Translations under genes and position numbers: made by a program
Notes under the pieces: generated by a model
Database searches by the model: none
Told to the model about the DNA's origin: nothing
The model's input: only the letters and a program-made list of their open reading frames with translations
Source of the DNA: Chloroflexota bacterium
GTDB taxonomy: Bacteria > Chloroflexota > Anaerolineae > Anaerolineales > Anaerolineaceae
DNA: 64,000 nucleotides
Direction: 5' to 3'
Assembly (NCBI GenBank): GCA_009773005.1
Contig: WOUT01000012.1
Span: 1-64,000, forward strand
Shown here: positions 1 to 64,000 of the stretch, piece after piece
Position numbering within the stretch: the stretch's first letter is position 1
Layout of the letters: every line of letters begins with the position of its first letter

Positions 1-326
1 GCGAGCTCTAAAAGGAAGACGACCAAATTAATTGCGACCAACCCCCAGGTAACCACAGGAATGAGCCTGCGCTGCGAGTTGTCATCACCGATTGGAAGCA
101 TGAGTTACTCCTGATTACAGATAATCCAGAAACGAGAAACGAGAAACGTATAAAGTGTTTACATAAAATATGCAAATATTTGAGCCAGGTATTCGTTTAT
201 AAAAACGAATCGAAACGAATAGAGAACCAGACACAGTGATTATGTTCAACAATTTAAGTATATGCCTTTTGTCAAGAAGGTACTATAGAAAGAACAGAAG
301 ATTTGACTATAACCTAATGAAAATCC

Positions 327-1097
327 TTAAGTCGCTTTTTTACATCCTTCGATCAATGGAAACGAGTTCGGATCAATCTTAAGCGAGTCGGCCTGTTCAT
401 CTGATACAGTACCTATTTCTATCTTAATGGAAGCTCCGGTTTCTTCAGACAGTGGCTCAGTCAGTTGTTCGTAGTAATCCCCAAAATGAATCCCAGATTC
501 ACGATAATCGTGTCCTGCCTGAACAAAGAACGCTAATTCAATTGTTCCTTCAAGAGACGTCAGAATGATCACCGCATCTGTCTTGCTATTATTTTCAACT
601 GATAATGATGTAAGTGAAAATTTGTTGAAGCAGCGGTCAGCCAGTATTGTTCCGTTAATAGGGCGGTAACTGCTGGAAGGCATGGATTTACAGTCAAAAT
701 CAATTTGAACCCCTTTTTGTTCGCCCGTTTGAATCCAACCAATTTCACCGCCGGTAGTCCTGACTTTCAACCATGTACAATTTCCGGTCTACCCGATGGG
801 TTGAAGAATTTGTCCATCGGTTAGACTAAGGATCGCCTGAGACTTGGATTGTGAAACTTCATAAAGATAAAGGGCATTTCCAACCACAGTAACTAACGGG
901 GGAGTCTCTGTTTCTGTCGGGAAAGGTGATGGTAAAGGCGCAGTTGCTCCTCCCTGTGTCTTGGTTGCGACTAAGGGGGTTATTATAGTAACAACGGGTT
1001 CACGTTCAACCAGGGTCCGTGAAACAGGGTGAGCACATGCAGACAAAATAGCGATTGAAAGGATAAAAATCGATAGTTTTTCGAGTACAAAATACAT
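327..1097 (-). pseudogene. SH3b-like lipoprotein split by an in-frame TAG
   Basis: ORFs 789..1097 and 327..770 share one frame. The read-through is ...LSLTDGQILQPIG*TGNCTWLKVRTTGGEIGWIQTG..., a typical bacterial SH3 motif. The N-terminus has a lipobox-like ILSACAH. Confidence 0.65.
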
Positions 1098-1193
1098 TTC
1101 TTGATCCCCATAAAAAAGGGCACGGCGCTGGTGAATGTGTTGGGGGTCGCTGTGCAGGCAAAGAATGCCTTCCCGCGATGCTATATGTTTTAA

Positions 1194-1643
1194 TTACTCC
1201 CCGTAACCGCGCCCAAGAATGTATTTTTCCATGTTGTCGATGAGCAGGTTTTTGTCTTCGATCACCTGTTTAACCACATCACCGATCGAGATCAACCCCA
1301 CCAGCTGATCACCATTACAAACCGGCAAATGGCGGATGTGTTTAGTGGTCATCAATGCCATGCACTCGTCAATGGTCTCTGAAGGGGTAACGCTGAAGAC
1401 GTCTTCGGTCATAAAGGATTCAACAGGCAATTTGAGCAGCAGGGTCTTTTCTTTGGCAACTTCGCGAACGAAATCCCGTTCCGAAAAGATGCCCACCGGT
1501 TTTTTGTGATCCATCACCAACAAAGCGCCAATATTTTTCTCTGCCATCAATTCCAGCGCCTCAATCACCGTTGTGCCTTTCTCAACTGTGTAAACTTCCT
1601 GCCCTTTGGCTTTTAAAACCATGCTAACGAGAATCATTGTCAC
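1194..1643 (-). CDS. CBS-domain pair protein
   Basis: 149 aa with two CBS repeats (TVIEALELMAEKNIGALLVMD..., DECMALMTTKHIRHLPVCNGDQLVGLISIGDVVK). Confidence 0.93.
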   Translation of the reverse strand: MTMILVSMVLKAKGQEVYTVEKGTTVIEALELMAEKNIGALLVMDHKKPVGIFSERDFVREVAKEKTLLLKLPVESFMTEDVFSVTPSETIDECMALMTTKHIRHLPVCNGDQLVGLISIGDVVKQVIEDKNLLIDNMEKYILGRGYGE

Positions 1644-1830
1644 TCCTTTCAGAATATTAAATACCTGTGAATTGACACTGGATTAAGTATAGAATGAATC
1701 CGCAAAAGTTACAATCACCAACAAACAATTTACCCCTCTTCACTTTTTTTGAGAGGGGTCAGGGGCGAGATTTTAATTATTTTTAATCAATACGCGCTAA
1801 CAGTACTTTAGAAAATAGGCTGCTTCCAAC

Positions 1831-1860
1831 AAAAAGCCCCAGATTTCTCTGCGGCTTTTT
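1831..1860 (-). terminator. Rho-independent terminator downstream of clpC
   Basis: Minus strand AAAAAGCCGCAGA-GAAA-TCTGGGGCTTTTT; strong stem with GAAA loop and T-run. Confidence 0.8.
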
Positions 1861-1869
1861 ACATTTCAT

Positions 1870-4374
1870 CTAAGCTGGCACCTGCTCCGGTTTCTCTTCC
1901 AGGCGGGCGGCTTTCTTTTTCTTTTCGCGCTTGAGTATGATCTCTTTCTCTTTGTTCAGGTCCACCAGAATCGTATCTCCGTCGTTGAACTCATGAGAGA
2001 GAACAGCGTCAGACAGACGATCTTCCACTTTGTCCTGCAAGACTCGGCGCAAGGGGCGCGCGCCCATGTCAGGGTTATAGCCCTGATTGGCAAGATAATC
2101 CAATGCGGCTTCAGAAGCCTTCAGCTCGATGTTGTGATCGCGCATGCGCATCGAAACTTTTTCAAGCTCCACGTTGACGATCTGGCGGATGTGTACCTGG
2201 TTGAGTGGATGGAAGACGATCACCCCGTCCAGACGGTTGATAAACTCGGGGCGGAAAACTTTTTTTAGCGACTCAAGCAGTTTTTTACGCATGTCTTCAT
2301 AGTTCTGGGTCTCTTCTTCTTTTTCGTCCTTTTTAAGGGAGAAGCCCAGCGCCCCCTGGCGGCGGATCATATCCGCGCCGATGTTGGAGGTCATGATAAT
2401 GATGGCGTTGCGGAAGTCCACCTTGTGCCCGCGGGCATCAGTGAGCTGCCCTTCTTCCATGATCTGCAGCAGCATATTGTGCGCTTCTGGGTGCGCCTTT
2501 TCGATCTCATCGAAGACCACGATGGAATACGGCCGGCGGCGGATTGCTTCGGTGAGTTGACCGGCTTCTTCGAACCCTACATACCCAGGGGGGGCGCCAA
2601 CCAGGCGGCTGACGTTGTGGCGTTCCATAAACTCAGACATGTCGATCTGGATGAGCGATTCTTCGCTTCCAAACAGAAAATTGGCAAGCGTTTTGGCGAG
2701 AGCCGTTTTGCCTACGCCGGTTGGGCCGAGGAACATGAATGATCCAATTGGGCGGCGCGGGTCTTTGAGCCCGGCGCGTCCGCGGCGGACGGCTTTGGAG
2801 ATGGTCTGAATGGCTTCGTCTTGCCCGACAATGCTCTTGCGCATTTCGTCTTCCATGTGCAGCAGGCGCTCAGATTCTTCGGTGGCAAGCTGCATAATAG
2901 GCACGCCCGTCCACATTGAAACCAGTTCGGCGATATCCTCGCTGGTGACAACCGGGCTGTTAGAGCGGTCCCAGCCGGTGCGCAGTTTTTCGATCTGGGC
3001 TTTGAGACCGGATTCTTTATCGGTAATTTCCTGGGCATCATCATTGCGCCCGCTTTCCACAGCGGCAGTCCGGTCTGCCCGCAAGACACGCAATTGAGTC
3101 ATCAGGTCTTTGAAGGTTTGGGCTGCCGGGCTTTTATACATACGCACCCGGGAGGAGGCTTCATCGATCAAGTCAATGGCCTTATCAGGCAGGAAGCGTT
3201 CGGTCACATAGCGCGACGAGAGGTGCGCCGCGGACTCCACGGCTTCATCCGAAATGACCAGGCGGTGATGTTCTTCATAGGCTTTGCGAATGCCTTTGAG
3301 TATCTGGATGGTTTCTTCCACGGTGGGTTCTACCACCACAATGGGTTGGAAGCGCCTTTCAAGGGCGGCATCAGTTTCGATGTGTTTGCGATATTCATCA
3401 AACGTGGTGGCGCCAACAACCTGCAGTTCGCCGCGGGAGAGGGCGGGTTTGAGGATGTTGGCCGCGTCTACGGTGGAACCTGCAGAACCGGCGCCTACCA
3501 GCATATGCAGCTCATCAATGAACAAGATCGATTTTGATGCTTTCAGTTCCTCGATGACTCGCTTCAAACGCTCTTCGAACTGTCCGCGGTACATGGTGCC
3601 GGCGACCAGCGAACCCACGTCCAACTGGAGCACTCGCTTGCCGATCAAGGGCGCGGGGACGTCACCGTCAACGATGCGCTGGGCGAGTCCTTCCACGATT
3701 GCGGTCTTGCCGACACCCGGTTCACCGATGAGAGCTGGGTTATTTTTGTTGCGGCGGGCGAGGATCTGGATGAGACGTTCGATCTCTTTCTGACGCCCGA
3801 TGACCGGGTCCAGTTTGCCTTCTTCCGCCAAAGTGGTGAGATCAACAGCCAGTTGATCGACCAAAGGAGTCTTGGCTTCTTTTTTATCAGCCTTGCGGGC
3901 GAGGGGCGCCTGCCCGGCGGTGGCCGGGGAATTGGTGGCTTCGTCCATGGCGCGGCGTACCTGGCGGCGCACCTGCTCTGGGGTGACGCCCAGTTTTTTG
4001 AGTACTTCAATGGCCTGCCCCTCGGTGGAGCGGGTAAGCGCTAAAAGCAGATGTTCTGTGCCGATGAATTGATGCCCCAGTAAACGGGCTTCTTCGATGG
4101 CAAATTCAAGCACCTGCTGGGTGCCTTTGGAAAGTTCGATGGTGGGGGTTTCCTGCAGCCCCAGCCCGGTGAGCCTTTCGATCATTTCACGCACGCGGTC
4201 AGTTTCAAGCCCCAGTTCGCGCAGGGCGTGACTCGCGATGCCGCCGTCCTCTTCGATGAGGCCGACCAGCAGATGTTCGGTGTTGATGGTGGCGTGCCGC
4301 AGCCGTTCTGCTTCTTGATGAGCCAGAGATAGAACCCGCCGCGCTCTTTGTGTAAATCGTTCCATACCAGCCAA
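1870..4374 (-). CDS. clpC: ATP-dependent Clp protease ATP-binding subunit ClpC
   Basis: 834 aa; Clp N-domain repeats, two AAA+ modules ([30 protein letters not shown]), UVR-like middle region. Confidence 0.97.
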
Positions 4375-4717
4375 AGATTCCTCCTGAAACTTCGCAACTC
4401 TCTACCATTAATGAATAGAAAGGTTCATATTGTAGTCGATAAAAACCACACTCGTTAACTCGATTTTACCAGTTTTCAAAGCGCTTTACAGTGCCCGTCT
4501 AAGCATTGTAACAGGGGGATATAAATATCTGATTAGAATTTAGAATGTGGAAAGAGAAGAGGCAAAGATTTTAGAACCTTTTAACCACGAACATGTGACG
4601 CAAAAACCGCGAAAGTACGAAATTGATTTTATAGTTTCGTGTATTTCGCACCGCAGACGCCTCCCCAAAGAACAGCGTGGTGAGCAGCGCCAACTGATTT
4701 TGGCCGGCACTCCCAAA

Positions 4718-5071
4718 TCAGAAGGTGAGCACCTTGTCCGATTCGACCGTCCATTGCGTGAGTTCGCTCATGGTGCTCATCTCCACGCCTTCCACCAACC
4801 CAAGGGTTTTGATCCCGCGCGCATCAGCGCAAGTACCGCAGGCTTTGACATGCCCTCCCTTGCTGATCACAGACCGCAGCATGCGTTCGTTGTTGTAATA
4901 CCCTTGCGGGGTGGTTTGGTTTGGCAAAACGCAAGTAACGGCGTCAGCCATGAGAAAAACTTGAACTTCAACTTCAACATGCTCTTTTTGCAGCATCATG
5001 GCCATGCGCAGTGCGTTATAGGCTTTCTCTGATCCGTAAGGAGCATCATTGATGATAAACAGTGTTTTCAT
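4718..5071 (-). CDS. DsrE/F-like family protein
   Basis: 117 aa; MKTLFIINDAPYGSEKAYNALRMAMML...VKACGTCADARG pattern of DsrE-like sulfur relay proteins. Confidence 0.85.
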   Translation of the reverse strand: MKTLFIINDAPYGSEKAYNALRMAMMLQKEHVEVEVQVFLMADAVTCVLPNQTTPQGYYNNERMLRSVISKGGHVKACGTCADARGIKTLGLVEGVEMSTMSELTQWTVESDKVLTF

Positions 5072-5091
5072 TTTTCCTCGCAGTTTATTAA

Positions 5092-6098
5092 TTAAGAAAA
5101 ATGGACATGCCGGTGATGAATATCAGGCATGTGATGGTGAGAGTGTTCTGTATCGGCGTGAGTGTGGAGATGTGAATGACTTTTAATGGGCTCTCCGTCA
5201 TGGTCCTGTTCATGATGCCCATCCTTGTGAGAATGTGAGTGCTCGTGAATGCTTTTGCTATGAAGATGCTGATGTATGTGTTCTTCGCCTGCTAAAAACA
5301 GTGTTCCGATCACCATCAGCGGGAGAGCCACGAAAAACATCCCTCCGGGCAACTCCCGAAACACCAGAAAGGACAAGATCATGCCCGCCAGGGGGGCGGT
5401 TCCAAAAACCGCGCTCGTGCGAGCCGCGCCAAGTGAACGCATGGCACGGATGAACAGCACGATGCTGATGCCGTAACAAAAGCAACCCAGCAGCATCGCG
5501 CGCAAAATGACCCCTGCGACCGGGAGTGGGTTTCCCAGAACCAAAGCTAACGCCAACGAAAAACTGCCTGCCGCCAGTCCCTTGATGGTGACGATACTTA
5601 GAGGGTCTTTCGCAGAGATGTTGCGGGTGAAGTTATTGTCGATGCCCCACAGGATGCAGGCAGCAATGATGCCCAGTGCCCCAATGGAAAACCCCCAACC
5701 ATCAGACAAGTTTATGGATAGGATAATGCTTGATAATGTTATGAGACCCACTGCCCACCAGGCACGGCGGCTGATCGCTTCTTTAAAAACCAGCACCGCG
5801 ATAAATGTTGTCGCGACACCTTCAAAATTCAGGAGCAGTGACGCTGTGGCGGCAGGAGTGATTTTTAGACTGAAAAGCAAAGTGATCGGAGCGGCGACGC
5901 CGCCCGCGATGACTGCACCGGCCAGCCACAAAAAGTCGGGTCTCTTGATTTGAGCTTCACTTTCGAGCTTTTTTTTGTTCATTTGCTGAATTAGTTTTAC
6001 CGTTAGCAAACCAAATCCGCTGCCAAGGTATAAAAAGGCAGCCAGGGGTATGCAGCTAACAGAGCTTGAGCTATTGGGTAATAACGGTTTCGCATCAT
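5092..6098 (-). pseudogene. EamA/DMT-family transporter with His-rich C-terminus, N-terminus apparently disrupted
   Basis: The ORF in the track opens at a TTG inside the second TM region. An upstream out-of-frame ATG (6098/6095) encodes MMRNRYYPIAQALLAA, an EamA-like N-terminus. The C-terminal tail is His-rich. Confidence 0.55.
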
Positions 6099-6464
6099 AT
6101 CAAATTTGATTATATTTCATATTTTCATGAATTCCGGTACGCACTCAGGTCGGCTTTTTCAAAAAGGGCGACGGGGGCTTACATAATCTTTTCGTGCTTA
6201 AAAAGCTATTCTCTGTGATCTTTGCGGCTCTGTGTAATTAACTAAATCAGGGCGACCGGTTGTGTCACCCTGCAAAATCCCTTTCAAGATAAATTGTCCG
6301 GTTTTCTCCGCGAGCTTTGCGGCTCAGCGTGAGACGGGTTGGGGATTCCCGGAAAAGCATCCATGCCGGCCCGATGTTCCTCGGGAGGACGATGTGCTTC
6401 AGGCTCTAAAAACGAGCTTTCGCAACACTGGCACTATCCGACAGTGCAAGCGTGACAACCTATT

Positions 6465-7511
6465 TCAATTCAACAAATATGCTAACAGCCAGCGGGTGGT
6501 ATCCACCAGGGCATCGGTGTGGGTGCGTTCGTAGTTGTGCGAAGCATCGACCCCCGGGCCGATGAGGGCGATGGGCATGTTGCCGCCCGCGCGCCAGTAG
6601 GCGCTGGCATCCGAGCTGTAGGTCGGGTAAATATCCACGTGGTAAGGAATATTGAACAGATCTCCGAGATCGCGCAGGCGTTGGCTCATGCCATGATGGT
6701 AGGGTCCGCTTGAATCTTTGACGCAGATGGTGGCGTGATACTCGTCCGAAGTTTGACCTTCACCCACGGCAGCCATATCCACTGCCAGCAGTTCAGAGAT
6801 CCTGACCGGGAAGTCAGTCAGTGCGAAATGCCCCATCTCTTCATAATTATTGACATAGATATAGGTCGTCTGAACCGGTTTCAGATTAGCGGAGGTCAGG
6901 CTGCGTACGGCTTCCACCAGGCACGCCACGCAGGCTTTATCGTCCAAGTGACGCGAGCGCACAAAACCATTGGTCAGTTCCACGCGCGGATCGAACGCTA
7001 CAAAGTCGCCCACGCTGATGCCCAGGTCAGCGGTCTGGTCCGCGGTGGTCACCCGTTCATCTAGGCGGACTTCCATGTTATCCTGGTCGCGTTTGGTCTC
7101 ACCCAGCCGGTTGCCGAAAACATGAATGGAGGCGGTGTTGATCATAATCGAACCACGGATGCGTTTGCCCTTGCGATTGAAAATAATGCAGCCTTCGCCT
7201 TCCACTGTGTTCCAGACCACCCCGCCAATGGCGGTAAGCAGCAATTTTCCATTGGGTTTAATGGCTTTGACCATCGCGCCGAGGGTATCCGCGTGGGCGG
7301 TGAGGGCGCGCGGAGCGGCGTCCTGTTCGCCGGGGAGAGTGACCAGCAGTCCGCCTTTGGGAAGTTTATGTGTGGTGACGCCCGGCAGGTTGCGAAAGAC
7401 GCGGTCGATCAGTGCGATGGCCTCGTCCGTAAAACCGGTCGGGCTGGGGGTTTTGAGAAGATCGACCAGGAATTTGGTCAGTAAACCATCATCAACCTGT
7501 GGAAGCTGCAT
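6465..7511 (-). CDS. M42-family metallopeptidase
   Basis: 348 aa; TAHADTLGAMV, HLDDKACVACLVEA, SSDASAYWRAGGNMPIALIGPGVDASHNYERTH motifs. Confidence 0.93.
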   Translation of the reverse strand: MQLPQVDDGLLTKFLVDLLKTPSPTGFTDEAIALIDRVFRNLPGVTTHKLPKGGLLVTLPGEQDAAPRALTAHADTLGAMVKAIKPNGKLLLTAIGGVVWNTVEGEGCIIFNRKGKRIRGSIMINTASIHVFGNRLGETKRDQDNMEVRLDERVTTADQTADLGISVGDFVAFDPRVELTNGFVRSRHLDDKACVACLVEAVRSLTSANLKPVQTTYIYVNNYEEMGHFALTDFPVRISELLAVDMAAVGEGQTSDEYHATICVKDSSGPYHHGMSQRLRDLGDLFNIPYHVDIYPTYSSDASAYWRAGGNMPIALIGPGVDASHNYERTHTDALVDTTRWLLAYLLN

Positions 7512-7520
7512 GAGAAACCT

Positions 7521-7952
7521 CTATCCTTTGGGGAATGACTTGCCTTCAAACGCTTCAAACTTCGCGCGTAGCTCGTCAGAAACCGGCACGGCTGATTTGG
7601 TGTGGTAATCGTAGGCAACCATGGTGGTCTCAATCACAGCGTGCAGCGGGGCGCCGGTCTCGCCTGTAATGTGGCTTTCCATCACGAGGCTTTTATTGCC
7701 AATTTTTGTCACGCCCATCGAGACGGTCACTGTGACGCCGGGATTGATTGGCACAAGATAGCGGCAGTGGATATCGCCAACGATGAGCGGGAGATCCCAA
7801 AAGGATTTTCCGTCAAAAAGTCCCAATTCCATTAGAAAGGCAAAGCGCGCTTGTTCAGCGAAGGTCAGGAAGCGGGTATTGTTGACATGCCACTGAGGAT
7901 CAAGGTCCCCATAACGAACGGGTATCGGGTAATGAAAGCGAAATTGATTCAT
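7521..7952 (-). CDS. Acyl-CoA thioesterase, 4HBT/YbgC-like
   Basis: 143 aa hotdog fold: FHYPIPVRYGDLDPQWHVNNTRFLTFAEQARFAF. Confidence 0.92.
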   Translation of the reverse strand: MNQFRFHYPIPVRYGDLDPQWHVNNTRFLTFAEQARFAFLMELGLFDGKSFWDLPLIVGDIHCRYLVPINPGVTVTVSMGVTKIGNKSLVMESHITGETGAPLHAVIETTMVAYDYHTKSAVPVSDELRAKFEAFEGKSFPKG

Positions 7953-8100
7953 AGGGAAATTATACTCCGTCCTGGCTTTTATGATTTGAGCAGAGATAAT
8001 AATATTACATATGAATTACCATTGTCACTAGGTTTAAGAGGTCTAGAAGACTAAAATGGAGTAAAATAAAGACAAATTTTACCAAAAGAGGTGTATATCG

Positions 8101-8499
8101 ATGCAGATCACGAGACAAGCAGATTACGCCGTTCGAGCGATGCTCTATCTCGCCCGGCTTGAGCCGAATCAACGCGCTGCCACCAGTCAGATCGCGCAGA
8201 TCCAGAAAATTCCAGCTTCTTTTCTGGCCAAGATTATTTCTCAACTCTCCATCGCGGGGCTGATCCACACTTCCCGCGGAGCGCGCGGCGGGGTGTTGCT
8301 CTCACGGCCCGCTTCAGCCATCTCGCTGCTCGAAGTAGTTGAGGCAATTGACGGACCGATCACCCTAAACGAATGTACCCTCGCTCCTGACACCTGCGAG
8401 TTTTCCGGGGATTGCCCCATGCATAAAATCTGGGTTGAAACCCAGGATGATCTCGTTCAAAAACTGCGCAGTACAACCTTTGCAAGTTTTGTGGCATAA
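8101..8499 (+). CDS. Rrf2-family transcriptional regulator
   Basis: 132 aa: MQITRQADYAVRAMLYLARL...GARGGVLLSRPASAISLLEVVEAIDGP, C-terminal cysteines. Confidence 0.95.
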   Translation: MQITRQADYAVRAMLYLARLEPNQRAATSQIAQIQKIPASFLAKIISQLSIAGLIHTSRGARGGVLLSRPASAISLLEVVEAIDGPITLNECTLAPDTCEFSGDCPMHKIWVETQDDLVQKLRSTTFASFVA

Positions 8500-8570
8500 T
8501 TGTTAAGACGATTGCATCGTGCAACCTGTGACCAAATTATCTTTTGTGTACAGGGGAGAGGTATGTTAAC

Positions 8571-8828
8571 ATGGTCAGCGGTACTCCGGTAAACAGACAG
8601 TGGGTCATCGTACTAAAAGATGGGACCATCGCCATTGATTGGGGTGACGGATTGTTTCAGGACGTCCGTTCCGGGGATTTTATAGCAGTTCTTGAAAAAG
8701 AGGTCAGCCATCATATTTCGAATGAGGAATTGGATTGGTTGACCAAAATTGGCAGGGTTGGATCATTTACACGCCAGATCGTTCACTTCCACAGTCTGCC
8801 TGAAAGACCGCAAAAGACGATCGAATAA
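8571..8828 (+). CDS. Hypothetical protein (85 aa)
   Basis: ATG at 8571 preceded by GGGGAGAGG; followed by a terminator-like hairpin. No family recognised. The ORF track starts at an upstream TTG. Confidence 0.6.
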   Translation: MVSGTPVNRQWVIVLKDGTIAIDWGDGLFQDVRSGDFIAVLEKEVSHHISNEELDWLTKIGRVGSFTRQIVHFHSLPERPQKTIE

Positions 8829-8846
8829 GGGCAGGATTCGAACATT

Positions 8847-8880
8847 CCCCTCCTTGCAAAAACGGGAGGGTTTTCTTTTC
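8847..8880 (+). terminator. Rho-independent terminator
   Basis: CCCCTCC-N10-GGGAGGG followed by TTTTCTTTTC. Confidence 0.7.
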
Positions 8881-8899
8881 TACAAATAAAAGGCAGAGC

Positions 8900-10072
8900 A
8901 TGATCTCGAAAAAAACATTAAATTTTAGGGTAGGCTTGTTCACCACCTCCCGCATGGTGGTCAACACAGCCTCCAGAATGATATATCCATTTTTGGCGGT
9001 CTTTGCCGCTGGGTTGAACGTGGAGATCGCCGTGATCTCAATGGCGATGGCAGTCTCCATGGCCACCAGCGCAGTAGGTCCATTTATCGCGCCCATTGCA
9101 GACCGCCGCGGACGCCGAACCGGAATGTTGATCGGTATGGCGATCTTCCTTGCGGGTGTATTTTCTGTCAGTTTATTTCCAAGCGTCACAACCTTTTTTA
9201 TCGCCATCATTCTGGTTAATTTGGGCAATAATATCTTCCTGCCGGCGCTTCAAGCTTACATCGGTGATCATACGCCTTACGCCAAACGGGGAGCGTACCT
9301 AGCGGTCACCGAACTGTCGTGGGCGCTTTCGTTCATCATGTTGGTGCCACTGGCTGGCTTCATGCTTGAAAACTCAACCTGGAATATGCCGTTTATTGGT
9401 CTTTCTGTGCTGGGAACACTGATGACCGCCCTGATTTGGATCCTCGTGCCTAAAGACGCGCCGGTTGAAATGGAACCACTCACCATCCTTTCAGACATCA
9501 AGAAGGTGCTGGTCTACATGCCCGCCGTGATGGGGATGTTGATGGGCGCAGCGCTGATCACCGGTAATGAACTAGTGAATGTGGTTTTCGGGGTGTGGAT
9601 GCAAGACTCATTCGGGCTGCAGATCGCCGCGCTCGGTGCGGCTTCAGTCATCATAGGTATTTCAGAACTCGGCGGCGAAGGTATAGCGGCTTTGATCGCA
9701 GATCGATTAGGAAAGGAACGTTCGATCGCTTTTAGTCTGTTGGCTAACGGTTTGTGGGTTGTAACGCTGCCGTGGCTTGGCAAGAGCCTGCCGGGTGCAT
9801 TCGCGTGGTTGTTCGTGTTCTATCTTACTTTTGAAGTTGCCATTGTCTGTTCGCTGCCTCTGATGACCGAGGTGATGCCCAAAGCCCGCGCCACCATGAT
9901 GGCGCTCTTCATTGCGGCGCTCTCACTGGGGCGCGCACTGGGGGATGTGGTCGCACCCCATCTTTATGCAGGTGGTTTCTTCCTCAATGCGGTGGCGTGC
10001 CTGGCATTGGATCTGATGGCCATTTTCTTTCTCACCCGCATTAAACTGCCCGCCAGACAAACTTCCGATTGA
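8900..10072 (+). CDS. MFS transporter
   Basis: 390 aa, multiple TM segments; APIADRRGRRTGMLIG MFS loop motif. Confidence 0.93.
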   Translation: MISKKTLNFRVGLFTTSRMVVNTASRMIYPFLAVFAAGLNVEIAVISMAMAVSMATSAVGPFIAPIADRRGRRTGMLIGMAIFLAGVFSVSLFPSVTTFFIAIILVNLGNNIFLPALQAYIGDHTPYAKRGAYLAVTELSWALSFIMLVPLAGFMLENSTWNMPFIGLSVLGTLMTALIWILVPKDAPVEMEPLTILSDIKKVLVYMPAVMGMLMGAALITGNELVNVVFGVWMQDSFGLQIAALGAASVIIGISELGGEGIAALIADRLGKERSIAFSLLANGLWVVTLPWLGKSLPGAFAWLFVFYLTFEVAIVCSLPLMTEVMPKARATMMALFIAALSLGRALGDVVAPHLYAGGFFLNAVACLALDLMAIFFLTRIKLPARQTSD

Positions 10073-10164
10073 CCTACAGTTATTCATTGCTGCGTGACCC
10101 AATGGAAATTTCCATCGGGTATACTATTGTTTAGATAAGATTCTTTGAATATGTAAGAGGGACC

Positions 10165-11418
10165 ATGCTGATTCACTCCGCGTCACAATTGATCACCCTG
10201 GCGGGCGGACCGCAGAGAGGCACTGAACTCGGCCGGCTGGGGATAATCCACGGCGGAGCAGTCCTCATACGGGGCGAATTGATCGTCGAAACCGGCGTGA
10301 CGCCGGATCTGCTCAAAAAGTACCCCAACGAGCCCTGTCTGGATGCAGGCAGGAAGGTAGTCATGCCAGGTTTCGTGGACCCACACACCCACCTGGTGTG
10401 GGCAGGCGACCGCGCTGCCGAGTTTGAGATGCGCCTGGAGGGGAAAACCTATCTAGAGATCATGGCGGCTGGCGGAGGCATTGCTTCAACCGTGCACGCC
10501 ACGCGCTCTGCAAGTGTGAACGAGCTGCTTGACCAGTCACGCAAACGCACCCGGGGTATGTTCAAGCACGGCACCACCACTGCCGAAGCCAAAACAGGCT
10601 ACGGGCTGGAATTGAACACCGAACTGACACAATTGGAAGCATTGCTTAGGCTGGACAAAGAAGGTCCCTTGGAAATTGCGCCGACCTTCCTAGGCGCGCA
10701 CGCCATCCCGCCTGAATACAAGGGCAGGGAGGATGAATACACCCGGATGGTATCAGAAAAGATGCTGCAAGCTGTAAAAAGCTGGTGGGGAGCGCACACG
10801 AGCGAAAAACCACTGCCTTTTGTGGATGTTTTTTGCGAAAAAGGCGCTTTTGATCTGGAACAAACCCGCCAGATATTGACAGCTGCAAAGACACTGGGCT
10901 TCCCGTTGAAGGCACATGTAGATGAATTCGAGAATCTCAGCGGGGCAGAACTGGCGGGCGAGTTGGGCGCGGTATCCGTCGATCACGTGGTCAAAACCTC
11001 GAGCGCCGAAATCACAGCACTTGGAAAATCGAACACGGCTTTGGTTTCGCTGCCGTGCACCCCCTTCGGGCTGGCAGAACCGCACTACTCCCCGGCCAAA
11101 GACATCCTCGCCGCGAATGGCATCCTGTCCATCGCCACCGACCTGAACCCTGGCACGGCATGGTGCGAGAGCATGCAGTTTGTCATCGCGCTGGCTTGCC
11201 GCTACTTGAAGTTGACCCCGGCGCAGGCCGTCGCCGCCGCGACCATCAACGCGGCTTACGCCATCCGACGCGACGACCACATCGGTTCACTCGAACCTGG
11301 CAAACAGGCTGACCTGTTGATCCTGTCGGTCGCTGATTACCGCCACCTGGCTTATCGCTTCGGCGGAAATTTAGTGCAAACCGTGATCAAAAAGGGAATC
11401 TCCTATCCTGTTGCTTAA
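10165..11418 (+). CDS. hutI: Imidazolonepropionase
   Basis: 417 aa; MPGFVDPHTHLVWAGDRAAEFEMRLEGKTYLEIMAAGGGIASTVHATR; KAHVDEFEN; SIATDLNPGTAWCESMQ. Confidence 0.96.
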   Translation: MLIHSASQLITLAGGPQRGTELGRLGIIHGGAVLIRGELIVETGVTPDLLKKYPNEPCLDAGRKVVMPGFVDPHTHLVWAGDRAAEFEMRLEGKTYLEIMAAGGGIASTVHATRSASVNELLDQSRKRTRGMFKHGTTTAEAKTGYGLELNTELTQLEALLRLDKEGPLEIAPTFLGAHAIPPEYKGREDEYTRMVSEKMLQAVKSWWGAHTSEKPLPFVDVFCEKGAFDLEQTRQILTAAKTLGFPLKAHVDEFENLSGAELAGELGAVSVDHVVKTSSAEITALGKSNTALVSLPCTPFGLAEPHYSPAKDILAANGILSIATDLNPGTAWCESMQFVIALACRYLKLTPAQAVAAATINAAYAIRRDDHIGSLEPGKQADLLILSVADYRHLAYRFGGNLVQTVIKKGISYPVA

Positions 11419-11449
11419 TTATTTCTAGAACTTATTAATCGAGAGACTT

Positions 11450-12085
11450 ATGCTCACACTGGCACACGCCCGTACCTGGTACCTACATGTTGACGCTGTC
11501 CACGACTTCTCGCACATCGAGCGGGTCTACAAGATGTCAGAGCGGTTGGCGCTCGCAGAAGGCGCGGACTTAGAGATCGTGCACGCCGCGGCGCTGCTGC
11601 ACGATGCCGACGGCACCACCCCTGGCAGCGAAGCCCGTTCGGAACATCATTTGCGTTCATCTGAATTCGCCGGAAAGATCCTGCGTGAAGAGGGATGGCC
11701 TGAGGACAGAATCAAGGCTGTGCAGCACTGCATCCGGGCGCACCGCTATCGCGACGACCGCGAACCCCCAGCCACCATCGAAGCCAAGTGCTTGTTCGAC
11801 GCTGACAAACTGGACGTGCTGGGCGCGATCGGGGCCGTGCGCGTTGTAGTTTACGCCGCGCTGGCAGGCGTCCCTTTTTATAGCAAGCCTTCCAAACAGT
11901 TCATCGAAACCGGCAAAGAAGTGGATGGCGAACTGCACAGCGCTTACCACGAGCACCTATTCAAGTTGAGAAAGATCGAAAAGAAATTGTTTACATCCAC
12001 CGCGCGGGGGCTGGCCCGGGAACGCAGCCAGTATTTGGACGGGTTCTTTGAGCGACTCATCGCTGAGATCAACGGGGAGAGGTAA
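11450..12085 (+). CDS. HD-domain phosphohydrolase
   Basis: 211 aa; HDFSHIERVYKM... AALLHDADG... HCIRAHRYRD... FDADKLDVLGAIGAVR. Confidence 0.93.
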   Translation: MLTLAHARTWYLHVDAVHDFSHIERVYKMSERLALAEGADLEIVHAAALLHDADGTTPGSEARSEHHLRSSEFAGKILREEGWPEDRIKAVQHCIRAHRYRDDREPPATIEAKCLFDADKLDVLGAIGAVRVVVYAALAGVPFYSKPSKQFIETGKEVDGELHSAYHEHLFKLRKIEKKLFTSTARGLARERSQYLDGFFERLIAEINGER

Positions 12086-12087
12086 GC

Positions 12088-12867
12088 ATGGAGCCCACCT
12101 TGGAACAGGTTATTACCTGGGCAAAACAAGCCGGAAAAATCGCACTGGATGGTTTTTTGACAGATCACACCCTTGGCTTTAAAAACCTCACCGACGTGGT
12201 CACTGAAGTGGATCATGCCTGTGAAAAACTGCTCATGGGCGTGATCCTCTCACGCTTTCCGGGGCATTCGATCCTCACTGAAGAAACCGGGTCGGTGAAG
12301 GGGAGCGAAGACCACTGCTGGTATATCGATCCGCTGGACGGGACGATTAACTACAGCCACCGCCTGCCGGTCTATTGCATCTCGGTCGCTTATCACGCAC
12401 ACGAAAAATTGCTATTGGGAGTGGTGTATGACCCCGCGCGCGATGAGTGTTTTTCAGCCGAACGCGGCAAAGGCGCCTGGTTGAACGGGGAACCGATCCG
12501 GGTGTCAGAGTGCGCAAGTTTGCAAAAAGCACTGCTGTCAACCGGGTTTCCATATCATGATGCAGAAAAGTTTGAACAAAACCTACGCTTGTTTGGGCAT
12601 CTCACACACACCACGCAGGGAGTGCGCCGCTTCGGCTCTGCAGCGATCGATATATGTTATGTGGCCTGCGGACGCATTGACGCCTACTGGGAACAGGAAA
12701 TCAATGCCTGGGATATCGCCGCGGGGGTGCTGATCGTGGAAGAAGCCGGCGGCAAGGTGACGGATTTGGAAGGCAAAAATGATTACTTTAAACCGCCTTT
12801 TGCCCTCGTCGCCTCCGCGCCGGGCATTCAACAGGAATTGCTGGAGACTATCCTACCGTTTAATTAG
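12088..12867 (+). CDS. Inositol monophosphatase family protein
   Basis: 259 aa; SILTEETG, WYIDPLDGTINYSH, WEQEINAWDIAAGVLIVEEAGG. Confidence 0.96.
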   Translation: MEPTLEQVITWAKQAGKIALDGFLTDHTLGFKNLTDVVTEVDHACEKLLMGVILSRFPGHSILTEETGSVKGSEDHCWYIDPLDGTINYSHRLPVYCISVAYHAHEKLLLGVVYDPARDECFSAERGKGAWLNGEPIRVSECASLQKALLSTGFPYHDAEKFEQNLRLFGHLTHTTQGVRRFGSAAIDICYVACGRIDAYWEQEINAWDIAAGVLIVEEAGGKVTDLEGKNDYFKPPFALVASAPGIQQELLETILPFN

Positions 12868-13021
12868 CCTTTATCCTCAGGTGGATGTCCTTTTTGCTTC
12901 GTTCTCTTTTTAAATAAAGAGCGCCCGGTGTATAATCGCCTGAGCGGAGTTTTTCGCGCCGCCCCGCGAACCATTTTCCGATAATAACGCGGGTAAATCC
13001 AATCCATTCTTGAGGAATCCC

Positions 13022-14791
13022 ATGACAACATACACTCAAAAACGCTGGAGTCTGGTTTCGCTTTATCCCTCCGCCACCGGACCAGAATTCAAGCATGATT
13101 TCAAGGACATCGAAACAAAAACGACCGAATTTGAGAAATTCCGCGAGCTGCTAAAGAAAGACATCTCCGAAAAAGACTTCATGACCATCATCAAAGCGCT
13201 GGAGCAGGTCTACCGGCTGGCGCACCGCATGGGCAGTTTTGCCGGGTTGTGGTTCGCTGAAGATACCCAAAACCAGGCCGCGCTGACCCTGGTTGCCAAG
13301 ACCGAGCAACAGCAGTCCGAAATCAACAACCGCACCCTGTTCTTTGGATTATGGTGGAAAGAGCTGCCCGACGCAGCCGCCGAACGCCTGATGAAGAATT
13401 CGGGCGACTACCGCTACTGGCTGGAGGAGATGAGACATTTCAAGAAACACACGCTTACCGAACCGGAAGAGAAGATTATCAACACCAAGAATGTGACCGG
13501 TATCAACGCCCTGACCACGCTGTATGATTCCATGACCAACCGCTACGTCTTCACCGTGGAAGTGGATGGCGAAAAGAAAGAAATGACGCGCGGTGAATTG
13601 ATGAGCTTGGTGCGCGGCGCGGATGCTGACCTGCGCGCCCGCGCCTATCAGGAACTCTACCGGGTGTACGGCGAGAACGGCGACATCCTGGGTCAAATGT
13701 ACCAGACCATCGTGCGCGACTGGCGCAACGAAGAAGTGACTCTGCGGAAATTTGACAGCCCCATCTCCGCCCGCAATCTGGCCAACGACCTACCGGATGA
13801 AGTGATCGACCTGCTGCTCTCGGTTGCTGAAAAGAATACCGGTGTCTTTCAGCGTTTCTTCAAGCTGAAAGCCAAACTGATCGGCGTGAAAAAATTGCGC
13901 CGCTATGACGTCTACGCGCCGGTTGCCAAAGCGGATAAACCGTATGAATACGAAAAAGCCGCCCAAAAAGTGCTCGAATCATTTACTGAATTCGATCCGC
14001 GCTTCGCTGAAATGGCTGAACGGGTGTTCAAAGAGGATCACCTGGACGCAGAAGTGCGCAAGGGCAAACGCGGCGGCGCTTTCTGCGCCACAGTGACCCC
14101 CGATATGACTCCCTGGGTGCTGCTCAATTATCAGGGCAAGACGGATGACGTGGCAACCATGGCGCACGAATTAGGGCACGCCATTCACTCCATGCTGGCA
14201 GATGAGCACACTCTCTTCACCCAGCACGCCTGTCTGCCGCTCGCTGAGACTGCCTCAACCTTCGGCGAGATGATGCTGGTGGATCGCCTGCTGGCAGAAG
14301 AACCTGATGAAGCCGTCAAACGCGACCTTCTGTTCCGGCAGGTGGATAACGCCTACGCCACTATTCAGCGGCAGTCTTTCTTCGCCATGTTCGAGAAGGA
14401 AGCGCATCAGATGATCGTGGATGGCGCATCGGTGGATGAGATTTCTGAAGCTTACATGAAGAACCTTAAGAAACAGTTTGGCGACGCGGTGGAGGTGGCT
14501 GACGAATTCAAGTGGGAATGGGTTTCGATCCCGCATATCTACCAGGTGCCGTTCTATGTCTATGCCTACGCCTTCGGGCAGCTGCTGGTGCTCTCCCTCT
14601 ACAAACGCTTCAAGGAAGAGGGGGAGTCATTCAAGCCTAAATACATCCAGCTGTTGGCGGCGGGCGGCTCCGAAGCGCCGATGAAAGTGCTCGCAGAGGC
14701 CGGAGTTGACGTGACCAAGGCCAAGTTCTGGCAGGGCGGCTTTGATGTATTGAGCAAGCTGGTGGACGAGCTGGAAAAGACAGTGAAATAG
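13022..14791 (+). CDS. pepF: M3-family oligoendopeptidase (PepF-like)
   Basis: HELGHAIH zinc motif; full-length M3B architecture. ATG at 13022 preferred over the upstream TTG. Confidence 0.94.
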   Translation: MTTYTQKRWSLVSLYPSATGPEFKHDFKDIETKTTEFEKFRELLKKDISEKDFMTIIKALEQVYRLAHRMGSFAGLWFAEDTQNQAALTLVAKTEQQQSEINNRTLFFGLWWKELPDAAAERLMKNSGDYRYWLEEMRHFKKHTLTEPEEKIINTKNVTGINALTTLYDSMTNRYVFTVEVDGEKKEMTRGELMSLVRGADADLRARAYQELYRVYGENGDILGQMYQTIVRDWRNEEVTLRKFDSPISARNLANDLPDEVIDLLLSVAEKNTGVFQRFFKLKAKLIGVKKLRRYDVYAPVAKADKPYEYEKAAQKVLESFTEFDPRFAEMAERVFKEDHLDAEVRKGKRGGAFCATVTPDMTPWVLLNYQGKTDDVATMAHELGHAIHSMLADEHTLFTQHACLPLAETASTFGEMMLVDRLLAEEPDEAVKRDLLFRQVDNAYATIQRQSFFAMFEKEAHQMIVDGASVDEISEAYMKNLKKQFGDAVEVADEFKWEWVSIPHIYQVPFYVYAYAFGQLLVLSLYKRFKEEGESFKPKYIQLLAAGGSEAPMKVLAEAGVDVTKAKFWQGGFDVLSKLVDELEKTVK

Positions 14792-15021
14792 AAAGATTCT
14801 CGTCAGAGCGGCAGTGGCGCGAATTGGAGAACGGACGAATCTTAGTTGTTGCGAGACACGGTGTTTTTTCGTGCTGAAGCAATCTCCGATTTACTCGTTT
14901 GTCAATTTTAGGTGTGGATTGCTAGAAAAGCCTCCACACTGTCCCAGTGTCCTTCGGGAGGTCAGTGTGCTACGTCACAGAGTATGCGGGTTCCACAATG
15001 ACAAGATCTCGGAGGTGAAAA

Positions 15022-15543
15022 GTGGGTAACATGGACAAATCTGCCCTTCTGGTTTTACACCATTACAACAACCATGCCAATGCCCTGCTGCTCAAGACAG
15101 CGGCAGATCTCGACATAACTGCCTTTTCATCTCCTTCCAGCCCAAGCCACGGTTCGGTGCAAGGGGAGTTGACCCACATGGTGATGGTCGAATTCTTCTT
15201 CTTGGCGCGCGCTGAGGGCAAGCCGGTCAACCCCAAGGACACCCCTGACGAGGCTCTCACGCTGGAAGAAATTAAACTCACTTTCGCGCAGATCGCGGAC
15301 GATCGCAAACGCTATCTGGATTGGGTCACAGAAGAAAAATTGGCTGAAGAGATTACGCTGCCGATCCGCGGCAAGTCATTCATGCTTGCGCGCTGGCAGT
15401 GTCTTGCGCAGGCGCTGCTCCACTCGGCGCACCACCGCGGCGAACTTTCGATCGTGATGACTGTGCTGGGGCATCCCCTCCCCACCCTGGATGCAATTAT
15501 CCAGTTCGTTAAAGAGAGCGGGCAGGAATGGCCGTGGGATTAA
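15022..15543 (+). CDS. DinB-family protein
   Basis: 173 aa; LLVLHHYNNHANALLLKTA, ELTHMVMVEFFFL, HSAHHRGELSIVM metal-site histidines; GGAGGT RBS before GTG start. Confidence 0.88.
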   Translation: MGNMDKSALLVLHHYNNHANALLLKTAADLDITAFSSPSSPSHGSVQGELTHMVMVEFFFLARAEGKPVNPKDTPDEALTLEEIKLTFAQIADDRKRYLDWVTEEKLAEEITLPIRGKSFMLARWQCLAQALLHSAHHRGELSIVMTVLGHPLPTLDAIIQFVKESGQEWPWD

Positions 15544-15659
15544 TTGAAAGCCGAAATATACGATAAAACCAGGTTCTGAATTTCGATTTATGGTATATTT
15601 TAAATTCAATGAATAACCCTCCGCAGTAATGTGGAGACTCCCAACCGGAGCAGGTCTCT

Positions 15660-16295
15660 ATGTATTTTGCCATCGAAGGTGTCATCGGGGTGGGAAAAAC
15701 CACTCTTGCCAGATTATTACAACCTTCTTTTAAAGCCGAGTTGGTGCTCGAAGTCTTTGAAGAAAACCCGTTCTTAAGCAATTTTTATTCAGACCGCGCC
15801 CGCTATGCCTTTCAGACGCAGATATTCTTTTTGCTCAGCCGCTACCACCAACAGCGCCGCAACATCAACGAACGCCTTGAGAAGGCGCAAGCAGTGATCA
15901 GCGATTACACTTTCGAAAAAGACGCCCTCTTCGCGCGCATCAACCTGGCGGGTGACGAACTGGATATGTATTACAACGTGCAGGAAGCGCTGGCTGAAAA
16001 AGTGACGCCCCCCAACCTGGTCGTTTACTTGCGCGCCACCACAGAGACGCTAATGCGCCGTATCGCGCAACGCGACCGCCCTTACGAACGCTCGATGGAA
16101 CGCGATTACATCGACCTGCTTAACCAATCCTATGACGATTATTATCAGGATTCCTCTCACAATTCACAGGTACTGATCATCGAATCCGATGGATTTGATT
16201 TTGTCGGGCGAACGGAAGATTTGGAACTGATTAAATCTCAAATTCATGACGCGCTGCAGACGGCTCCCTTCCAACCGCTGCTGCCGATCGCCTAG
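15660..16295 (+). CDS. Deoxynucleoside kinase
   Basis: 211 aa; MYFAIEGVIGVGKTTLARLL, EVFEENPFLSNFY, RIAQRDRPYER. Confidence 0.94.
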   Translation: MYFAIEGVIGVGKTTLARLLQPSFKAELVLEVFEENPFLSNFYSDRARYAFQTQIFFLLSRYHQQRRNINERLEKAQAVISDYTFEKDALFARINLAGDELDMYYNVQEALAEKVTPPNLVVYLRATTETLMRRIAQRDRPYERSMERDYIDLLNQSYDDYYQDSSHNSQVLIIESDGFDFVGRTEDLELIKSQIHDALQTAPFQPLLPIA

Positions 16296-16308
16296 CCTTA
16301 GGAGAGCC

Positions 16309-17301
16309 ATGCGCATTACGCGTGAATTGCTGATCAATCTCGCCCACGAAAACGCCGCCAAGATGTCCGCCAAAGAGCGCGGTCTGGTGTGTGTTTATTT
16401 GACCGGCTCGCTATTAAAGGCGGAACCCTTCCTCGGCGGCGTGACGGATATAGACGTCATCTGCGTGCATGACCGCCCGGTGACCACTGCGCGTGAGATC
16501 ATCCGCATCAACGCGGATGTTCATCTCGACTTGGCGCACTACACCCAGGATGATTTTTTACCAGCCCGCAAGCTTCGCACGGATGCATGGATCGGCGGCG
16601 CCCTGGAAAATGATCCCCTCATCCTGCAAGATTCAGCCCACTGGTTCGATCTGACACGTTCAAACGCCACCTCGCAGTTCTGGCAGCCTGCGAATGTCGC
16701 GGCACGCGCCGGGTCTTTCATCACTTTTGCCCGCCAAAATTGGTTAGCGCTCCAGGATGGCTCCCTGCCGCAGGGTATTAAACGCATTCAGGCGCTGCTG
16801 GATGTCATCCGTGACACCGCCAACGCAGCGGCAGCGCTTAACGGCATGCCTTTGCCCATTCGCCGTTTGTTCCTAGAATTGCCCGAACGTGCCGCAAAAG
16901 CCGGAATACCTGAACTTGCCGGAGAACTTGTGCAGATCTTCACCAGCGACGAAGTGACGGATGAACATTGGAGTCCTTGGCTGGCAGGTTGGATGTCGGC
17001 ATTTGACGCTCTGAAAACCGAAAAAGACGCCCCGGCTGCCATCCACCCGAACCGACGCAACTACTATGAAAAAGCGGTTGAAGCCCTGACCGCGGATCGC
17101 CCCGCCGCTGCGCTGTGGATCATTTTACGTACCTGGACCAAAGCTTCCGCGGCGCTGCCAAAATCTGGAACACCTTATAAGGAATGGCAGAATATGTGCC
17201 ACCAGTTGAATCTGGAAGCAAAAAACCTGCCCCAGCGTTTGGATGCCCTGGATGCCGCACTCGATCTGGTGGAAGAAGTCGTCGACGCAATGCGGAGTTG
17301 A
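16309..17301 (+). CDS. Nucleotidyltransferase-domain protein
   Basis: VYLTGSLLKAEPFLGGVTDIDVICVHD resembles the GS-X10-DID Pol-beta NTase motif; ATG at 16309 after GGAGAG. Confidence 0.75.
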   Translation: MRITRELLINLAHENAAKMSAKERGLVCVYLTGSLLKAEPFLGGVTDIDVICVHDRPVTTAREIIRINADVHLDLAHYTQDDFLPARKLRTDAWIGGALENDPLILQDSAHWFDLTRSNATSQFWQPANVAARAGSFITFARQNWLALQDGSLPQGIKRIQALLDVIRDTANAAAALNGMPLPIRRLFLELPERAAKAGIPELAGELVQIFTSDEVTDEHWSPWLAGWMSAFDALKTEKDAPAAIHPNRRNYYEKAVEALTADRPAAALWIILRTWTKASAALPKSGTPYKEWQNMCHQLNLEAKNLPQRLDALDAALDLVEEVVDAMRS

Positions 17302-17316
17302 GCTCCGAATAGCTTT

Positions 17317-17668
17317 TTATGCACATATTGTATAAAAACTGTGGATAACTCACTATTTTCTGTTGATAAAAGTAACAAAATGTGAAGAACTTTGGTTAAT
17401 TAAACGAGAGTCTCTGTGGAGAAATCTAAAAATTATCCACTAGAAAAAATGTGTTTTGGAGGGAATTATGAAAATTCAACAATTATACCCATTCCATACA
17501 CATTGATTTTGTAGAAAATATTGCGGTTAAAACACCAGATATGGGGGAGTGAATATAAATGACCCCTAAATACACGCAAGGAAAATCAAAAATCCATGTT
17601 TATCCACTTATCCACAGTCCCTATTACGATTACTATATTAATTAATTCTAATAATAATAAGATGTATA
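17317..17668. promoter_or_regulatory. Candidate replication origin (DnaA-box cluster plus AT-rich tract)
   Basis: TTATGCACA 17317-17325; TGTGGATAA 17340-17348; TTATCCACT 17433-17441; TTATCCACT 17600-17608; TTATCCACA 17608-17616; AT-rich tract ATTACTATATTAATTAATTCTAATAATAATAAGATGTATATA about 17627-17668. Confidence 0.55.
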
Positions 17669-17784
17669 TACAACCTCAAGTTCATGCTTGAAACTGCCTG
17701 ATATTTCTTGTACAATTTGTATAGTTTAGGAAAATTGCCCCCATGGCTTTATAGATCAAGCGTTGATCCAGAAGGGAGTGGAAA

Positions 17785-18048
17785 ATGGATGTCATCAAAG
17801 TCAAAGCCAATTCTCGCACAGCTGCTGTCGCGGGGGCCATTGCGGGAGTTATGCGTGAACACAAACACGCAGATGTTCAGGCGATCGGCGCAGGTGCGGT
17901 TAACCAGGCGGTCAAGGCGCTCATATTGGCAAAAGGGTATCTTGAGGAAGACGGAATAAAGATCATGTGCCTCCCTGAATTTGTCGATGTTGATATTGAT
18001 GGAAAGGTGCGCACGGCAATCAAGCTCGTGGTTGATCCATTGCCCTAA
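17785..18048 (+). CDS. spoVS: Stage V sporulation protein S-like
   Basis: 87 aa; MDVIKVKANSRTAAVAGAIAGVMREHKHADVQAIGAGAVNQAVKAL. Confidence 0.96.
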   Translation: MDVIKVKANSRTAAVAGAIAGVMREHKHADVQAIGAGAVNQAVKALILAKGYLEEDGIKIMCLPEFVDVDIDGKVRTAIKLVVDPLP

Positions 18049-18106
18049 ATTATTTATTCTCTTTCGATAATACCAGACAAGTCAATGAGAGGCTCGCACA
18101 TCACCA

Positions 18107-18763
18107 TCAGGTGCGTTCTGCTTCTTCGCGGGTGAAGACGACTTCGTCTTTACCGGTTAGTTTTTCTTGCACCTTGTTGATGATCAATTCCAGATGGCGA
18201 GAATGGGCTACATAATCCAGCGCATCAGCCGGGACGGTGAGTACCGGACACAGGGTGAAATGCTCAATCCAGTTTTCGTATATGTCGTTTAGTCTGGAGA
18301 GGTATTCCGGGGCGATCTGCCTCTCATAATCGCGGTTGCGCAGCGCGATACGCTTCAGCAAGGTTGGCACAGAAGCGCGCAAATAGATCACCAAATCAGG
18401 CGGGGGCAGATAATCAGCCAGGGTGCGGTAGAGCGAGCGGTAGGTGGTGTAATCGCGTTCGCTCATTTTATCCTGCGCAAACAAGTTGTGAGCGAAAACT
18501 TCAGCATCTTCATAGATACTGCGATCCTGGATGACTGAACCGGTAGTGCGCACCAGATCCTGATGAATGCGCAGCCGATGTGTTAAAAAGAAAATCTGCG
18601 AATGAAAACTCCAGGAGAGCATGTCTTTGTAAAAATCAGAGATGTACGGGTTTTCGGTGACCGGTTCGTAGAAAGGCTGGCAGTCAAGCCTTTCACAGAT
18701 CATCTCGACCAGCGTGGATTTGCCGACCCCGATGTTTCCCGCGACAGCGATAAATTTCTTCAT
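18107..18763 (-). CDS. Deoxynucleoside kinase
   Basis: 218 aa; MKKFIAVAGNIGVGKSTLVEMI, FYEPVTENPYISDFYKDM, ALRNRDYERQI. Confidence 0.95.
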   Translation of the reverse strand: MKKFIAVAGNIGVGKSTLVEMICERLDCQPFYEPVTENPYISDFYKDMLSWSFHSQIFFLTHRLRIHQDLVRTTGSVIQDRSIYEDAEVFAHNLFAQDKMSERDYTTYRSLYRTLADYLPPPDLVIYLRASVPTLLKRIALRNRDYERQIAPEYLSRLNDIYENWIEHFTLCPVLTVPADALDYVAHSRHLELIINKVQEKLTGKDEVVFTREEAERT

Positions 18764-18837
18764 GGCAACCTCACTGGAATTGAAATTATGGAATGCAACG
18801 TCTGGAAAATTATATCATTTTGCATCATGTGGAATCA

Positions 18838-18872
18838 AAAAAGACAGCCTGGTTGTCAGGCTGCCTTTTGAG
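18838..18872 (-). terminator. Rho-independent terminator downstream of ferredoxin
   Basis: AAAAGACAGCCTGGTTGTCAGGCTGCCTTTT hairpin with flanking A/T runs. Confidence 0.7.
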
Positions 18873-18888
18873 TTTTCTGTTAAGTGAA

Positions 18889-19059
18889 TTATGCAGGGAC
18901 GCAGGATCCGGTTGGGCAGACATCCGCGCAGGAACCGCAATCCTGGCATTTTGCAGGGTCGATGATGTAGATATCCGCGCCTTGAGAAATGGCGCCTTCG
19001 GGGCATTCGGTTTCGCAGGCACCGCAAGAGATGCAATCAGAGGTGATCTTGTAGGACAT
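18889..19059 (-). CDS. 2[4Fe-4S] ferredoxin (56 aa, below the ORF-track cutoff)
   Basis: Translated directly: MSYKITSDCISCGACETECPEGAISQGADIYIIDPAKCQDCGSCADVCPTGSCVPA*; two CxxCxxCxxxCP motifs. Confidence 0.97.
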   Translation of the reverse strand: MSYKITSDCISCGACETECPEGAISQGADIYIIDPAKCQDCGSCADVCPTGSCVPA

Positions 19060-19254
19060 GATGGTTTCCTTTCATGAATTTATGGATAACTTATTTCCGC
19101 TCGATAGCATAGCACATGGGAAAGGAGAAGTCAATCAAACTGAAATGTGAAATGTCACCAATTCTGCTATTAGATGTCATTTTGAAAAAGTACGAGGAAC
19201 GTAAGTGATATTCCAGTTGACTTGATATAATCATGCTTTATTCTAATCGTTGGG

Positions 19255-20007
19255 ATGATGAACATGCCAGAATTTGGACTTGCACGGATCAAGACTTTCG
19301 CGAAAAAACTAACCCCGGCGCTGCCGGTCATGATGGGTTACCTGCCGGTCGGTTTTGCATACGGCGTGCTGGCGGTCAACGCCGGGCTGACAACGGGCGA
19401 GACGATAATCATGTCTCTGATTGTGTATGCTGGGTCTTCGCAGTTGATGGCGGTGGGCTTTTTCGGGCTGGGGATCAACCCTCTGTCAATCATTCTCACC
19501 ACGCTGGTCGTTAACCTGCGCCATTTGCTGATGAGCGCCTCGCTTTCGCCGCACATGAAACACTGGCGTAAATTGGAAGTGGCGGGGTTCGGTTTTGAAC
19601 TGACTGATGAGACCTTTGCGGTTCACAGCCTGCGTTTTGCAGGTGGAGAAACCGCCGCCCCGCCGGCAATGGCGATCAATTTGGTCTGCCACAGCGCATG
19701 GGTGGCTGGCAGCCTGCTGGGAGCGCTGGCGGGCAACCTGATCTCGGACGTGCGTCCGTTCGCGCTGGACTACGCCCTGCCGGCCATGTTCATCGCACTG
19801 CTGATCCTGCAGGTTCGCAGCCGCTTGCATGTATGGGTGGCGGCGCTGGGCGGGGCAGCTTCGCTGGTTTTGTGGGGAGCGGGTCTGACGCAATGGAATG
19901 TGATCCTCGCAACGGTGATCGGCGCCACAATGGGAGCTGCCGTGGAAACCTGGCACAAAAAAAAGGGTGAGACTCGATCCGCTGCCGGCGCAGGAGCGGA
20001 ATCATGA
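19255..20007 (+). CDS. azlC: AzlC-family branched-chain amino acid permease
   Basis: 250 aa; LPVMMGYLPVGFAYGVLAVNAGLTTGETIIMSLIVYAGSSQLMAVGFF...NLRHLLMSASLSPHM. Confidence 0.95.
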   Translation: MMNMPEFGLARIKTFAKKLTPALPVMMGYLPVGFAYGVLAVNAGLTTGETIIMSLIVYAGSSQLMAVGFFGLGINPLSIILTTLVVNLRHLLMSASLSPHMKHWRKLEVAGFGFELTDETFAVHSLRFAGGETAAPPAMAINLVCHSAWVAGSLLGALAGNLISDVRPFALDYALPAMFIALLILQVRSRLHVWVAALGGAASLVLWGAGLTQWNVILATVIGATMGAAVETWHKKKGETRSAAGAGAES

Positions 20008-20327
20008 CCGACACAGCGGTCTTGATCACCCTGCTGGGGATGGCGCTGGTGACCTATCTGCCGCGCGTGCTGCCAGCCTGGTTTCTACGCGGGCGCAAGC
20101 TGCACCCATTCGTGGAGGCGTGGCTCAAGTACGTGCCAGTGGCGGTGCTGGCGGCGCTGCTGCTGCCTTCGCTGCTGGTGGATGGTGGAAAATTCAAGCT
20201 GGCATGGGACAACCTGTACTTGTGGGCGGCGCTGCCCGCCGGGTTGACCGCCTGGAAGACGCGCAGCATGTTTGCCACGGTGCTGGTGGGCATGGCGGTG
20301 GTGGCGCTGGCAAGACTGTTGATCTGA
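20004..20327 (+). CDS. azlD: AzlD-domain protein
   Basis: 107 aa; overlaps azlC by 4 nt; VTYLPRVLPAWFLRGRKLHPFVEAWLKYVPVAVLAALL. Confidence 0.93.
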   Translation: MTDTAVLITLLGMALVTYLPRVLPAWFLRGRKLHPFVEAWLKYVPVAVLAALLLPSLLVDGGKFKLAWDNLYLWAALPAGLTAWKTRSMFATVLVGMAVVALARLLI

Positions 20328-20439
20328 ACCTGGAAACAGCCAACATACACAATAAATTCATCAATAATTCATCAGTTCTTCATAACTTGAATTTATTATT
20401 GCTTCTATAAACAGAGTATTTCTCTGAGAAAAAGGAGCA

Positions 20440-20937
20440 ATGAAAATGAAAAAATTAGTAGTAAGTTTGGTAATCGCTGGTGTCTTCATCGCCGCCCTCG
20501 GGACGGCCGCCGTAGTGAACGCGCAAGAACCGACCCCACAGCCAGTCTATGGTCAGGGCGGCATGGGCGGACACGGCATGCGCGGTGGAATGAATGGCGC
20601 CGAAATCGAAAACGAAGCGGTGCACGACCTGATGATGGCAGCCTGGGCTGATAAACTCAATTTATCGGTGGAAGAACTGAACACCCGCACCGAGGCAGGC
20701 GAGAAGCTTTCACAGATCGCGCTTTCAACCGGAATGTCCTTCACGGACTTTTGGACGCTGAAAACCGAGATTCACAGCGCAGTGGCCGAGCAGGCGCTGG
20801 CTGAAGGTTTGATCACCCAGGCAGAAGCCGACCTGATGCAGCAGTCTGACACCCGCCAAATGAACGGCGGCGGAATGCGCGGCGCTGGTTATGGCAGCGG
20901 TTCTAACTGCAGCACTACGTTACCGGTAGCCCCATAG
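20440..20937 (+). CDS. Secreted Gly/Met-rich small protein
   Basis: 165 aa with signal peptide (LVVSLVIAGVFIAALGTAAVVNAQ), GGMGGHGMRGGMNG segment, helical core. Confidence 0.75.
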   Translation: MKMKKLVVSLVIAGVFIAALGTAAVVNAQEPTPQPVYGQGGMGGHGMRGGMNGAEIENEAVHDLMMAAWADKLNLSVEELNTRTEAGEKLSQIALSTGMSFTDFWTLKTEIHSAVAEQALAEGLITQAEADLMQQSDTRQMNGGGMRGAGYGSGSNCSTTLPVAP

Positions 20938-20955
20938 TTTAGAGAGGCAAGCAGG

Positions 20956-20993
20956 AACAGAGACTGGCAGAACCGGTCTCTGTTTTGTTTTTC
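20956..20993 (+). terminator. Rho-independent terminator
   Basis: ACAGAGAC-N10-GTCTCTGT then TTTGTTTTTC. Confidence 0.75.
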
Positions 20994-21054
20994 AGCCGGT
21001 ATTGCGGTATATCGCTTGACAGGTTGAAAGCATGAATTATAATAATGCTCACGT

Positions 21055-21127
21055 TCCTCGTTAGCTCAATCGGCAGAGCGGGCGGCTGTTAACCGCTAGG
21101 TTCGAAGTTCGAGTCTTCGACGAGGAG
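21055..21127 (+). tRNA. tRNA-Asn (GTT)
   Basis: TCCTCGT acceptor pairs with ACGAGGA; anticodon arm GGCGG-CTGTTAA-CCGCT; T arm CGAAG-TTCGAGT-CTTCG. Confidence 0.95.
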
Positions 21128-21130
21128 CCT
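21106..21130 (+). repeat. 25-bp tRNA-Asn 3'-end direct repeat, copy 1
   Basis: AGTTCGAGTCTTCGACGAGGAGCCT, identical to 21356-21380. Confidence 0.95.
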
Positions 21131-21138
21131 AACAAAAA

Positions 21139-21167
21139 ATTTGTCCGAATGGACAATTTTTTTGTTA
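21139..21167 (+). terminator. Terminator downstream of tRNA-Asn
   Basis: TTGTCC-GAAT-GGACAA followed by TTTTTTTG. Confidence 0.75.
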
Positions 21168-21355
21168 ATAGGTTTTATCGACTCGGCACTCCCGAGCGTT
21201 TTTTTGCCCCGGAGTTGAATTTACGAAGGGGGAGCGAGGGAGTCGACGAGCAGCTAGGTTTCGATAAAAACTCAACAAGCAAAACCAAAAAAGGGTATAG
21301 GTGTAAGGCTGAAATATTCTCTCGCCAGGTTCAAAGTCCCCCTGCGGGGGATAAT

Positions 21356-21380
21356 AGTTCGAGTCTTCGACGAGGAGCCT
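21356..21380 (+). repeat. 25-bp tRNA-Asn 3'-end direct repeat, copy 2 (outside a tRNA)
   Basis: AGTTCGAGTCTTCGACGAGGAGCCT, exact copy 250 bp downstream. Confidence 0.95.
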
Positions 21381-21397
21381 TACAAAAAAAAATATAC

Positions 21398-22264
21398 TTA
21401 ACCAGGCATGCTTTTTTGTTTATGGTTCACCGTCAGCAGCACCGCCGCCAGGATCAAGCCGCCGCCCAGCAGCATGACCGGCTGCACCGACTCGCTTAAT
21501 ATCAGCGCTGCCAGCGCCACGGTGACCACCGGTTCGAGGGTGGAAAGCAGCGAAGCGTCCGTTGGGCCGATTATCTTCAACCCCGCCAGGAATGTGGCTA
21601 CTGGTATGATGGTTGCCACCACCGCAATGGCTGCCACCGCCAGCCAGCCGCCGCCGGTTGCCGGCCAGTGCGGACCCCTCGCGGCGGTCAGCCCGCCAAA
21701 GACCAGCGCGGCGGAAGCAAAAATGATCGTGGATGATTGAACGGCGGTGGCTTTCTGCATCACGCCCGTCCCGACGATGATATACACGGCATAAATTGCC
21801 GCCGCCGAGATTGCCAATAATATGCCAGGTAATTGCCCGCCCTGAGGGTTGGCAGTCAACGCCGCCCCGGCAGTGGCCAGCCCCAGCGCCAGCACCTTTT
21901 TGGGCGTCAACCAGGCTTTTAGAAAGATGACTGATAGGATGGAAACGAAAACCGGGTAGAGATAGAGCAGCAGCGCCACCAGCCCGGTGGAAGCATATTG
22001 GATGGCGCTCATAAAGCAGAACGATTGCCCGACATACCCCAATCCACCCATCCCTGCCAGTTGCAGCAGCGTGCGTCCGCGCGGCAAGGGTTCTTTGCGG
22101 ATCGCCATCCAGGCCAGCATCAGCAGGGATGCGATGGTAAAACGCAAAAACAACATCGTGGTCACATCCATGCCGTCGGCATAGGCAAAACGACCGATGA
22201 TGGGCAGCGTTCCAAAAGAGGCCGCCGAGATCACGATCAGTCCAATTCCAACAATGCGCTTCAT
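21398..22264 (-). CDS. EamA-family DMT transporter
   Basis: 288 aa, ten predicted TM, two EamA repeats. Confidence 0.93.
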   Translation of the reverse strand: MKRIVGIGLIVISAASFGTLPIIGRFAYADGMDVTTMLFLRFTIASLLMLAWMAIRKEPLPRGRTLLQLAGMGGLGYVGQSFCFMSAIQYASTGLVALLLYLYPVFVSILSVIFLKAWLTPKKVLALGLATAGAALTANPQGGQLPGILLAISAAAIYAVYIIVGTGVMQKATAVQSSTIIFASAALVFGGLTAARGPHWPATGGGWLAVAAIAVVATIIPVATFLAGLKIIGPTDASLLSTLEPVVTVALAALILSESVQPVMLLGGGLILAAVLLTVNHKQKSMPG

Positions 22265-22485
22265 GCAGGCTATTGTATCAAGAGATCAGAAAGAATAATA
22301 AATTGTCTGCCTGCAAGAATAGAGTAAACGCTTGTCAGGTTTGAAGGGCGAATCTCAATGGCTGTGCGTGAGAAGCCATAACTGAAAAAGCATGTCCAAA
22401 ACGGATGTGCCTATTTTGTTGGGAACCTAAATTCTCCAGGATGTTTAAAAAAACCTGCCCATAAGTGTTGATATAATTCATTCAC

Positions 22486-23637
22486 ATGACACAATCCACT
22501 TTTACCCAGGAAGAACTCTTGCGCTACTCCCGCCACCTGATGATCCCCGAGGTCGGGCTGGAGGGGCAGAAGCGCCTAAAATCCACCTCCGTATTGATCG
22601 TCGGCGCAGGGGGATTGGGGTCTCCTGCCGCGCTCTACCTGGCTGCCGCCGGCATCGGGCATCTCGGACTTGTGGATGATGACGTGGTGGACGCATCCAA
22701 CCTGCAACGCCAGATTCTGCACGGCAGCCGGCAGATCGGCAAGCCCAAGGTGGATTCGGGCAGGGAGCGCTTGATGGATCTCAACCCATTCATCAAATTG
22801 GATACCTATTGTTCCTCGTTCAACCAAAAGACCGCGATGGAGATCGCCGCCGGGTATGACATTCTGGTGGACTGCTCCGACAATTTCGCGACGCGCTATC
22901 TGATCAACGATTTGTGCGCACTCACTGCCCGTCCGGATGTCTACGGAGCGGTGTACCGCTTCGAGGGGCAGGTGAGCGTCTTTGACGCGCGGCGCGGTCC
23001 GTGCTACCGATGCCTTTTCCCGGAACCGCCCGCTGAGGGCGTGGCGCCGACCTGTGGCGAAGCGGGCGTTTTTGGCGTTGTGCCGGGGGTGATCGGCACG
23101 CTGCAGGCGGCTGAAGTGATCAAACTGGCGCTTGGCGCAGGCGAACCTTTGATCGGCAAGTTCCTGGTTTTTGACGCCCTGGAGATGAGTTTCAGAACCA
23201 TCAAGCTCACCAAAAGGCAAGGCTGCCAATTGTGCGGTGAGCACCCCAAAATCACTCACCTGATCGATTATGAATATTTCTGCTCGATCAATGCCGAAAA
23301 AGCGCTAGACGCACCCGACATGATTACGGTCAAAGAACTGGCTGCGCGATTGAAAGGCGTCAACCCGCCGCTGCTGCTGGATGTGCGCACCCCGGTGGAG
23401 GCGCAAGTATCCGCGCTGGAAGGCGCCGTCATGATCCCGATGGAGCATCTGGCGGAACGCATGGCAGAACTGAACAACTATCGCGAGCGCGAGATTGTCG
23501 TCTTTTGCCGAACCGGCACACGTTCAAAGCGCGCCTTGCATCAGTTGAAGGAGAAGGGGTTTTCCAAGGTGAAGGACCTGACCGGCGGCATCAACGCCTG
23601 GGCTCAGCAGATTGATTTGGATATGTTCCAGTATTAA
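22486..23637 (+). CDS. moeB: ThiF/MoeB-type adenylyltransferase fused to rhodanese
   Basis: 383 aa; RYSRHLMIPEVGLEGQKRLKSTSVLIVGAGGLGSPAALYLAAAGIGHLGLVDDDVVDASNLQRQ; CYRCLFPEPP; C-terminal rhodanese VVFCRTGTRSKRAL. Confidence 0.94.
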   Translation: MTQSTFTQEELLRYSRHLMIPEVGLEGQKRLKSTSVLIVGAGGLGSPAALYLAAAGIGHLGLVDDDVVDASNLQRQILHGSRQIGKPKVDSGRERLMDLNPFIKLDTYCSSFNQKTAMEIAAGYDILVDCSDNFATRYLINDLCALTARPDVYGAVYRFEGQVSVFDARRGPCYRCLFPEPPAEGVAPTCGEAGVFGVVPGVIGTLQAAEVIKLALGAGEPLIGKFLVFDALEMSFRTIKLTKRQGCQLCGEHPKITHLIDYEYFCSINAEKALDAPDMITVKELAARLKGVNPPLLLDVRTPVEAQVSALEGAVMIPMEHLAERMAELNNYREREIVVFCRTGTRSKRALHQLKEKGFSKVKDLTGGINAWAQQIDLDMFQY

Positions 23638-23835
23638 TTAAAAACTGTCATTGCGAACGAACGATGTGCGTGAAGCAATCCCCTCTGAGTCTAATTGCAC
23701 ACTGATGGGGAGTGCTGTCGCAAAGTAAGCTGCTCACTAATGATAAAAATGTTTATCGAATAGCAGGTAATCTGTTCGGGTTAGCAGAAATTGTGATATA
23801 AAAGGACTTATATCCGCAATTGAAAGGCCTCCTGA

Positions 23836-24963
23836 ATGCAACCCCAAATCAAAGAAGTCACCACACTTAAAGAACTGCGCACATTTATCCGCTACCCGCA
23901 TCAGCTTTACAAAGGCAATCCAAACTGGGTGCCCACCCTGTTCCTGGATGATTATGAAACCCTGCGGGCAGACAAGAACCCCGCCTTTGACCACTGCAAA
24001 GCCAAATACTGGCTGGCTTATCAAGGCGGCAAATTGGTCGGGCGCGTGGCGGGGATCATCAACCAATTGCATATCGGCAAATGGAACCAGGAATACGCGC
24101 GCTTTAGCTGGCTCGATTTCATCGATGATCTGGATGTTTCAAAGGCGCTTTTGGATACCGTGGAGGCATGGGCGCGCGAGAACCAGTTGATGGCCGTGCA
24201 CGGACCATTAGGATTCACGGATCTTGACAGAGAAGGAATGCTCGTGGAAGGGTTTGATGAACTTGGCACCATGGCGGCTTTCTATAATTACCCTTACTAC
24301 CGCATCCACATGGAGAAACACGGATACGTCAAAGATGTCGACTGGGTGGAATACGAGATGGACGTGCCCTCCGAACCGGTGGAAATCATCACGAAGGTAG
24401 CAGAAGCCGCAATGAAACGCAGCAACCTACATGTGCTTGAGGTAAAACACAAGAAAGACATGCTGAAATATGCCAGCCAGATGTTTGACCTGTTCAATGA
24501 AGCTTATAGCAGCCTGTACGGCGTTGTTCCGCTGACTGAAAAACAAATCGCCCTCTATATCAAACAGTATTTTGGCTTAATCTCGCCTGAGTTTGTGCCC
24601 TTTGTGCTTGACGCAAATGACCGCCTGGTTGGGTTTGGCATTACCATGCCATCGCTTTCACTAGCGCTGCGCAAGTCAAAAGGTGATCTCTTCCCGTTTG
24701 GATTCATTCACTTGCTAAAAGCATTAAAGAAGAATGACCGCGTTGACCTTTACCTGGTGGGAGTTAAGGAGGAATATAAAGGCAAAGGCGTCAATGCCAT
24801 CCTGATGAATAGGATGCACAAGATCTTTCTACAGCACGGCATCACCAAAGTCGAATCCAACCCGGAGCTGGAGACAAATCATCTGGTACAGACGCAGTGG
24901 AAGTATATGGAAAAGCGCCAGCACAAGCGCCGCCGCGTTTTTATAAAGCCGTTAAGCCAGTAA
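23836..24963 (+). CDS. GNAT-like N-acetyltransferase (~375 aa family)
   Basis: FIRYPHQLYKGNPNWVPTLFLDDYETL...; VESNPELETNHLVQTQWKYMEKRQHKRRRVFIKPL. Confidence 0.85.
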   Translation: MQPQIKEVTTLKELRTFIRYPHQLYKGNPNWVPTLFLDDYETLRADKNPAFDHCKAKYWLAYQGGKLVGRVAGIINQLHIGKWNQEYARFSWLDFIDDLDVSKALLDTVEAWARENQLMAVHGPLGFTDLDREGMLVEGFDELGTMAAFYNYPYYRIHMEKHGYVKDVDWVEYEMDVPSEPVEIITKVAEAAMKRSNLHVLEVKHKKDMLKYASQMFDLFNEAYSSLYGVVPLTEKQIALYIKQYFGLISPEFVPFVLDANDRLVGFGITMPSLSLALRKSKGDLFPFGFIHLLKALKKNDRVDLYLVGVKEEYKGKGVNAILMNRMHKIFLQHGITKVESNPELETNHLVQTQWKYMEKRQHKRRRVFIKPLSQ

Positions 24964-25001
24964 CCCGGAATGTATTTTTGAAAATATCAATTTTAGTTCT
25001 C

Positions 25002-25029
25002 TTGACAAATAGACGATTGTCTATATAAT
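25002..25029 (+). promoter_or_regulatory. Sigma70 promoter with palindromic ArsR-type operator candidate
   Basis: TTGACA (25002-25007), 16 nt, TATAAT (25024-25029); ATAGAC-GATT-GTCTAT (25009-25024) fills the spacer. Confidence 0.75.
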
Positions 25030-25039
25030 AAAGACCATA

Positions 25040-25330
25040 ATGAGTAACGTGAATTTTGCCAAAGCCCTGGCGGATGAGACCCGCCAAAAGATCATGTCGC
25101 TGTGCTGCTGTAAGCAGTTGAGTGTGACTGAAATCGTGCAGCAGATGGGCGTCTCGCAGCCGACAGTCTCTCATCACCTTAAGATCCTGCGCGATGCCGG
25201 GCTGGTGAAGGTGGAACGGCGTGGAAAGGAGATCTATTACACGCTTAATCAGGAACGGCTGGCGACCGCCTGCTGCCAGATCGCGGAGGTTTTCGCGCCG
25301 GATGTAGAGATAAAACTCGGGAGTTCTTAG
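25040..25330 (+). CDS. arsR: ArsR-family regulator
   Basis: 96 aa wHTH; CCCKQLSVTEIVQQMGVSQPTVSHHLKILRDAGLVKVERRGKEIYYTL. Confidence 0.94.
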   Translation: MSNVNFAKALADETRQKIMSLCCCKQLSVTEIVQQMGVSQPTVSHHLKILRDAGLVKVERRGKEIYYTLNQERLATACCQIAEVFAPDVEIKLGSS

Positions 25331-25413
25331 GAAGGTATATTTTTTTTGTTCATACATATAGAAACATGTATATGCGTCAATATAAAAAACACAACAACCC
25401 AAAGGAGGTAAAA

Positions 25414-26280
25414 ATGGCAAATCAAACAATCAAAAAAGAAGATCTAAAAATTCGCAAAGCAGTTCGAGAACATTACGCTGAGGCGGCTGTCAAGATCGGC
25501 GGCTGCTGTGGTGACGAAAGCAGTAAAAACAGTGTTAAAAGCAGCGGCTGTGGCTGCGGGACGAGCGCTAACAAGAGTGACGCAAGTTCCAGGGTTTTCT
25601 ACAATACTGAAGATCTCAGTTCACTGCCCGAAGATGTGACCGGGCTCTCGCTGGGCTGCGGCGACCCGGTGACGCTGGCTTCTCTTAAAGAGGGACAGAC
25701 TGTGCTGGACCTTGGCTCGGGCGGTGGCATCGACTGCTTTCTGGCAGGCAAAAAGGTTGGTACGACCGGGCGCGTCATCGGCGTGGATATGACGCCTGAG
25801 ATGCTTGATCAAGCGCGGGCAAACCGTTCCAAGATAGGGGCTGAGAATGTGGAATTCCGTCTGGGCGAGATCGAACACCTGCCAGTTGCTGATGACTCGG
25901 TGGACGTGGTCATTTCAAACTGCGTGATCAATCTCAGCACAGATAAACCTCAGGTCTTGCGCGAAATCCTGCGCGTGCTAAAACCAGGCGGCAGGATGGC
26001 GGTCAGCGACATCGTCACCAGCGGTGAACTGCCCGAGGTCATCAAGCAGAGTTTGAGCGCCTGGGCGGGCTGTATTGCCGGCGCCATGGACGAGAAGGAT
26101 TTTATTCAGGCGATCCAGCAGGCAGGGTTCAAGGATACAAAACTCACCCCCGTGTATTTTGATGAGGAATTAATCAGCGATTTTTCCAGGCAGATCGACG
26201 GCTTTGAAACTTTAGATGTAGACAAAAAGTCACTGAGAAAAACCATCTTTAGCGCCAAAATTACTGCTGAGAAACCATAA
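25414..26280 (+). CDS. arsM: Arsenite S-adenosylmethyltransferase
   Basis: AAAGGAGG RBS; ATG at 25414; VLDLGSGGGIDCFLAGKKVG, GVDMTPEMLDQAR, VISNCVINLSTDK; Cys-rich N-terminus. Confidence 0.95.
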   Translation: MANQTIKKEDLKIRKAVREHYAEAAVKIGGCCGDESSKNSVKSSGCGCGTSANKSDASSRVFYNTEDLSSLPEDVTGLSLGCGDPVTLASLKEGQTVLDLGSGGGIDCFLAGKKVGTTGRVIGVDMTPEMLDQARANRSKIGAENVEFRLGEIEHLPVADDSVDVVISNCVINLSTDKPQVLREILRVLKPGGRMAVSDIVTSGELPEVIKQSLSAWAGCIAGAMDEKDFIQAIQQAGFKDTKLTPVYFDEELISDFSRQIDGFETLDVDKKSLRKTIFSAKITAEKP

Positions 26281-26303
26281 CGTAATCGTAATTTACCAAT
26301 AAC

Positions 26304-26334
26304 AAGAAGGGTCTCTTGCAATGAGACCCTTCTT
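26304..26334. terminator. Bidirectional terminator between arsM and MFS
   Basis: Perfect 12-bp stem AAGAAGGGTCTC-TTGCAAT-GAGACCCTTCTT between convergent genes. Confidence 0.85.
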
Positions 26335-26366
26335 CGTCTTGTATTTGGGACTAACCTTATTGATGT

Positions 26367-27665
26367 TTAATTGTCTTCTTTGTGGGCGAAAGCAGAGCTG
26401 AGTTGACCGACTGGCACAGCAACTGGTTTGGGCTGCGGACTTTTAAGGACTATCATCAGAACTGCGGCAATAACAAGCAGCGCTGCTGAAAGAAGATATG
26501 CGAGATCAAAGCTGCCGGTAGCGCCTTTGATGGTTCCGGCGAGTTGAGAGAGCATAAACCCCCCCAATCCCCAGGCAAGGTACACTAAGCCATAGTTCAT
26601 GGCAAAATTCTTCAAACCAAAATAGTCCTTGGTGATGGCTGGAAAAACAGACAGATTCGCGCCGTAATTTGCTCCGATAAGAATGACCAAAACGATCAAG
26701 ACGATTGAATTGGCTAAAACGGATTCTTTATTAATGAATGAAAGCAAGAAAACCAGAATCGCCTGAAAAACAAAAGCAAAAATTAAAATAGTTTTCCGGC
26801 CGAATTTATCGGAAAGCATGCCGTAAAGCACACGTCCACCGCCATTGCCGATTGCCAGAGCTGAAACAGCTATAGCGCTTAAAGCGGGAAGCCCGATTTG
26901 GTCCTTGAATATTGAAGCCAGGTTACCAATGACCATTAAACCAGCACCCGAACCCAGGGCAAAAGCCACCCAAATTGCATAGAATTGCCAGGTTTTCATA
27001 ACATCTCGTGGATTGAAATCTCCTCGCTTTACAGAAACTTTTTTGAGTGTTGTTTCAGCAGCAGGCACAAACCCCGCCGGCGGAAATCGCACAAACTGCG
27101 CGAAGGCGACAACAACGATCAACATACCGATCCCAAGATAAAGCATGGTTGGCTGCAGACCATAAGTGGCGATAAGTTTTCTTGCTAAGGGGGCAACCCA
27201 GGCGCTGCCCATGCCAAAACCGCCTACAACAATACCTGCAATCAATCCAGTTTTTGAGGCAGGGAACCATTTCAATGCAGCAGGGCTGGCAGAGGAATAT
27301 ACAAAACCGATGCCCGAACCCAACAGCACGCCGAATGCGATCGTAAAGATCCACGGCGATGTGGACATACTTGAAATGATCACGCCCGAACCAGCCAACA
27401 AACCACCAAGACTGATCACTATCCGGGGGCTGAGCCTGGAAAGAAGCCTGGCTCCTACTAAGGTCATGACCGAGAAGAAGACAACTGCCACCGAATAAGG
27501 CAGTGTTTTCTGAGACTCTGCCCAACCCCATTCCACGGGGATATTGGCTTTGAATACGCTCCAGGCATATAAAACGCCTAATGCCAATAAAGCGCCAGTT
27601 CCAGATATTGTCACCAGCCAACCTTTGTTGGCGATCTTGCTTTCACTTCTAATTGTATTCTCCAT
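26367..27665 (-). CDS. MFS transporter, OFA (oxalate/formate antiporter-like) family
   Basis: 12 TM; GVLYAWSVFKANIPVEWGWAESQKTLPYS; start MENTIRSESK at 27665. Confidence 0.9.
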   Translation of the reverse strand: MENTIRSESKIANKGWLVTISGTGALLALGVLYAWSVFKANIPVEWGWAESQKTLPYSVAVVFFSVMTLVGARLLSRLSPRIVISLGGLLAGSGVIISSMSTSPWIFTIAFGVLLGSGIGFVYSSASPAALKWFPASKTGLIAGIVVGGFGMGSAWVAPLARKLIATYGLQPTMLYLGIGMLIVVVAFAQFVRFPPAGFVPAAETTLKKVSVKRGDFNPRDVMKTWQFYAIWVAFALGSGAGLMVIGNLASIFKDQIGLPALSAIAVSALAIGNGGGRVLYGMLSDKFGRKTILIFAFVFQAILVFLLSFINKESVLANSIVLIVLVILIGANYGANLSVFPAITKDYFGLKNFAMNYGLVYLAWGLGGFMLSQLAGTIKGATGSFDLAYLLSAALLVIAAVLMIVLKSPQPKPVAVPVGQLSSAFAHKEDN

Positions 27666-27909
27666 TACATACCGGATCCTTTTCTTCCAATTAAAATAGA
27701 TTTTTACGACCCTGAATTTTTCAGGATGCCTGGATAAAATTATCAGGTTTTTCAAGCTGAGAATTTTAATCAGACTGTCAAGAGTGAATTATACCAAAAT
27801 TATAGAGCAGTTGTCTGACAATTGATAATTGATGAATGTCATGATGTTGCTTCGCTGAATGTATGACGCTTTTTACCTTCGCTTCGCGCCTTATGAGTAT
27901 AATTAACCT

Positions 27910-29331
27910 ATGTCCAAAACAATCACACATTACGTCTGCCAGCAATGCGGAAAGACCTCCCCGCGCGCCTTAGGGAAGTGCCCGCACTGCGGCGGATGGG
28001 ATACGATGGTCGAGGAAGTCATCGTTGAAGCGACCGCCTCTGCCAAACCGCGTGGGCGTGGTCTGAACGCTCGTTCACAGCCGCGCCGCATGAGCGAAAT
28101 CGAAGGGGACGCCGAATTGCGCATCCCGCTGCCAATCGGCGAGTTCGCGCGCGTGCTTGGCGGCGGCGTGGTGCCTGGTTCCATCGTGCTGGTGGGGGGA
28201 GACCCGGGCATCGGCAAATCCACTCTGTTGCTGCAAATGGCGCTGGAGATGGCCGATCATAAAAACAAAAGAGCACCACTCAAAGTGTTGTATGTATCAG
28301 GGGAAGAATCCGAGCGGCAGATCAAAATGCGCGCGCTGCGGCTCACCCGGCTAGTGGAAGAGTCAACGCCGCATGAATTCAGCCAGGATTTGCTGCTGCT
28401 GACCGAAACCAACCTTGATATTATTCTTGAGCAAGTGCAGTTGCTCAAACCTGACCTGTTGATTATTGACTCAATCCAGACTGTCTACCTGCCGGATCTC
28501 AATTCCACAGCCGGATCAGTCAGCCAGGTGAGAGAGTGCGCCAATCGTCTGCGGGAACTTGCCAAGACCAGCGGCATGGCGGTTTTTCTCGTGGGACACG
28601 TCACCAAGGAAGGTGTCATCGCCGGTCCGCGCGTGCTGGAGCACATAGTCGATACCGTGCTCTATCTGGAAGGCGACCGGTTTCAATCTTATCGTCTGCT
28701 GCGCTCGGTGAAGAACCGTTTTGGCGCCACCGCTGAAGTTGGAGTATTTGAAATGCAAGAACGAGGCATGGTGGAAGTCACCAACCCCTCTGAGGCGTTT
28801 CTGGCGGAGCGCATGGTCAATGCGCCCGGCTCTGCAATCGCCGTCACCATGGAGGGAACGCGCCCGCTATTGGTGGAAATGCAGGGGCTTACCAGCCCTA
28901 GCAATTTGGGCAATCCGCGCCGTACCCCCAACGGGGTGGACTTTAACCGCCTGCTGCTCATCACCGCGGTTCTCACGCGGCGGTTGGGCATCCGCCTGGC
29001 GGAGCAGGACGTGTTTGTCAACGTCATCGGCGGGCTGCAGGTCGGTGAACCCGCGGCTGATCTGGCGATTGCTACAGCGATTGCCTCCTCGATGAAGGAT
29101 ATTCCTGTCAAAGCGGATACCGTTTTGATCGGTGAGGTAGGACTTTCGGGTGAACTGCGCTGGGTGGGGCAGATGAATGCCCGCCTGCGCGAAGCCCAGA
29201 AACTGGGGTTCAAGACTGCCATCATCCCGCGCCGCCTGCGTCAGGGCGAAATGCTGCCGGAAGGCATTGAACTCAAAGAAGCGCGCTCCTTGCGTGAAGC
29301 CCTGGTTTGGGCTTTGTTGGCTGAAAAATAA
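27910..29331 (+). CDS. radA: DNA repair protein RadA
   Basis: 473 aa; N-terminal zinc finger CQQCGKTSPRALGKCPHCGGWDTMVEE, GGDPGIGKSTLLLQ, KNRFGATAEVGVFEM. Confidence 0.97.
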   Translation: MSKTITHYVCQQCGKTSPRALGKCPHCGGWDTMVEEVIVEATASAKPRGRGLNARSQPRRMSEIEGDAELRIPLPIGEFARVLGGGVVPGSIVLVGGDPGIGKSTLLLQMALEMADHKNKRAPLKVLYVSGEESERQIKMRALRLTRLVEESTPHEFSQDLLLLTETNLDIILEQVQLLKPDLLIIDSIQTVYLPDLNSTAGSVSQVRECANRLRELAKTSGMAVFLVGHVTKEGVIAGPRVLEHIVDTVLYLEGDRFQSYRLLRSVKNRFGATAEVGVFEMQERGMVEVTNPSEAFLAERMVNAPGSAIAVTMEGTRPLLVEMQGLTSPSNLGNPRRTPNGVDFNRLLLITAVLTRRLGIRLAEQDVFVNVIGGLQVGEPAADLAIATAIASSMKDIPVKADTVLIGEVGLSGELRWVGQMNARLREAQKLGFKTAIIPRRLRQGEMLPEGIELKEARSLREALVWALLAEK

Positions 29332-29348
29332 GAGTTCTGGAGGAAAAT

Positions 29349-29882
29349 ATGCAGCGATCACCACTCAATTGGAGACTGGTATCCCTTGTCCGGCGCAACC
29401 ACGGCCTGGAGCACGCTACCTTGAATTTGCTTGCAAAGAAAATTCCCGGCGCTTCCTTCGCGGGACACTCCGACCAAAAAGGTTTCTGGGTGATCGGAAA
29501 TGTTTCCACGGACATGCTGCTTGAAACCGCCCAGACCGCGCTAAAGCGCATGAAAGAAGGTGAGCGCTTACTCGCCATTCATGCCAACTGCGGCACGAAT
29601 TTTGTTACGGCAGGCCTGCTTGCCGGCACTTTCGCTTGGCTGGCAACCCTCGGCACTGCGAATAATTTCAAGAAAAAACTCGACCGCTGGCCGCTGCTCG
29701 TCATGATCATCACTGGCACGTTGATCGCCGCGCAGCCTTTGGGGCTGAAGGTGCAGGAAAAGGTCAGCACATCGGGTGAACCCGGTCGACTGCTAATCAA
29801 GCAGATCGTGCGCTATGAACGTAACGGACCGGCTCTGCATCGCATCCTCACTGGCGACGCTTCCCTGCCGGCGGAGGAATAA
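29349..29882 (+). CDS. DUF6391-like membrane protein
   Basis: 177 aa; LVRRNHGLEHATLNLLAKKIPGASFAGHSDQKGFWVIGNVS. Confidence 0.75.
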   Translation: MQRSPLNWRLVSLVRRNHGLEHATLNLLAKKIPGASFAGHSDQKGFWVIGNVSTDMLLETAQTALKRMKEGERLLAIHANCGTNFVTAGLLAGTFAWLATLGTANNFKKKLDRWPLLVMIITGTLIAAQPLGLKVQEKVSTSGEPGRLLIKQIVRYERNGPALHRILTGDASLPAEE

Positions 29883-29884
29883 CA

Positions 29885-30895
29885 TTGGCGGTAATTAATT
29901 TTCACCTCCTGCGCGGAGATGACGCTTATTCCACAGCTCAGACGGTAAAGAAACTCACCCAATCTCTTGACGCCGATTTTGATGCAGCCATGAACTCCTC
30001 GCGCCTGGACGGTAAGACGGTCTCTTTTGAAGACCTGCAGATGGCAGTTACGACCCTGCCATTCTTCGGGTTAAACCGATTGGTGGTCGTGGACTCCGCG
30101 CTGGCCAAGATCGATAAATCCAAACAAGAAAAGTTCCTCAAACTGCTGGACTCCGCGCCAGAATCCACTCATTTGATCTTGCTGGTGGAAGACCACCGCA
30201 AATGGCGGCGTGACGCCAACGGTTCGTGGATGCAGACTTGGGAGACACTCTCCCCTTCGCATTGGCTGGTCAAATGGATCGAGGCTCACGAGAACGCGGA
30301 GATCATCGATCTGTCACTGCCCGAAGAGAAGAACATGGACGCCTGGGTTAACGCTGAAGCCAAACGGCAGGGTGGCGCATTTGACCCTGAAGCGGCGCGC
30401 GAATTGGCGCAGCACACCGGCAATGACACCGGCATTGCCAGCCAGGAGATTGCCAAACTGCTGACGTATGTCGATTTCAAACGCCCGGTAAACCAGACGG
30501 ACGTGCTCGAATGTGTGTCTGTCGAAGGCTCCGCGGATGTATTTGTCATGCTCGACGAACTGGTGGACGGTAAAACCAAACAGGCTCAATCGCTGATGCG
30601 TCGGCTGCTGGAGGAAACCCCGCCTGAGGCAGTGCTGGGGGCGGTCATTCACCGGTTTAGGCAGCTCATTCAGGTGCGCGAGGCGCTGGACGCACGCGAA
30701 GACCTTAAGATGCTGGTTGACCGCAAGGTGATCTTCAGCAACCAGATCGCCAAGTACACTTCCGCTGCGCGAAGATTTTCCATGCCGCAGTTGGAGGGCA
30801 TCTTTAAGCGTTTGCTGGAGATGGATGTGCAAGCCAAGACCTCGCAGGTGGAGCTTGAAACCAACCTGGAGATGCTGGTGTTGGAGTTGGGGTAA
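29885..30895 (+). CDS. holA: DNA polymerase III subunit delta
   Basis: 336 aa; HLLRGDDAYSTAQTVKKL, TTLPFFGLNRLVVVDSA, HRFRQLIQVREAL. Confidence 0.93.
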   Translation: MAVINFHLLRGDDAYSTAQTVKKLTQSLDADFDAAMNSSRLDGKTVSFEDLQMAVTTLPFFGLNRLVVVDSALAKIDKSKQEKFLKLLDSAPESTHLILLVEDHRKWRRDANGSWMQTWETLSPSHWLVKWIEAHENAEIIDLSLPEEKNMDAWVNAEAKRQGGAFDPEAARELAQHTGNDTGIASQEIAKLLTYVDFKRPVNQTDVLECVSVEGSADVFVMLDELVDGKTKQAQSLMRRLLEETPPEAVLGAVIHRFRQLIQVREALDAREDLKMLVDRKVIFSNQIAKYTSAARRFSMPQLEGIFKRLLEMDVQAKTSQVELETNLEMLVLELG

Positions 30896-30966
30896 TTAGT
30901 TCTAGAAATAAATATTTCGATTGAGAGGATAGTAAAAGGTTCAAGAAGAGTCTGAAAAGGTTTTGT

Positions 30967-31980
30967 CTAATCAAACTTCAATATATTTTCGCGCAATTCG
31001 CCCCACTTGAGCGCGTCGGCGATCCCCTGCTCAATCGGTAATTCAGCCTGCCAGCCCAGTAGTCTTTTGGCGGTGTCGGCGTTGGTATAGGAGCCAGCCA
31101 CGTCCCCGGGGCGAGGGCCGGTTTCTTTTTTGTTAACCGTTTGCCCGTAAACCTTTTCAAAGGCGGTCACCAGTTCGCGCACGGTCACGCCACGGCCGGT
31201 GCCCAGATTGATCACCAGGTAATTGCCATTGGGGCTGCCTGCACGTTCGAAAGCGGCATCGAATTGGGTCACAGCGTTGACGTGCGCGCGCGCCAGATCC
31301 CACACATGGATGTAATCACGGATACCTGTGCCGTCGCGGGTGGGGAAGTGCGTGCCCGTGATCTCAAAGACCGGCAGCTTGCCTTGCGCGGTTTCAACCA
31401 ACTTGCCGAGCACGTGGGTGGGGTTCTTCACATGAATACCGCTGCGCATCTTTGGATCTGCGCCGATGGGGTTGAAGTAGCGCAGGGCGATGCCTTTCAT
31501 CTTGTAAGCCGCGCAAAAATCTTTGAGCACCATCTCCATCATCAATTTGGTACGCGCGTAAGGGCTGCTGGCTTTCAGCGGAGCTTCTTCGGTGACCATG
31601 AATCCTGGTACGATATCATAGAGCGAAGCCGAGGAACTGAACACCACTCGCCCGTAGCCGAGGCGCTGCAAGGTATAAAAGAATTCTATAGATTTCGAGA
31701 CATTATGTTTGAAGTATTCGTAAGGTTCGGTCACCGACTCGGGTACGACAATCAGCGCCGCACAGTGCACCGTTGCCTGGATGTCAGGGTGTTCGTTGAA
31801 TATCTTTTCCACCACCTTTTCGTCTGCGATATCGGCTTTGTAAAAGATGCGCCCCTTGGTGAATTCCTCCCGCCCGGTGACCAGTGAGTCCAGAATAACA
31901 GGTGTATGCCCCGCGTCTTCAAGCGCGGAACAGATCGTGCTGCCAATGTAACCGGCTCCGCCGGTGATCAGATATTTCAT
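30967..31980 (-). CDS. galE: UDP-glucose 4-epimerase
   Basis: MKYLITGGAGYIGSTICSALEDAGHTPVILDSL; YARTKLMMEM; RDYIHVWDLARAH. ATG at 31980. Confidence 0.95.
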   Translation of the reverse strand: MKYLITGGAGYIGSTICSALEDAGHTPVILDSLVTGREEFTKGRIFYKADIADEKVVEKIFNEHPDIQATVHCAALIVVPESVTEPYEYFKHNVSKSIEFFYTLQRLGYGRVVFSSSASLYDIVPGFMVTEEAPLKASSPYARTKLMMEMVLKDFCAAYKMKGIALRYFNPIGADPKMRSGIHVKNPTHVLGKLVETAQGKLPVFEITGTHFPTRDGTGIRDYIHVWDLARAHVNAVTQFDAAFERAGSPNGNYLVINLGTGRGVTVRELVTAFEKVYGQTVNKKETGPRPGDVAGSYTNADTAKRLLGWQAELPIEQGIADALKWGELRENILKFD

Positions 31981-32117
31981 AGCGCTCCTCATTTGCTCAA
32001 CCGGATTTGCGCCCGGTCTGTCATGTGGTTTATTTCCCTCTGAAATCTGCAAGCCAAGGCAAGTATACCGAAGAAGAGCACAAATTGAACAGGGTTTAAT
32101 TATTTCTCGAAACAAAT

Positions 32118-32145
32118 AACTGCCACTTTAATTTTGAGGGCAGTT
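32118..32145 (-). terminator. Terminator-like hairpin downstream of DUF3592 gene
   Basis: AACTGCC-N14-GGCAGTT. Confidence 0.5.
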
Positions 32146-32164
32146 AGGTCATTGTCAGGGGTTT

Positions 32165-32629
32165 TTAGCTCTTGAATATTGAGAATAAAGCCACAACGAT
32201 CCCGATGAGAATGAAGAATACACCGGGTACGCGTGAGAGCATCCCCGCTGTGGATTTCGGCGCGAGCACGGCCTCTAAAGGATTATCTGGATTGTAATAT
32301 ACCGGCATTTGTGAATCAACGGCAAATTTATCCCGGATGTTGCACGCGGTGATGAAATCAAAATTTGGTCTACCAAAAATGATCCTTTCACCTTTAAACG
32401 TTTTTCCGTCCACGTTGTATTCATAAACCACCAACGGAACGAACGAGGTCTCCACTTTTCCGGTGGCGCTGCGGTTGGTGTCTTCCTCCACGCTGGATTC
32501 CAGCACTTTTCCCGGAGTAGAGGGCCAATGGGCAGCGGACTTGGCTTTACGGCGTATTGTCATTGCTTTATTCAAGAGCACAAAACCGATTCCGTTAAAA
32601 ACAACCCAAACAATGATCTCGATAGCCAT
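32165..32629 (-). CDS. DUF3592-domain membrane protein
   Basis: 154 aa; two TM and VYEYNVDGKTFKGERIIFG...VYYNPDNPLEAVL. Confidence 0.88.
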   Translation of the reverse strand: MAIEIIVWVVFNGIGFVLLNKAMTIRRKAKSAAHWPSTPGKVLESSVEEDTNRSATGKVETSFVPLVVYEYNVDGKTFKGERIIFGRPNFDFITACNIRDKFAVDSQMPVYYNPDNPLEAVLAPKSTAGMLSRVPGVFFILIGIVVALFSIFKS

Positions 32630-32673
32630 GCAGCTCTCCTGAAAAATGAGGTAGTCTAGAGTTTACCGGAGAT

Positions 32674-33093
32674 TCATCCATTTTTCAATATCAAGCGATA
32701 AATTACGCGGACAATGAAGAAGATCAACGCTGCCCAAACCAGCAGAATGAGGACACCGGCGGTCCAGTTGATTGGTTTTTGTGACTCAACGTTGGCTTTG
32801 GCGCGGGCATCTGCCATCACCACGGCGGGGATCCATTTGACCGCCAGCGCAATCCCGGCAGGGATGAGGATGAGGTCATCCAGATAACCAAGAACGGGAA
32901 TGAAATCGGGAATAAGATCAATAGGGCTGAAAGCGTATGCAACAACTAAAACAGCCAGCGTTTTGGCGTACCAGGGGGTGCGAGGGTCGCGGGAGGCGAA
33001 CCACACCGCCAGCGAATCGCGTTTGAGCGCGTGAGCGCGTAGCTTTAATGATTTAAAAAAGCGCATAATAAGAGTATACCGAGGAATGGACAT
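32674..33093 (-). CDS. YkvA/DUF1232-family protein
   Basis: TPWYAKTLAVLVVAYAFSPIDLIPDFIPVLGYLDDLILIPAGIALAVK. Confidence 0.94.
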   Translation of the reverse strand: MSIPRYTLIMRFFKSLKLRAHALKRDSLAVWFASRDPRTPWYAKTLAVLVVAYAFSPIDLIPDFIPVLGYLDDLILIPAGIALAVKWIPAVVMADARAKANVESQKPINWTAGVLILLVWAALIFFIVRVIYRLILKNG

Positions 33094-33170
33094 TTATCCC
33101 GGTTAGAAACCCAAAAAAATTACAGTTTCGAACCCACCGATTTGAACCTGTAGTCAGTCTTTTCTACCAA

Positions 33171-35168
33171 TTATTTATCGGTGCAATAGGATTCTCCAGA
33201 GGGGTATTTTTCGACATTGCAATACACCGGACAATTAGAAGCTGAATAACTCACACAAGGAACAGGAGTTGGAGTGAGCGTAGCTGTTGGGATGTTTACG
33301 TACAAAATATTCAACACCAAAGTATCACCGCTCGGACGCCCGGTGGATGCGCTGACCCAACATTTGACATTCTCGTTCAAGGCAATATAGAACCAATTGC
33401 TATCCGAATTGCGTGCCTCTAATGGGTACTGAATTCCAATTTCTGCAATGCCCGTCAAACCTGAATAGATTGAGTACCCTCTTCGGCAATTTGCTCTTTT
33501 GTCAGGCGTGAAATGTAAGCGTGTGCGGACCGGGGATGGAGTTTCGGTGACGATTGGTTCAATGATGATGGGTTGAAACACCTGGTATTCGGCTTCAAAA
33601 GCGCCGATATCAATTTTGGCGATCCCATCACCGTCGCCATCCAGCGGACTTGGAAATTGACGCTGGTCGGTAAACAGTCCCTGTATTGGCGTACCTGCGT
33701 CGCGTGCCGGGGAACCAGGCAGCAAGGCGTGAGTTTCGGTTGACCCGCCGTTATCTCCCAAATCCCGGATCATTGAGTCAGCCACGATAAACCCAGGGCA
33801 GGTGTCGTCACTCGAAAGACTGGAAAATATCTCCGCAGCAGCAGTAAAATCGCAGTTGTCGTCAGTGTTATATGAGAATAACACATTGGTTAATTTGAGC
33901 GACCCGAAGTGATAAAACAAACCGCCGCCGGTGTTATTAGCTATGGTCAGATTAGTGCCTTCAAAGTAGCCCGGTTGATAACCACCCCCTTCAGCTTTAC
34001 CGTTCCAAATTCCTCCGCCAACAGCGGCACTGTTATTGCTAATGCTCGAATTGATCGCAAAAAACCCATAAATATTCTTATTCGCAAGAAAAGTGCTGTT
34101 TAAGATCCCTCCGCCGGAATTGGAGGCAATATTTTCGGAGATTGTGCTGCTGATGAGGGAGAGATTTGTTTGATTGGAGATGCCTGCTCTCGACACGGCG
34201 GTGTTTCCGGAGAACGTCGACTCAAATACATTAAGACCCGGAACGGTTGAAGAATGAAGCAGGTTTTCAACGTTCTCTACTCCTCCACCTACCTGGGCTG
34301 CGTTTTTCAAGATTTTACTTTGCCCAATCGTGGCGTCATACTCGTTGTAGACTCCCCCACCACCCGCCTCGGCTGTATTGGATTCAATCGTGGATTTAAT
34401 CACATTGAGGGTTGCCTCATTATATATTCCAGCCCCATAGTAGGAACTGTTAGCAAAGATGTGCGACCCCGTAATATCAAGAATGAAGGATGCCGGAAAA
34501 TAACCGTGGTTTTCATCACCGGTGCCAAAGAAGATCCCGCCGCCTTTACCTTCAACTTCGCCGCCTACGCCTGTGTGGTTGTCATGTATGGAAACATTAT
34601 TCAAAATCAATCGAGCGGTATTGATGCTGTAAATCCCTCCGCCTGCCGAATGACCAACATTATTACGAATTTCGACATTAGTCAAAACGACATAAAAACC
34701 GCGTTCCGCGAAAAAACCGCCGCCTTTTCCTATAGCGCCGCCAGTAAGAGTTACGTTTTTCAAATCGAGGTTAAACCCATTCGGTCTGCCTAAACCATCC
34801 AGGGTCAACGGTCTTTTTATCAATTGAGCGTCAATAATCGTATTCGACATTGATTCACCGTATATCTTTAATTCTTTAGTGAGGGTCAACTGTTCAAAGT
34901 ATTTGCCATCAGCGATATGGATGGTATCACCATCTTTAGCGCGCTCAATCGCCGTTGTGATTTTTCGACATGGATTTTTCTGAGTATGGCAAGGGTTCTT
35001 GTCGTCACCCGTGGTACTCACATACCATTGTGTTTTGTCTGCATTCGATTCCGCGGTAAAATCATCGAGCAACTCATCGCAGCTGGTCGTTTGCAGTACA
35101 AGCAATGCCATTACCACCCAGAGTGAAAAATGCCTAATACCAAAAAACAAAAAACCCCATATTTTCAT
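33171..35168 (-). CDS. Secreted right-handed beta-helix protein with C-terminal SH3-like region
   Basis: 665 aa; CRKITTAIERAKDGDTIHIADGKYFEQLTL; repeated NNTGGG/ISNNSAAVGGGIWN; IDIGAFEAEY; C-terminal GIQYPLEARNSDSNWFYIALNENVKCWVSA. Confidence 0.9.
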   Translation of the reverse strand: MKIWGFLFFGIRHFSLWVVMALLVLQTTSCDELLDDFTAESNADKTQWYVSTTGDDKNPCHTQKNPCRKITTAIERAKDGDTIHIADGKYFEQLTLTKELKIYGESMSNTIIDAQLIKRPLTLDGLGRPNGFNLDLKNVTLTGGAIGKGGGFFAERGFYVVLTNVEIRNNVGHSAGGGIYSINTARLILNNVSIHDNHTGVGGEVEGKGGGIFFGTGDENHGYFPASFILDITGSHIFANSSYYGAGIYNEATLNVIKSTIESNTAEAGGGGVYNEYDATIGQSKILKNAAQVGGGVENVENLLHSSTVPGLNVFESTFSGNTAVSRAGISNQTNLSLISSTISENIASNSGGGILNSTFLANKNIYGFFAINSSISNNSAAVGGGIWNGKAEGGGYQPGYFEGTNLTIANNTGGGLFYHFGSLKLTNVLFSYNTDDNCDFTAAAEIFSSLSSDDTCPGFIVADSMIRDLGDNGGSTETHALLPGSPARDAGTPIQGLFTDQRQFPSPLDGDGDGIAKIDIGAFEAEYQVFQPIIIEPIVTETPSPVRTRLHFTPDKRANCRRGYSIYSGLTGIAEIGIQYPLEARNSDSNWFYIALNENVKCWVSASTGRPSGDTLVLNILYVNIPTATLTPTPVPCVSYSASNCPVYCNVEKYPSGESYCTDK

Positions 35169-35306
35169 GATTTTCTCCTTGAGAAATACCCCTCAACAAT
35201 GGAACAGCAAAGAAAAAAGGGCTTTAGATTAACTCAGTATAGAACTATCCTGTTGACTATGCAATTATGAAATTTCGGATGAAATTCACCGTTAGTTATC
35301 TTCTTA

Positions 35307-37616
35307 TCAACGGCTTGCTTGCACCCAATACTCCACCCCGTCAGAGGTTAGAGATACTCTTGTTGACTCATCTACACCAATTGAATTAACAAAAGGAGAA
35401 AGGGTTGGACTATTCCACAGAATAACGGCGGGGTTGAGCTGCAGCCAGACGCGCGGCGGGATGTAGCTGATATCATCAGGGGTGAGAACCAGGGCAGTCA
35501 AAGTTTGCATTGATTCTGGCGCAGACTCTTTGATCAGGGCATAATCCACCCCGTTGGGAATCAATAGTTTAATGTTTTTGTGTTCCAGTAGTAATGCTGT
35601 CCCGTTGGCGTTCTCGGCAACAAGCGTCAGGGTAACCCCTGGGCCAATCTCGACCGTTTCTCCGGAGGTCAATTTATCGAGAGCGATATTTTCTGGAAGT
35701 ATGACCGGGAACTTAGTGTTTGTCGCCCGGTAAATAGCAGGAGCCAGAAGCACTTCATTGACTGGCAACCTTGCAGATAATTGCGATAACTCGTCTGCAC
35801 TGGAGCGGTCGGTCAGGAGGACGGAGTCAAGGCGGTAATCCCACGGAGTGAGATCCCGGCTGAGGGCAGCTGATAACTCATTCACGCTGCCGCGCGGATC
35901 GAACACGACGGTTTTTCCGCCCGGGGTTTGGAGAAACAACGTGGCATCCTCTCCAGTACGCAGCAAGGTTACGTGCAGATTCCCGTCAGGACGGTGTAAG
36001 TAGATTGACCAGACTGTTACAGAGCCACAAAGCAGCAACACGCAGAGCCAGACCAATCTGCTTGAGCCTAATAATTTCTTGAAATAATTGTGAAAGATAA
36101 ACAATAACAAAAACAAAATAAACCCAATCAATATCCAAATTGAGAACGAAGGATGGATGGTCAATACGCCTCCTTTTATTTTTGCCAGTAATTGCACGAC
36201 CCGGTTGGTGTACGCCAAAAGAGGCCAAACAAACACACCGAGCGCCTCGCCCGCCATTGGCAGGATCATCCCTGCGATTGTAGTGATGCCGCCTAAAACA
36301 AGTACTGCGGGCTGCGCCGGGATCACCAGCGGATTTGCGATGAGGGAGCTGATCGAGAGACGACCAAATTGGAGCACAATCACTGGCAGGGTGGCGATTT
36401 GTGCCGCGAAGGTAAAGAGAAGATATTCACTTAATGGTGAGGATATTTTGACTGCAGTCTCCTCTGGCAGGTGTTTGGCAAGGCGATCTTGCGCCCAGGT
36501 TTGTAATGGCTGGGCAAAGACAACCAAACCAAAAGTTGCCATGAAGGAGAGTTGAAAACTAACATCCCACAAGAGCAGAGGATTGAACAGGCACATCACT
36601 GCTGCGGTGAAGCCCAATGCGTTCAAGCCAGATTGTTTCCGACCGATCAGATGCCCCCCAAAGGCTATCACAGCCATTACCGCTGCCCTAATCACTGAGG
36701 CAGAGCCATCCACGAAGATTGTGTAAATAAAGATTGCGATGGCTGCGAGCAAAACAGCCCAATAACGGTTGAATACCCGGGTGAACATCCAAAGAAAGAG
36801 ACTTGCGAGAACAGCCATATTGAACCCGGAGATCGCGATAATATGTGAAGTGCCTGTGTCGCGATATGCCTGGGCGAGACTTTTTGGCAAATCATTGTCC
36901 ATCCCAAGCAGTATTCCAGCCAGCAACCCGGATTCTGGCTGCGGAAAAATGGAGAATATCGTTTTCCAGGCGGATTCGCGGAGGTTGATCAAGGTTCGGC
37001 GAAACTGGCTTCCCATACCGCTGCCCACTTGTCGAAGATGCTGAGGATAATAGATCACGGTATGGATGTTTTGACGGGCTAAATACTCTTTATAAGAAAA
37101 ATCCTGATTCTCTGAGGGCGTTGACAGTTTCGCAGTGAACTGTAACAGGTCGCCGTATTCCCATTTGGCTCCGGAGTACATTCGTACCTGCGCAACCCCG
37201 TTTACTTTATTAATCGCGTTTATCCAATCAGGGGTGAATTGGTCATTGATCTCAACTGCGGTCATTTGGTATACAACAAAAGTTTCTCGCCTGTCAGGCG
37301 GAGCGGACACCCAGGCGGTGATGGTGTATTCCCCTTTATTGTTGTACCACGCTAGATCATCGCCATTCCACACCGGAATGTTTATTTCAAGGCGTAGCGC
37401 TCCTAGTGCCAGAAAAAGGAGTAACATTCCAGGCGGAACAGGTGTTTTATTTCGTAAGGATATCCATATCTTGGGTTTCTTCTGCGAAAAGTGGTCAAGC
37501 AGGCTAAAACCTAGAAAAAGGACAGCAAGGATTTGCCATGCCCACGATGGCAAAGAAGCGTATCTTCCCAAAAGTATGCCTGCTATGAAAGCTGCTGAAA
37601 CCCAGAGAAGCGGCAA
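35307..37616 (-). CDS. comEC: ComEC/Rec2-family competence protein
   Basis: 769 aa; LLAGILLGMDNDLPKSLAQAYRDTGTSHIIAISGFNMAVLA; DUF4131 N-terminus; metallo-beta-lactamase-like C-terminus. Confidence 0.95.
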   Translation of the reverse strand: MPLLWVSAAFIAGILLGRYASLPSWAWQILAVLFLGFSLLDHFSQKKPKIWISLRNKTPVPPGMLLLFLALGALRLEINIPVWNGDDLAWYNNKGEYTITAWVSAPPDRRETFVVYQMTAVEINDQFTPDWINAINKVNGVAQVRMYSGAKWEYGDLLQFTAKLSTPSENQDFSYKEYLARQNIHTVIYYPQHLRQVGSGMGSQFRRTLINLRESAWKTIFSIFPQPESGLLAGILLGMDNDLPKSLAQAYRDTGTSHIIAISGFNMAVLASLFLWMFTRVFNRYWAVLLAAIAIFIYTIFVDGSASVIRAAVMAVIAFGGHLIGRKQSGLNALGFTAAVMCLFNPLLLWDVSFQLSFMATFGLVVFAQPLQTWAQDRLAKHLPEETAVKISSPLSEYLLFTFAAQIATLPVIVLQFGRLSISSLIANPLVIPAQPAVLVLGGITTIAGMILPMAGEALGVFVWPLLAYTNRVVQLLAKIKGGVLTIHPSFSIWILIGFILFLLLFIFHNYFKKLLGSSRLVWLCVLLLCGSVTVWSIYLHRPDGNLHVTLLRTGEDATLFLQTPGGKTVVFDPRGSVNELSAALSRDLTPWDYRLDSVLLTDRSSADELSQLSARLPVNEVLLAPAIYRATNTKFPVILPENIALDKLTSGETVEIGPGVTLTLVAENANGTALLLEHKNIKLLIPNGVDYALIKESAPESMQTLTALVLTPDDISYIPPRVWLQLNPAVILWNSPTLSPFVNSIGVDESTRVSLTSDGVEYWVQASR

Positions 37617-37633
37617 TGGTCACCTGATGATTA

Positions 37634-38236
37634 TTACTTTAGTTTGATGGGAATGATCCAGGGGGTATTCTTTTGATACTCAAGATATTCCTGCCCGAAC
37701 TCAATCACCAGCCTGCGTTCTTCATACAACGAGCCAATCAGAGTGTAAATCGTCACTCCAATTACAAAAGCAAACATGTTCCAACTTATCACCGGGAAGA
37801 GCCACAAGATGACAAAGGTAAAGAAATAGATCGGGTGGCGCATCCAGGCATAAAAGCCAGTGGTCTTTAATTTTGATTTTTGGGGTACTGGGTTAGATCT
37901 GAAAAGAACATCAAGACCCACAAAGGAAAGCACCCCTGTTCCTGCCAGACTGAGAAGCAAGCAAATACCCGCTGCAAGCTGTACGAGAAGCGTCAGGTAT
38001 ACCCAGGGTACCGGGATTGTGTAAAGGCGCGCGTCTGGCAGTAGAAAGATCAGGGCAGTATATAAGGGTGTTGAAAGGCAAGCTACAACCACATAAAAGA
38101 ACCGGTAATACTTTCGTCCATTTTCGCCAAACCAACGGACAGCTAATTTTTTCGCGGTCAAGGATGCCAATATGGAATGAAGCAACCCATAGATCGCGCC
38201 CGCGCCCAGAATCCACCAGAAGCCAGTCAAGTTCAT
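37634..38236 (-). CDS. Integral-membrane methyltransferase/NnrU-like protein
   Basis: 200 aa; TTGFYAWMRHPIYFFTFVILWLFPVISWN...LIGSLYEERRLVIEFGQEYLEYQKNTP (ICMT-like motif). Confidence 0.88.
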   Translation of the reverse strand: MNLTGFWWILGAGAIYGLLHSILASLTAKKLAVRWFGENGRKYYRFFYVVVACLSTPLYTALIFLLPDARLYTIPVPWVYLTLLVQLAAGICLLLSLAGTGVLSFVGLDVLFRSNPVPQKSKLKTTGFYAWMRHPIYFFTFVILWLFPVISWNMFAFVIGVTIYTLIGSLYEERRLVIEFGQEYLEYQKNTPWIIPIKLK

Positions 38237-38270
38237 CCACTCACCTTATAACCTTTCGCTTAATTCAAAA

Positions 38271-39773
38271 CTAGAATCCTTGGTAAACAAAAGGCGTTGT
38301 AGCATCGGCAAAAATCGAAAACAGGGCAAACGAAAATAATACTACTAAAAACACAATCTGAATCACTTGCTGGAATGAACGCAATTCTTTTTCACTGCCT
38401 TTATGATTTACCAGAATATCATATCCGATTGCGGCGCTTAGCACCAGAAGCAAAAATGGGTTCGGCAGGTTCAACGGACTCCAAGAGAGGAATTCGGTAT
38501 CTCCCATTACGTAACGACGAAAGAGAAAATAATCCGGTTTCACCCATTTGAATAAACCCGTCAAATAGGATAATGCGACAGGAATGTCCATTCGAAATGG
38601 AATCCAGGCGAGTGTGGTTAAGGTGAAGGTTAAAGCAATCCCAAGGTTTTGCTGCCAGCGGGGCTGCTCTTCGAAGGGAACGAAAGGCCTAAATAACCCG
38701 GAAAAACGTTCGAATATTAAATAAAGACCATGCAATCCGCCCCACGCTACTAATCCCCAAGAAAGACCATGCCAAAGACCACTCACGAGAAGGGTCACAA
38801 CGGGAGGAACAACCAAATTCCAGAAATTATTACGCTCGGTGTAATGGCGCATCAGAGATCGTGATAACGGGAAGAAGATATAATCCCGCAGCCAGGTTGA
38901 GAGACTGATGTGCCAGCGGTTCCAGAATTCGGTGAAATTACGGGAAAGATACGGAAGGTTAAAATTGTTAGCCAATTCAATGCCAAACCACAAACTCACC
39001 CCACGAACGATGCTGGTGTAACCGGCGAAATCATTAAAAAGAGCAAGGGCATATGCTAAAAGCCAGAAAAACAAATGTTGCCCTGCATAATTTTGCGGCG
39101 TGATAAAAGCATTTTCCGGGATCATTCCAAATAATGGATCGGCAAATACCATTTTTCTAAAGAGTCCTGTCAGGATCAAAGAAAGACTTCGCTGCGCTAA
39201 AACCCGATCAAACAGGATTGGGGCATCAAGCCGCGGTAGGAAGAGCCGCGCTCGTTCGATTGGGCCTGATAATAATTTGGGAAAGTAGAGGACATAAACC
39301 CCGAACTTGATTAGATCACGTTCGGCCTTTAATCGCTGGTTGGAAATATCTATCAGATATGAAATTACCTGTACAACTAGGAAGGATAGACCCACAGGCA
39401 CTAAAAATGAAAGAGCCCCACCGGCGCTCATCCATCCATTTTTTAATAATAAACTCTCAAGACCGGGTAAATAAAACTTTTGATATTTAAATAATAAAAG
39501 GAAGAAAATATTAAATGCGATTCCTGTAATTACCCATTTTCGAGGGTGTACTGCGGTTTCTGCCTTGATTCCTATTGAATAATTGATCAGGGCAAAAACT
39601 ACCAACACGAGCAAGAATTCATATGACCATGTGGCAATAAATCCAGCTGAGAGAATAAGCAACCAATAATTGCGCAATTTTTTTGGCAGGACTCGATAAA
39701 CATATGCCGCCAGGATTGCCAAAACAAAAAAAAGGAATGAACTGATCGTCATCGTAGAGGAAAATCCAGACAC
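38271..39773 (-). CDS. MBOAT-family O-acyltransferase (AlgI-like)
   Basis: 500 aa; LSYLIDISNQ, PKLLSGPIERARLFLPRL, FTEFWNRWHISLSTWLRDYIFFPL, SGLWHGLSWGLVAWGGLHGLYL. Confidence 0.95.
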   Translation of the reverse strand: MSGFSSTMTISSFLFFVLAILAAYVYRVLPKKLRNYWLLILSAGFIATWSYEFLLVLVVFALINYSIGIKAETAVHPRKWVITGIAFNIFFLLLFKYQKFYLPGLESLLLKNGWMSAGGALSFLVPVGLSFLVVQVISYLIDISNQRLKAERDLIKFGVYVLYFPKLLSGPIERARLFLPRLDAPILFDRVLAQRSLSLILTGLFRKMVFADPLFGMIPENAFITPQNYAGQHLFFWLLAYALALFNDFAGYTSIVRGVSLWFGIELANNFNLPYLSRNFTEFWNRWHISLSTWLRDYIFFPLSRSLMRHYTERNNFWNLVVPPVVTLLVSGLWHGLSWGLVAWGGLHGLYLIFERFSGLFRPFVPFEEQPRWQQNLGIALTFTLTTLAWIPFRMDIPVALSYLTGLFKWVKPDYFLFRRYVMGDTEFLSWSPLNLPNPFLLLVLSAAIGYDILVNHKGSEKELRSFQQVIQIVFLVVLFSFALFSIFADATTPFVYQGF

Positions 39774-40855
39774 TTATGCTCTTGCAAGCACATAGATGAA
39801 AATTTTCCCGCCAGAAGTTTTGAAAAAATATCTGCTCCTTGAATATTTAAGTGAAGCCGGTCTGCCCTTCCATCCAGAGGGATGAGATCTGGATCTACAG
39901 GTGGCACAAAAAACCCCCCATAGTCGATTACGATCTTACTGATTTCTTTAAGGTAATCCTGGTGGACAGTTTCTCCACCAAAGTAATCATAAAAAGTGAA
40001 ATACACAGGTATTTCACTAACAAACACATTGGTTTGGAACTCTTGTTTGGAAAGAATCGTATGTAAATCACTCACTCGTTGAGGGTCGATCGTGAAATTC
40101 TGAAAGAGTTCAAAGAAAGGTTTGTCTGCCGGAGAGCTGGGGTCTGGACGCACATCAATGTCTTGACGGGTGCGTGTCTCAGGCTCATATCCATTTGGTT
40201 GCGTGATCTTTACTCTGCGGAGGTTTAGCACATAATTATCCAAAAAATCAGATCGCGTCCAACCCCGAAATGGCAGAAGCATCTGAATCGCAGTTGATCG
40301 ATCAATAAACCAACCCTTGATGTTTTGTTTCCCTAATCGATACATCAGCCAATCATTAGACAAAAAAGTTTCTTCTTCTTTTAATCCGTTCATGGCAACG
40401 TAATCCCGCATTTCGGTAAAATAGATGAGCGTTTTGGGTTGGTAAGTTTCTACCAACAGTTGTACGAGGGAAGAGTTTGGCGCCACTGTCAGCCCCTCAA
40501 CGCCAAAATTAAAAACACGAAGATCAGCACCAGTTACTTGTTGATATTCTTCTGCAAAAACCTCAGGGTCTATCCCCGTATTTACCATTGAGTTACCCAA
40601 CAAGATAACATCCACCCCGTCGTTTTCAAGAACATAGTCCTGCAGTTTGAACCATTTGATTTCGAATTGGGCATGATAATTTCCAACTGATCGCATGGCA
40701 AGTCGGTTTTGGATCGATGCAATTCTGGAGAGAGATTCTGTTAGAACCAACAAACCAGCCAGGATCAATAAACTAATCCAAAGCGAAGTGAATAAAGTGA
40801 AGCGCCGGGGTTTCTGCGCCTCAATATTCTCAGCTATATTCGGGGATTTGGTCAT
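39749..40855 (-). CDS. SGNH-hydrolase-like (DltD/AlgX-type) membrane-anchored protein
   Basis: GVDVILLGNSMVNTGIDPEVFAEEY; C-terminal ...PLDGRADRLHLNIQGADIFSKLL; stop overlaps MBOAT start. Start MTKSPNIAENI at 40855. Confidence 0.8.
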   Translation of the reverse strand: MTKSPNIAENIEAQKPRRFTLFTSLWISLLILAGLLVLTESLSRIASIQNRLAMRSVGNYHAQFEIKWFKLQDYVLENDGVDVILLGNSMVNTGIDPEVFAEEYQQVTGADLRVFNFGVEGLTVAPNSSLVQLLVETYQPKTLIYFTEMRDYVAMNGLKEEETFLSNDWLMYRLGKQNIKGWFIDRSTAIQMLLPFRGWTRSDFLDNYVLNLRRVKITQPNGYEPETRTRQDIDVRPDPSSPADKPFFELFQNFTIDPQRVSDLHTILSKQEFQTNVFVSEIPVYFTFYDYFGGETVHQDYLKEISKIVIDYGGFFVPPVDPDLIPLDGRADRLHLNIQGADIFSKLLAGKFSSMCLQEHKCLDFPLR

Positions 40856-40860
40856 TACGG

Positions 40861-41553
40861 TTAAAGCGGAGAAACCGTGGTATTTTGCGAGCGGCTTTCT
40901 GCCAACAACTCTTTCAATCTTGGATGGTTGGCATAAAATCCGTGGTATTTTTCGGGCAGCATCACCGCAATCTGGCACATGATCTCGTCAGTCAGAAGTT
41001 GTAACTGTCCCTCGCGGTTATTGCGGTCAAGTTTTGGCGCAGGGATAAGAGTGCCAAATTCTGCAGTTATATGAGGTTTCTGAAAACGCAAAATTTTCCT
41101 AAACGATTCTTCTGTGCCGGTCAGCGCCACAGGTAAAATGGGAACGCCTGCCCGCAGAGCAAGCAGCACGGTTCCAGGCTTGCCCTCACGTAGTTGAGCA
41201 TTCTCACTTCTTGTTCCCTCGGGGGCAATGCCAACCGCCTTGCCTTTATTGAGCGCTTCTACAGCCTGCCTGAAGGCGCCGAAATCCGCCGTTTCGCGAT
41301 CTAACCAGATGCCTTGGGCGGTGATGATAAACCAGCGGATCAACGGATACTTTAAGTATTTTGTGGTGACTAGGGCGGTCATATCCGGCCTGTTGGGGGT
41401 TAGAAACAATACAGGAATATCCATGCGGCTGATGTGATTGGTTGCGATCAACAAACCACCAGTCAAAGGGATATTCTCTACACCCTTAAATCCTGTGACT
41501 GTCAGCCTTCTTAGTAACCAGCAGATGATTCTTCTTAATTTATGCGGTTTCAT
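40861..41553 (-). CDS. 1-acyl-sn-glycerol-3-phosphate acyltransferase-like (PlsC)
   Basis: GLLIATNHISRMDIPVLF, VGIAPEGTRS. Confidence 0.94.
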   Translation of the reverse strand: MKPHKLRRIICWLLRRLTVTGFKGVENIPLTGGLLIATNHISRMDIPVLFLTPNRPDMTALVTTKYLKYPLIRWFIITAQGIWLDRETADFGAFRQAVEALNKGKAVGIAPEGTRSENAQLREGKPGTVLLALRAGVPILPVALTGTEESFRKILRFQKPHITAEFGTLIPAPKLDRNNREGQLQLLTDEIMCQIAVMLPEKYHGFYANHPRLKELLAESRSQNTTVSPL

Positions 41554-41607
41554 AAATCCTATCGTCCTTTTTTATCTTGGTAAGGTCAATAGTAAACAGT
41601 CAATCTG

Positions 41608-42279
41608 TTATTCTCTGATTTCAACTTCTTCCAATTTTGGGTGCTTTTTCCGATTTTTTATCCACTCTATAAAGATTGGAACAACAGAAATGAGAATGAT
41701 GGCGATCACAACGAGAGAAAAATTTTCTTGTACGATTTTATTGCTACCAAAGAAGTAACCGGCAAATAGAAAAACAGCCGGCCATACAATGCCGCCAATT
41801 ACGTTGTATGAAATGAAGTAACCATAACGCATCTTACCAACGCCAGCCACGAATGGAGCAAATGTGCGGATGATTGGGATGAAGCGCGCCAGAAAGATGG
41901 TTTTACCGCCATGTTTTTCATAGAAAGCATGCGTGCGGTCAAGGTATTCTTTTTTAAACCAACGGCTCTTTTGACTGAAAACTTTAGGGCCAACGAATCG
42001 TCCAATCCAGTAGTTCGCGGTATCCCCGGCGATTGCTGCGATAACCAACAATATATAGAGAAGAAAAATATTTAACGGGCTTCCACTTTGAGCTGCCAAA
42101 GCCCCTGCTGCAAACAAGAGAGAGTCCCCCGGCAAGAAAGGCGTGACCACCAGACCCGTTTCGATGAAAATGATCACGAAAAGAATCGCGTAAGTCCACA
42201 ACCCAAAACTGTTAATAATTTCTGTCAAGTGCACATCAATGTGCAGAATGAAGTCGATGACAAATTTAATAATATCCAT
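41608..42279 (-). CDS. DedA-family protein
   Basis: 223 aa; IFIETGLVVTPFLPGDSLLFAAGALAA, FLARFIPIIRTFAPFVAGVGKMRYGYFISYNVIGGIVW. Confidence 0.96.
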   Translation of the reverse strand: MDIIKFVIDFILHIDVHLTEIINSFGLWTYAILFVIIFIETGLVVTPFLPGDSLLFAAGALAAQSGSPLNIFLLYILLVIAAIAGDTANYWIGRFVGPKVFSQKSRWFKKEYLDRTHAFYEKHGGKTIFLARFIPIIRTFAPFVAGVGKMRYGYFISYNVIGGIVWPAVFLFAGYFFGSNKIVQENFSLVVIAIILISVVPIFIEWIKNRKKHPKLEEVEIRE

Positions 42280-42319
42280 TGAACACCTGTTGATTGAAAT
42301 TTTATACAGCCGTATTATT

Positions 42320-43558
42320 TTACTCTATTGTTTCAAAGGGTAAGGCATGAAAAACTGGTGGGATTGATTCAATCCTGAGTTTTCGATTCATGGCAAACAG
42401 AATCGTGATCATCCACAAAGCAATCACTACCAATATCCATGGTGAGGCGATGGAGAGGGTTGCAAATGACGGAATCGTCGGGATATTAAGATTTGGACCG
42501 AGTCCAAAAAGCAGGGCAAAGAAATTCCACACCCCATGGATCGTTACGCTGGCCAGATAGACCATACCGACCCGCAAATATCTGCCATCACGCCAGGAAG
42601 CGGTTAATGCCCAACCGATTAGTCCGGTGGTCAGAATGTGCAAAAGTCCGGTTCCAACCCGACCGATAATTGTTACGAGCCAGGCTTCATTTGGTACGGC
42701 GCTGAGCGAGGTCAGGCTTTCAACCATTGCAAACGCAGCGCCACTCAGAAGACCAGCCGTGAAACCCTCAGCCGGGGACCAATTGCGTTTCATAAAGAAC
42801 CATAAGGCCAGGGGTTTAAACAATTCCTCGACTAGCGGAATGAGAATCGCAACCCCAAAAAAACCTGCTGCGATCACGCCGGGTTTTTGCAAAAGGGGTT
42901 CCAGGTGTGCCAGGATATTCGGAAACTCCTGGGGGTTGATTCTCAATTCGGTCTGCATCTGCATCCAGAGGGGCGTAAACTCCGGCTGCTGCATCAGCCA
43001 CGCGATCCCAATCCCGATTCCAATGGCAATTAAAACGAGCTCAACAAAAATCACAATTGGCAGTGTGATATAAACGCCAAAGTTGACCAAGCCCCATTGC
43101 CTTTGCGGACTGCCTGAATTCAAATGGTGTCGTCCAAGTTCCACAAACCACCACAACGGAACGGTTACTAAAATCACAGTCAAAATTGCCTTGACCGCCG
43201 GCAGACTTTGACTTACGATCGCTTTATTCCCAAAATAGATCAGGAATACAATCGCGGGCGCCAGGAGATTTGCGATCACATAAAGCTTTCGGGAGTTCGT
43301 TTGCGGAAGCGATTTGCGAGCTAGCCTGCGAATCGACAAAACCAAAGACGGCAAGGTTAACAGTGAGATGGCGCCGCTGATCCAGATTAAAAACAGCATT
43401 TGTTGGGTTTCTGGCATCGATACCTCTAGCATTGAGCCATTAACCACGATCAATAACCCCAAAGCAAACATGGTGAGAATCGATGAAAACAACCCTATGA
43501 TACTGATGACGAGTTGGGCAACAGACGGCATGTGCGTTTGGACGGGACGATCAAACAT
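42320..43558 (-). CDS. PrsW-family intramembrane metalloprotease
   Basis: 412 aa; LIPLVEELFKPLALWFFMKRNWSPAEGFTAGLLSGAAFAMVES; HGVWNFFALL. Confidence 0.9.
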   Translation of the reverse strand: MFDRPVQTHMPSVAQLVISIIGLFSSILTMFALGLLIVVNGSMLEVSMPETQQMLFLIWISGAISLLTLPSLVLSIRRLARKSLPQTNSRKLYVIANLLAPAIVFLIYFGNKAIVSQSLPAVKAILTVILVTVPLWWFVELGRHHLNSGSPQRQWGLVNFGVYITLPIVIFVELVLIAIGIGIGIAWLMQQPEFTPLWMQMQTELRINPQEFPNILAHLEPLLQKPGVIAAGFFGVAILIPLVEELFKPLALWFFMKRNWSPAEGFTAGLLSGAAFAMVESLTSLSAVPNEAWLVTIIGRVGTGLLHILTTGLIGWALTASWRDGRYLRVGMVYLASVTIHGVWNFFALLFGLGPNLNIPTIPSFATLSIASPWILVVIALWMITILFAMNRKLRIESIPPVFHALPFETIE

Positions 43559-43560
43559 GC

Positions 43561-44886
43561 TTACTTTTCCTCAATGGTAATCGAAAGGAGCTTGTCGGCT
43601 GGCAGCAAGAGCGGGTCTTTTTCCGGATTGCGCGGACGCAATGACTCCAGTACATCCATACCGGAAATCACCTGACCGAAGATTGTATATTTTCCATCAA
43701 ATTCAGGTGCAGCGGCATATGTGATAAAAAACTGCGAACCATTCGTTCCATCACCCGAATTTGCCATACCCAAGACGCCAGGTTTGTTAAACCGGAGTTC
43801 CGGCGTTACTTCATTTGTAAAACGATAACCAGGGTTGGCGAGACCCGAACCAGTGGGGTCGCCTGCCTGAACAAGAAACCTTGGGATGACCCTGAAGAAG
43901 GCAGAATTGTCAAACCACTTTTGTTTGGCAAGGAAAACGAAATTATTCGCCGCCATGGGGGCTTGCTTAGGAAATAACGATAATACGATTTCACCCTTTT
44001 CGGTCTTTATCGTCGCGGTATATTGCTTGTCCGAGTCTATGGTCATTGGAGGACAGGAAGTGAATGCACTGCCAGACAGCAGAAAATACCTGGTTACACC
44101 GGTTAAGGTTTCCAGATCATACCGATTTTGGTATGGGAATTTATTGATGAATAAGAATGGAGTGCTCGACAACCCCATATTTCTTGCGGTTGTCTCGGCA
44201 GTATTAACCTTTAATACAATTGAGTCTTTGGTCAGGTCAGTAGTAAATTGAGCAGGATCAAGTTTTAGAGAAACTGCCTGGCCATACAGCCAGGTTTTAA
44301 AACCTTCTACGCTCAATGCTGCCCATTCGGATTGTTTTGAAAATAAAAGATCGTGCATTTGCCAGAATTTTTTCTGCAGACCGGCTGCTTCTGCGGCTTG
44401 CGCTGCGAGCGCGGCTTTGTCGTGAATGCTAATTAATGGTAAATGCCGGTAGATCACCCTGATGTCTTGGGGGTATTTTGCCTGCAATTCTTTTAATACC
44501 GGAGCGAGTTTAGCGCAAAAGGGGCATTGAAAATCACTGTATTCATAAAACGTAATACTTGCTGTTTCTGGACCATAAGACCAGTCTGTAGATGAAACGG
44601 AAGGAACAAGACCATCAATTTCAGCTGGCAATGCGGGCACAACCGGAGCGACAACACATGTGGCAGGCGCGCTGGCGGTAAAAACCAAGGTTGGCATTGC
44701 AGTAGGCTCGAGGGTGGAAGTAACATCGGGTGTAACTTCAACTGCCGCAATCGTTGCAGCGACTGTGGATTCAGGCAGGTTGGGTGGTGCGGTTAGAGTG
44801 TTAATGCCGCCCGTCTGGCAACCAGAGAGAATTAAAACCGGGATGATAAGGCATACTAAAAAATTATTCTTCATATAAAATCTCAT
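43561..44886 (-). CDS. Fusion lipoprotein: DsbA-like thioredoxin domain plus cyclophilin PPIase
   Basis: ITFYEYSDFQCPFCAKLAPVLKELQ (CxxC) then YTATIKTEKGEIVLSLFPKQAPMAANNFVFLAKQKWFDNSAFFRVIPRFLVQAGDPTGSG; lipobox LILSGCQTG; continuous ORF. Confidence 0.93.
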   Translation of the reverse strand: MRFYMKNNFLVCLIIPVLILSGCQTGGINTLTAPPNLPESTVAATIAAVEVTPDVTSTLEPTAMPTLVFTASAPATCVVAPVVPALPAEIDGLVPSVSSTDWSYGPETASITFYEYSDFQCPFCAKLAPVLKELQAKYPQDIRVIYRHLPLISIHDKAALAAQAAEAAGLQKKFWQMHDLLFSKQSEWAALSVEGFKTWLYGQAVSLKLDPAQFTTDLTKDSIVLKVNTAETTARNMGLSSTPFLFINKFPYQNRYDLETLTGVTRYFLLSGSAFTSCPPMTIDSDKQYTATIKTEKGEIVLSLFPKQAPMAANNFVFLAKQKWFDNSAFFRVIPRFLVQAGDPTGSGLANPGYRFTNEVTPELRFNKPGVLGMANSGDGTNGSQFFITYAAAPEFDGKYTIFGQVISGMDVLESLRPRNPEKDPLLLPADKLLSITIEEK

Positions 44887-44890
44887 TTCT

Positions 44891-45508
44891 TCAACCCCCA
44901 AATTTTTCCAGGATCGCTTTGCGCAGGTCAGATTGAACGGTTTGGGGTGTTTGTCCTGCATCAATCACACGCCAGCGGGAGGGGTCGGCTTTTACCATCT
45001 CGTGATACCCTTGCCTGACACGTTTATGAAATTCAAGCTGTTGAGCATCCAAACGATTCCACTCACCTCCTCCAGTCTTTCGGCGGTTGAGACCTTCTTC
45101 TACATCGATATCAAGCAACAAGGTGAGATCGGGTTTCAACCCGCCAGTGGCAAACGAAAGGATTTCCCGCAACGTTTCAAGATCCAGTCCGTGCCCATAG
45201 CCCTGATAGGCGAGGGTAGAATCAGCGTATCGGTCGCTGATCACCACCACTCCTTTTTCAAGGTTAGGGCGGATCAATTCAGCCACGATTTGGGCGCGCG
45301 CTGCGCAGAAAAGCAATATCTCGGTACGCGGGTCCATCATGGTGTTGTCCATGCGCATGATCACATGACGGATTTGGTCGCCAATAAAGGTTCCCCCGGG
45401 TTCACGGGTGGTGAGTACTTCAAACCCCTGCAGCCTGACAAATTCTGCCAGGTCATACATCTGCATAGACTTTCCGCTGCCTTCTGGACCTTCAAGCGTG
45501 ATGAACAT
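44891..45508 (-). CDS. tmk: Thymidylate kinase
   Basis: 205 aa; MFITLEGPEGSGKSMQMYDLAEF, VISDRYADSTLAYQGYGHGLD. Confidence 0.97.
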   Translation of the reverse strand: MFITLEGPEGSGKSMQMYDLAEFVRLQGFEVLTTREPGGTFIGDQIRHVIMRMDNTMMDPRTEILLFCAARAQIVAELIRPNLEKGVVVISDRYADSTLAYQGYGHGLDLETLREILSFATGGLKPDLTLLLDIDVEEGLNRRKTGGGEWNRLDAQQLEFHKRVRQGYHEMVKADPSRWRVIDAGQTPQTVQSDLRKAILEKFGG

Positions 45509-45519
45509 TTTTACCCCTG

Positions 45520-47163
45520 CTACTCTCTAAAGATTCTAACTCTGCGGTTGGGGTCTTTACCATAAGAATGTGAAACGAGTTCTGCCTGGCGAGCCATTTC
45601 ATGCTGAATGCGGCGGACAGTCGCTGATGCGGGCGGGAGGTCTACCCAACGCTGCCCACTGATCACAGCCTTTATGGCGGACTCGGTTTGATGAGTCACT
45701 TCTTCAAAATTTGCGGTCATACTGTCATTTGGCAGATTAAAGATCTCTGCCAGAGACTGCTCGATTTGGTTGATTGTGTTGGAGCGAAGCACATAGATAG
45801 GCACGCCGCGCGCTTCAGCATCCATGATTGGCTGCTGCCGTGATTTGTAATAGGCACGCAGCGTCATCACAATATCGGCATCATTGATATCTTTAGCGAT
45901 AACGGCGGGCACGCCCAGTCGATGCGCGGCTTGCTGCATACGGTTTCGAGCTACCCCGTAGGGGTAAATACGGACTGTTTTTGCAGGGCTGCGATGAGCA
46001 TAAGTTTGGAGCGATTCAAACTCAAAAGCATCAGGTTCAAGCGAGACTTCAGGTCTTTGACGGTTGGTGACGTAAGGTTGAGGTTGCTCGCTCTTTTTCA
46101 TTTCTCCGGTGTTTTGGTAAGCCCGGCGCGTGCCTTGTGGCATTCCACGCGTGCCCGCGGGCTTGACCGGTTTATCAATATGGATCTCGTCTTTGGCGTC
46201 ACGCCAGCGAATTTCTGGCACAACGGGAAAACCGCGCACCAATGTATCCACAACTTCAGCAACGTCAGGATGGACAGCCAGCCTGTCGCGGTCTTGAAGC
46301 TCAACCAGAACATCAAAGGTTGGAGGAGAACGGCGTTCGAGAACCGTCTTCTGGGTGCCACGACGGCGGGCTTCTTCATCTGATAGGGTAACCGATTCGA
46401 TACCGCCAATCAGATCGGAAAGAGTTGGGTTAAGCAGAAGATTTTCGAGTGTACGTCCGTGCGCGGTTGCCACTAATTGAACACCCCGCTCAGCTATCGT
46501 GCGGGCTGCCATGGCTTCCAATTCACGGCCGATTTCATCAATGATGATGACTTCAGGGTTATGATTCTCAACTGCCTCGATCATAACCTCGTGCTGAAGA
46601 GATGGAGTAGCCACCTGCATACGGCGGGCTTTACCAACCGCTGGGTGCGGTACATCCCCATCTCCACCAATCTCATTGGAAGTATCCACAACAATGACCC
46701 GCTTTTTCTCTGCAAGGATGCGCGCAGATTCACGCAGCATGGTGGTTTTACCGATGCCAGGTTTGCCCAGCAGAAGAATACTTTTTCCAGATTCCACCAG
46801 GTCTTGAATGATCTCGATTGTGCCATAGACCGCACGACCTACCCGGCAAGTAAGCCCAACAATCGTGTTATGGCGGTTGCGGATCGCCGAAATCCGGTGC
46901 AAAGTTCGTTCCAAGCCAGCACGGTTATCAGCGTCAAATTCCCCGATACGGGAAACCACAAAGTCGATATCAGTCCTGCTAACCTCTTCCTTACTTAATT
47001 CCAACTCTCTGTCTACAAAACGCGCCATGGGCAAGCGCCCCAGATCTAAAACGATTTCAAGCAAGTTATCGCTGTTATTGGCTTTTTTGACCGCGTCGAC
47101 GATACGTATCGGCAAAACAGACATCAAAACATGTAGATCATCCGTAATTCTCTTTTGTGTCAT
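45520..47163 (-). CDS. R3H-domain AAA ATPase (SpoIIIAA-like)
   Basis: 547 aa; SILLLGKPGIGKTTMLRESARILAEKKRVIVVDTSNEIGGDGDVPHPAVGKARRMQV; VIIIDEIGRELEA; C-terminal R3H-like RRIQHEMARQAELVSHSYGKDPNRRVRIF. Confidence 0.93.
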   Translation of the reverse strand: MTQKRITDDLHVLMSVLPIRIVDAVKKANNSDNLLEIVLDLGRLPMARFVDRELELSKEEVSRTDIDFVVSRIGEFDADNRAGLERTLHRISAIRNRHNTIVGLTCRVGRAVYGTIEIIQDLVESGKSILLLGKPGIGKTTMLRESARILAEKKRVIVVDTSNEIGGDGDVPHPAVGKARRMQVATPSLQHEVMIEAVENHNPEVIIIDEIGRELEAMAARTIAERGVQLVATAHGRTLENLLLNPTLSDLIGGIESVTLSDEEARRRGTQKTVLERRSPPTFDVLVELQDRDRLAVHPDVAEVVDTLVRGFPVVPEIRWRDAKDEIHIDKPVKPAGTRGMPQGTRRAYQNTGEMKKSEQPQPYVTNRQRPEVSLEPDAFEFESLQTYAHRSPAKTVRIYPYGVARNRMQQAAHRLGVPAVIAKDINDADIVMTLRAYYKSRQQPIMDAEARGVPIYVLRSNTINQIEQSLAEIFNLPNDSMTANFEEVTHQTESAIKAVISGQRWVDLPPASATVRRIQHEMARQAELVSHSYGKDPNRRVRIFRE

Positions 47164-47183
47164 AAAGACCTTTAAACTCTTTT

Positions 47184-48095
47184 TTAACTTTGTTTTACAA
47201 CTTGCGCTGAATGTTCAGCGTCAATAATAGTATTGACCATCGGTGTGGTGGGTTCGGTTTGGCGGCTTTCCACCCGCTTGCGATTGATAATGGTGACACC
47301 ATTTCGCTGCATGATTGCCAGATGTTTAACAAGCAGCGTGAAACGGTTGCAAGATTCACCACCAACGGCTTGCAAAGCATCAAGTAACCAGGCCTGATAT
47401 GAACGTACTTGAAAATAAACTGGCAAACCGAGATCACTGAAATTTGAGGCGAGGTCTTTGAGGAGGGCAGTGATGTCACCCACAGAAGGATGGATGACTG
47501 GTTTCAGGTATAGACCTTCAGGACCGTTGCAGCTTTCAACATATGCAACAATTTCATTCTCAATTCGATAAATAAGGCGAGGAGTGCCGCCGTTGGAGAA
47601 TGTTTCAGCCGCCTGTACCAGCGGAGGGACCAAGGATTGGTGAAGTGTGCGTATGGCAATTTCGTCAGTTGGGGTTGATAATACCCAATTATCTTTAGAG
47701 CAGACGTCCTTGTCCAACTGTTTTGGGAATTTCCAAACGGTCTCCCAACCATAGACATTGAATCCTGCTTTTCGAAGTGTTTCGAAAAGGGTGGCTGACT
47801 CTTCCAGTCCTGCTAAAACATTGACAGCGCCCATTTCTCCGGCTTTATAACACAGGAAGTCCCATAAGGCTGGAGCATCTTTTTCGTCTTGAGAGTCGTT
47901 GGTTATCAGGAAATTGATATGCGCTGACCGGCTGCCGGATTGATGTAATATCTGACTGATTAAATGAGGTGAGGAATTTTCAGAATCCACCACTGCAGTA
48001 AAACTCTCAGCGGAGGGCTTCAAGCGTGATATCAACGCCGCAAACCCTAAGGGGTTTCCGTGGGTTAATAAGAGGTTCTTGTTAAGGCAGATCAA
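47184..48095 (-). CDS. GNAT-like hypothetical protein, start uncertain
   Basis: 303 aa from TTG. The frame stays open upstream, reading ...IIVRPFAWYDLPTLLRNRSRLICLNKN, so the true start is probably upstream of 48095. Confidence 0.6.
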   Translation of the reverse strand: MICLNKNLLLTHGNPLGFAALISRLKPSAESFTAVVDSENSSPHLISQILHQSGSRSAHINFLITNDSQDEKDAPALWDFLCYKAGEMGAVNVLAGLEESATLFETLRKAGFNVYGWETVWKFPKQLDKDVCSKDNWVLSTPTDEIAIRTLHQSLVPPLVQAAETFSNGGTPRLIYRIENEIVAYVESCNGPEGLYLKPVIHPSVGDITALLKDLASNFSDLGLPVYFQVRSYQAWLLDALQAVGGESCNRFTLLVKHLAIMQRNGVTIINRKRVESRQTEPTTPMVNTIIDAEHSAQVVKQS

Positions 48096-48151
48096 CCGGC
48101 TGCGATTGCGTAGTAACGTGGGAAGATCATACCAGGCGAACGGGCGAACAA

Positions 48152-48730
48152 TTATTTTGCCAACTCCATAAAATAACGATGGAAACGGTCGTCATGAGTC
48201 AATTCAGGATGGAATGAGGTGGTAAGGATCTTTCCTTGACGGGCAGCCACGATCCTTCCATCGCCGAGCGTGGCAAGCGCTTCAACATTTTTGCCTATCG
48301 ATTCAATTAGCGGTGCGCGGATGAACACCGCGTGAAAAGGACGGTTTTGTTTGTCGTCCATAGAGAGACATGGAACATCCAAATCAACTTCAAAACTATC
48401 GACCTGCCGGCCAAAGGCATTGCGTTCGATCACAATATCCATGACTTCGAGCAGCGGTTGTGAACGCCGTGCGTCTTTTGCGAGCAGGATCGCCCCGGCA
48501 CAAGTTCCCCAAATTGCATGATCTTTAGCGAACTGCCTGAGCGGGTCTATCAATCCATAAGAAATCGCCAGTTTACCGATGGTGGTGGATTCGCCGCCGG
48601 GAATGATCAAGCCATTTAATCCATCAAGATGACTGGGCAAACGAACCTGAGTCACTTCTGCGCCTAAAGATTCGAGCATGACCTGATGTTCCGCGAAATC
48701 TCCTTGTAATGCCAGAACGCCAATTTTCAT
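48152..48730 (-). CDS. pdxT: Pyridoxal 5'-phosphate synthase glutaminase subunit
   Basis: MKIGVLALQGDFAEHQVMLESLGAEVTQVR; IPGGESTTIGKL; GTCAGAILLA. ATG at 48730. Confidence 0.97.
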   Translation of the reverse strand: MKIGVLALQGDFAEHQVMLESLGAEVTQVRLPSHLDGLNGLIIPGGESTTIGKLAISYGLIDPLRQFAKDHAIWGTCAGAILLAKDARRSQPLLEVMDIVIERNAFGRQVDSFEVDLDVPCLSMDDKQNRPFHAVFIRAPLIESIGKNVEALATLGDGRIVAARQGKILTTSFHPELTHDDRFHRYFMELAK

Positions 48731-48737
48731 AGAAAAA

Positions 48738-49625
48738 TTACCAGCCTCGGGTCGCGATCTTGTCAGTTTCTGGTATCGACGAGACCTGCCTGCCAACCAT
48801 AGGTTCACCAAGGTTGCGGCTGACCTCTGCCAGGATATTGGGGTTATTGTAATGAGTCGTGGCTTTGACGATGGCGGTTGCGCGTTTGGCGGGATCGCCG
48901 GATTTGAAGATACCGGAGCCAACGAAAACGCCGTCAACGCCGAGCTGCATCATGAGGGCTGCGTCAGCCGGGGTGGCGATGCCGCCTGCGGCAAAATTGA
49001 CCACTGGTAAACGCCCAAGCGTGCGAACTTCCCGGAGCAGTTCAAAGGGGGCGCCGATCTCTTTGGCATACGCCATCACTTCTTCTTCTGGCATGTTTTG
49101 CAGTTTGCGGATCTCGCCGAACACCGCGCGGGCATGGCGGACAGCTTCAACTACATCGCCGGTGCCAGCCTCGCCTTTGGTGCGGATCATGGCAGCGCCT
49201 TCGCCAATGCGGCGTAAGGCTTCACCCAAATTGCGGCAGCCGCAAACGAATGGAACCTTGAAATCGTGTTTATTGATATGGTGGGCTTCGTCAGCAGGGG
49301 TGAGTACCTCTGATTCGTCGATGTAATCTACGCCGAGGGATTCCAGAATTTGGGCTTCAACAAAATGACCGATGCGGCATTTTGCCATGACCGGGATGGA
49401 GACCGCTTCCATGATCTTTTGGATCATGTCAGGGTCGCTCATGCGCGCCACACCGCCGTCTGCCCGGATGTCTGCCGGGACTCGTTCCAATGCCATTACT
49501 GCACAAGCGCCGGCATCTTCAGCGATCTTGGCGTGCTCGGCGTTGACCACATCCATGATCACGCCGCCTTTTAACATCTGGGCGAGGCCTTTTTTGACCG
49601 CGAAGGAACCAGTTTTTTGTTCCAT
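48738..49625 (-). CDS. pdxS: Pyridoxal 5'-phosphate synthase lyase subunit
   Basis: 295 aa; [55 protein letters not shown]. Confidence 0.98.
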
Positions 49626-49737
49626 AGTCTTTTCTCCTGTAAGTGAACCCTTCGATTAAATCGAAGAGAGAAATGTCATCACCCGTGATTCTACCACGCC
49701 CGGCATAGACAGGCAACGGAATAAAACCGTAATTAAA

Positions 49738-49767
49738 GACCTGACAGGTTCTGGAACCTGTCAGGTC
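49738..49767 (-). terminator. Terminator downstream of rubrerythrin
   Basis: Perfect 13-bp arms GACCTGACAGGTT-CTGG-AACCTGTCAGGTC; minus strand followed by TTTAATTA. Confidence 0.75.
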
Positions 49768-49789
49768 TCTTGACGAAGGTTATTAAAAT

Positions 49790-50287
49790 TTAGCTGATCT
49801 TTTCAAACTTGCTTCCAAGGACGCCGCAGACCGGGCATTTCTCGGGAGCGCTGCGCTGGTGGGTATAACCGCAGACCGGGCAGATGTAATAATCATACTC
49901 TTCGCCGGGTTTGCCAAGGGTCTCGAGGGCTTCTTTATAAAGCATCTCGTGCACTTTCTCAGCTTCGTTTGCCCAAGTAAAGCTTTTAAGAGCTTTAGCT
50001 TCCCCTTCGGCTTCGGCGTCTTTAATGAAGGCGGGGTACATGGTAGTGTTCTCGTAGTGTTCACCGGCAATGGCAGACTTCAGGTTTTCCTGAGTGCTTT
50101 TTACTTCTCCTGCCGTGCGGAAGTGTGTCAAAGCGTGCACGGTCTCGGCAGCAGCGGCGGCGCGGAACAAACGAGCCACTTGTGAAAAACCTTCTTCATC
50201 CGCTTTTTTGGCAAACGCGAGGTATTTTCGATTGGCCTGGCTTTCTCCAGCGAAAGCAGCCATTAAATCATCATAAGATTTGGTCAT
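49790..50287 (-). CDS. Rubrerythrin
   Basis: 165 aa; ferritin-like EXXH motifs and C-terminal rubredoxin CPVCGYTHQRSAPEKCPVCGVLGSKFE. Confidence 0.96.
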   Translation of the reverse strand: MTKSYDDLMAAFAGESQANRKYLAFAKKADEEGFSQVARLFRAAAAAETVHALTHFRTAGEVKSTQENLKSAIAGEHYENTTMYPAFIKDAEAEGEAKALKSFTWANEAEKVHEMLYKEALETLGKPGEEYDYYICPVCGYTHQRSAPEKCPVCGVLGSKFEKIS

Positions 50288-50487
50288 GGTCTTTCTCCTT
50301 TTCCCGGTACTCGATAAATCAATTTTATCTCATTCTGTCAACCGAAATTAAATTTTACCCGATAAAGCGGTCATTTCAGGTGACAAATAACCTGATTATT
50401 AACCCACATACCAGAAATAGTGAATTTGTCTGACATATAGAATGAGCAAGGCCGACCAATTGCGAACTGTGTTTGATTTTTTTACCC

Positions 50488-50532
50488 TTGACAAAATAAC
50501 ATACAATGATACAATAATACAAAGATACAATA
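50488..50532 (+). promoter_or_regulatory. Promoter with four tandem 8-bp repeats upstream of gntR-ABC operon
   Basis: TTGACA 50488-50493, 16 nt, TACAAT 50510-50515; ATACAATG ATACAATA ATACAAAG ATACAATA at 50501-50532. Confidence 0.7.
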
Positions 50533-50565
50533 AAATGATGATCCAAGATACCTGGAGGCGCGAAT

Positions 50566-50991
50566 GTGAAGCCCTTAAAATTTTATTTGGATTTTCGATC
50601 TGGCGTGCCCAGCTATGTTCAAATCGTGGAACAGGTGCAGAACTTTCTTTCGGACGGAGATTTAAAACCGGGGGACCAGCTCCCCACAGTTCGCCAGCTT
50701 GCGTCTGAGTTGAGGGTTAATTTCAACACAATTGCGCGGGCTTACCGTATGCTTGATGAAGCCGGACTGATCTCCACGCAGCAGGGACGCGGAACGTATC
50801 TGCTGGACCAACCCTCAAAGGAAGCCATCCAGCTACTCAAACAGGAATCACTGGAACTGCAAGCAAAAAGGTTCCTGAGGTCTCTTGAGAGGCAGGGTTT
50901 CAAACCGGAGGAAGCCAATCAAACCATTCAATTACTCTTTCAAACCTGGCGCGACGGGACGTTGGGAAAAGAGTTTGACACTGAAAACTGA
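50566..50991 (+). CDS. GntR-family regulator (YtrA-like)
   Basis: 141 aa, GTG start; GVPSYVQIVEQVQNFLSDGDLKPGDQLPTVRQLASELRVNFNTIARAYRMLDEAGLISTQQGRGTYL. Confidence 0.95.
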   Translation: MKPLKFYLDFRSGVPSYVQIVEQVQNFLSDGDLKPGDQLPTVRQLASELRVNFNTIARAYRMLDEAGLISTQQGRGTYLLDQPSKEAIQLLKQESLELQAKRFLRSLERQGFKPEEANQTIQLLFQTWRDGTLGKEFDTEN

Positions 50992-51005
50992 GAAACGAGG
51001 AAAAA

Positions 51006-52022
51006 ATGAGAAACAAAACGCAGAATAATGAATCGCAGTCGAACACATCACAAGGCAATTTGATGGATACCGGAGCCGAACATCTTTCTCCATTCCGATA
51101 TCTGGCAAAGGCAAAGCCCCTTAGCATGGCAGATCAACACATGAATGGGATTTCTTTATTTATCCTGATCGTATTCATTCTTCTGTCTACGGGTGGCGCG
51201 GTGATCATGGATAATTTAAAGATAAAAGACTGGATCATTTTTGCGGTATATATTCCGCTACTATTGAAAGGTTTTTACCTGTTCTTCGCCATTCAGGTGG
51301 CGCGTCAGTGGGAAAAAGCGGTCGTGTTACGCATGGGTAAAATGCGAGGGCTGCGCGGACCGGGACTTTTCTGGATCGTTCCGATACTGGACACCATCAC
51401 TACCTGGATTGACCATCGTGTCATGGTCACGCCATTCTCAGCCGAGAAAACGCTGACCCGCGATACAGTTCCCGTCAACGTGGATGCCGTTCTTTTCTGG
51501 CTGGTTTGGGACGCAGAAAAAGCCGCGCTGGAAGTGGAGAATTATCGAGCAGCCATCGCATGGGCATCACAGACCGCTCTACGGGAAGTGATTGGGCAGA
51601 TGACGCTGGCGGACATTTTGATCGGACGCAATAAGATGGACGCCGATCTACAGCGCATTATTGATGAGCGCACCACGCCTTGGGGCATCACTGTACAGTC
51701 CGTCGAAATCCGCGATATTGTCATCCCCGCAGATCTGGAAGATGCCATGTCTCGCCAGGCACAGGCTGAACGTGAACGGCAGGCGCGTGTCATTCTGGGA
51801 GAATCTGAAATGCAGATTGCAGCAAGCTTTGCCGAAGCTTCCAAGGCTTACATCAACAACCCGACTGCCCTGCACTTGCGGGCGATGAATATGCTCTTCG
51901 AAGGTTTGAAAGAAAAAGGCGCCCTCGTAATCGTACCATCCAGTGCGGTGGACACGATGAACCTCGGAGGTATTTCAGGTATCACTGCTATGGCGCAGCA
52001 GAATATTGACAAGATTCAATAA
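51006..52022 (+). CDS. SPFH/Band 7 (slipin-like) protein
   Basis: 338 aa; VVLRMGKMRGLRGPGLFWIVPILDTITTWIDHRVMVTPFSAEKTLTRDTVPVNVDAVLFW. Confidence 0.94.
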   Translation: MRNKTQNNESQSNTSQGNLMDTGAEHLSPFRYLAKAKPLSMADQHMNGISLFILIVFILLSTGGAVIMDNLKIKDWIIFAVYIPLLLKGFYLFFAIQVARQWEKAVVLRMGKMRGLRGPGLFWIVPILDTITTWIDHRVMVTPFSAEKTLTRDTVPVNVDAVLFWLVWDAEKAALEVENYRAAIAWASQTALREVIGQMTLADILIGRNKMDADLQRIIDERTTPWGITVQSVEIRDIVIPADLEDAMSRQAQAERERQARVILGESEMQIAASFAEASKAYINNPTALHLRAMNMLFEGLKEKGALVIVPSSAVDTMNLGGISGITAMAQQNIDKIQ

Positions 52023-52036
52023 ATAATCATGATAAG

Positions 52037-52069
52037 CTCCACAGGGAGGTATAGATCTTCCCTGTGGAG
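52037..52069 (+). terminator. Intra-operonic hairpin, possible attenuator/processing site
   Basis: CTCCACAGGGA-N11-TCCCTGTGGAG, no long T-run. Confidence 0.55.
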
Positions 52070-52090
52070 TTAAACAACTGAAGGAGAAAA

Positions 52091-52297
52091 ATGTCTGATC
52101 TAACCATACTAACAAAATATTTACCGCTTTTGATACCCATAGCGCTATTGCAATTTGGATTATTAGTTGCAGCCTTGGTCGATTTGATGAAGCGCGAGAA
52201 TACGAAGGGGCTCCCTAAATGGGGTTGGATATTGGTGATCGTCTTTGTGAACCTGTTTGGCCCCATCATTTATTTCATATTTGGGAGAGATGAATGA
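52091..52297 (+). CDS. PLDc_N-domain small membrane protein
   Basis: 68 aa; LVAALVDLMKRENTKGLPKWGWILVIVFVNLFGPIIYFIFGRDE. Confidence 0.92.
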   Translation: MSDLTILTKYLPLLIPIALLQFGLLVAALVDLMKRENTKGLPKWGWILVIVFVNLFGPIIYFIFGRDE

Positions 52298-53238
52298 ACG
52301 CAATAAAAATTGAAGGGTTGGTAAAGACATACGGCAGCGTCCGCGCCCTGGATGGTCTCAACCTGGAGGTCCGATCAGGCTCAGTGTTTGGATTCCTGGG
52401 ACCAAATGGTGCAGGAAAAACAACTACACTGCGCATTCTGGCGGGGCTGGCGCTGCCAAATGCCGGAAACGCAAGCGTCTCAGGGATTGCGCTATCGAAC
52501 ACAACACCGGCGCCATACGCCAGGACAGGGTATCTTCCTGAAGAACCCGCATTCTATCCCTGGATGACGCCGCGAGAATATCTTGATTATGTCGGGCGTA
52601 TTTTCAAAATTGGTTCGAAAGAACGCAGCGCCAGAGTTGATGAACTGCTGGATGTAGTCGGCTTGAAAGAAGTTTCAAAGCGCCACATTGGCGGTTTCTC
52701 ACGCGGGATGCGGCAGCGCCTGGGGATTGCGCAAGCATTGGTCAATCATCCAGAAGTTCTACTGCTGGATGAACCTGTAAGCGCTTTGGATCCCGCTGGC
52801 CGCAAGGAAGTGCTGGAGTTGATCGAAGAACTTGGAAAGGAATGTACCGTATTGATGTCGAGCCACATACTTGCTGATGTTGAACGAGTCTGCGACACCG
52901 TTGGCATCATCAATAAAGGAAAACTGATCACGCAAGCCATAAAAGCGGAATTAATGGAAAAATATGCAATCCCGGCCCTGGAACTGGTGGCAGGAAATGG
53001 CATGGCTCAACAGATTTCTGAATGGAAAGAGCGAATTGAGCGCATGACCAGCGTATCAGGCGTCTCGATTGAGGGGTACACTTTTCGTATTGCTGTAAAA
53101 GATGTTCACAGCGCGCAGCGCGAGCTCATGCAGGATGCCATCAGACAGAACGCTCACTTTGAACGTCTTGAGATTGTTAAGCCCTCATTGGAAGACATTT
53201 TCATGCAATTGGTAAATGGGGTGGAGGAGAAAAAATGA
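52294..53238 (+). CDS. ABC transporter ATP-binding protein
   Basis: 314 aa; GPNGAGKTTTLRIL, FSRGMRQRLGIAQALVNHPEVLLLDEPVSALDP; overlaps preceding stop by 4 nt. Confidence 0.97.
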   Translation: MNAIKIEGLVKTYGSVRALDGLNLEVRSGSVFGFLGPNGAGKTTTLRILAGLALPNAGNASVSGIALSNTTPAPYARTGYLPEEPAFYPWMTPREYLDYVGRIFKIGSKERSARVDELLDVVGLKEVSKRHIGGFSRGMRQRLGIAQALVNHPEVLLLDEPVSALDPAGRKEVLELIEELGKECTVLMSSHILADVERVCDTVGIINKGKLITQAIKAELMEKYAIPALELVAGNGMAQQISEWKERIERMTSVSGVSIEGYTFRIAVKDVHSAQRELMQDAIRQNAHFERLEIVKPSLEDIFMQLVNGVEEKK

Positions 53239-53993
53239 GTTTTACAACCGCATTCCACAAAGAACTTCTGGAGCAGCGCAGGACAAGACGATTCATGATT
53301 GCTATTGTGGTACTGGTACTTTTTGGCATGACTTCACCTTTGCTGGCAAAAATGACACCACAGATCATCACCATGATACCCGGGGGAGAAGCCTTTAGCA
53401 TGCTCATTCCAACTCCGACCATCAATGATGCTGTTGCGCAATACATTAAGAACATCACCCAGTTTGGTGTCTTGCTGGCGCTGGTATTTGGTATGGGAGC
53501 CGTAGCAGTAGAAAAGGATAAGGGGACTGCTGCGATGACGCTTTCCAAGCCTATGACACGGTGGAGTTTCTTGTTAGCGAAATTTGCAGCCATGTCCGTA
53601 ACATTTATCATCGCAGTACTGGTCGCGGCAATTGCCTGCTATTACTATACCTTTTTCCTGTTTGGAGAACTGGCGATCGGTGCCTGGTTAGTTCTAAATG
53701 GATTGGTGACCCTGTATCTGCTGCTCTATGCAGCTATTACCTTGTTCTATTCAACCTTGACGCGCACCCAATATGTGGCCATTGGATTGTCATTTGGCAC
53801 ATTGATCCTGCTTGGAATATTGGGCAGCCTGCCGGGTATCGGAGCTAACTTTCCGGATGCGCTGATCTCAAACGCGAGCCTGATCATGATGGGAGAGACC
53901 CCTAAAAATTGGTCAGGGTTGTGGGTTAGCCTTGGGTTGATCTTCCTCTCTCTTGCAGGCGCGTGGTTGGTTTTCCGTAAGCAGGAACTCTAA
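53235..53993 (+). CDS. ABC-2 type permease
   Basis: 252 aa, six predicted TM; overlaps the ATPase gene by 4 nt. Confidence 0.93.
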   Translation: MSFTTAFHKELLEQRRTRRFMIAIVVLVLFGMTSPLLAKMTPQIITMIPGGEAFSMLIPTPTINDAVAQYIKNITQFGVLLALVFGMGAVAVEKDKGTAAMTLSKPMTRWSFLLAKFAAMSVTFIIAVLVAAIACYYYTFFLFGELAIGAWLVLNGLVTLYLLLYAAITLFYSTLTRTQYVAIGLSFGTLILLGILGSLPGIGANFPDALISNASLIMMGETPKNWSGLWVSLGLIFLSLAGAWLVFRKQEL

Positions 53994-53996
53994 TAT

Positions 53997-54012
53997 TGTT
54001 TCACGTGAAACA
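53997..54012. promoter_or_regulatory. parS site (ParB-binding), copy 1
   Basis: TGTTTCACGTGAAACA, exact match to the canonical parS palindrome. Confidence 0.93.
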
Positions 54013-54028
54013 TATGGGTTGAAAAAAA

Positions 54029-54044
54029 TGTTTCACGTGAAACA
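54029..54044. promoter_or_regulatory. parS site (ParB-binding), copy 2
   Basis: TGTTTCACGTGAAACA, second exact copy, 32 bp start-to-start. Confidence 0.93.
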
Positions 54045-54172
54045 TCTCGATACTTCTACAAACTGACGCACTTTCAATTTTGGATGAATAAGCATATTTA
54101 CTCAAGTTAATTCGATAAATTATTGGTATTATTAACCATGTTTGAAATATTCTCGCAATAAAAGGATCAGTC

Positions 54173-55102
54173 ATGACGATAAATGTGGGTTTGTTGATCG
54201 CGTACATTGTTTCTCTCATTCTTATGATCGGTTTGCCGATCGCGCTGGCTGTGTTTGTGACCCGCCGCTTTAAAGTTTCCTGGTGGGTGATCCTGGCCGG
54301 TTTCATAACCTTTGTGGTCTCACAAGCGCTGAGAATCCCTGCTTCGTCTGGTTTGAACGCGCTTTTCGCCAACGGGACGATCCCAACACCGCCTGATGCC
54401 TGGATTCCCTTCTTGAATGCGATCATTGCGGGTCTGATGGCCGGATTTTTTGAAGAGACCTGTCGTTATGTGGGTTTTAGAATCCTAAAAAAGAAAGCCA
54501 AGCCGTACCCCTCTGCGTTGGGTTTGGGTGTTGGGCACGGTGGAACCGAAGCAATTCTGTTAGGCGTACTTGGAACTGGTGCAACGCTTGTGAGTGTGTT
54601 GTTCTATAATGCGGCTGATCAAATAGCCAAAGGCACCAGCACAGATCAAGTTTCTTACGTCCTTGCGCAAATTGCCCAATTCTGGGCAGCGCCGTGGCAT
54701 TTCGGGCTATTGCCGGGAGTGGAGCGGGTGATCGCGCTTTCAGCCCAAATCCTTCTGTCTGTGCTGGTTTGGAAAGCAGTGGTCAATCGTCAGGCTTTGT
54801 GGTTCCTTTTAGCGATTTTGTATCACACTGTCATCGACGCCGTCTCGGTTTACCTGGCTCAATTAAATTGGAGCTATTGGGCGATCGAAGGGGTTTTAGC
54901 AATCTTCCTGGTCGTTAACATCTACTTGATCTACTACTTCTGGAAAGAAGAATCCGAGAAGGAAGATGAGGAAGAGGATGAAGAAGACGATGACAGCGAA
55001 GAAGATGATGATGAAGAAGATGAAGAGGATGACGACGCTGAAGCGGCTGAAGAAGCGGAAATAGTGGAAGACAAAGAGGATTCCCAAGAGGAATCCAGCT
55101 AA
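54173..55102 (+). CDS. YhfC-family intramembrane protease-like protein with Asp/Glu-rich tail
   Basis: 309 aa; GFFEETCRYVGFRILKKKAKPYPSALGLGVGHGGTEAILLG; C-terminal EESEKEDEEEDEEDDDSEEDDDEEDEEDDDAEA. Confidence 0.88.
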   Translation: MTINVGLLIAYIVSLILMIGLPIALAVFVTRRFKVSWWVILAGFITFVVSQALRIPASSGLNALFANGTIPTPPDAWIPFLNAIIAGLMAGFFEETCRYVGFRILKKKAKPYPSALGLGVGHGGTEAILLGVLGTGATLVSVLFYNAADQIAKGTSTDQVSYVLAQIAQFWAAPWHFGLLPGVERVIALSAQILLSVLVWKAVVNRQALWFLLAILYHTVIDAVSVYLAQLNWSYWAIEGVLAIFLVVNIYLIYYFWKEESEKEDEEEDEEDDDSEEDDDEEDEEDDDAEAAEEAEIVEDKEDSQEESS

Positions 55103-55117
55103 ATATAGGCAAATTCA

Positions 55118-55160
55118 AACGTGACCGTCCAGTGAATTACACCGAGACGGTCACGTTTTT
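55118..55160. terminator. Bidirectional terminator between convergent genes
   Basis: AACGTGACCGTC-N16-GACGGTCACGTT then TTTTTA. Confidence 0.85.
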
Positions 55161-57484
55161 TATCCAGATGTCAGGTATGCCAGCACTTTACCGACTTCGT
55201 CGTTCATGAGGATCGACAAGGTTTTTCCGGGTGAAAAATCATCCACTTTAAGCAGATACAAGCACTGTTCAAATTTCTTCTCCGAAGGTATCCATTCAAG
55301 TAAATGGTTTGGGCTTTTATCAAAAAACGGCTGATTAAAGATAGTTTTTGGGTCGTCTAGTTGCAGCGCCAGGGGGTAAATCTGGGCTTCAAGCAGGTCT
55401 TGAAAAAAGTGAGTGCCGAGTGAAGGTTCTGGCGGAAGTCCGCAATTCTCACCTGCCATCTCAACCAGGGCTTTGGCGTGATAGATGTCTCCGTATGCTA
55501 TCGGCACGCCCAAGTCGGCATTGGAACTGCCCCACCTGCCTGGCCCCACACAGATAAACCGCTCTTTTTTTAATGCTTCGTTTAACATACCAACCGCTCG
55601 AGCCAGGTCGGACCTTTCGGTATTGGTTTTTAGCGAGAAATACTCATTCGATTTCACATAGACCACGAAGGTTACCTTTTCAATTTTTCCGCGCGGAACC
55701 ATAAAGTCGGACGAAAAAACAATATCCGCCGGATTCAAATTAGCAGGAAGCCGTTCCACCTCGGTGTCGCTGAGGTGGCTTTGGGGGCGACACTGTAATA
55801 TCGTGATGCTTAAGCTGGGGTGAGCGCTTCCACTCTGGGTGACGCGCAGGGCAAACTCCACATCCACAGGCGAGTGGTATGCCAACTCGAGGGAGCGCAG
55901 AATCGCCTTCATTCGTTCCGCAAAGGGTGTTCGCTTGAGAAGCTCGTCGAATGTAAGCACAAGGTCTTTAGTATCTTTGATGATCAGGCTGCGGATGGTT
56001 TCGAAGTAGCCGCCTTCATCTGTCTGCGCGATATAACGCAAAGGGGGATAATCCGCGTCTAAAATCTCTTGCACTGACCGGGTTGCGAATTTATTCTTTT
56101 TTAAATCAAGGAGATCGACATATTGCTGTGAATAGCGGCGAACTGTTTTCGGATCATTGCTGGGGCGCAGCAATGGGTGGCTGAGCGCGATCAAACGCGG
56201 GTAGTCGTTGCCCACCCGATCAACTGCGCGGGTGCCAAGCCCCCAAACCAGACGCACGAAACCATCTTCAGCGCGGATCTGCGGCGCCCAGCGGTAAAGG
56301 TTACGGCTGAAGGCTACCCCCGCAGCGTGCGGCATTAGATAGTCTCCGTACCGTTCTCCTTCTACCAGTTGGACGAGGATCGCCATGCGTTCATCATAAT
56401 CTTGAAGACCTTTGTTCCTGCGGTAAAGCAGCGCGTTTGGGTTAAAAATGGAAGCGTAGACCAGGGAGATAGCGCTCGTGAGCGCGTGAAGGTTTTCCTC
56501 TAAAGATCCTTGATTGGGACAAAAGATGCTTTCATATTTACCAGCAAAGGATGTGCCAAAGTTGTCTTCAAGCAGGCTTGAAGAACGTACGATCAACGCC
56601 TGATTACCGATCTTGATCAGCGTGGTTTGAAGCTGGTCTAAAATATCCGGAGGAAATGTGCCGGCTCTAAATTCTTTTTCAATCTGCGGGTAATCAGAGC
56701 GCATCTCGTCTTCAGATTTATATTTTTGGTCATTCCAAACGATGAGGTTGTTGATGGACATGAAAGTATAAAGCTCATCGGATCCAATGTAGAAAGATTC
56801 AGGCACCGAGATGCTGGGGAGGTCGCTCAGATTGGCGTTGTTTCTAAGGATGTGCTGCGCGAGTAACATCCCGGCGGATTTTCCGCCGATACGTCCTGCG
56901 CCGATCTTCCTGCGCCTGATCTCCGCCAAATCGCTGACCGTCAGCCATTCTTTGGCAATATTGATATACCGTAGTTGGTCACTGATGAGGGTTCTTATTA
57001 AGACGACTTTGGATTCTTCAAGCCGGGCGAAATATTTGCAACGTGATTCTTGTGGCATATTCTCAATGGTAAGAGCTTGTTCAAACACCAGGTCAAGCGG
57101 CGCCAGCTCGGGGTTGATGGCAAGGTGAAGTTCAGTAGGCGTGACCCCTTTTTCCAAGAGCACTTCACTGATCATTATTTCCAAAACTTCAAAGGGTAAA
57201 TGCCTGCTGAACAATAGGTCGGTAAGCTGATCACGCAAGATAGTTTTTCGAGTTTCCCACAAATCTAAAGGTTCCTGATTATATGGATTATCTATCCCCT
57301 CCAATTTTTGCGTTTGGATGGCTTCACTGCGAACCTGGGACTCAAAATCTTTTTGGTCAATGATCATGCGATTGAATAATTCCGCGCGCATGCGCGCGCG
57401 AATTCGTGCCTGAAGGATGGGATATTGTCCAAGAGCGATGGTCAGGCTGAGCAAACGTTCAGAAGAATTAGGTAAAAAATCCAT
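55160..57484 (-). CDS. PEP synthase/PPDK N-terminal (PEP/pyruvate-binding ATP-grasp) domain protein
   Basis: 774 aa; IGAGRIGGKSAGMLLAQHIL, ALIVRSSSLLEDNFGTSFAGKYESIFCPNQGS, AFSRNLYRW. No GGxTSH phosphohistidine motif seen. Confidence 0.9.
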   Translation of the reverse strand: MDFLPNSSERLLSLTIALGQYPILQARIRARMRAELFNRMIIDQKDFESQVRSEAIQTQKLEGIDNPYNQEPLDLWETRKTILRDQLTDLLFSRHLPFEVLEIMISEVLLEKGVTPTELHLAINPELAPLDLVFEQALTIENMPQESRCKYFARLEESKVVLIRTLISDQLRYINIAKEWLTVSDLAEIRRRKIGAGRIGGKSAGMLLAQHILRNNANLSDLPSISVPESFYIGSDELYTFMSINNLIVWNDQKYKSEDEMRSDYPQIEKEFRAGTFPPDILDQLQTTLIKIGNQALIVRSSSLLEDNFGTSFAGKYESIFCPNQGSLEENLHALTSAISLVYASIFNPNALLYRRNKGLQDYDERMAILVQLVEGERYGDYLMPHAAGVAFSRNLYRWAPQIRAEDGFVRLVWGLGTRAVDRVGNDYPRLIALSHPLLRPSNDPKTVRRYSQQYVDLLDLKKNKFATRSVQEILDADYPPLRYIAQTDEGGYFETIRSLIIKDTKDLVLTFDELLKRTPFAERMKAILRSLELAYHSPVDVEFALRVTQSGSAHPSLSITILQCRPQSHLSDTEVERLPANLNPADIVFSSDFMVPRGKIEKVTFVVYVKSNEYFSLKTNTERSDLARAVGMLNEALKKERFICVGPGRWGSSNADLGVPIAYGDIYHAKALVEMAGENCGLPPEPSLGTHFFQDLLEAQIYPLALQLDDPKTIFNQPFFDKSPNHLLEWIPSEKKFEQCLYLLKVDDFSPGKTLSILMNDEVGKVLAYLTSG

Positions 57485-57498
57485 GGGTTTGTCAGAAG

Positions 57499-57520
57499 TA
57501 ATTATTTCTAGAAATAATTA
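57499..57520. repeat. Perfect 22-bp palindrome TAATTATTTCTAGAAATAATTA, member of a dispersed motif
   Basis: Self-reverse-complementary; related copies at about 11416, 30893, 32098, 58737 and 63614. Confidence 0.9.
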
Positions 57521-57583
57521 ATTTGAATAAAATGATTTCCCCTCTTCAGGCGAGAGGGGAAAGTGGTGTGTTTTTTGAAGCCT

Positions 57584-58711
57584 CTAGCCGAGGTGCATTG
57601 GCATGATGACGTGCGTGAAGTTGTCATCACCCACCGGGCGGATCACCCCCGGGGTATTGTTGGCGTTGGTCTCAAGCGCCACATTTGGAGAGCGAACCAC
57701 ATCCAAAACTTCGCGCAAGAAGCGAACGTTGAACGCGATCAGGAGTCCGCTTCCCTCAATATTGGCTTCTATTTGGATGTCGCTTTTACCTGTCTCTTCG
57801 GTGAGAGCGCTAATTTCCACCCGCCCAGCTCCGTTTTCCTCTGGAAGGATGTTGAGGCGGATGACGTTATTGCCTTCCCGGGCAATGATCTCGGCTTGTT
57901 TGCAGGCTTTCAGAAAAGCCGGGGTTGATACCGTGGTGCGAGTTTTGTGGTTTTGAGGGATGATGGCGCGAAAATCAGGGAAATTACCATCGATTAATTG
58001 TGACACCAACTCGGCGTCTTTTAAGTGGAAAATGACCTGTCCGCGGCCTTGAGGTACGACCATGGTGACAGCTTTGTCGCTGTCGGATGAAATGCGGGCA
58101 AGTTCATTCATGGCGCGGGCGGGGATGATGATGGAGAAGCTTTGTTTTATGGGGTTAGCAAGCAGCTCTTTGCGCACCGAAATGCGGAAACCGTCTGTAG
58201 CGGCGAGCGTGATCTGGTTTTCCTGCACTTCCATTTTGACCCCCTGCAAGACGGGGCGGGCTTCATCGGCAGAGGCGGCGAATGCCACCTGCTGGATCAT
58301 TTCTTTGAAATCGATCAAATTAAGGTCGACACCCTCGGTCAAGTCCGGCACCGGAATGGGTGGAAAATCCTGAGCATCAATGCCTTTAATATCGTGTACC
58401 GAGCTGTTGCACACCAGGTTGATGGTTTGGGTGCGTGTATCCAACGCTAATTGCACGTTTTCCGGAGGGAACGTACCAACAAGGTCAACCAGGGTGCGCG
58501 CCGGAACGGTGATGGAGCCTTCTTCCTGGATCTGTGCGGGAATCCAGCACGTGATGCCAAGCTCCAAATTTGTGGCAGACAGGCGAAGCCGGCCTTCATC
58601 GGTTGCCACCAGCACGTTCGCCAGCACAGGCAAAGTGCTGCGGGGAGAAACTGCACGGCTGACTACGCTTAATCCGTGTGCCAGATGTTGTTGCGTGACA
58701 GTGGCTTTCAT
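57584..58711 (-). CDS. dnaN: DNA polymerase III beta sliding clamp
   Basis: 375 aa; MKATVTQQHLAHGLSVVSRAVSPRSTLPVLANVLVATDEGRLRLSATNLELGI; ends THVIMPMHLG. Confidence 0.97.
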   Translation of the reverse strand: MKATVTQQHLAHGLSVVSRAVSPRSTLPVLANVLVATDEGRLRLSATNLELGITCWIPAQIQEEGSITVPARTLVDLVGTFPPENVQLALDTRTQTINLVCNSSVHDIKGIDAQDFPPIPVPDLTEGVDLNLIDFKEMIQQVAFAASADEARPVLQGVKMEVQENQITLAATDGFRISVRKELLANPIKQSFSIIIPARAMNELARISSDSDKAVTMVVPQGRGQVIFHLKDAELVSQLIDGNFPDFRAIIPQNHKTRTTVSTPAFLKACKQAEIIAREGNNVIRLNILPEENGAGRVEISALTEETGKSDIQIEANIEGSGLLIAFNVRFLREVLDVVRSPNVALETNANNTPGVIRPVGDDNFTHVIMPMHLG

Positions 58712-58851
58712 GGGCGCCCTCTTTTGAATAGGATAATAATTATTTATAGTAATAATGAGTATACAACGAGACGGGTAAAAATTCCAGTCAAAATATTACA
58801 ACCACTTGTCGCAGTGTTGTACAATCAGCATGAACCAGGAGATGGATTAAG

Positions 58852-59793
58852 ATGAAGGATGAACCGGAGGTCCTTGAACAGACCTATCAACTCTATTTGA
58901 AAAGTAATTACGCCGAGGCATATGATCTGCTGATGGAAGCCGGTGACCGCTACCCCGCATGGACAGGACGGTTTTACGAGATCCGAGTTGATCTGGCAGC
59001 AGTGATGGGCAAACTTGAACTGGCTGAAGAAATTCTCGCGAAAGCATTGGACGAAGGGTACTTCTACAATGAATTCGTCCTTCGCAAGGATGATGATCTT
59101 AAATTCCTGCAGGGCAGGCCGCGCTTTGAAACGCTTGTCGAGCGCAGCTTCAAGATGCTGGCTGATGCGCAAGCTGAAGCCAGACCTGAAACAAAGATCA
59201 TTGAACCTCAATCCCCGGTTCAAGGAAACACACCATTTTTTATGGGGCTGCATGGCAACAACTCTCATGCTGAGGGGTTCTCAGGATATTGGGGATATCT
59301 CACTGCACATCAATGGTTAGTGGCGCTGCCGCAATCCTCACAGGTGAGCGCCAAAGGGCTTTATGTTTGGAATGATATGGAAATGGTCGAGCGAGAATTG
59401 ACCGCACATTACCATACCCTGCAAAGTAGCTATCCCCTTGATCCGGCAAAAACCGTCATTGGTGGTTTTTCAAAAGGCGGGCATGCAGCCATTCATTCGG
59501 TTTTAAGAGGTTTATTCCCGATATGCGGATTCATTGCCATGGTGCCCTATGTGGGCGATTTGAGCACCATCCTGCCTTTATTGGGCACGCCCGGGCAGGA
59601 GAAACTGCGCGGATACTTCCTGCTGGGTGAAAAGGACGAGCATTGCACCCCGGGAGCGGTAAAGCTCGAAAAAATATTGGGAGAACACGGCATCCAGTGC
59701 GGATTGGAGATTTTTCCGAACATGGCGCACGATATCCCGGAAGATTTCGATCCCGTGCTGCAGAGAGCGGTCGAGTTTATCCTGAACGACTGA
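58852..59793 (+). CDS. Alpha/beta-hydrolase with N-terminal TPR-like region
   Basis: 313 aa; TVIGGFSKGGHAAIHSVL nucleophile elbow; HDIPEDFDP; N-terminal helical repeat-like segment. Confidence 0.85.
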   Translation: MKDEPEVLEQTYQLYLKSNYAEAYDLLMEAGDRYPAWTGRFYEIRVDLAAVMGKLELAEEILAKALDEGYFYNEFVLRKDDDLKFLQGRPRFETLVERSFKMLADAQAEARPETKIIEPQSPVQGNTPFFMGLHGNNSHAEGFSGYWGYLTAHQWLVALPQSSQVSAKGLYVWNDMEMVERELTAHYHTLQSSYPLDPAKTVIGGFSKGGHAAIHSVLRGLFPICGFIAMVPYVGDLSTILPLLGTPGQEKLRGYFLLGEKDEHCTPGAVKLEKILGEHGIQCGLEIFPNMAHDIPEDFDPVLQRAVEFILND

Positions 59794-59800
59794 GAAAGGC

Positions 59801-60391
59801 GTGGGCATGATTAAAAAGAGTATTGAACCTCAAAAGATTGAGTTTTTCCCGCTGACCCCTAAGCGCTGGGAAGACTTTGAGACCCTGTTCGGACCCAACG
59901 GCGCCTGCGCGGGTTGCTGGTGCATGTGGTGGCGTATGAACCACAAGGAATTCACTACTTCCGGCAAGGAAGGGCTTAAAAATGCCCTCCGAACGCTCGT
60001 TCACCGGGGCGTTGAAGCCGGTTTATTGGCTTATGCGGACGGAATCCCGGCAGCCTGGGTCACGGTTGCTCCGCGGATGGATTATGTTCGCCTCGAAACC
60101 TCTCAAATCCTGGCGCCGGTCGATGATCAACCCGTTTGGTCAATGCCGTGTTTCTTCATCCATAAAAACTACCGGCAAACTGGCATGATGGGAAAACTGA
60201 TCCATGCAGCGGTGGAATACGCGCAGGCTCACGGAGCAAAGATTATGGAAGCCTATCCGTATGAGCCGCAAAAGAAGATGAGCGCCCTCAGCATATACAC
60301 CGGCGTGGCGTCAACATTCAGAAAAGAGGGCTTTGTTGAAGTTGCGCGCCGTAGCAAACAGCGTCCGGTAATGCGGAAAGAAATCGGATAA
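59801..60391 (+). CDS. GNAT-family N-acetyltransferase
   Basis: 196 aa; CAGCWCMWWRM, CFFIHKNYRQTGMMGKLIHAAVEYAQAHGAKIMEAYP. Confidence 0.9.
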   Translation: MGMIKKSIEPQKIEFFPLTPKRWEDFETLFGPNGACAGCWCMWWRMNHKEFTTSGKEGLKNALRTLVHRGVEAGLLAYADGIPAAWVTVAPRMDYVRLETSQILAPVDDQPVWSMPCFFIHKNYRQTGMMGKLIHAAVEYAQAHGAKIMEAYPYEPQKKMSALSIYTGVASTFRKEGFVEVARRSKQRPVMRKEIG

Positions 60392-60430
60392 TTTGTTCTT
60401 GATATAATTACTATGTGAATTATCGGAAGA

Positions 60431-60463
60431 AAAAACTCCCCGCGACAGAAGGCGGGGAGCGCG
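60431..60463 (-). terminator. Terminator downstream of tRNA-Leu
   Basis: Minus strand CGCTCCCCGCCTTCTGTCGCGGGGAGTTTTTTC. Confidence 0.85.
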
Positions 60464-60477
60464 TGTTATAATTTAGG

Positions 60478-60559
60478 TGCCGAAGGTGGGAATTGAACCC
60501 ACATTCCCGAGGGAACACGATTTTGAGTCGTGCGCGTCTGCCAATTCCGCCACTCCGGC
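60478..60559 (-). tRNA. tRNA-Leu (CAA)
   Basis: GCCGGAG acceptor pairs with CTTCGGC; anticodon arm CACGA-CTCAAAA-TCGTG; long variable arm TTCCCTCGGGAA. Confidence 0.95.
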
Positions 60560-60610
60560 AATGCAAAGCAGAGTATATCTGACAATTTATCAAGGGTCAA
60601 GGGATATTTA

Positions 60611-61678
60611 ATGAAGCTAGGAATTATAGGTCTACCTCAATCCGGCAAAACAACACTCTTCAACGCGCTCACCCGCGCCATGCAGCCCACCGGTGTGACC
60701 GGCAAGATCGAAGTGCATACCGCTGTGGTGGATGTGCCCGACGCGCGCGTCGATAAGCTTTCAGCCATGTTCAACCCTAAAAAGACGATCTATACCAAGG
60801 TCACTTATGTGGATATTGCGGGTCTGGACGGCAGCGCCAACAAGGGCGGCATCTCGGGTACTTTGCTCAACCAGCTCACCCAATTGGATGGCTTCATTGA
60901 GGTGGTGCGCGTTTTTGACGACGAGAACGTGATGCACATCAATGAATCCATTGATCCTGCGCGCGACATCCAATCCATGGATAGCGAATTCCTGCTCAAC
61001 GATCTGATCGCGGTCGAACGAAAGCTTGAACGCCTGAATGAAGAAATGAAACGACCGCTCGGCCGCGATAAAGAAACAGTCGAACGTGAATTGGCGCTCT
61101 TCAGCCGCTTCAATGAAACCCTCAGCGCCGAGACCCCGCTCAGAGATATCGAGATCAGCGAGTATGAGGATAAATTGCTCTCCGGGTTTGGTTTCTTGAG
61201 CCGCAAACCGCTCTTGATCGTGCTGAATACCGCTGAGGGACAGACTGCCCCGGAGATCACCTACACCCACAAACATAGTAAGGTCGTCTCGTTGCAGGGT
61301 AAACTTGAAATGGATATCGCCCAGCTCGCGCCTGAAGAAGCTCAACTCTTCCTGACTGAGTATGGCATTGAAGAACCCAGCCTGAACCGCATGATCAAGT
61401 TGTCTTATGATCTATTGGGCTTGCAGTCCTTTTTCACCGTTGGACCGGACGAGTGCCGGGCCTGGACGGTGGACCGCGGCGCGACCGCTCCGCAAGCCGC
61501 CGGCGAGATCCACTCTGACCTGCAAAAAGGCTTCATCCGCGCCGAGGTCATCTCTTATGATGATCTGATCGCCCTGGGCGGGATGGTGGAAGCCAAAGCC
61601 AAAGGCAAGCTGCGGCTGGAGGGCAAGGAATACATCGTACAGGATGGCGACATCCTCAATATTCGTTTTAATTTATGA
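60611..61678 (+). CDS. ychF: YchF/Obg-family GTPase/ATPase
   Basis: MKLGIIGLPQSGKTTLFNALTRA, YVDIAGLDG..., TGS domain GECRAWTV-like DECRAWTVDRGATAPQAAGEIHSDLQKGFIRAEVISYDDL. Confidence 0.95.
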   Translation: MKLGIIGLPQSGKTTLFNALTRAMQPTGVTGKIEVHTAVVDVPDARVDKLSAMFNPKKTIYTKVTYVDIAGLDGSANKGGISGTLLNQLTQLDGFIEVVRVFDDENVMHINESIDPARDIQSMDSEFLLNDLIAVERKLERLNEEMKRPLGRDKETVERELALFSRFNETLSAETPLRDIEISEYEDKLLSGFGFLSRKPLLIVLNTAEGQTAPEITYTHKHSKVVSLQGKLEMDIAQLAPEEAQLFLTEYGIEEPSLNRMIKLSYDLLGLQSFFTVGPDECRAWTVDRGATAPQAAGEIHSDLQKGFIRAEVISYDDLIALGGMVEAKAKGKLRLEGKEYIVQDGDILNIRFNL

Positions 61679-61685
61679 CCTTTCT

Positions 61686-61715
61686 ACTCCCGGCTGAATT
61701 GTCGGGAGTGTTTTT
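61686..61715 (+). terminator. Rho-independent terminator after ychF
   Basis: ACTCCCG-N10-CGGGAGTGTTTTTA. Confidence 0.85.
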
Positions 61716-61742
61716 ATCCGCAACAACTCAGGAGGTTATCTG

Positions 61743-62807
61743 ATGACAACACTGTTTGATCCATTTACCATCCGCAGCATCACCCTGCGCAACCGCATCG
61801 GGGTTTCTCCAATGTGTCAATATAGCTACGAAGAGGGATTTTCGAATGATTGGCAGGTGGTTCACCTGGGGGCGCGAGCGGCGGGCGGCGCCGGGTTGGT
61901 CATCGCTGAAGCCACTGCGGTGGAGCCGCGCGGGCGTATCACCCCGTATGATGTTGGCATTTGGACCGACGCGCACGTGGAGTCGTTGAAGCGCGTGACC
62001 TGCTTTATCAAATCACAGGGCGCGGTGGCTGGCATTCAAATCGCGCACGCCGGACGCAAGGCTTGCACAGCCCGCCCCTGGGAAGGCGGAAAGCCTGTGC
62101 AGAAAGTGGAGGCAAAATGGTGGCAGGCAGTTGGCCCGAGCCCGATTGCATATAATGAAGAATATCAAGTTCCGCATGAACTCACCAAGGTAGATATCCG
62201 TGAAATTCAGGCAGCATTTGTTTCAGCAGCCAGAAGGTCGCTGGAAGCCGGGTTTGAATGGCTGGAACTGCACGCAGCGCACGGCTATTTGATCCACAGT
62301 TTCTATTCGCCGCTGTCGAATCACCGCACGGATGAATACGGCGGCAGTTTTGAGAACCGCACCCGCCTCATGATGGAAATATTAAAGGGGATTCAAACAG
62401 TCTGGCCGAAAGAACTCCCGTTAACTGTGCGCATCTCCGGCACCGACTGGACGGAAGGCGGTTGGACGGTGACGGATTCTGTGGCTCTGGCTAGATTACT
62501 GAAAGACATGGGGGTTGATTTGATCGACTGTTCATCAGGCGGGAACGTGGCTGATGCGAAAGTTCCCGCTGGAGCAGGTTATCAAGTGCCGATCTCTGAG
62601 GCAGTCCGCAAGAGCGCGGGAATCCAAACCGCAGCAGTTGGAATGATCACGTCTCCTGTGCACGCCGACGAGATCATCCGCAACGAGCGTGCGGACGTGG
62701 TGCTGCTTGGGCGCGAGATGCTGCGGGATGCCTATTGGGCGCTGCATGCAGCCAAGGTGCTCGGAGTGAACGGTGCGGTGCCTCCGCAGTACTTGCGCGC
62801 GTTTTAA
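61743..62807 (+). CDS. NADH:flavin oxidoreductase, OYE/YqjM-like
   Basis: 354 aa; RNRIGVSPMCQYSYEEGFSNDWQVVHLGARAAGGAGLVIAEATAVEPRGRITPYDVGIW; IQIAHAGRKA. Confidence 0.96.
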   Translation: MTTLFDPFTIRSITLRNRIGVSPMCQYSYEEGFSNDWQVVHLGARAAGGAGLVIAEATAVEPRGRITPYDVGIWTDAHVESLKRVTCFIKSQGAVAGIQIAHAGRKACTARPWEGGKPVQKVEAKWWQAVGPSPIAYNEEYQVPHELTKVDIREIQAAFVSAARRSLEAGFEWLELHAAHGYLIHSFYSPLSNHRTDEYGGSFENRTRLMMEILKGIQTVWPKELPLTVRISGTDWTEGGWTVTDSVALARLLKDMGVDLIDCSSGGNVADAKVPAGAGYQVPISEAVRKSAGIQTAAVGMITSPVHADEIIRNERADVVLLGREMLRDAYWALHAAKVLGVNGAVPPQYLRAF

Positions 62808-63616
62808 TCGAGTTTGCCGAACAGGGTTTGCAAATCGTTTAAATCAACCCGCGAGGTCAGATCCAGGCTGAGCGGAGTGACAGACACGATATGCTCCACC
62901 TTGAAAGCGCGAACATCAGTTGTAACATCCGCCATATCGTCAGGGTGGGGCATTGGGCGGGCGTCGAGCCTGGGGGGTTCACCGGGACGCACGGGTTCCT
63001 TGAGGTATGGGACGAAATAGGAATGCCTGCCCAGGCGGGTGACGCGCCAGGGAGTCTCGGGGGTGGCGCGCGAGGGCACGTTCACATTCAGCGCCATCAC
63101 GTCAGGCGGCATTTGCTTTTCCAGCAGAATCTTGGCAAAGCGCCGGGTGAAGATGGCGGCAGTTGAAAAATCGACCTGGTCGGAATAACCTAAATAATCT
63201 TCATTTTCCAATTGAATTGAGACTGCCAGCGAGGGAATACCGTAAGAAGCGCCTTCCAATGCTGCGCCAACCGTACCTGAAAGGGTGATATCAATGGCCG
63301 GGTTTTCTCCGTAATTGATGCCTGAGACAATCAGATCCGGCTTCACTTTAAGGATGCAGAAAATGCCATACTGCACTGATTGAGCGGGTGAGCCGCCCAC
63401 CGCGTAACAAGTCCATTCCTGGTCGCCGATCTTGAGAAGGGTGGGTTTGATCTCGCCGTCAGACCAGGCTGGCACGCTGCGCCCTGCGCCGGAGTGTTGT
63501 TCTCGCGGGGCAGCCACGGTGACATAGCCGAGGGAGGAGAGTTCTTTGGCAGCCGCCCACAAGCCAGGGGAGGAAATGCCGTCGTCATTTACCAGCAGGA
63601 TTTGAGGTTTTTTCAT
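62804..63616 (-). CDS. surE: 5'/3'-nucleotidase SurE
   Basis: 270 aa; LVNDDGISSPGLWAAAKELSSLGYVTVAAPREQHSGAGRSV; VSGINYGENP. Confidence 0.97.
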   Translation of the reverse strand: MKKPQILLVNDDGISSPGLWAAAKELSSLGYVTVAAPREQHSGAGRSVPAWSDGEIKPTLLKIGDQEWTCYAVGGSPAQSVQYGIFCILKVKPDLIVSGINYGENPAIDITLSGTVGAALEGASYGIPSLAVSIQLENEDYLGYSDQVDFSTAAIFTRRFAKILLEKQMPPDVMALNVNVPSRATPETPWRVTRLGRHSYFVPYLKEPVRPGEPPRLDARPMPHPDDMADVTTDVRAFKVEHIVSVTPLSLDLTSRVDLNDLQTLFGKLD

Positions 63617-63648
63617 AATTTATTCTCGAAATAATTTATTACCACTAT

Positions 63649-63671
63649 AAAAAAAGAGCGGGTATCCGCTC
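63649..63671 (-). terminator. Terminator downstream of tRNA-Arg
   Basis: Minus strand GAGCGGATACCCGCTCTTTTTTT. Confidence 0.85.
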
Positions 63672-63677
63672 AATTTG

Positions 63678-63751
63678 TGCCCTCGGCAGAACTCGAATCT
63701 GCAACCTTTTGCTCCGCAAGCAAACGCTCTGTCCAATTGCGCTACGAGGGC
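63678..63751 (-). tRNA. tRNA-Arg (GCG)
   Basis: GCCCTCG acceptor pairs with CGAGGGC; anticodon arm TTTGC-TTGCGGA-GCAAA gives anticodon GCG; T arm GCAGA-TTCGAGT-TCTGC. Confidence 0.9.
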
Positions 63752-64000
63752 GGATTACCTAAAGCGGATAAAATATACCCCACTTGGAATGAAACGTCAA
63801 GTCAAAGGGCGTTTAGCACGGCAATCACGCAAGTAATAAATCTTAAACTAAAAGATTTTAAATTCCGTTTTCCTGATCCTGACATCGGTAAAAGGTTAAT
63901 AGGAGACGATTTTTTGAGACGCTATGATAATTAGTGAAATTATGTAGCACAGAGACACGATTAAGAATGCTGCCAACATCCCGTATTGGAGAACGGGGTT

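Follow-up and report, generated by a model that had tools for sequence, protein, structure and literature searches.

The gap before spoVS of an uncultured Anaerolineaceae bacterium is very probably where chromosome copying starts

The replication origin oriC adjoins dnaA in many bacteria, and origins apart from dnaA occur, for example, in Caulobacter and the cyanobacteria. In Bacillus subtilis, DnaA bound to its boxes forms a filament on the DnaA-trios and opens the DNA (PMC8287927), and the consensus of these trios is 3'-GAT-5' (PMC8287927). A distal DnaA-box in incC of the same species acts with helical phasing, which has been interpreted as a DNA loop (PMC6669920). The published rule to screen for trio-containing unwinding elements (basal unwinding system, BUS) demands at least three consecutive 3'-NAN-5' trios no more than 16 bp away from a box. 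A literature search, which did not extend to DoriC, returned no paper on the oriC of Anaerolineae or Ktedonobacter, and none on CCATATATGG in a bacterial origin.

In the stretch of 64,000 nucleotides analysed here (the window), the gap 5' of spoVS can be assigned with high confidence as the chromosomal replication origin oriC of an uncultured Anaerolineaceae bacterium (Table 1). An initial annotation, made from the letters of this DNA, had placed a candidate origin at 17300-17700; this proposal is supported by an origin anatomy that occurs in a single copy, by conservation of the unwinding module in 250 of the 300 genomes examined in the order, and by the skew minima of relatives.

Table 1. 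Coordinates of the very probable origin, its elements and neighbouring genes in the window
Feature	Position	Strand	Remarks
oriC (very probable), non-coding interval	17302..17784		no gene between ORF 16246-17301 and spoVS; 483 bp
DnaA-box TTATGCACA	17317..17325	+	1 mismatch, relaxed consensus
Distal DnaA-box triplet, box 1, perfect TTATCCACA	17340..17348	-	21/20-bp triplet spacing kept in relatives
Distal triplet, box 2, TTATCAACA	17361..17369	-	1 mismatch
Distal triplet, box 3, degenerate TTCTTCACA	17381..17389	-	2 mismatches; in register, 20 bp past box 2
DnaA-box TTCTCCACA	17415..17423	-	1 mismatch; absent from the initial annotation
DnaA-box TTATCCACT	17433..17441	+	1 mismatch; several relatives (such as L116, L131 and L139) have a similar inverted pair
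Conserved origin element CCAGATATGGGG (order consensus CCATATATGGGG)	17535..17546	+	sole copy in the window, 65 bp before the module (-65)
BUS-type module, DnaA-box 1, TTATCCACT	17600..17608	+	1 mismatch
BUS-type module, DnaA-box 2, perfect TTATCCACA	17608..17616	+	8 bp after box 1
Spacer GTCC, 4 nt	17617..17620		from the alignment of relatives
Five DnaA-trio positions, top strand CTA TTA CGA TTA CTA	17621..17635	-	register kept in relatives
AT-rich stretch, predicted DUE, where unwinding would begin	17629..17660		86% AT over 50 bp
Deoxynucleoside kinase (dNK) gene, stable left neighbour	15660..16295	+	PF01712; beside the origin in relatives too
NTase-like gene, stable left neighbour	16246..17301	+	beside the origin in relatives
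spoVS, common right neighbour	17785..18048	+	PF04232, 8e-35
Second deoxynucleoside kinase gene	18107..18763	-	PF01712
parS, perfect TGTTTCACGTGAAACA	53997..54012	+	sequence match
parS, perfect TGTTTCACGTGAAACA	54029..54044	+	sequence match; 16 bp between the two sites
dnaN	57584..58711	-	TIGR00663, above cut-off

The gap contains the sole dense cluster of DnaA-boxes in the window: seven boxes with at most one mismatch lie within 300 bp, where the density in the remaining DNA of the window predicts 0.10 (Poisson P ~2e-11). All boxes that had been annotated, i.e. those at 17317, 17340 and 17608 and the one-mismatch boxes at 17361, 17433 and 17600, could be retrieved at these positions. Perfect boxes occur in the 64 kb only at 17340 and 17608, and matches to TTATNCACA only at these two positions and at 17317; the count of three such matches is not significant by itself, as it was reached in 19 of 100 shuffles. 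The AT content of the gap (70%) is the highest of any 400 bp in the window, and the 50 bp from 17621 form one of its two most AT-rich stretches of that length. The properties of a DnaA-dependent oriC that could be recognized are a DnaA-box cluster in a non-coding region, an AT-rich region adjoining the boxes, which is the predicted unwinding region, and presence as a single copy per chromosome, since a profile of the unwinding module (R1, built from 28 relatives and the window) matches the draft genome (2.86 Mb in 105 contigs, 97.5% complete) exactly once, with an E-value of 4.2e-10.

The module itself reads TTATCCACTTATCCACA GTCC CTA TTA CGA TTA CTA, so that the trios of the bottom strand are 3'-GAT AAT GCT AAT GAT-5', with a central A in four of the five. 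The overlapping array that had been annotated at 17600/17608 corresponds to the box pair of this module, and the adjacent AT-rich tract, previously suggested as unwinding element, begins at 17629, overlaps the trio positions and is the predicted DUE. Because a strict regular expression failed to recognize the unwinding module in many relatives, a profile was used instead; when trained without the window, it gives the module at 17600 a score of 46.9 bits, compared to 2.2 for the next best site in the 64 kb. The boxes at 17600 and 17608 are tandem boxes close to trios, as in BUS elements, and the upstream one lies 12 bp from the trios, within the reported peak of 10-13 bp (PMC8287927). The run of trios demanded by the published rule is interrupted in the window by the third trio, GCT. 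Such runs are present in 61 of 116 orthologous origins and also follow 56 of 206 background box-like words of the window, and for this reason the rule discriminates only weakly. As the window falls outside a rule of little discriminating power, we refer to a BUS-type module rather than to a strict BUS.

Alignment of relatives revealed a common layout, in which a leftward triplet of boxes spaced by 21 and 20 bp is followed, about 225-285 bp further on (middle box to module), by the unwinding module. The latter typically consists of TTATCCACA and another box shifted by 8 bp, a spacer of four bases that are mostly G or C, the trios CTA CTA NNA CTA CTA (3'-GAT GAT NNT GAT GAT-5' on the other strand) and AT-rich DNA. 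Nearly all genomes of the order with a match to the module profile have it once, about eight having further copies, and across the phylum 57 of 301 genomes are matched. A same-direction box pair at a spacing of about 21 bp was found in 116 of the 147 genomes of the family, compared to only seven matches for a reversed control pattern in all listed genomes together. Of the 74 named loci that reach 1 kb or more upstream of spoVS, 40 have at least three boxes within this first 1 kb; the box density there is 2.8 per kb, compared to 0.084 per kb in the remainder of these loci. Within the family, genera g10 and g9 and some of the g27 genomes gave no module with this profile. The module-less genomes include six of g10, G036 and several of g27; spoVS was also not detected in most of them, including the single-contig genome G038, and their origins may have changed.

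The identity of spoVS next to the gap was confirmed (Table 1); the ORF on the other side, annotated earlier as NTase, has no match in Pfam or NCBIfam. In similarity searches with SpoVS, the organism fell within the Anaerolineaceae. Two paralogous dNK genes on opposite strands flank the origin region, an arrangement that recurs in relatives. In most of the checked genomes in which spoVS has been relocated, the triplet and module still adjoin homologues of the dNK and NTase-like genes, as in G027, where spoVS is 226 kb away and the origin and its left neighbours lie together at the skew switch.

GC skew at the orthologous sites was sampled by stretches in relatives. On the 2.72-Mb contig of G027, the sampled skew is negative from 900 to 1970 kb and positive from 2250 kb onwards, past the contig end and up to 620 kb; in a finely read region of 260 kb, the cumulative minimum is at 2,121,780, only 886 bp from the triplet at 2,120,894. 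Since spoVS (2,347 kb) and dnaA (2,440 kb) of this genome are far from the minimum, the skew follows the box unit and not those genes. In G137, of the same genus, the minimum (62,974) and the triplet (62,511) are within 0.5 kb of each other. In the closed genome G108, with dnaA at base 431, the cumulative minimum falls in the 315-335 kb sample and the module is at 326,892, and in the closed genome G227, from another family, the sign changes at 540-560 kb, with a local minimum at 542.9 kb, 13 kb from the module at 555,872. The agreement is looser in G066 and G135, where 50 kb and 11 kb, respectively, separate the local minimum from the module. In the 67-kb contig that contains the window, no clear minimum is seen at 17.3 kb; the skew is about zero on the left flank and for the most part positive on the right, and its minimum for the contig lies at 2 kb.

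The spacing between the triplet and the module was found to follow a period of about 11 bp (R 0.55, n=88 dissimilar origins with a triplet, reached in 0 of 2000 controls). In addition, a 12-bp palindromic element, CCATATATGGGG, was identified after masking of the boxes, the first motif run having yielded a mixture with DnaA-boxes. This element scores above 11 bits in 66 of 95 origins versus 0.4 in shuffles, and its density is 3.5 per kb per strand in the origins versus 0.09 in other DNA of the relatives. Copies near the module are positioned at -24, -34, -55 and -64 (R 0.88), and copies near the triplet at 57, 68 and 78 bp relative to the middle box (R 0.94), in both cases with no control as high. 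The origins in these phasing analyses come from related organisms and are therefore not independent, near-duplicates having been removed by k-mer similarity only. To our knowledge, no studied origin has a phased extra element of this kind. SpoVS, a protein of the Alba superfamily (PMC11621453), was considered as the necessary binder of the element and rejected: CCATATATGGGG is kept in nine of 14 origins of genomes in which spoVS was not detected, versus 11 of 12 with spoVS, so that SpoVS does not appear to be required, draft genomes making this comparison imperfect.

Several other interpretations of the cluster can be envisaged. Its position directly upstream of spoVS would suit a DnaA-controlled spoVS promoter, or DnaA titration at a site comparable to datA or DARS, as would the occurrence, elsewhere in several relatives, of box pairs or triplets without a module, some of them near an ABC-ATPase gene. 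We consider this very improbable, as the unit remains intact where spoVS is not adjacent and is located at the skew switch in relatives, and as trios beside an AT-rich stretch are present here and missing from the non-origin clusters. Sites of the datA/DARS type have boxes without an unwinding element and lie off the skew switch; here, the module is present and the orthologues are at the switch. Given that no other 400 bp of the window are as rich in AT, and that the count of TTATNCACA matches is not significant, AT-rich words might be suspected to have clustered by chance in a long gap between genes. This is the least credible explanation, given the improbability of the clustering (see above), and is already refuted by the conservation seen in sequence comparison, as the boxes, their spacing and the trio register are kept across the order.

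A true origin near dnaA, with the cluster at 17.3-17.7 kb as an accessory, would be in line with the adjacency of dnaA and oriC in many bacteria. The window lacks dnaA, as had been noted, and the gene was located on another contig (C28:7047-8390); its product has the stretch GGRDHTTV in the C-terminal domain, which is typical of box-binding DnaA. The 20 kb around this gene contain no perfect DnaA-box and no unwinding module (best score 4.7), and the denser box cluster beside dnaA, which the initial annotation had named as one of the observations that would speak against its proposal, was looked for and not found. Moreover, in G027, G066 and G108 a distance of about 320-330 kb separates dnaA from the module, and the skew switches at the module or close to it; we therefore regard an origin near dnaA as highly improbable, even more so than a promoter or titration site. 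Among the matches listed for the draft genome, just one further pair of closely spaced perfect boxes was present, on contig C17; it was discarded, as it lies in an integrase-like coding region. Both parS at 54.0 kb and dnaN at 57.6 kb proved to be correctly annotated, at distances of about 36 and 40 kb from the origin, respectively; in G066 and G027, dnaN is about 12 kb away.

Module-less box pairs, which are possible DnaA titration or regulatory sites, were encountered elsewhere in several relatives (six loci), in five genomes, including G027, at some 20-30 kb from the origin. Several of them are near an ABC-ATPase gene that resembles positions 52294-53238 of the window.

For the origin in the gap before spoVS, we propose the following mechanism, based on the arrangement of its sequence elements. 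DnaA would bind the tandem boxes at 17600-17616, from which a DnaA filament would extend onto the bottom-strand trios at 17621-17635 and melt the AT-rich stretch to the right, leading to helicase loading. The distal triplet (17340-17389) points the opposite way and is helically phased with the module, which it most likely assists via a DNA loop. The CCATATATGGGG element at 17535-17546, helically locked to the module and in many relatives also to the triplet, is probably the binding site of another protein, which would bend or bridge this loop. The conserved phasing of triplet and module suggests a loop as in B. subtilis, perhaps with a second protein on CCATATATGGGG. More generally, origins of the Anaerolineales may consist of two arms, each with a DnaA array and CCATATATGGGG on a fixed face of the helix, with an order-specific putative protein that bridges or bends the loop, bringing the triplet to the module, and that would be a new orisome component or initiation regulator; to this model we assign even chances.

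As an origin, the locus is of a known kind; new are the additional phased element and the order-wide position remote from dnaA. With this locus, the replication origin is placed in a large order of the Chloroflexota whose members are mostly uncultured, and for which a correct origin is needed in growth-rate estimates from read depth and in genome orientation. A genome started at dnaA would be about 330 kb off the origin, as in the closed record of G108, which begins at dnaA, about 327 kb from the module and the origin indicated by skew. The natural set of about 100 diverged origins makes the unwinding module and the helical phasing of the distal array directly readable; the phasing data are independent support for the looping model of B. 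subtilis, and the set has exposed a conserved origin element, CCATATATGGGG, without a known binding protein.

A different architecture was observed in another family of the phylum, f38, which to judge from genome size only (mostly 5-13 Mb) probably belongs to the Ktedonobacteria. There, a short AT-rich stretch lies between two BUS-type modules that face each other, and one side of this mirror-symmetric origin has many additional DnaA-boxes (five loci, e.g. L308, 1501-1600, and partly in three more). No DnaA or DnaN homologue was found in the f38 loci of roughly 3 kb. The module sequence is very similar to that of the window, which has one module instead of two facing ones. As in Caulobacter and the cyanobacteria, oriC is recognized here by its box cluster and skew and not by dnaA; unlike those origins, it has a conserved neighbourhood of dNK, NTase-like and spoVS genes in an order of the Chloroflexota. 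The closest resemblance in anatomy is with oriC (incC) and the BUS of B. subtilis, with which it shares tandem boxes, a short spacer, the trio register and a phased distal box part (PMC6669920, PMC8287927). It differs from B. subtilis oriC in being located away from dnaA, in having a triplet of boxes at 21/20-bp spacing as its distal part and one degenerate trio, and in the presence of the extra phased element CCATATATGGGG.
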